A stretch of 23,824 bases of DNA from a virus: IMG/VR virus record IMGVR_UViG_3300009136_000035, positions 1-23,824 of that record, one strand, 5' to 3'. The notes beneath the pieces are model-generated. The model saw nothing but the letters and a program-made list of their open reading frames with translations. It was not told the DNA's origin and did no database searches. Position numbers and translations under genes: made by a program. Shown here one piece after another: positions 1 through 23,824 of this stretch (positions within the stretch are counted from its first letter, which is position 1; every line of letters begins with the position of its first letter).

Positions 1-28
1 AGTTCATTCTTGCTAATTGTCCTGACAT
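1..28 (-). CDS. Start of a downstream gene, cut by the window edge
   Basis: Only the first nine codons are present (MSGQLARMN and onwards). The start is supported by an AGGAGA ribosome binding site at 34-39, five bases before the ATG, and by its position just after the hairpin that closes the tail-spike unit. In T7 the genes after the tail fibre are holin and small terminase subunit, so one of these is possible by position, but nine residues do not identify the product. Confidence 0.6.
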
Positions 29-53
29 TACTGTCTCCTATTGTTTGGTTGTT

Positions 54-90
54 AATAACAATCATAATACCCACTCCTAAGAATGGGTAT
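54..90 (-). terminator. Terminator-like hairpin A, after tail spike 2
   Basis: On the minus strand a 10-bp stem (67-76 with 81-90) closes a 4-base loop; the stem includes one G-U pair (74 with 83). It is followed in the transcript by TTATGATTGTTATT (positions 66-53). The same architecture recurs at 2128-2164 and 16110-16146. The position between the end of the spike unit and the next gene's ribosome binding site fits transcription termination or processing by the phage polymerase. The U-tract is weak for a host-type terminator. Confidence 0.6.
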
Positions 91-97
91 GAGTTTG

Positions 98-145
98 TTA
101 CTTAGCTTTACATTCTTCCCTGATTGCTAGTAGTTCTTTATTCAT
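98..145 (-). CDS. 15-codon mini-ORF after tail spike 2
   Basis: Reads MNKELLAIREECKAK and stops with TAA. The ATG lies 7 bases after the TGA of the spike gene, in a CTAAATG context shared with the second copy at 2172-2219. There is no clear Shine-Dalgarno site, so translation would depend on coupling to, or reinitiation from, the spike gene. Fourteen of fifteen residues match the other copy. Two of the four nucleotide differences are synonymous, which hints at coding, but the identity runs on 8 bases past the stop. It could equally be a conserved 3' untranslated element. Function unknown. Confidence 0.35.
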   Translation of the reverse strand: MNKELLAIREECKAK

Positions 146-152
146 TTAGATG

Positions 153-2087
153 TCACGACGACGTTACTCTTGATATCTCGTTCCATTCACTTAGTGCGGT
201 ATTGTATGCCAAGGTTAAGCTGCTTCTAATATCACTTAGCGTGAAGTCCGCGGAGCCATCTAACCTTATGTTGCCAGTTGCATGTTTCACTGTAACCGCC
301 CTAGAGCTAGTTTCTAGTTTAAGTGTTAGCCATTCATCTTGCCCTCTACCGTCAGTGTTTATTGTAGCTAGGTCATCGGAAGCTGCGTTAGCTTCGGTAT
401 CAACCTTATGTGTACCTGCATACACCTGAATCACGCCGGTATCAATAGTTAACTCGTAAGGTTCCGAGGCTAAAGTGGTTATATTGTGGTTATTCCTCTC
501 GTACTCGACAAGTAGTGACGCGGCCCCTGTAGGCCCTGTACAACCATCTTGACAGCCGTTATTAGTAAATACAATAGACGGTTGCGCTGGTGACGAACCT
601 TGCACACTTAAATCAAGGAATGACCCACTAACAGTCTCAGCCCAGTTACCATCAACAATAGCCCTATTCTCGTCAACTTGATTACCTACTATCCATCGGT
701 AAACATGCTCAATAGACCCTTTAACTTTATTGTCTCTAACTGTAATACCTTGGCTTTTTGCTGTTGCATCGGTTACATTAAATTGAACCATCGCCCTAGA
801 GTCACTAGACGGGGTTCCGGTAACGGTTAGTTCATTGTTGATTACTGTACACTGTATGTTATCTGGGGTAGGTCTTTCAGTAATTGATACTACAGTGTCA
901 ACCCTCATTCCTTCATGGTGAATTTTTGCACCGTCTACAGTCCCGCCAGCATACTGTAAATTTATTTCATCAAGGCCATCATAAAGCGAGCGATATATCG
1001 AGGGAGAATTAATAGTGTTACTAACTACCTGAGATTTGATAGAGCGGCCTTCACACTCTTCAAACCTTGCTCCGGCTTGTACCGTTAAGTTTGCAATCTT
1101 ATCTGTGGGCGCGTCAACCTTTAACCCGTCAGCGTCAGCCAGTACAGTGTTACTATTTTTTACATTCTTAAACTTTGCTTTACCTGTAATTACAGTACGA
1201 TTAACCCAGTCCGTAGCCGCTGTAGTGAAATGGGTTACTGTCAACCCTTCAGTGACACACCCTGACGTCCTATCATCATCTGCACCATTCGTTTCGCCCT
1301 CAAAAACAACACTTGTAAAGCCTCCACGTATAAAGCAGTTTGTCACAGTGTTAGTATCTGGCGAGTTATTTTTTGCATTTATAAACTTACAAGACTCATC
1401 TATGTAAACACTACCGCGAGTTGTGGAAGTACTGGATTCATTTTCTATTTTAAAAGGAGTTGCTACTTTATCATCTCCATCGAAAGTCAATCCCTCCATT
1501 ACAAAAGCGCCTTGACATCCTGTAAACCTAACCATGTTAGCTCTGTTACTACCAGTCGCTTTAAATGTAGCATTCCCACTTAACCTTAAGCCGTTATTTA
1601 TTGCTTTGGTCACAGTGTCTAGCAGGAACGGCCCGTTATAGGCAACACCTTCTAAGTCATTAGATATCAGGTAGTCAAGCCAAGCGTCTGTAGCTGACGT
1701 ATCGTCTGTTACTCCATCCCCTACACCACCGAACGCTTTCAGAGCAGGTTCGTCCCCCGCCTTCAACTCCAAACTCAAGCTTAAACTTCCATGCGCTATA
1801 ATGTTGTATGTATTAGCAGTACCAGTCCCAGAGATAACATTGAATATACCATTAGCTCTCTCTTCTATAATTACTACATCTCCTACAGCTAGTGTAGTGT
1901 CAGCAGTAGCTTCTGCTACAGTATCAAAATAAAAAGGTGTGCGCTTATCTTCTATATCTGTAATTCTTTGTTCATGGTTAGCCGGTGCTATCGACTTCCA
2001 TTTTTCTCCGTCCCATCGGAATGTTACTATCCCCACAGTGAATGTATCACCAGTAGTTGGGCTTGCTGGGTATTGTGGCAAAGCCAT
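153..2087 (-). CDS. Second tail spike / beta-helix receptor-binding protein (644 aa)
   Basis: A virion surface protein likely to bind or degrade host polysaccharide. It lacks the T7 gp17 anchor. Residues 1-35 form a short FRWDGEKW-type repeat common at phage fibre N-termini. Residues 51-108 are nearly identical to residues 182-237 of the preceding spike. Residues about 117-150 (FGGVGDGVTDDTSATDAW) are the usual entry into a pectate-lyase-like right-handed beta-helix. The last ~85 residues (GTHKVDTEANAASDD, then AVTVKHATGNIRLDG) resemble a C-terminal domain often found on phage fibres. The start follows AGGAG with good spacing. Attachment through spike 1 or another tail protein is inferred, and a depolymerase activity is likely but not visible as a motif. 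Confidence 0.85.
   Translation of the reverse strand: MALPQYPASPTTGDTFTVGIVTFRWDGEKWKSIAPANHEQRITDIEDKRTPFYFDTVAEATADTTLAVGDVVIIEERANGIFNVISGTGTANTYNIIAHGSLSLSLELKAGDEPALKAFGGVGDGVTDDTSATDAWLDYLISNDLEGVAYNGPFLLDTVTKAINNGLRLSGNATFKATGSNRANMVRFTGCQGAFVMEGLTFDGDDKVATPFKIENESSTSTTRGSVYIDESCKFINAKNNSPDTNTVTNCFIRGGFTSVVFEGETNGADDDRTSGCVTEGLTVTHFTTAATDWVNRTVITGKAKFKNVKNSNTVLADADGLKVDAPTDKIANLTVQAGARFEECEGRSIKSQVVSNTINSPSIYRSLYDGLDEINLQYAGGTVDGAKIHHEGMRVDTVVSITERPTPDNIQCTVINNELTVTGTPSSDSRAMVQFNVTDATAKSQGITVRDNKVKGSIEHVYRWIVGNQVDENRAIVDGNWAETVSGSFLDLSVQGSSPAQPSIVFTNNGCQDGCTGPTGAASLLVEYERNNHNITTLASEPYELTIDTGVIQVYAGTHKVDTEANAASDDLATINTDGRGQDEWLTLKLETSSRAVTVKHATGNIRLDGSADFTLSDIRSSLTLAYNTALSEWNEISRVTSS
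1764..1937 (-). repeat. Shared adapter module, copy in tail spike 2
   Basis: Encodes residues 51-108 of spike 2, including TVAEATADT, ERANGIF and VISGTGTANTYNIIAHGSLS. The second copy is at 4123-4290. The protein is close to identical in its second half, and the DNA is also clearly similar, with mostly synonymous changes. In both spikes the module sits just before the beta-helix, as an adapter or oligomerisation neck would. Confidence 0.85.
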
Positions 2088-2127
2088 AATATTCTCCTGT
2101 GTTAATTTAATTTAGTTGTTAAGTTGA

Positions 2128-2164
2128 AATAACAATCATAAACCCCTCTCGTGAGAAAGGGGTT
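2128..2164 (-). terminator. Terminator-like hairpin B, after tail spike 1
   Basis: A 10-bp stem on the minus strand (2141-2150 with 2155-2164) with a 4-base loop, AACCCCT pairing with AGGGGTT, and a G-U pair at 2148/2157. It is followed by TTTATGATTGTTATTT. It lies between the two spike genes and shares architecture with hairpin A and hairpin C. Probably a terminator for the phage polymerase, partial enough to allow readthrough into spike 2. Confidence 0.65.
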
Positions 2165-2171
2165 GAGTTTG

Positions 2172-2219
2172 TTACTTAGCTTTGCATTCTTCCCTGATTT
2201 GTAGTAATTCTTTATTCAT
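2172..2219 (-). CDS. 15-codon mini-ORF after tail spike 1
   Basis: Reads MNKELLQIREECKAK, then TAA, starting four bases after the TAA of the spike gene in the context CTAAATG. No Shine-Dalgarno site is visible. It differs from the copy at 98-145 by Q7 to A and two synonymous codons. A basic/acidic amphipathic peptide is possible, but translation is unproven and a structured untranslated region is the alternative. Confidence 0.35.
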   Translation of the reverse strand: MNKELLQIREECKAK

Positions 2220-2223
2220 TTAG

Positions 2224-4833
2224 TTAGGTTAATCGTCTTGTTGTTGCGTATTGGAACGAGACTGGTATATGATAATTACTAGCGACTGGGAAGCCTGTAT
2301 TATAGGCTAGTTGGTCAAAGCTAATCCAAGCACTAGTAGGGATTGAACCGCTAATACCGCCCGGCATTGCTACCATCCCTGTATTACCTACTGAGCCAGT
2401 TTCAACTGTTCCGATATAAGGGAAGCCGTAAGACGGTCCGATAGAACCTATTGTTTTTGTAGGTAGGTTTTGTAGCTTAACAATCGTTGTGGCAGTCGTT
2501 ATGTCGAAGTTAATAAATCCGGTCACAGTTACGACACCGTTCTTAACAGTTAAGTTTAGGTTGCTATCATTTATAGTTATAGTCCCTCCACCACCTCCGT
2601 TAGCTATATCTGTTGATGGTATCGGGTAGTTATCGACATCAACTGTACTAGCGTAATCTATTGTTATATCAGTATCATACATAGTTAACGCGGCTGTATC
2701 TTCCAGTATAGCGTTATCTAGGATGATGGAATCGGTTATTGTGAAGGTTTGATCTCCAGCCTCCATGAAATTAACTGTTGTCTGCGAGGTGGACCCTCTC
2801 ATAACCCCTTGATTACCAGTTACAGTAAAGTTTGAAAACGATGAAAAAGGTGCGCCTGATGTTATAGTCCCTCTAATAAAGGCATTTTTTAAATCACCAC
2901 ACTTGTTGTTTGTTATTCTATAAAAGCCTCCGTCAATTTCAGGATCTGTAAAATTAACAAACCAAGACGCCTTTTGCTCATCATCATCTGCTGCAACAAC
3001 ATCGAGAGTTTTACTTGGTCTGAGCGATGCTGCATATGTATTATTGTCTATAGTCCAGTTGATAGCTTTAGATACTTGGACTATAGCAAGTAACACATCC
3101 TGTCTAACTTCATTATCTGAGACAATTTCATCTTTACCCCTAAGCAAAAAGCCATTTCTGACACCAGTTATAGTGTTATATTTAAAGGAATTATGCTCTG
3201 AACTTTCGTGGCTGCCAAACCCACTAGATCCAGTATTGCTTGGTAGGTCTGACCCAGTACTATCAAGGCCAGAGCCGTCCGCATGATTGCTCCACACCTT
3301 GCACCCTCTTGACGGGATTTGTCCGCTAATATCTACACCCCTACGACATTCCGAAAAGCTAGAATATAACACACTACAGTTAATTGAGTCGTTTATCTGT
3401 GCTCCGTAGCCAGTCCCAGACCCGTTAGATCCGGCCACGTTCAGATTACTAGATACTGTATTATAAGACTGAGCAATATTAACACCTTGGGTTTGCGCCT
3501 TCTTTACAGAGCAATACCTAAATTCTCCATCAACGCATCCCCGAAGCTCTGCACCTACTTTGGCCTCTTGTGTGGCGTACTCGATATTTAAATTGCTTAT
3601 TCTTGGAGTAATTCTCTGTATTCTTGTTATAGTTACCGTTTCACCCGATACATCGTAATTATCATAAAGCAGGCCCTGTAAACTCCAAGTTGTCCCGCTT
3701 ATGGATTGTATGATCGCAAGCTCGCCTTTCCTCATATCCTCCGTAGGTGTTGGGTCAAGAGGCCATAGCGCGGTAGATTTCAGTTCAATTAAATCGCCTT
3801 CAGAAAAGCCTGTCGAGGAACTAACAACAATTGATGCCGTTTGTATCTGTGCGTCAGATGCCAGTGTTGTAGACACTCCTGTCGCATCAGCTCCGACTAA
3901 AAGACCATTAAAGCCTACAGGCTTTAGTGTTGCACCGTTAGCTTGCCAATTAATCCCTACTTTACACTCTATATCTGCTGTAGTAGTGTTAAAAACCTCA
4001 TCACTATCAGACAGTACTGTAACGTTATTAGACTCTAGATATGTCATTAACGCATTAAGCCCAGCGCTGTCATCAGCTTGTCCAAGCCCCCAGTGTCTTG
4101 TTTTTGTTTCCCCTTTTACCCCCAGTTCTAAACTTAAACTTAAACTTCCATGTGCTATAATGTTGTATGTATTAGCTGTACCAGTTCCAGAGATAACATC
4201 GAATATCCCGTTAGCTCTTTCTGCTATCTGTACAGTATTACCTTCGACTAGACTGGTATCAGCAGTTGCTTCTGCTACTGTAGCGAACGGTATAATCCTG
4301 TTAGGTGCATCTACTACACTAGGATTTTCTTCTACCCACTGCCCACTATCATCGTCCATATACCATACATACGTGGTAGCCTCTGATGGCTTATACCAAC
4401 GTATACCGTCAATAACTGGGTCGGTGGGTCTAGCCTCTTGAACAAAACTTGCGCCTTGTCCAACTTGTATTAAATCCCCTATAATAGTAGATGGTCCTGT
4501 TACGTAACCGTCTTCTACTTCTTCTAGAATCATCAGTGATTGGTCATACGAGTCGTCTATATTCGATTCTTTAAATATGGAACCATCGTTATAATCATTT
4601 ACTTTTGTATCTCTTGGTACTACTCTACGGATGTGGAATTGTAGAGTATTAGCTACAGGTGCAGTTAGTTGAATCTGAGAATCATTAACCCAAGTGTAAG
4701 CTATCTGCGTTGTGTACGCGTCTGTATCTAAATATACGTAAACGTATTCACGTTTAATGAACCCGTTTACGAAATCTATGGGATACAATACTTGTGCACC
4801 ATCACTAGTGTAACTTCGTATTGTTTTAGCCAT
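2224..4833 (-). CDS. Tail fibre/spike 1 with T7 gp17-type anchor (869 aa)
   Basis: Receptor-binding protein fixed to the tail. Residues 1-110 match the T7 gp17 N-terminal virion-attachment domain (Phage_T7_tail family): MAKTIRSYTSDGAQVLYPIDF, IQLTAPVANTLQFHIRRVV, YNDGSIFKESNID. Residues about 135-172 form a WYKPSEATTYVWYMDDDSGQW segment common in fibres. Residues 182-237 are the module shared with spike 2. From about 250 (GQADDSAGLNALMTYLE) a long beta-helix with many short Asn/Ser/Thr-rich turns runs to roughly 640, followed by a distinct C-terminal region. Unlike T7 gp17 there is no obvious coiled-coil shaft. The ATG directly follows the TAA of the ejection-protein gene. A polysaccharide-degrading role is likely but unproven. 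Confidence 0.9.
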   Translation of the reverse strand: MAKTIRSYTSDGAQVLYPIDFVNGFIKREYVYVYLDTDAYTTQIAYTWVNDSQIQLTAPVANTLQFHIRRVVPRDTKVNDYNDGSIFKESNIDDSYDQSLMILEEVEDGYVTGPSTIIGDLIQVGQGASFVQEARPTDPVIDGIRWYKPSEATTYVWYMDDDSGQWVEENPSVVDAPNRIIPFATVAEATADTSLVEGNTVQIAERANGIFDVISGTGTANTYNIIAHGSLSLSLELGVKGETKTRHWGLGQADDSAGLNALMTYLESNNVTVLSDSDEVFNTTTADIECKVGINWQANGATLKPVGFNGLLVGADATGVSTTLASDAQIQTASIVVSSSTGFSEGDLIELKSTALWPLDPTPTEDMRKGELAIIQSISGTTWSLQGLLYDNYDVSGETVTITRIQRITPRISNLNIEYATQEAKVGAELRGCVDGEFRYCSVKKAQTQGVNIAQSYNTVSSNLNVAGSNGSGTGYGAQINDSINCSVLYSSFSECRRGVDISGQIPSRGCKVWSNHADGSGLDSTGSDLPSNTGSSGFGSHESSEHNSFKYNTITGVRNGFLLRGKDEIVSDNEVRQDVLLAIVQVSKAINWTIDNNTYAASLRPSKTLDVVAADDDEQKASWFVNFTDPEIDGGFYRITNNKCGDLKNAFIRGTITSGAPFSSFSNFTVTGNQGVMRGSTSQTTVNFMEAGDQTFTITDSIILDNAILEDTAALTMYDTDITIDYASTVDVDNYPIPSTDIANGGGGGTITINDSNLNLTVKNGVVTVTGFINFDITTATTIVKLQNLPTKTIGSIGPSYGFPYIGTVETGSVGNTGMVAMPGGISGSIPTSAWISFDQLAYNTGFPVASNYHIPVSFQYATTRRLT
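4123..4290 (-). repeat. Shared adapter module, copy in tail spike 1
   Basis: Encodes residues 182-237 of spike 1, including TVAEATADTS, ERANGIFDVISGTGTANTY and AHGSLSLSLEL. It is partner to 1764-1937. Downstream of the module the two proteins share no obvious sequence, as expected if the module is a swap junction. Confidence 0.85.
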
Positions 4834-7800
4834 TTATTCTTCTCCGAATATTTCTCGCAGTCCTGCTAACGTCATGTCACCTGCTGCTGTGTTTTGTAAA
4901 GGTACTAGATTAATTGCTGCATCCATCTGACCTTTCTTATCGTTTAGCCCCGAGGCATTCCAATAATCAAAAGCTGTGCTGAGTGCTGGTACTTGTCCAA
5001 GCAATTTTTGTACATCACCATCTTGCGATGCGCTGTACGAATCTAGTACTAAGTCGTATGTGTCTGGGTACATTCCAAATTGTGTTATGTACTTTGTCAC
5101 ATCCATTTGTTTTCCGTTTGGCTCTTTCCAATCACTACCTGTTATTGCTGATACACCTACGCCCAATGCTGCGAACTTTGAATATCTAACTAAACCGGCC
5201 ATAGCAGAGTTGAGCATTACGCCCGTTACTGCTTCTTTATCTGCGAACGCCATTGAGCGCCCTAGTGATTTGTTTTGTGCCACAATAGGCATTTGTCTAA
5301 ATTGCATTGCTAAAGCCATAAGTGGTTTATTCATCCACGGTGGCATCTCTCCAACTAATGTTCTTTGAATCTGTTGTGCTTCATCTCGAATCATTGCGTA
5401 CTGGAATTTCTCTCTAGCTGCTTTAGGCCATTTGTCTACATTTAATTTCTTTGGGAAACCGTTGTCGTCGAACTCAACAATATTTTTAAATACTGCTTCT
5501 AAGTCTGCGTCTTTTCCTAACGTATCTGTTAAGCCTACATCTGCCATCCTACCGTTACCCATCTTACCAGTACCGTGTTTGAAATGGTTAGCTATATCTA
5601 CTACAAAGCTTGCTTGTGTTACTCTTGTTTGGAAACGACGTACTGCGTTGTATCCACTAATTTTACCTAGTGCTCTACTTGCTGTAGCCTTGTACTTTCC
5701 GAACGTTGCTTTGTCTGCCATCCATAGCGACAGTTTCCTAGTGTTTCCTATCTTCCCTAGCTCCGCTTGGTCAAGATGTACTGACTGTCTATCTAGCCAT
5801 TCTAGGTCGTCTGTTATCTTAGAAATCGACTGTATTTCCCCCATAAGGTTGTTATTCTCTACGCTCTCACCAGCCATATCGAATATCTGTTTAACTGTCT
5901 TTTTGTTAGAAAACATGTTAATAGTAGCTCTGGTTATTACTTGACCAGTCTCTATCAACTGAGCTGTACCTAGCCCACCCATCTTAGTAAGTGCTGCTAA
6001 ATCTTTAATCTGTCGTAGTTCTTCTGTCAAACCACCTTGTGTCGGTCTACCAAACATTGAATCAATGACATCATCAAAGTACTGCTCGTGTACTTTCGTA
6101 CTTACGCCTTTATCGATACCTTCTTGAATCATGTTCTTCTTAAATACATCTATGTCTGATAGTGATGTTAGCATACCATCCGTTGACTTTGATAACCCGA
6201 CCCAACCTGCTAAACGATTACTGTACTTTGTTGCTAGTCCGACAACTTCGTCGTCTAATAAATCTAATACAGATAACCCTTCTAGTTCTGTTGTTGTATC
6301 TAAATCTTCACGGTGCTTTGCTCTACTATCTGAAGTTGGCATGTACAAATCCGGGCTGTTACCGTCTGTGTCCATTACTTCTTTCATCAAGTTCTCAGCC
6401 ATCTCTCTCGCGTCGGTCTTTGGTCGCGGGTTAGTCCCTGCGTCCATAGCTCTTTCGTAAGCTTTAGTTAGTACTCTTAATACTTTCTCTTGCCCGTGCG
6501 TGTTTATTGCACCTCGAAATTTACCATCTTGCCATACGTGAGGAATGTAGTGTTTAACTTTCTTATCTTTATGAAATCCACCGATGCTATTGTCCACCAT
6601 TTTACTGTGAGCATTAGCCATGTACTTGTCCCAATCATCGACGAAATCTAAAATCGATTTGTCTAAGTTCTGTGGCAATGGTTTTCCTTGTCTTCTCAAC
6701 TCTTGAATCATAAATACTTCACGGTTGAATTGTTTGACTACTGGGCTGTCTGCCCCTGCAAATTGTTGCGCCCCCATCTTCCCTACGGAACCTTTACCTT
6801 TACTTACTGCGTAAGCGTCCATAGCTCGCGTGTAGTTAGGTATTATCTGCATAGCCGACTCAAGATACTCTGCTTGTCTAATAACTCCACCAGTAGCCTT
6901 TCTGCGGATGTTTCCACCGAATCCTCTACCGACTTCTGTAACATTAGCCCCGAAGAACTGCATAGAGGTTAGTTTACCCTCTTGGAACTTGGTCCCGATG
7001 TCTTTAGTCCATACAGCCGCCAAGCGACCTATCTGGTCTAAAGCTCCTCTAGGCGTCATAGCAAGGTTTAAAATCTTCTGCCCACCAGTACGTACCCAGT
7101 TAGATAAACCGTCACCTACCTTCTTAATGGAGGCTGCTGATTCACTATTTACTGCTGCATCTACCCTAGCGTTAATATCAGAAAGTTCTTCTGGTGTTTT
7201 ATCTTTAGGTGGTTCGATAGTTGTATCCAGATAATCTAAGTCCTCTTCTTTCAAGGCTGTCTCTAAAGGGTCTGGTTTTGTTGGTGTACCGTCTACTGTG
7301 GATGCGGCCTTGTTTAACTTGGCTCGCATCTTAGCTTCTTTAGCTATTGTATCCGATGCCCTAATTACTTCTACAACTAAATCTATGTCCTTTCGCATTA
7401 CCATTCTTTCGATGGTTGCTGCTTTGTCTCTTAGTAGTGCTTCTTTAACTTTTACTATGCGCTGGTTTTGTGCCCGGAATTCTGCCTTACCTTTTATTTC
7501 CTGTACACCTAGTTTCTTTGCAATTCCTTTTAACTTGTCGTTAAGGGTTGTAATGTTTTCTAGTGACGGGTTTTTATAAGCTTCGATAGTCTCCGACTTG
7601 TTGTACGCACGTGGTAATAAGTCTTGCTCTAAGTTGTCAGCTACTAATACGGTTTCTCCATCTCTGAACTCACCAGTATCATGCTTGTCTCTTACAGAAC
7701 CTACTTCAAATTCTTTTACTTCTCCTACACGTTGCACATCTGAAGATACTTCTACGCGGCCTCTACCATCTCGTAACTCTCGTAGTCTTTTAGAATACTC

Positions 7801-10143
7801 AGTTGTTCGTGGTATCAGACCTTCTTTCTTCAATTGGGCTGCAATTTCTGGTGCAGTCATTTTAACTGTTTTGCCGAATGTCTTTGTTGAGTCAGCAAAC
7901 TTTTCTAGTGTTCCTAGTTCAAGTTGTTCTAACCTCGCGGATAGTAAACCATTCATCTTTTCCATTAACGTACTGAACTCTTCATCACCACGTTTAGCAG
8001 CCATGTTGTTTAGTTCTACTACATCTTTTATAAATGAAACTTCTTTAGGTAACACTCGGGATAAACCTGCTGTATCATCACTCGAACTTATTCGGTTTAG
8101 TATGTCTGTATTCTGTTCAAAGAAATCCGCTCTACTTACTGGAAGTATTGTACTATCTTTAAATACATCTAAGTTCTCTAGAACGTTCAAGTATTCATTT
8201 AGTACGTGAGTAGGGTTAGCCACTCTACCTTCTAGTAAATCACTCATAGCGTTCCGCTTACTGAAAGATTTTTGTTTGAAAGTCATTTCCTGAATAGCCT
8301 TATTTACACTCTTAGGTACTTTACCTTTTGGGTACTTACCAACGATGTGTAAAATAGTAGCGTTCATTTTGTTAGCTAAAGCTCTCTCTGCTGGACCAAG
8401 GTTTTTATTATTTAGTCCTATCTGTTGGTTCATTAAATAGCGTAGTGCAGACTGTCCTTTTTGTAGCTTAGGGAATGCTTCTAGTGCAGCTTGAGATGCT
8501 GCGTTGAATCCCTGTGGTGTCACCTCTGTTATTTCATTGAATGGTGTGAAACGCTGTCCACGTTCTACTTCAAAAACATTGAGTGCATCTACTACGTTCT
8601 CTTTCGACTTAGCACTAGTTTCTATATCTGTTGCTTTGTCTTTTATTTCTTGTAACTCAGGTGTGGCTGCTACTGGTTCTCCACCCGCTTTTATACGAGC
8701 TTCTTCTTCCACTAAGGACTCTAACATACGCGCTTCTGCTTCTCTAGAATCTCGTAATGCTGTACGTGTCTTCGCGCCTTTCCATACTGGTTTAATCACA
8801 CCCTCAACTAGACCCCCAAGACCGAGACCAAACGAGGAATCCATCATAGTGTCTAAGTAGAAATCTTTAGCGGTGTATTGGTGGTCTGCTGCAAGTCTTG
8901 GTAGGTTAATGAAAGAACCCTCTACTGCTCCTGCTACTGCCCACGTTGCCATCTTGTCAGCATTTTGGAAAACTCTAGATGCTCTCCATGCGCGTGTACC
9001 TTGGACCTCTGCGTTTATCACACTAGATATACCAGCGGCTTTTCTAGCGCCCTGTGCAATCTGTGCACCTTTACCAACTATCCCAGCGCCTGTAAGCGCA
9101 AGGGGGTCTGTTAGTACGGCTACGCCACCTGCAAGTAGTTGTTCGTACCACTCTGCTTTATCGAAAATAGTTTTATTTTGTATATCTTCGAGTAGTTGTT
9201 CTTTTTTCATTAGAGCACCCGCTACAGAACCTGTATCCCGTTCCTCTAAGATAGCAGGGTGGAATGCCGGTGGTACATCTGCTAGTAAATCTTTGTCACT
9301 GATGTCTACGCTATTATCTCCAAACTTCTTAGCTCTCCACATGTTACCCATGTCACCTGAGTTAGACACAAAATTAAACATCTTAAAAGATGCACTCAAT
9401 GTGTCCATAAAGGATGGGTCTGCTTCTGGTTTAATCGCGACATGTAGGTGGTTGTTTCTAACTGCCCTATTGTACTCTTCTCGTCTAGCCGGGTCAGATA
9501 ACATAACATCGTATGCGTTTCTTAGTGGGCTACCGTCATTGTCGAAAGAAGCTTGTCTATCCCATTGGTGTAACTGGTGACGAAACCTTGAAATTAATTC
9601 TGGGTCTCTATACAGCTCTACCATAGCAGTATCTAGTTCTTCCTGTGTAGCATCGCCTGTCGCGAATGCTGTATTAACTTTTGAAAATTGTTCCTGTAAT
9701 CTACTGACTTCTTCGAACTGTTCTCTGCTCAGTGGGTCTTTCGATTCTCCCGCTTGATATTGTACAAACGGGGAGTAAAATTCTTTATACTGGTCGTGTA
9801 ACTTTGGGTCTGGGTGTTTACCAAACTTTGTGAAGTAACCAGAGAAACCTTGGTCTAGCTGAACTAAACCAATGTTAATCTTCTCACCGTTAACTTCTCT
9901 GAATACATCACCAAGAGTTCTACCAAATTTATCTGTACCGCTCTTGGTAACTTCTGTTGGTGAACCTTCTGGCAATACACGTTTTCCAAATTCACTAGCC
10001 TGTTTTCCCCTAGAGGTGTTTTGGCTCTCGATTGGTGATACTGATTCTGGCGTGTTAATACCCTGTAGTCTTACTGTCTCTACAGTATTATCTGTACGGA
10101 ACTTTCCAGTATCTCCGTCTATCATCTCTTGAAGTGTACTCAT
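4834..10143 (-). CDS. Giant ejection/internal virion protein with N-terminal SNase-like domain (1769 aa)
   Basis: By order (third after tail tubular protein B, directly before the tail fibre) and size, the counterpart of T7 gp16 (1318 aa), which is ejected into the cell to form the DNA-entry channel. Residues 5-110 look like a staphylococcal-nuclease fold: IDGDT (D11), VRLQGINTPES (R25, T31, E33) and DKFGRTLGDVF (R75) match the SNase positions D21, R35, T41, E43 and R87; D40 is Asn here (N30). The later INIGLVQLDQGFS also fits the family. A glycine/alanine-rich hydrophobic segment at 338-363 and another near the C-terminus could be membrane-associated. Long helical, Glu/Lys-rich stretches fill the middle. 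I see no lytic transglycosylase motif, unlike T7 gp16. The start follows AGGAGACATA. Confidence 0.85.
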   Translation of the reverse strand: MSTLQEMIDGDTGKFRTDNTVETVRLQGINTPESVSPIESQNTSRGKQASEFGKRVLPEGSPTEVTKSGTDKFGRTLGDVFREVNGEKINIGLVQLDQGFSGYFTKFGKHPDPKLHDQYKEFYSPFVQYQAGESKDPLSREQFEEVSRLQEQFSKVNTAFATGDATQEELDTAMVELYRDPELISRFRHQLHQWDRQASFDNDGSPLRNAYDVMLSDPARREEYNRAVRNNHLHVAIKPEADPSFMDTLSASFKMFNFVSNSGDMGNMWRAKKFGDNSVDISDKDLLADVPPAFHPAILEERDTGSVAGALMKKEQLLEDIQNKTIFDKAEWYEQLLAGGVAVLTDPLALTGAGIVGKGAQIAQGARKAAGISSVINAEVQGTRAWRASRVFQNADKMATWAVAGAVEGSFINLPRLAADHQYTAKDFYLDTMMDSSFGLGLGGLVEGVIKPVWKGAKTRTALRDSREAEARMLESLVEEEARIKAGGEPVAATPELQEIKDKATDIETSAKSKENVVDALNVFEVERGQRFTPFNEITEVTPQGFNAASQAALEAFPKLQKGQSALRYLMNQQIGLNNKNLGPAERALANKMNATILHIVGKYPKGKVPKSVNKAIQEMTFKQKSFSKRNAMSDLLEGRVANPTHVLNEYLNVLENLDVFKDSTILPVSRADFFEQNTDILNRISSSDDTAGLSRVLPKEVSFIKDVVELNNMAAKRGDEEFSTLMEKMNGLLSARLEQLELGTLEKFADSTKTFGKTVKMTAPEIAAQLKKEGLIPRTTEYSKRLRELRDGRGRVEVSSDVQRVGEVKEFEVGSVRDKHDTGEFRDGETVLVADNLEQDLLPRAYNKSETIEAYKNPSLENITTLNDKLKGIAKKLGVQEIKGKAEFRAQNQRIVKVKEALLRDKAATIERMVMRKDIDLVVEVIRASDTIAKEAKMRAKLNKAASTVDGTPTKPDPLETALKEEDLDYLDTTIEPPKDKTPEELSDINARVDAAVNSESAASIKKVGDGLSNWVRTGGQKILNLAMTPRGALDQIGRLAAVWTKDIGTKFQEGKLTSMQFFGANVTEVGRGFGGNIRRKATGGVIRQAEYLESAMQIIPNYTRAMDAYAVSKGKGSVGKMGAQQFAGADSPVVKQFNREVFMIQELRRQGKPLPQNLDKSILDFVDDWDKYMANAHSKMVDNSIGGFHKDKKVKHYIPHVWQDGKFRGAINTHGQEKVLRVLTKAYERAMDAGTNPRPKTDAREMAENLMKEVMDTDGNSPDLYMPTSDSRAKHREDLDTTTELEGLSVLDLLDDEVVGLATKYSNRLAGWVGLSKSTDGMLTSLSDIDVFKKNMIQEGIDKGVSTKVHEQYFDDVIDSMFGRPTQGGLTEELRQIKDLAALTKMGGLGTAQLIETGQVITRATINMFSNKKTVKQIFDMAGESVENNNLMGEIQSISKITDDLEWLDRQSVHLDQAELGKIGNTRKLSLWMADKATFGKYKATASRALGKISGYNAVRRFQTRVTQASFVVDIANHFKHGTGKMGNGRMADVGLTDTLGKDADLEAVFKNIVEFDDNGFPKKLNVDKWPKAAREKFQYAMIRDEAQQIQRTLVGEMPPWMNKPLMALAMQFRQMPIVAQNKSLGRSMAFADKEAVTGVMLNSAMAGLVRYSKFAALGVGVSAITGSDWKEPNGKQMDVTKYITQFGMYPDTYDLVLDSYSASQDGDVQKLLGQVPALSTAFDYWNASGLNDKKGQMDAAINLVPLQNTAAGDMTLAGLREIFGEE

Positions 10144-10159
10144 TATGTCTCCTATTGAG

Positions 10160-12418
10160 TTACAATTTTGGGTTGTTAATGGCGTCTTGGCCTATCCACG
10201 ACCTTTCAATTGCTTGTGCTTTAATGGCTTCTTCTAGCTTTTCCTGTTCTCTTTGTACGTCAACCATCTGCGCCCACTGTTCTAATTCATCAAACGAAAT
10301 TAATGTAGGTTGTCTAAACGATATTGACTTTAGTAGAACTCCGTTAGGGTCCATTTCCATTGTCCAATTACCGCGCAGTCTACCTAGTTTTTTTACGTGT
10401 GTTCTGCCCTGTGGTCCATCTTCTGGTGCAACGCCTGCTCTTGATAATACAGCAGCCATCATCCCTTGTTTCTCTGCGAATGCAATAATCTTTTCAAACT
10501 TAACGCCTGACTTAGATATTTTATCCAGTGAGTCTCCATTCCAAATTACGTTACCTTGTACTGTTGTCGTCTGTGAATCAACTGCATCAAGTAAGTATTG
10601 CCTAGCACCTGTGTGGTCTCCGTTGTTGTGTATCAAACCACGCTTATATGTTTCCATAAAGTCTGTGACTGAACTCACTGATGGGAATTGACCAGTCCTA
10701 CTCATCACTATGTTTGATACATAGTTTTGTTTCGTTTGGTGGTCTTCCTTATTCAGCGGCCATTGTGGGAAGTTCCCAACATCTTCAGAATTCTCATGGA
10801 ATCTTTTCACAGACTCGTTAATCATTTGAGATGTGTTACCTTGTCGAATACCTGCTGCGACTTCTAAGAATTCATCATAGTTCTTTTGTCCAATAACTTT
10901 CTGAAACTTCTTATTCTTCAGGAATAATTCAGCGTTAGCTAGTTGGCGTAAAGAATCAGGTGTTGGTATACCATCCTCATCAAATGTATTTTCAAACCCG
11001 CTTATAAACTGAGTAGCTACACGTTTGACCATAGGTGATGTTACATCCCGGTTCTCGTAGAAGTTAGACACAAACTTAGCTGCGGTTGGGTTATTTAGTA
11101 TCTCAGCGAATGCTTCACTTTGTGTTAGCTCAGGGTTACCTGTTATAGAGGCTAGTTGATTAACTATGTATGCATCAGCAGAATCCCCCGCTTCTTTTTC
11201 TGTATCTAAACCGATTTCGCCTTGGGCTAGTGCTCTATCCTGTGGGTCAGTAATTCCCCACGTGTCTCTCATAGCAAGTAACTTATCTGCCTTAGCCTGT
11301 TTAGTGGCTCCCGAACGTAACGCTGTGGCGCGCCCCTTTGCTACTCTCAAACGAGCATCTGCAATAATCTTGTCACCCCTATCTGTCCCGCTTACACGTT
11401 TTTCCATATCGTCGATGCGAGTATCTAGGGTGTCATATGCTGCACTAGCGTCTGCAATTGTTTCAGCTTCGATAGCGAATATTTCACCGTTAGATAAAAT
11501 AGCACCAACTTGCTGACCGAAGTCTGTGTCGTATGCACTAATCGCGGTATCTCTTTTAGCAAGTGTCCCAGCGTTCTGTCTACTTTCCCAGCCTGATGCT
11601 AGGGCAGACTTGTACATATTAATGTTACCTTGCTTAAGGGAGTTATCTAGCTCGTCGTTCAGTATCCCGTCATAACTTTCTATTGACTGCCCTTCACGTT
11701 TTAGTGAACGATTAAACATACCAACAATGTTGTTTGCAATTGCTGCCGCTTCCTCTGGGGATGATACTTTACCACTATCGACGTTAAACTCATCCATTGA
11801 CTGCCGGATTAGTCTACGAGAGGTTTCGGCTTGTTGCATCTGATTCCATGCGTAGCGTGCTTCAAATTGTTTTGCTGCTAACTTTGCGCTTTGGTCTTGC
11901 CAAGCTCCTGCAATTATTGATTGTGTTTCTGCGTCACCTTTATATTTGTCTAGTACAACATCTAAGCCATCTTTCAATCTGATTTTATATTCTTCAGGTG
12001 TATGTCCTGCATACTCGTCTACCTTAACAGCTTCTTCAAGGTAGTGTTGTTGAATAGCATTCTCTGCTGCTTGTTGTTGTGCTGCTCGGTATTCGACGTT
12101 CTCCCCATATACCCACTTTTCCCAACCGGTGCGTTTTTTCTCTTTAAGGGTGTTTACAATACCGGAGTTTATACCTTGTTCTATCTTTGCATCTAATGCT
12201 CGCTGTGCATTAATGTTGGTAGCTTCTTCTTCTAATCCACTAGCCAAAGCTGCACCTAGAGCACTACCAACTTTTTGTACACCAGTATCTAAACTAGTTG
12301 TAGTTTTCTTTGCACTTAAGTTTTGTGACCTAGCCTGTTGCTGAATCACTGGGGGACTAATAATACCCTCGTTTGCGTCACCCGTTGCTGACCTTTCTGG
12401 TAATCCAAATTGTGACAT
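10160..12418 (-). CDS. Internal core/ejection protein, T7 gp15-like (752 aa)
   Basis: Length and position correspond to T7 gp15 (747 aa), a ring component of the internal core that is ejected with DNA. The sequence is almost wholly helical, polar and rich in Ala, Gln, Glu and Lys (for example around AAQQQAAENAIQQHYLEEA), with no catalytic motif that I recognise. I place the start at the ATG giving MSQFGLPERS, preceded by GGGGAGGA. A GTG five codons upstream overlaps the previous gene and has poorer support. The gene lies two bases after the stop of the gp14-like gene. The family assignment is by synteny and size more than by sequence. Confidence 0.75.
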   Translation of the reverse strand: MSQFGLPERSATGDANEGIISPPVIQQQARSQNLSAKKTTTSLDTGVQKVGSALGAALASGLEEEATNINAQRALDAKIEQGINSGIVNTLKEKKRTGWEKWVYGENVEYRAAQQQAAENAIQQHYLEEAVKVDEYAGHTPEEYKIRLKDGLDVVLDKYKGDAETQSIIAGAWQDQSAKLAAKQFEARYAWNQMQQAETSRRLIRQSMDEFNVDSGKVSSPEEAAAIANNIVGMFNRSLKREGQSIESYDGILNDELDNSLKQGNINMYKSALASGWESRQNAGTLAKRDTAISAYDTDFGQQVGAILSNGEIFAIEAETIADASAAYDTLDTRIDDMEKRVSGTDRGDKIIADARLRVAKGRATALRSGATKQAKADKLLAMRDTWGITDPQDRALAQGEIGLDTEKEAGDSADAYIVNQLASITGNPELTQSEAFAEILNNPTAAKFVSNFYENRDVTSPMVKRVATQFISGFENTFDEDGIPTPDSLRQLANAELFLKNKKFQKVIGQKNYDEFLEVAAGIRQGNTSQMINESVKRFHENSEDVGNFPQWPLNKEDHQTKQNYVSNIVMSRTGQFPSVSSVTDFMETYKRGLIHNNGDHTGARQYLLDAVDSQTTTVQGNVIWNGDSLDKISKSGVKFEKIIAFAEKQGMMAAVLSRAGVAPEDGPQGRTHVKKLGRLRGNWTMEMDPNGVLLKSISFRQPTLISFDELEQWAQMVDVQREQEKLEEAIKAQAIERSWIGQDAINNPKL

Positions 12419-12420
12419 GG

Positions 12421-13014
12421 TTATCCTCCCCACAATGGTAGTGAATCATCTAGAATTTGCTGCTGTCCCGATGCCTCTGTACTTAACGGGTCTGAACTAG
12501 CTGTCGATTCTTTGCTGTCTAAAGCTTCACTTATTTTAAAATCTTTCCTTTCGAATGAACTAAATGCGTTTAGTAAATCGCCCATTACGTTGGGTGAGGA
12601 ATCAGTTACACTTAGCAAACTAGCTTGTGCACTATTAACCCTAGCAAGTTCTGATTCAATTCGTTGGTCAGCTTGTCTTTTATTCCGAGACATAGCATAA
12701 GTTTCGTTTGCTTCCGTTTGGTAAACCACGTCCTCAACTGACTGTCCTTGGACCCCTGCTGCGGCTGCGTTTACTTTTGCGAATGCTTCCGCTTGGTCTT
12801 GACTCATTTGAAGCTGAGTATTGGATAAAATCTTATCTTGCTTTATTGCGGAGATGTTTTTCTCTGCTGTATGTTTTCGCTCTGCGGCAGCAAGGCGTGC
12901 TGCTTGCTCCGCGAACGATTGATTGTATGCTGCTTTAGTCTGCGCGTTCTCACCAGTGAAGGCAAGCTGCGCTGCACTTAAACCAGACTGCACAGCTTGT
13001 GCGTATATTGACAT
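12421..13014 (-). CDS. Internal virion protein, T7 gp14-like (197 aa)
   Basis: Same length (T7 gp14 is 196 aa) and same position, after tail tubular protein B. It begins MSIYAQAVQSGLSAAQLAFTG and continues as an Ala/Gln/Glu-rich helical region to about residue 140, then a disordered acidic Ser-rich tail ending LPLWGG. T7 gp14 is ejected first and is thought to reach the outer membrane. The ATG overlaps the previous stop as TAATG, indicating translational coupling. Assignment is mainly by context. Confidence 0.75.
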   Translation of the reverse strand: MSIYAQAVQSGLSAAQLAFTGENAQTKAAYNQSFAEQAARLAAAERKHTAEKNISAIKQDKILSNTQLQMSQDQAEAFAKVNAAAAGVQGQSVEDVVYQTEANETYAMSRNKRQADQRIESELARVNSAQASLLSVTDSSPNVMGDLLNAFSSFERKDFKISEALDSKESTASSDPLSTEASGQQQILDDSLPLWGG

Positions 13015-15413
13015 TACATTCTCCCACTGGATTGATGGTATTTACCTTTCCAGCTAATACCTGATATTGTTAAACCTAGATAGCCTTCTGTATAGAATTC
13101 TGCTTCTGCAAGGTCTGCTTTTTGACTGTAGCTAAATACTGCGTCACCGGTGTACAGTGGTACAGTTCCTATTAAAGTTCCGAAACCGCCGATGAACCCT
13201 CCACTAAATGTTTGGTCATCCCATATACTGAAGTCTGAAATAATTTTCATACTTACATCTGCGGAATTATCTAAACTCAATATATATTTACTAACGTTTA
13301 GTCTGTCAGTAGTGATGGCTACACCACTCTCTGTGCGTCGGAACGGTCTTGTTGGTCTATAAGCAGACCTAAAGACTTTTCCTACATAGACTCTACAACT
13401 GCTGCTTCCGCTTATGTTCTCGTCAAACGTTATTACAGTACTAGCTGATGTGAACGGAACCTTTGTTAAAGGGTAATCCGTATCGCTACCTGCTACTACT
13501 ATAGTATCGTCGGTTACATCGTAGTCTGTAGGGATAGTTACACTTGCCCCGTCTGTAGAAGATAGTATCAACATGTCGTCTAGTACTACTTCTTCTGTGT
13601 CTAAAACTACAGTAGAATACATCTTTAATTCTTTCACAACAATTTTATCGTTATCGTGACATATTACGGCTAGGCTGTCTTTTTGAAACGCCATGTCGAT
13701 GATGTTACTAGTCTCGGGTAGTATCCATTTACTCCATGATTCTTGAAGTGTTTTACCACCCTGCTTGAACTGTTCGAAAATGAATACTTCATTTACTAGA
13801 GAACCACTGGTTGTTAAAGCTAACATACTGATGTTCGGGTTTGCTACAAGTAAATCCACTGTACCGGGCATGTAACCTATAACTTGTCTCGCTACTTGTT
13901 CGGCCTCATCTTGACTAGTGTCTTTTTGTCCTGAGTAAACCTGTACTCCTGAACTATCACCGAAGTCTACTGGCATGTAAACTGCGTTACCCATTGATAC
14001 TGGGTCTGCCGAAATCTGTACACCGTATGATGTTGTTAAAGGCATTGAAACAGTTTGTGGTGTTACAGCAGAGGAACCACCAATTTTGAATTGACCGTTA
14101 GATGCTACCACCAACAAGTCTTTGTTGTGAGTGGTTATACTATGTAGGTTATCAATGTTAGGTGCACTAGATGCTATACTAATAGGGTCAGTTACTAACA
14201 ACTGCACTGCTGATGCTTTCCACCAGTTGTACAAGTCATCTGTTTCTGACATAGACACAGTATCTTCTGCGAGTACTACTAACCTTTTTTGGAAATAGCT
14301 CATCGCTTTTATTTTCTTGTCTATAAAATGAGGCACAGGGGCTGAGTTATCGTCACCAGTGCGTCTTTCGTTCCACCCTACCGATGGCTCGCCTACAGTA
14401 AAATCGTCTGTTGTGGCGTTGTATACGATGGTGTGGGGCATTGTTGAAGCGTCGATAGCATAATCTTCCGTGGGTGAGCGTTCCTCTGCCCATACTACAT
14501 CCTCTAAAATCCGTAATGATGGAGATGCTGCTAATATTGTAGAGTCCGATGTTCCAACTGCCTCAAGGTAGTATGTACCTTTGTCTGATATAGGGTTCGG
14601 CTTTATTGTGATTCGTGTACCGTGCACTGCGTACAAAGGTAGACCTTCGGTACTCTCTATTACTTTATTTACTGCCACCAAAGATTTAGAACCCTGGCCT
14701 GATAGTACTTCTACATCAGGGAATTCTCCGTCATCTCGCCATATAGCTACAGAGGAACCTTTGGATATAGCGGTGATGTCTGCTAACGCTGTTAGTTGTG
14801 ATGCAATTTGGGTGGCTACATTCTCAGTAGCTCTTGCTTGGTCTGCCGCATCAAAGTTACCAGAAGTCCCTACTAGCGGTGTCGAAAATGTAGCAGTTCT
14901 TTGGTTTATAGGTCCGGGATTCGCCCATGATAACACTACGTTAACTGTGATTGTCTCACCGTAGTTCATAGCTTCTACTACGTTGATGTGTGCTACATTT
15001 TCTATAACACTTTCGTCAGTACCGGTACTCATTTCTACTGTCTTATTCTTGTTCAGAATAAAAGTAGTATCATTGACAGTCTGCATTACCATATTGTCTT
15101 TTGTATCGACGTAACTAGATAAGTTTCCTGTTACTGTTTTTGATACGTTATTTACAAACGCGGTCACTGTCCCATCTTCTTCTACTAGAATCCTGTAGTT
15201 ATTTTCATCTCTTCTGTAGGTGTGGTGTTTCACATCTGCTGAGGTAGAGTCTAGTAGGTGAGCAGACCATAACAGTGAAGGTCTTCTATTTAATTTTTTA
15301 ACAGGGTCTGACCTGAAGTTCTCTTGTAGTCCTGCTTGCCCCGCTGCTCTGTTGCGGGGTGATAATGTGCTCACACCTTGTATGGGTGTTGGGTAAGAAC
15401 TTTCAATTCTCAT
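13014..15413 (-). CDS. Tail tubular protein B / nozzle (799 aa)
   Basis: Counterpart of T7 gp12 (794 aa), the hexameric tail nozzle below the gp11 ring. The N-terminus, with GVSTLSPRNRAAGQAGLQENF followed by KKLNRRPSLLW, matches the family pattern of a GGISQQP-like turn and then LQKRPP. Repeated beta-rich segments such as FQKRLVVLAEDTVSMSETDDLYNWW are typical of the beta-propeller core. The start follows AGGAGATACTA. It is part of the tail cassette with the gene at 15448-16053. Confidence 0.92.
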   Translation of the reverse strand: MRIESSYPTPIQGVSTLSPRNRAAGQAGLQENFRSDPVKKLNRRPSLLWSAHLLDSTSADVKHHTYRRDENNYRILVEEDGTVTAFVNNVSKTVTGNLSSYVDTKDNMVMQTVNDTTFILNKNKTVEMSTGTDESVIENVAHINVVEAMNYGETITVNVVLSWANPGPINQRTATFSTPLVGTSGNFDAADQARATENVATQIASQLTALADITAISKGSSVAIWRDDGEFPDVEVLSGQGSKSLVAVNKVIESTEGLPLYAVHGTRITIKPNPISDKGTYYLEAVGTSDSTILAASPSLRILEDVVWAEERSPTEDYAIDASTMPHTIVYNATTDDFTVGEPSVGWNERRTGDDNSAPVPHFIDKKIKAMSYFQKRLVVLAEDTVSMSETDDLYNWWKASAVQLLVTDPISIASSAPNIDNLHSITTHNKDLLVVASNGQFKIGGSSAVTPQTVSMPLTTSYGVQISADPVSMGNAVYMPVDFGDSSGVQVYSGQKDTSQDEAEQVARQVIGYMPGTVDLLVANPNISMLALTTSGSLVNEVFIFEQFKQGGKTLQESWSKWILPETSNIIDMAFQKDSLAVICHDNDKIVVKELKMYSTVVLDTEEVVLDDMLILSSTDGASVTIPTDYDVTDDTIVVAGSDTDYPLTKVPFTSASTVITFDENISGSSSCRVYVGKVFRSAYRPTRPFRRTESGVAITTDRLNVSKYILSLDNSADVSMKIISDFSIWDDQTFSGGFIGGFGTLIGTVPLYTGDAVFSYSQKADLAEAEFYTEGYLGLTISGISWKGKYHQSSGRM

Positions 15414-15447
15414 TAGTATCTCCTGTTAAATTCCGAAAGAGTCGCCT

Positions 15448-16053
15448 TTATACATCTGGGTCTCCAAAGAACCGGGCGTTATTTCTAGCGTAGGGGTTTA
15501 CTCCTGCTCTAGCGCGCCTGACTCTCGATTTATTAAACGTGTTGTACTGACCTTGTTCTAAGTCATCTCTATTCACATCTATTAATGCGATACCTGCCGA
15601 ACCTGCTAAGTCTCGTTGTTTTTCTAAGTCTTCTAGCTCGTCCCGAACAAATTCTACGGCTGCTGAGTAAGCACAGTATTCTTGCATAGACTCGGGCATA
15701 TCATCCCACTCAAGAATTCTAACTACTCTATGAGCTTGTACGTTCTCTTCGAATTGATATGTTTGGTCGTATTTGTTATAAAGTTTACCACCGCGTTTAA
15801 TTACTCCTGCGGTATCTTTAGCCACAAATGTAGTAATTTCTGCTGGTATAATAATTTCTTTTGTTATTGGGTCTGGTTGGTAAATTACATTGTAATCAAT
15901 GTTAAACCACCATCCCCTCTTTTGTGCACGTTTCCTCAGTCTTGCTAATGTAGTACGTGCGTTTGCTACATCGGGGTGTGCTGTTGTAACGTCGTTGACT
16001 ACGTTAGAGCCAATCAACTTCAGCAGCATGTTTAATGCCTCTAGTTCATCCAT
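15448..16053 (-). CDS. Tail tubular protein A / adaptor (201 aa)
   Basis: Counterpart of T7 gp11 (196 aa), the dodecameric ring joining portal to nozzle. MDELEALNMLLKLIGSNVV, then DVANARTTLARLRKRAQKRGWWFN, corresponds closely to the gp11 pattern (LNDIL-IG, NA-R-L, Q-RGW-FN). I start at the ATG at 16053, which has AAGGAAA six to seven bases upstream and yields the family length. The longer frame from 16101 would add 16 residues encoded by an intrinsic-terminator hairpin and its U-tract, and has no ribosome binding site. Confidence 0.92.
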   Translation of the reverse strand: MDELEALNMLLKLIGSNVVNDVTTAHPDVANARTTLARLRKRAQKRGWWFNIDYNVIYQPDPITKEIIIPAEITTFVAKDTAGVIKRGGKLYNKYDQTYQFEENVQAHRVVRILEWDDMPESMQEYCAYSAAVEFVRDELEDLEKQRDLAGSAGIALIDVNRDDLEQGQYNTFNKSRVRRARAGVNPYARNNARFFGDPDV

Positions 16054-16070
16054 ATTAATTTCCTTTGCAA

Positions 16071-16097
16071 AGAAAAAAGGTATAGCCGCAGCTATAC
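16071..16097 (-). terminator. Intrinsic terminator between capsid and tail genes
   Basis: On the minus strand GTATAGC pairs with GCTATAC around a TGCG loop (a UNCG-type tetraloop closed by C-G), followed by CCTTTTTTCTTT. This is a textbook Rho-independent form, in the same place as T7 Tphi, which limits transcription past the capsid gene. It lies inside the over-long frame of tail tubular protein A, which supports the later start for that gene. Confidence 0.8.
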
Positions 16098-16109
16098 TCA
16101 TTTAGTGTA

Positions 16110-16146
16110 AATAACACTTATAAAGCCCTCCAATTAAGAAGGGCTT
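16110..16146 (-). terminator. Terminator-like hairpin C, after the capsid gene
   Basis: A 9-bp stem on the minus strand (16123-16131 with 16138-16146), AAGCCCT with AGGGCTT, a G-U pair at 16130/16139 and a 6-base loop, followed by TTTATAAGTGTTATTTA. It is the third member of the family with hairpins A and B, and lies about 25 bases before the intrinsic terminator at 16071-16097, so the capsid end carries two signals in series. Confidence 0.7.
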
Positions 16147-16161
16147 GAAAGTACTACTCGA

Positions 16162-17268
16162 TTACGCAGTAGGCGTTTCTAAGTCTGGGTCAAAGCGGAA
16201 TATACCACCAGCCATCTCAGCCCTGTTAGGGGTTACACCATACGCTAAGTATGAGTCAATGAACCATTGTAGTTCAATGTCAGAGTAATAGACCTTAGAG
16301 GTCAACGGAATTGTTTCACCTGCTAACAATGCTTTAGGCATTAGTAACAATACTTTACAGTTCACATCACCTTGATTTACGTCGTAAGCGTTACCGTTAC
16401 CAGCATTAGACAAGAAATGAGTTGAACCCACATCTGCTTGCTTAGGGAAACGATTAGTTACTTGTACGCGTATTCCATTAGATTGTAATACTTTACCTGC
16501 GGCGTAGTCACCGTTTGCGGTAGAGAAATCTTTGTCTAAGAGTTTATCGTTCTTAAGTAAAGTGTAGTACTGCGCTGGGCGCATTAGAAGCATTGCTGAA
16601 TCTTTCTCTACGTCTTTCTCTTCGATACCTTGACACAAATCTTGAATTGCTAGTTCTAACAAATCAGGGTCGTCTTCGTCACCGATAGCATCTAAGATTA
16701 CTACAGTACCACCTTGGAAATCTACAGGCGCTGTTCGAATAATGCTTGCAGGTTTTGATGGAGATGTTCCAGTGATAGCGTCTTCCCAACCACCTAACTT
16801 AGTACCTGAAGGGTCTTGGTTAGTAATTTGAGCTGCTTTAATACCTTGAACTACGAATGACTCATCGAAGAATTTTCCGATTTCTGCACCGTGTTCTGTA
16901 CCAACTTCCATTCGCACATCAATGTGAGATAAGAAATCATCAAGTAAGAACTGGTTAGTTCTTGCTAGTACAATTGTATCTACTTTTACAGAGATGTTAT
17001 CGAAAGTAGGCGCGCTATCGCTAGGGCGTACTCCACGAGCAACTTTCTGTAATGAACTAGAACCGATTCGGTCATTAGTAATAGTATCCGTACCGCGTAC
17101 TGACTTAAATTTAAAGAATTGACGCATCATACTTGCTTTCAAGAAACGGTGCTCAACTTCTCCACCATACTGTTCGATGTATAATGGGTTGACGTTACCG
17201 GAATCAATTCCACCCTGATGACCGTCACGGACTTGGGATGATGCTACTGCTTGATTGATAATTGACAT
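16162..17268 (-). CDS. Major capsid protein (368 aa)
   Basis: T7 gp10-type HK97-fold shell protein (T7 gp10A is 345 aa). Typical features are the N-terminal NPLYIEQYGGEVEHRFLKASM segment, QFFKFKSVRGTDTITNDRIG leading to the E-loop region, and LARTNQFLLDDFLSHIDVR before the spine helix. It lies between scaffold and tail tubular A, as in T7. The start follows AGGAGAATACATTA. No slippery site or second frame for a minor capsid form is visible at the 3' end. The 86-base leader and the two following terminators suggest it is transcribed at a high level. Confidence 0.95.
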   Translation of the reverse strand: MSIINQAVASSQVRDGHQGGIDSGNVNPLYIEQYGGEVEHRFLKASMMRQFFKFKSVRGTDTITNDRIGSSSLQKVARGVRPSDSAPTFDNISVKVDTIVLARTNQFLLDDFLSHIDVRMEVGTEHGAEIGKFFDESFVVQGIKAAQITNQDPSGTKLGGWEDAITGTSPSKPASIIRTAPVDFQGGTVVILDAIGDEDDPDLLELAIQDLCQGIEEKDVEKDSAMLLMRPAQYYTLLKNDKLLDKDFSTANGDYAAGKVLQSNGIRVQVTNRFPKQADVGSTHFLSNAGNGNAYDVNQGDVNCKVLLLMPKALLAGETIPLTSKVYYSDIELQWFIDSYLAYGVTPNRAEMAGGIFRFDPDLETPTA

Positions 17269-17354
17269 TAATGTATTCTCCTAGGAATGTCGTTATTGTT
17301 GTGTTCTCCATATCTGCTTTATTAGCTCCACTATATATGGGAATTAGAGAACGA
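17269..17354 (-). other. Leader between scaffold and capsid genes
   Basis: With the capsid-tail gap and the spike-spike gap, one of the few non-coding gaps above 50 bases. It holds the strong AGGAG site of the capsid gene and an AT-rich stretch with a possible phage promoter at 17326-17346. Confidence 0.7.
17326..17346 (-). promoter_or_regulatory. Possible phage RNA polymerase promoter before the capsid gene
   Basis: The minus strand reads TAATTCCC, then ATATATAGTGGAG, which recalls the T7-type layout of a TAAT edge and a TATAG initiation core. It is the right place for the strongest late promoter (phi10 in T7). A partly similar TATAGTAGAG occurs on the minus strand near 23118, but within a reading frame. 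Without more copies this stays tentative. Confidence 0.25.
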
Positions 17355-18179
17355 TTAAATGCCACGTTTACGAGATTGCATACGTCGCTTATTTAGAGCT
17401 TTAATTTCAGGTGATGATTCATAACTATGACCCGCTGCTATCAGCTTTCTTAGTTCTGTATTATACCCTGTTTTGTCTAAAGGTGTGCCTTTGTAGTCTT
17501 GAGACAAGCTGTCTGCGACTTCAAGGTCGGCTGCTTGACTAAACTCCGGTGAGCTTTTAAATCTAGAAACTAATTCAGTCACCGCGAACTTGGCAGCTAG
17601 ACCGCCTTGTGCTAGTAAACCATTAATTTCTTTTCTATCTGCTACTGGGACATTCTCTTTAGCCCAACCTGCTAGTTCTTTCCATGTCGCTTCTCCACCT
17701 TGCGGGTCGTTGAACTCTTCATGTACTTGATTAAAGATTTCTGCGTCTCTAGCTGCTGCTTGTGCAACATTAGACTCGTGTAATCCTTCTAGCTGTCCTG
17801 CTATTAGAGATGCAACTCCTGCACCGTGTTTTTCTTCTAAGGCTTTTAAGATTTCTGGCGTAACTTTTCCATTCTCTTCTGTAACCGCTTTGGCTACATC
17901 TACTGGTTTTAACCCAGCGTCTACGAGAAGGCCCTCAACTTGCGTTAGACCCGCTTTATCAAATTTAGGTGCGTCTTCCTTACCCTCTTTTTTCTGCGGC
18001 TCTGCTTCTGTTTTTGGGGCCTCTTTAGCTGGTTCTGAAGTAGGGTTACCACTCTCGTCTAAAGTTGCGTCATTTTTGTAGTCGTCGTTGGGACCGACTA
18101 CTGGTTTTATTCCATTGTCATTTGCTTGGGGGTCGCTAGTAGGTGTCCCACTATCGGTTTTTGTTGCTTCATCTGACAT
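17355..18179 (-). CDS. Scaffolding / capsid assembly protein (274 aa)
   Basis: Counterpart of T7 gp9 (307 aa), directing procapsid assembly and then leaving. The first ~80 residues are acidic, Pro/Asp/Glu-rich and probably disordered. The middle is helical (VEGLLVDAGLKPVDVAKAVTE, EATWKELAGWAKENV). The C-terminus is short and basic (NKRRMQSRKRGI), as expected for the capsid-binding end of scaffolds. It begins five bases after the portal stop with AAGGAT as ribosome site, and is followed by the capsid gene. Confidence 0.9.
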   Translation of the reverse strand: MSDEATKTDSGTPTSDPQANDNGIKPVVGPNDDYKNDATLDESGNPTSEPAKEAPKTEAEPQKKEGKEDAPKFDKAGLTQVEGLLVDAGLKPVDVAKAVTEENGKVTPEILKALEEKHGAGVASLIAGQLEGLHESNVAQAAARDAEIFNQVHEEFNDPQGGEATWKELAGWAKENVPVADRKEINGLLAQGGLAAKFAVTELVSRFKSSPEFSQAADLEVADSLSQDYKGTPLDKTGYNTELRKLIAAGHSYESSPEIKALNKRRMQSRKRGI

Positions 18180-18184
18180 TTATT

Positions 18185-19714
18185 TTATCCTTCTGTTGCT
18201 TGGGCTACTGCACCAGCTTCCATTCCTGCTGCTTGGGCTTGCGCCTTTGCTCTGGCTTGCTGGTTCTGTTTTACAACGTCTTCTTCAAGTAAGAACTTAT
18301 TGTAGTCTACTCCATGACCTGCGCCCAACACTGCTATTAAGTTTCCATAGTCAAGTCTATCTGCTACTTGTTCTGGAACTTCTGCTAATGCTAGGAGGTC
18401 TTGGAAGAATGCTCTAGTCCTATCTAATTCCGAGCTTCTGGATAAGGACTCTAGTCCAGTTACAATCCGTGGCTCGATACCTTCAAATGCGTTGTTAAGT
18501 TTCTTTAACAGGCGCTTAGATAAAGGTAATTGAAGTTCTGCTGCTAATCTTGAATATACACCACCTAACGAACCTTCCAGCTCTTGTGCTTGAATTCTTA
18601 TTTCCTCAGCTGTCACCCTTTCTGCATCTCTGGTTACTTGGGTATTCAGTAAGAACGCGGCTGCGATTCTTCGTGCTGTACTTTCAAATTTTCTTTCTAG
18701 AAACTCGGTTGCTTGTCCTACTTGCGGAGTATGTACGTGTATGTCTTCTTCTCGACCGTGTACGTACGCTCCTGATGGGGCCTCTGTTATTTCTCTAACA
18801 TTAGTCATTCCAGTAGGGTCCACTAAGTTTTTGACATCTGTGATTATAGTTGTATAATCTAAGGATGCTTCTGCTAGTGTGGACAGTGTATGAAAATCAC
18901 CTGAGTAGTTTTCTACTAGACCAGTACCGTAGTCTTTATTCCGTGTTAAATTCCATGTTAAAGGAATCCACGGTAAGTTGTCTTCATTATACAAACCAAC
19001 TCGTTTGTGACAGTAGCATACGTCTTCTAGTTCCTGCCATACTATATATTGGCCTGAATTTATTCTTCGTATACAAGTGTACAGTGCGACTTCACTCTCT
19101 TCTTTATAATCGTTATCTAAAGCTATCTTAGCGAGTTCATCACTGAGTGCTGACACTGCTTTGGTTTCTTTTATAATTAGTTTAACAGTATTTCCACGCA
19201 AGTCACGTACTATGACGTAATCGCGAAGACTGTAGTTTTGCATCTTTTCACCATCGGGCATGTACAAACAAGTATTGCCCGTAATGATTAAGTGTTGTAA
19301 TACTTCAGTCAGTACTACTCTACCGTTCACGCTGTCTAATTCTTTCATCGCATCACGCTCTTGTTTAGATAATGCAACATCTACTAGAGCTTCCTCTATC
19401 CCACTATCAATCACCCCGGCTCTCTGCTCGGAGGTTAGTTCCATCCTAAAGAATGGTCTGGAAGGTTGGAACATAGTCATCATAATTTTGTTAGCGAGAT
19501 TTATTACAGCCTGAGCACCTACTGACTGATAGTCATTCTGCATCTCGTCGTATTCGTTCACTGGGTCATCTGGGAATATGTTAGGTAGTGTCCAACCTGC
19601 GTAGCGTTCTGCTCTACTAAGAGTTTCTTCTCGCGCTGTGTCACTACCCTGAAATTCCCCTTTAAGTTTGAAATCACCAGTTATGTACTTTGATTGTGCT
19701 TCTTTAAAGTTCAA
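18185..19714 (-). CDS. Portal / head-tail connector protein (509 aa)
   Basis: Counterpart of T7 gp8 (536 aa), the dodecameric portal. Family-like segments are AERYAGWTLPNIFPDD near residue 40, the GAQAVINLANKIMMTMFQPSRPFF region at 70-95, and TRDAERVTAEEIRIQAQELE in the C-terminal half. The tail is Ala/Gln-rich. The initiation codon is TTG: AGGAG sits seven bases upstream and no in-frame ATG or GTG exists nearby, so the start is well placed although rare. It begins 10 bases after the stop of the 81-aa gene. Confidence 0.94.
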   Translation of the reverse strand: MNFKEAQSKYITGDFKLKGEFQGSDTAREETLSRAERYAGWTLPNIFPDDPVNEYDEMQNDYQSVGAQAVINLANKIMMTMFQPSRPFFRMELTSEQRAGVIDSGIEEALVDVALSKQERDAMKELDSVNGRVVLTEVLQHLIITGNTCLYMPDGEKMQNYSLRDYVIVRDLRGNTVKLIIKETKAVSALSDELAKIALDNDYKEESEVALYTCIRRINSGQYIVWQELEDVCYCHKRVGLYNEDNLPWIPLTWNLTRNKDYGTGLVENYSGDFHTLSTLAEASLDYTTIITDVKNLVDPTGMTNVREITEAPSGAYVHGREEDIHVHTPQVGQATEFLERKFESTARRIAAAFLLNTQVTRDAERVTAEEIRIQAQELEGSLGGVYSRLAAELQLPLSKRLLKKLNNAFEGIEPRIVTGLESLSRSSELDRTRAFFQDLLALAEVPEQVADRLDYGNLIAVLGAGHGVDYNKFLLEEDVVKQNQQARAKAQAQAAGMEAGAVAQATEG

Positions 19715-19724
19715 ATGATTTCTC

Positions 19725-19970
19725 CTAAATACGTACTGTTGAACCAGCGCGCTTATTTATCTCTTCGTCATCAAGTTCGTCATCGACCTCAAGACTTACT
19801 TTAGCTAACGATCCGATACCCTCGCCCTCTGTCTCTGCAAAGACTTCTGCTTGGCGGGCCTGAACAGCCTGTTCATCAGCGTCTTTTTTAGCTTTTTTCT
19901 TAGCTTTCTTAGCTTCGGTTGCGGAGTATATTGTCGTTACCGCTACTACTGCTGAGTATACCCAAGTCAT
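19725..19970 (-). CDS. Small one-segment membrane-type protein (81 aa)
   Basis: Residues 2-18 (TWVYSAVVAVTTIYSAT) form a short hydrophobic stretch, followed by a strongly basic run (EAKKAKKKAKKDADEQA) and an acidic C-terminal half. The ATG has GGAG eight bases upstream, within the 3' end of the cupin-like gene, which it overlaps by 62 bases in another frame. Small proteins of this shape occur just before the portal in several T7-like phages, and T7 places gp6.7/gp7.3 virion proteins here. Function is not assignable from sequence; a minor virion or membrane role is inferred from position. Confidence 0.75.
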   Translation of the reverse strand: MTWVYSAVVAVTTIYSATEAKKAKKKAKKDADEQAVQARQAEVFAETEGEGIGSLAKVSLEVDDELDDEEINKRAGSTVRI

Positions 19971-20418
19971 GTTTGTTCTCCAATAGGTTAAGTTCCTCGT
20001 AGCTATCCGCTATAAGTTCTTTTGTAATAACCTCCATATCATCTGATTCAGATTCGTGGAAAGTTGTCCAAGTTACATCTTCGAGAACAAGCACAGCGCG
20101 TTTAGTCCCTGCTGGGCAGATAAAAGTGCTAGGACCATTTATGGTTTCTATACCCTCGTCTGTTGCTACCCGTACTGTACCCTTAGATATTACGTTAATT
20201 TGTGGTCTTCTATGTATTTTACCAACGATTAGCGCACCTGCTGGGGCTTTCATCTCCCTAGCGTAGATACCATTACACTTATAGTGTGTCATATCTATCT
20301 GTACGCTGTTTTCTTCTTCGTGACCTTTACATAGTTCTCCAAGTAATAATAATTCTTGTCTACGTTGTTCAACACTCAATGTATCCCATACGTCTTCTTT
20401 ATTAATTAATTCGTGCAT
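19909..20418 (-). CDS. Cupin-like phage protein (169 aa)
   Basis: Residues about 53-122 fit a single cupin barrel: APAGALIVGKIHRRPQINVI, then SKGTVRVATDEGIE, then INGPSTFICPAGTKRAVLVLEDVTW. The first cupin motif is partial: H69 is present, Q73 stands where a second His or Glu could be, and H121 lies near the end of the barrel, so metal binding is uncertain. Similar proteins are known near the RNA polymerase or portal of T7-like and other phages, without a settled function. The start overlaps the previous stop as TAATG, and its last 19 codons overlap the next gene. A sugar- or small-molecule-modifying role is only a guess. Confidence 0.8.
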   Translation of the reverse strand: MHELINKEDVWDTLSVEQRRQELLLLGELCKGHEEENSVQIDMTHYKCNGIYAREMKAPAGALIVGKIHRRPQINVISKGTVRVATDEGIETINGPSTFICPAGTKRAVLVLEDVTWTTFHESESDDMEVITKELIADSYEELNLLENKHDLGILSSSSGNDNILRNRS

Positions 20419-20615
20419 TAGTCCCTACCTGCTATCATATTATTTTCTATGTATCTCAGTACGGACTGTTGACCCTCTCTATACATAATCTCGCTATGTG
20501 TATTCTTGGGACTATAAACAGCCTCTTTGAATAACTTATGCAAATGGTCTAGGTCGTGTTTAATAAGTCCTCTAGGGTCTTTCTTGTTTGGTGGTTCTGG
20601 TGTTTTGTTATCCAT
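20418..20615 (-). CDS. Small conserved-type phage protein (65 aa)
   Basis: A hydrophilic protein with a Pro/Lys-rich first 15 residues and a helical end containing YREGQQSVLRYIENNMI, a pattern seen in small proteins of many T7-like phages. The ribosome site GGGGGAAG stands just before the ATG. The gene lies 20 bases after the RNA polymerase and overlaps the cupin-like gene by one base. Function unknown. Confidence 0.7.
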   Translation of the reverse strand: MDNKTPEPPNKKDPRGLIKHDLDHLHKLFKEAVYSPKNTHSEIMYREGQQSVLRYIENNMIAGRD

Positions 20616-20635
20616 TCTTCCCCCATAAGGTTGTT

Positions 20636-23056
20636 TTATGCGAAGAAGTACTCCGCGTCTATTATTTCTTCAATGTCGTACTCACCAATAGTTGGCATAG
20701 TCTCTGTATTTAAGTTACGTTGCTCTGCCCAATCTAATAATGGGTCGTGTAACGTGTATAAATCTCTGAAGGCTTCTCGTAGTGCTACTGCTAACTTAGC
20801 TGCATTACCTGCATGTGTTCCAAAATCATCGTGTATCATAGCAAATGCTGGTAGGTCTACTTTGTTTATAGTCATTACCATGTGTGTGCTGTCGATACTA
20901 TGTACAAAGTTTGGTGCTATACCACTTCTCTGCCCGTATCTATTTGGACCACCCTCACCATCGGCATCTCTTAATTTTAATACTAGTCTACCATTCAGCT
21001 TTGTATTTACATCAATCGCTTTAGAGGTTTTGTAGTACTGGTAAACTGGGAATCCTACTGGTGTTAACCAGTGTACGTATTCACTGCTGGTGTGTTTCTG
21101 TAACCATGTCATTGCTTCTTTAGCTGCTATTACAACTTCTCCAATGGCATCCCACAGAATAGGTGTTAGGAATTTTGCAAACTCCCATTGATGCTTTTCA
21201 TCTAGCTCAAATTTTTCCCAGTTGTCTTGGACATACTCTAATATATATTGTCTAGCTGACTGTTGGGTCGAGCCATATGGTAAAGTCATTACAGGTCGTT
21301 TAGTGCACTTTCTATTAATTCCGACAGATAACCATTTAATAGCTCTTGGGTCTTTCTCGCCTGTCTCATTTCTGTACCGTTCCAACCGTATCTGTACAAC
21401 TTTTGCAACATCTCCGTAGATATCGTTAGGAGTATCTGTTCTGCATAAATTTGTTGACTTTGCACCAACTCTATCTTTAAGCATTGCGCTGTAATGTTGT
21501 AGTCCATTACAACTACCGTCCATCCCAATTGGTATAGAACTTTCGTAATCTTCATTGTTCCCATAATCACATCTACTCCATTCAAAACAAAATGCTAAAA
21601 ACTGATAAGGTTTGTCTGCCATGCCCCACCATTCCCTAGAACTTATCGGGTCATCCACCACACGCTGTATATTATCTCGCATAGAAGTAACCCAACTAAC
21701 CCTATCACTAAAACTAACTTTGTCTTCTCCATACGTGTTCGCTCCGTGTATTGCAAGCCACCGGATTCCATCTGGTCCCAGTTGTACTGTTCGCTTAAAG
21801 CATAACAGTCCTTTTGCTGTATCTGCTCCTTGTGGGCTAAGTCCAGATGTGGCGCAGTATATGCGTCCTCTGAAGTCACAGTTGTATGCAAAATAGAATT
21901 TATCCCACTTACGGATTTCGTTTGCGAGCTTGTAAGATTGCATGAACGCAAGTACCTTACCTTTTCTTTGTTGCTCTTTTCCGTAGGCTCTTTTAGCCAA
22001 TGCTTTCCAATCACCTATTTCCTCCTTCTGTTCGTTAGTTAGATTTTCTTTATCCACTTCCTTCAGATGTTCAGGAAACTCCGGTGGTAAGATTTGTTTA
22101 CTGCTAGGCATACCGATACCAAGCCCTTGTGTGTAAATGTATTTCTGTACTTCTAGTACTTCTTTGTTTACGCACCATGCTGTTTGTTGTAACGTATTCA
22201 CTGCTGTTCTATGTTGAACTGGGTCGTGACTCTTTACAAAATCTTTGTGGGCTTTACCTTTTGTTTTTATTAAAGGGTAGCGTGCACACATCTGGGTTGT
22301 ATAGTATGCGCCAAAGGCATCTTCATAAGTCCAGTCTTTTGGTACAACCTTTAATGGCAACATAAACGGATACATAAACCCACGTTCCTTCTCGAACTCT
22401 GCTGCCCAGTCATCAAATAATGCTGTTGTGTCTAATCTAGCTGTGGACTTCCCGCGTGACCAATCTTTTCTTATAAACAACACATCCCAAAATACCTCAA
22501 TAACGCATCGTAACACTCTACTCCCTATTTGGGCTTTCTGTAATGGTGTCCAATTTGTCCAATCTAAATCGAAGTCGTTGAACTTCTTCATTAGTACTTT
22601 GTGCTTGTGTGCATAGTCTGTTACTTTCTGGTCCTTAAAGGAATTCATAACCACTGCGTAATACGCTGGGTGTGCAGCTTCAAACATTTGGCATTTCAAG
22701 TCTGCTTCCAGTCTAGAGGCTATCTCCAAACATACCTTTAGAACTGTGTTCTCTTTAGGCATAAGTATAACCTGAAATGCAGATTTGGTTCCTATGTATG
22801 CTGCTTTAAGAAAGTCAGTGTCGAGCACGGCGGCTCTTAGTAGTTTATTATATTTACCGCCATGCCCCACTTTCTTTTGAGAGAGCGTATCCAACCGTTC
22901 CGCTACTTCCTCAAGACGCTCGCGTAACAAATAGCTAACGGCGTCTGCTTGGTCTCCTTGACCACTTTCACGCAACCTATCTTGTGCTGCGTAATACCGA
23001 GCTGTCCCTCGCTCGACACATTCTCTTTCCCATCTAATCTGTTCTGGTATGTTCAT
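20636..23056 (-). CDS. T7-type single-subunit RNA polymerase (806 aa)
   Basis: DNA-directed RNA polymerase for the phage's own promoters. Conserved segments (numbered from the ATG): CDFRGRIYCATSGLSPQG near 393-410; palm motif A MDGSCNGLQHYSAM with catalytic D513; TKRPVMTLPYGS with K586 and Y594 (T7 K631 and Y639); and GIAPNFVHSIDSTHM, then IHDDFGT with D743 (T7 D812). The C-terminus FFA parallels the essential FA end of T7. It is about 77 residues shorter than T7 RNAP, mostly in the N-terminal part. I choose the ATG at 23056, which overlaps the 54-aa ORF as ATGA and has GGAG upstream, over a GTG three codons earlier. Placement directly before the structural genes resembles phiKMV-like phages. 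Confidence 0.97.
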   Translation of the reverse strand: MNIPEQIRWERECVERGTARYYAAQDRLRESGQGDQADAVSYLLRERLEEVAERLDTLSQKKVGHGGKYNKLLRAAVLDTDFLKAAYIGTKSAFQVILMPKENTVLKVCLEIASRLEADLKCQMFEAAHPAYYAVVMNSFKDQKVTDYAHKHKVLMKKFNDFDLDWTNWTPLQKAQIGSRVLRCVIEVFWDVLFIRKDWSRGKSTARLDTTALFDDWAAEFEKERGFMYPFMLPLKVVPKDWTYEDAFGAYYTTQMCARYPLIKTKGKAHKDFVKSHDPVQHRTAVNTLQQTAWCVNKEVLEVQKYIYTQGLGIGMPSSKQILPPEFPEHLKEVDKENLTNEQKEEIGDWKALAKRAYGKEQQRKGKVLAFMQSYKLANEIRKWDKFYFAYNCDFRGRIYCATSGLSPQGADTAKGLLCFKRTVQLGPDGIRWLAIHGANTYGEDKVSFSDRVSWVTSMRDNIQRVVDDPISSREWWGMADKPYQFLAFCFEWSRCDYGNNEDYESSIPIGMDGSCNGLQHYSAMLKDRVGAKSTNLCRTDTPNDIYGDVAKVVQIRLERYRNETGEKDPRAIKWLSVGINRKCTKRPVMTLPYGSTQQSARQYILEYVQDNWEKFELDEKHQWEFAKFLTPILWDAIGEVVIAAKEAMTWLQKHTSSEYVHWLTPVGFPVYQYYKTSKAIDVNTKLNGRLVLKLRDADGEGGPNRYGQRSGIAPNFVHSIDSTHMVMTINKVDLPAFAMIHDDFGTHAGNAAKLAVALREAFRDLYTLHDPLLDWAEQRNLNTETMPTIGEYDIEEIIDAEYFFA

Positions 23057-23217
23057 TCTACCCACTCCACAATCACACCATACTTAGCTAGTTCAAAACA
23101 TATTTCTCTACTATATCGAATACCTGCCGTTACTTTGCGTTTACTGTAGCCAGACACTCCTACTTTAGTTAGTATACAATAACACATTTTTACTCTAATC
23201 CATAATGGTACTTTCAT
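23053..23217 (-). CDS. Hypothetical 54-aa protein coupled to RNA polymerase
   Basis: Starts MKVPLWIRVKMCYC and ends YGVIVEWVE. An AAGGTGAAG site precedes the ATG, which begins two bases after the endonuclease stop, and the TGA overlaps the polymerase ATG by four bases (ATGA). Filling the whole gap between two genes with coupling at both ends supports it as real. It is basic in the middle and has no motif that I recognise. Confidence 0.6.
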   Translation of the reverse strand: MKVPLWIRVKMCYCILTKVGVSGYSKRKVTAGIRYSREICFELAKYGVIVEWVE

Positions 23218-23219
23218 GT

Positions 23220-23609
23220 TTACTTCACCTTCTTTTTACGTGCTCTCGCTTCCCTAGCTTTTTTATTTCTTGCTAGTCTTTGTTGGTCTGGCGTCTGGTG
23301 GTCTGGGTGTATTAAGTTTATACGAGGTTTACTATGATGGTCTAAGTATTTACCTAAACCAATTAAGTACCTGTCTGTACTCACACCTTTATGACCACGC
23401 TGTGCTACTCGTTTAACTTTACCTTCTGCCCCATTACAGGACACGTGCAAAGCTGCGCGTATGTAACCAGTTTTATGGTCGTGGTCTAGGCATGGTCCAT
23501 CGTATTTCTTAAACGACTCCCCGCACAAGGCGCAACGTCGAGACTGCCTTTCCACTAACTGCTGTAGCACTCCGGCTACTTCTGTTTTCTTTAGTTGTCG
23601 TACCGTCAT
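23220..23609 (-). CDS. Endonuclease VII-type Holliday-junction resolvase (129 aa)
   Basis: HNH/beta-beta-alpha-metal nuclease of the recombination endonuclease VII family (T4 gp49 type). It resolves branched DNA before packaging and may help degrade host DNA. Seen: CALC (C26, C29), the catalytic LDHDHKTG (D42, H43, H45), and LHVSCNGAEGKVKR (H55, C58, N59), which aligns with T4 LCNLCNAAEGQMK. The third zinc ligand is His rather than Cys. The C-terminal 25 residues are highly basic (ARNKKAREARARKKKVK), likely DNA-binding. The ATG has GAGG upstream and lies within the previous gene. It stands in for T7 gp3, which is an unrelated fold. Confidence 0.9.
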   Translation of the reverse strand: MTVRQLKKTEVAGVLQQLVERQSRRCALCGESFKKYDGPCLDHDHKTGYIRAALHVSCNGAEGKVKRVAQRGHKGVSTDRYLIGLGKYLDHHSKPRINLIHPDHQTPDQQRLARNKKAREARARKKKVK

Positions 23610-23733
23610 CTCTAAACCTCGAACAATGATTTCTTCCTGTACATACGAATGGTCTACCGTCTATAGATTCTTTTATCTGGTCGTCGTAACACCAGCCACA
23701 GTCGTTATATTTACAATTGAATGTGTTCTTCAT
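23509..23733 (-). CDS. Cys-rich small protein (74 aa), probable zinc binder
   Basis: The first 40 residues hold five cysteines (C7, C12, C15, C31, C37) in the pattern CX4CX2CX15CX5C, with CKYNDCGWCYDD at the core. Small proteins with this look occur in other phages; zinc binding is plausible, function unknown. The ATG overlaps the previous stop (TAATG) and follows GGAGATAGATTA. Residues 42-74 are encoded out of frame within the start of the endonuclease gene (101-base overlap) and look unconstrained (Ser/Thr/Arg-rich), so only the N-terminal part is likely functional. Confidence 0.7.
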   Translation of the reverse strand: MKNTFNCKYNDCGWCYDDQIKESIDGRPFVCTGRNHCSRFRDDGTTTKENRSSRSATAVSGKAVSTLRLVRGVV

Positions 23734-23824
23734 TAATCTATCTCCGCAGGTAATTTGTCATACCTAATAGCTTTGAATCTAGGCTCTCTTAAACTACCAT
23801 CTTTTAATTGTTTCATAGCCTTAA
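23733..23824 (-). CDS. C-terminal end of an upstream gene, possibly DNA ligase
   Basis: The last 29 codons, cut by the window edge. The segment SLREPRFKAIRYDKLPAEID recalls the motif VI region of ATP-dependent DNA ligases (R-x-P-R-F, then R-x-D-K), and a ligase would fit the replication genes before an endonuclease VII. This is too short for a firm call. An ATG lies within the fragment but has no ribosome site, so the frame most likely enters from outside. Confidence 0.55.
   Translation of the reverse strand, partial: KAMKQLKDGSLREPRFKAIRYDKLPAEID

Follow-up and report, generated by a model that had tools for sequence, protein, structure and literature searches.

A predicted staphylococcal nuclease-family domain at the N-terminus of gp16-type ejection proteins in a clade of T7-like phages

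Results

Ejection-protein genes of the window

The stretch of DNA analysed (the window) is an entire IMG/VR record of 23,824 bases. Its minus strand carries, at 4834..10143, the gene of a gp16-type ejection protein of 1769 aa with a predicted staphylococcal nuclease (SNase) domain at the N-terminus, called SNase-gp16 here. The reading frame starts with the ATG at 10143 and is preceded by an AGGAG ribosome-binding site read from the sequence (10149..10153, minus strand). The adjacent upstream gene (10160..12433, minus strand) was assigned by position to a gp15-type ejection protein of 757 aa; no enzymatic domain was detected in it, and neither Pfam nor PHROGs returned a peptidoglycan-hydrolase match. 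A gp14-type ejection protein of 197 aa is encoded at 12421..13014 (minus strand; phrog_805, E=4.6e-7), and its match to PF24072 (T7_gp14) was slightly under the Pfam cutoff (E=1.1e-5). The stop codon of the gp15-type gene and the start of the SNase-gp16 gene are only 16 nt apart, as they are in the related locus L001, so there is no lysozyme gene between the two. Transcriptionally upstream of SNase-gp16 lie the genes for the gp15-type and gp14-type proteins, nozzle, adaptor, capsid, scaffold, portal and a T7-type RNA polymerase, and the gp14, gp12, gp11, capsid, scaffold, portal and RNA polymerase genes follow the T7 order.

Three further observations concern the neighbouring genes. The gene at 2224-4833 (minus strand) encodes a tail fibre whose N-terminus is of the T7 fibre type; it matches the K1-lyase Rider domain weakly and also matches the tail spike family phrog_14558. 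An Endonuclease VII-type gene (23220-23609, minus strand; phrog_423, E=8e-36) lies transcriptionally upstream of the RNA polymerase gene. At one related locus (L002:5142-7251) the gp15-type gene seemingly consists of two ORFs (360 + 291 aa), possibly due to a sequencing error.

The assignment to the gp16 type, proposed in a preliminary description of this DNA, rests on gene order and on homology along most of the length of the protein. In the PHROG search residues 204-1760 matched phrog_342, 'internal virion protein with endolysin domain', with E=9e-73, and the entire protein matched phrog_37474 with E=0. The internal virion protein of Alteromonas phage R8W is 46% identical to the 1769-aa protein, and the gene follows the gp14- and gp15-type genes as in T7. 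The assignment was upheld on both counts.

The N-terminal domain

Residues 1-105 (9829..10143, minus strand) were predicted with good confidence as a beta-barrel plus helix of the SNase family. The Pfam profile PF00565 scored 28.9 bits (E=1.6e-6) on the whole 1769-aa protein and 33.6 bits (E=5.7e-8) on the isolated domain, both above the curated cutoff of 21 bits. Staphylococcal nuclease chains in the PDB were matched by the single sequence at E about 1e-6 (phmmer) and by the family profile at E about 1e-8. The domain was modelled with AlphaFold2 on an alignment of 25 relatives, and within residues 1-100 the ten-residue blocks had pLDDT values of about 75-91. Foldseek compared this model to the PDB with a best E of 1.2e-7, probability 1.00 and TM about 0.6; all 50 of the matches listed were SNases. 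A chance motif can be ruled out by the Pfam E values, the PDB sequence matches and the fold match. By profile and model, the N-terminus is thus a true SNase-family domain, as the preliminary description had supposed, and the predicted fold was not a different one; residues 1-114 correspond to 9802-10143.

The model is weak (pLDDT < 50) at residues 106-136, the expected place of the last helix of SNase. Residues 106-135 (9739..9828, minus strand) hold a conserved DPxxHxxYKxYYS stretch in the place of this helix, and its D112, P113, H116 and Y119 are invariant in 13 relatives.

Active-site residues and selection

The residues named in the preliminary description (D11, R25, T31, E33 and R75, with N30 for D40) were found where it had placed them. 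D9-G10-D11 (10111..10119, minus strand) aligns with D19-G20-D21 of SNase at the Ca2+ site, and D9 and D11 are invariant in 25 aligned SNases as well as in 16/16 gp16-type rows of the alignment. R25 (10069..10071, minus strand), E33 (10045..10047, minus strand) and R75 (9919..9921, minus strand) correspond to R35, the general base E43 and R87, and are invariant in the alignments. The window thus has the catalytic R35, E43 and R87 and the metal ligand D21. The equivalents of D19, D21, T22, R35, E43 and R87 are invariant in 16/16 gp16-type rows, even though these domains diverge down to about 38% identity to the window; of the 105 positions 14 are invariant, and the four named ones would all be included in these by chance with a probability of about 2e-4. 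R8W was left out of this alignment, and has the same invariant residues with Asn for D40. Loss of the catalytic residues was looked for and not encountered in any relative examined.

The metal ligand D40, which belongs to the classical active enzyme and not to every family member, is absent from the window, where N30-T31 (10051..10056, minus strand) aligns with D40-T41. Thirteen of the 16 gp16-type rows have Asn at this position, two (L052 and L080) have Asp and one (L055) has Gln; the T41 position of L055 is Val. No other active site in the group has diverged as far as that of L055 (2844-3299), which keeps D21, R35, E43 and R87. Since free-standing phage SNases also have Asn at this position, the substitution is no bar to membership in the family; full activity of a D40N domain remains uncertain.

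Substitution rates in residues 1-105 gave dN/dS of 0.15 between the window and L001 and 0.09 between R8W and H4/4. These are Nei-Gojobori counts, and synonymous sites are near saturation across much of the remaining protein, so the values are rough. As far as such counts can tell, the domain is under purifying selection.

The pattern at the active site could also be explained by a non-catalytic leftover, an OB-fold grip that secures the leading or the last-packaged end of the DNA at the core or steers DNA into the tunnel. Asn or Gln at D40 in 14 of the 16 members and Val at T41 in one would be compatible with such a grip, as would the hazard of a nuclease within a packed virion. In phage PhiM1 DNA coils in grooves between core enzymatic domains, and T7 gp15-gp16 bind DNA, to judge from a title cited in PMC11784390. 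However, the equivalents of R35, E43 and R87 are invariant amid widely varying neighbours, a general base at E43 is not expected to be necessary in an OB-fold that only binds, and two members have the full Asp at D40. A binding role is possible, and we regard it as improbable.

Distribution of the fusion

Viral contigs and phage records were searched for the SNase-gp16 fusion, and it was present in L001, L002, L048, L050, L051, L052, L054, L055 and L057, further in L073, L075, L079, L080 and L045, and in the Alteromonas phages R8W (L043) and H4/4 (L044, also L053). Alignment of the whole protein to viral contigs gave only five loci, and region alignments were more productive. Judged by these matches, the fusion is a clade-wide trait in a group of autographivirids. 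In the protein of L079 (6712-12399) about 55 residues precede the SNase domain as an N-terminal extension, and DADT stands in the place of DGDT. Separately, the giant phage family phrog_8809 (2317 aa), of unknown function, has an SNase-like stretch at 1103-1210.

In a scan of genome contigs the matches were cellular thermonucleases, and no giant gp16-type protein was present in the 32 frames inspected. Nor was a fusion present in the tblastn matches from Mycobacterium phage Adler, a Manatee Spring virus and a Microcystis phage, where the SNases are separate short genes. Among cellular-type proteins, the nearest relatives found are short thermonucleases, chiefly from Clostridia, whose N-terminal extensions look like those of secreted or lipoprotein enzymes and which have Asp at position 40; many have a TPESVHPDExxNTxxGxxASxFTK-like signature (core ESVHPDExxNTxxG).

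The resemblance of these relatives to secreted nucleases that act outside cells would suit an enzyme of the end of infection, in which surplus gp16 released by lysis into Ca2+-rich seawater degrades host DNA that traps progeny, while capsids protect the phage DNA. The logic of a Ca2+ switch would suit it as well. A free gene would suffice for this task, and free-standing SNases do exist in other phages, so that the clade-wide fusion to an ejection protein would be left unexplained; we consider this explanation very unlikely.

Lysozyme in the Foturvirus subclade

In Foturviruses a lysozyme stands ahead of the SNase domain in the ejection protein; it scored slightly under the Pfam cutoff for PF00959. 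In L045 a single ORF of 1967 aa encodes lysozyme and SNase-gp16 in frame. The lysozyme ORF of H4/4 and R8W, of 160-161 aa, ends in GTA AAA AAG TAG, with a classical A_AAA_AAG slip site at the lysozyme stop (L044:11957-11968; L043:11948-11959). The H4/4 record annotates a -1 frameshift that joins lysozyme to the SNase-gp16 frame, and no ATG, GTG or TTG start was seen in the SNase frame of H4/4 between the slip site and the SNase domain. It is probable that in both phages the lysozyme is joined to SNase-gp16 by a -1 slip at A_AAA_AAG. Slipping there would yield a lysozyme-SNase-gp16 fusion alongside lysozyme in free form.

A tree built on the C-terminal part places the three lysozyme carriers in a single clade (100/100) nested among SNase-only proteins; L059/L060, Vibrio K385 and JSF7, which have neither domain, fall outside or are unresolved. 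The rooting is weak, as are some forks. Given the nesting, gain of a lysozyme is the simpler reading, and replacement of a lost lysozyme by SNase was rejected as the simplest one, subject to the weak rooting.

Pfam and PHROGs detected no lysozyme or transglycosylase in gp14, gp15 or gp16 of the window, and a hidden T7-like enzyme of either kind was rejected on this ground. The contrast with T7 drawn in the preliminary description thus stood: no match to a lytic transglycosylase was obtained at the N-terminus of the window protein, and this domain was likewise not seen in several other gp16 relatives. No peptidoglycan hydrolase was detected by Pfam or PHROG among the proteins scanned around L051/L069. 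Among distant gp16 relatives, the N-terminus of PGT2 looked transglycosylase-like by eye, and none was recognised by eye in the others.

Discussion

The SNase family and the gp16-type ejection protein are each known already. PHROGs lists the fused family phrog_37474 as of unknown function, and an SNase is not named in the records publicly available for R8W and H4/4, which give the products only as 'internal virion protein' and 'endolysin'. The R8W paper treats the lysozyme as a lysis endolysin, and a word search of it gave no mention of a nuclease (PMC8228385). No report of the fusion was found among the papers searched on SNase or thermonuclease together with ejection or internal virion proteins; most subscription papers lay outside this search. 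Where an enzyme is known at the front of a podovirus ejection protein, it is one that cuts peptidoglycan. The sequences suggest that an enzyme able to cut DNA or RNA, an activity that is inferred, sits at the very front of the entry machine, in the place of the cell-wall-cutting enzyme of T7.

The window protein resembles T7 gp16, internal virion protein D, in its gene position after the gp14- and gp15-type genes, in homology over residues 204-1760 and in having an enzyme-family domain at the N-terminus. It differs in that this domain is a transglycosylase in T7 and an SNase in the window, and in that searches of the window's gp14, gp15 and gp16 turned up no peptidoglycan hydrolase. H4/4 gp39/gp40 and R8W gp43/gp44 (phrog_37474), from Alteromonas Foturviruses, share 46-49% identity with it over the full length and have the SNase at the start of the gp16 part, but carry in front the lysozyme (PF00959, just under cutoff) that ends in the -1 slip site. 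With staphylococcal nuclease and the secreted thermonucleases (PF00565) the window domain shares the fold and D21, R35, E43 and R87 in order and spacing, whereas it is fused to a virion protein rather than secreted as a free enzyme, has Asn for D40 and has a conserved gp16-specific stretch in the region of the last helix. MuF toxins (PMC5576092) and polyvalent proteins (PMC5512222) are similar as enzyme domains fused to virion proteins and delivered upon infection; the window protein has no MuF domain, and its carrier is a T7-like ejection protein. Word searches of these two papers found no mention of SNase.

The fold, family and position of the domain, the conservation of its catalytic residues, purifying selection and clade-wide retention are shown by the comparisons above. 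From these we favour, with some reserve, a working Ca2+-gated nuclease displayed outside the DNA tunnel in the periplasm; its catalytic activity, its gating by Ca2+ and its periplasmic display are inferred. SNase needs millimolar Ca2+. SNase-gp16 would be synthesised in the cytoplasm of the producing cell, where Ca2+ is low, and the nuclease would accordingly be silent where it is made. It would then be packed with the virion core and ejected before the DNA. In T7, the transglycosylase lies within residues 1-156 of gp16, which form the wings of the periplasmic gp15/gp16 tunnel (PMC8954989). By analogy the N-terminal part would become a wing on the exterior of the tunnel and would thereby be exposed to the Ca2+ available in the periplasm of the host. 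A tunnel of the gp15/gp16 type is held to shield incoming DNA against nucleases (PMC11440229), so the incoming genome, being inside it, would be protected from the SNase. Exposed targets could be the DNA of competing phages, DNA outside the tunnel or other periplasmic nucleic acid; the target is a guess.

Delivery during entry could alternatively serve takeover in the cytoplasm, the injected nuclease breaking host nucleic acid early in the manner of other virion-delivered enzymes. T7 gp16 as a whole reaches the cytoplasm (PMC11784390), and the MuF toxins and polyvalent proteins show that effectors are packaged in virions (PMC5576092, PMC5512222). However, it is the C-terminal part of T7 gp16 that enters the cytoplasm while residues 1-156 remain periplasmic (PMC8954989), and a classical SNase would, by established knowledge, be starved of Ca2+ there. 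Such a factor is in our judgement unlikely.

A periplasmic nuclease is favoured by the invariance of the D21, R35, E43 and R87 equivalents despite divergence and by the likeness of the nearest cellular-type relatives to secreted thermonucleases. The main doubts are the Asn at D40, which should weaken metal binding in most members, and the risk that an active nuclease poses to the packaged genome beside it, the DNA of phage PhiM1 being one that runs between enzymatic domains of the core. The Gln-Val of L055 in place of Asp-Thr and the weak model at residues 106-136 also count against it. The fuller account, that in this clade of T7-like phages, probably marine, a Ca2+-gated nuclease outside the injection tunnel clears competing periplasmic nucleic acid at entry while its own genome is tunnel-shielded, can be put forward only tentatively. 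A conserved nuclease family at this place would mean that the ejectosome is able to bring in a nucleic-acid-cutting activity as entry takes place. It would raise testable questions of superinfection, self-protection and control by Ca2+, and these can be tested now, since two cultured phages, R8W and H4/4, carry the fusion.
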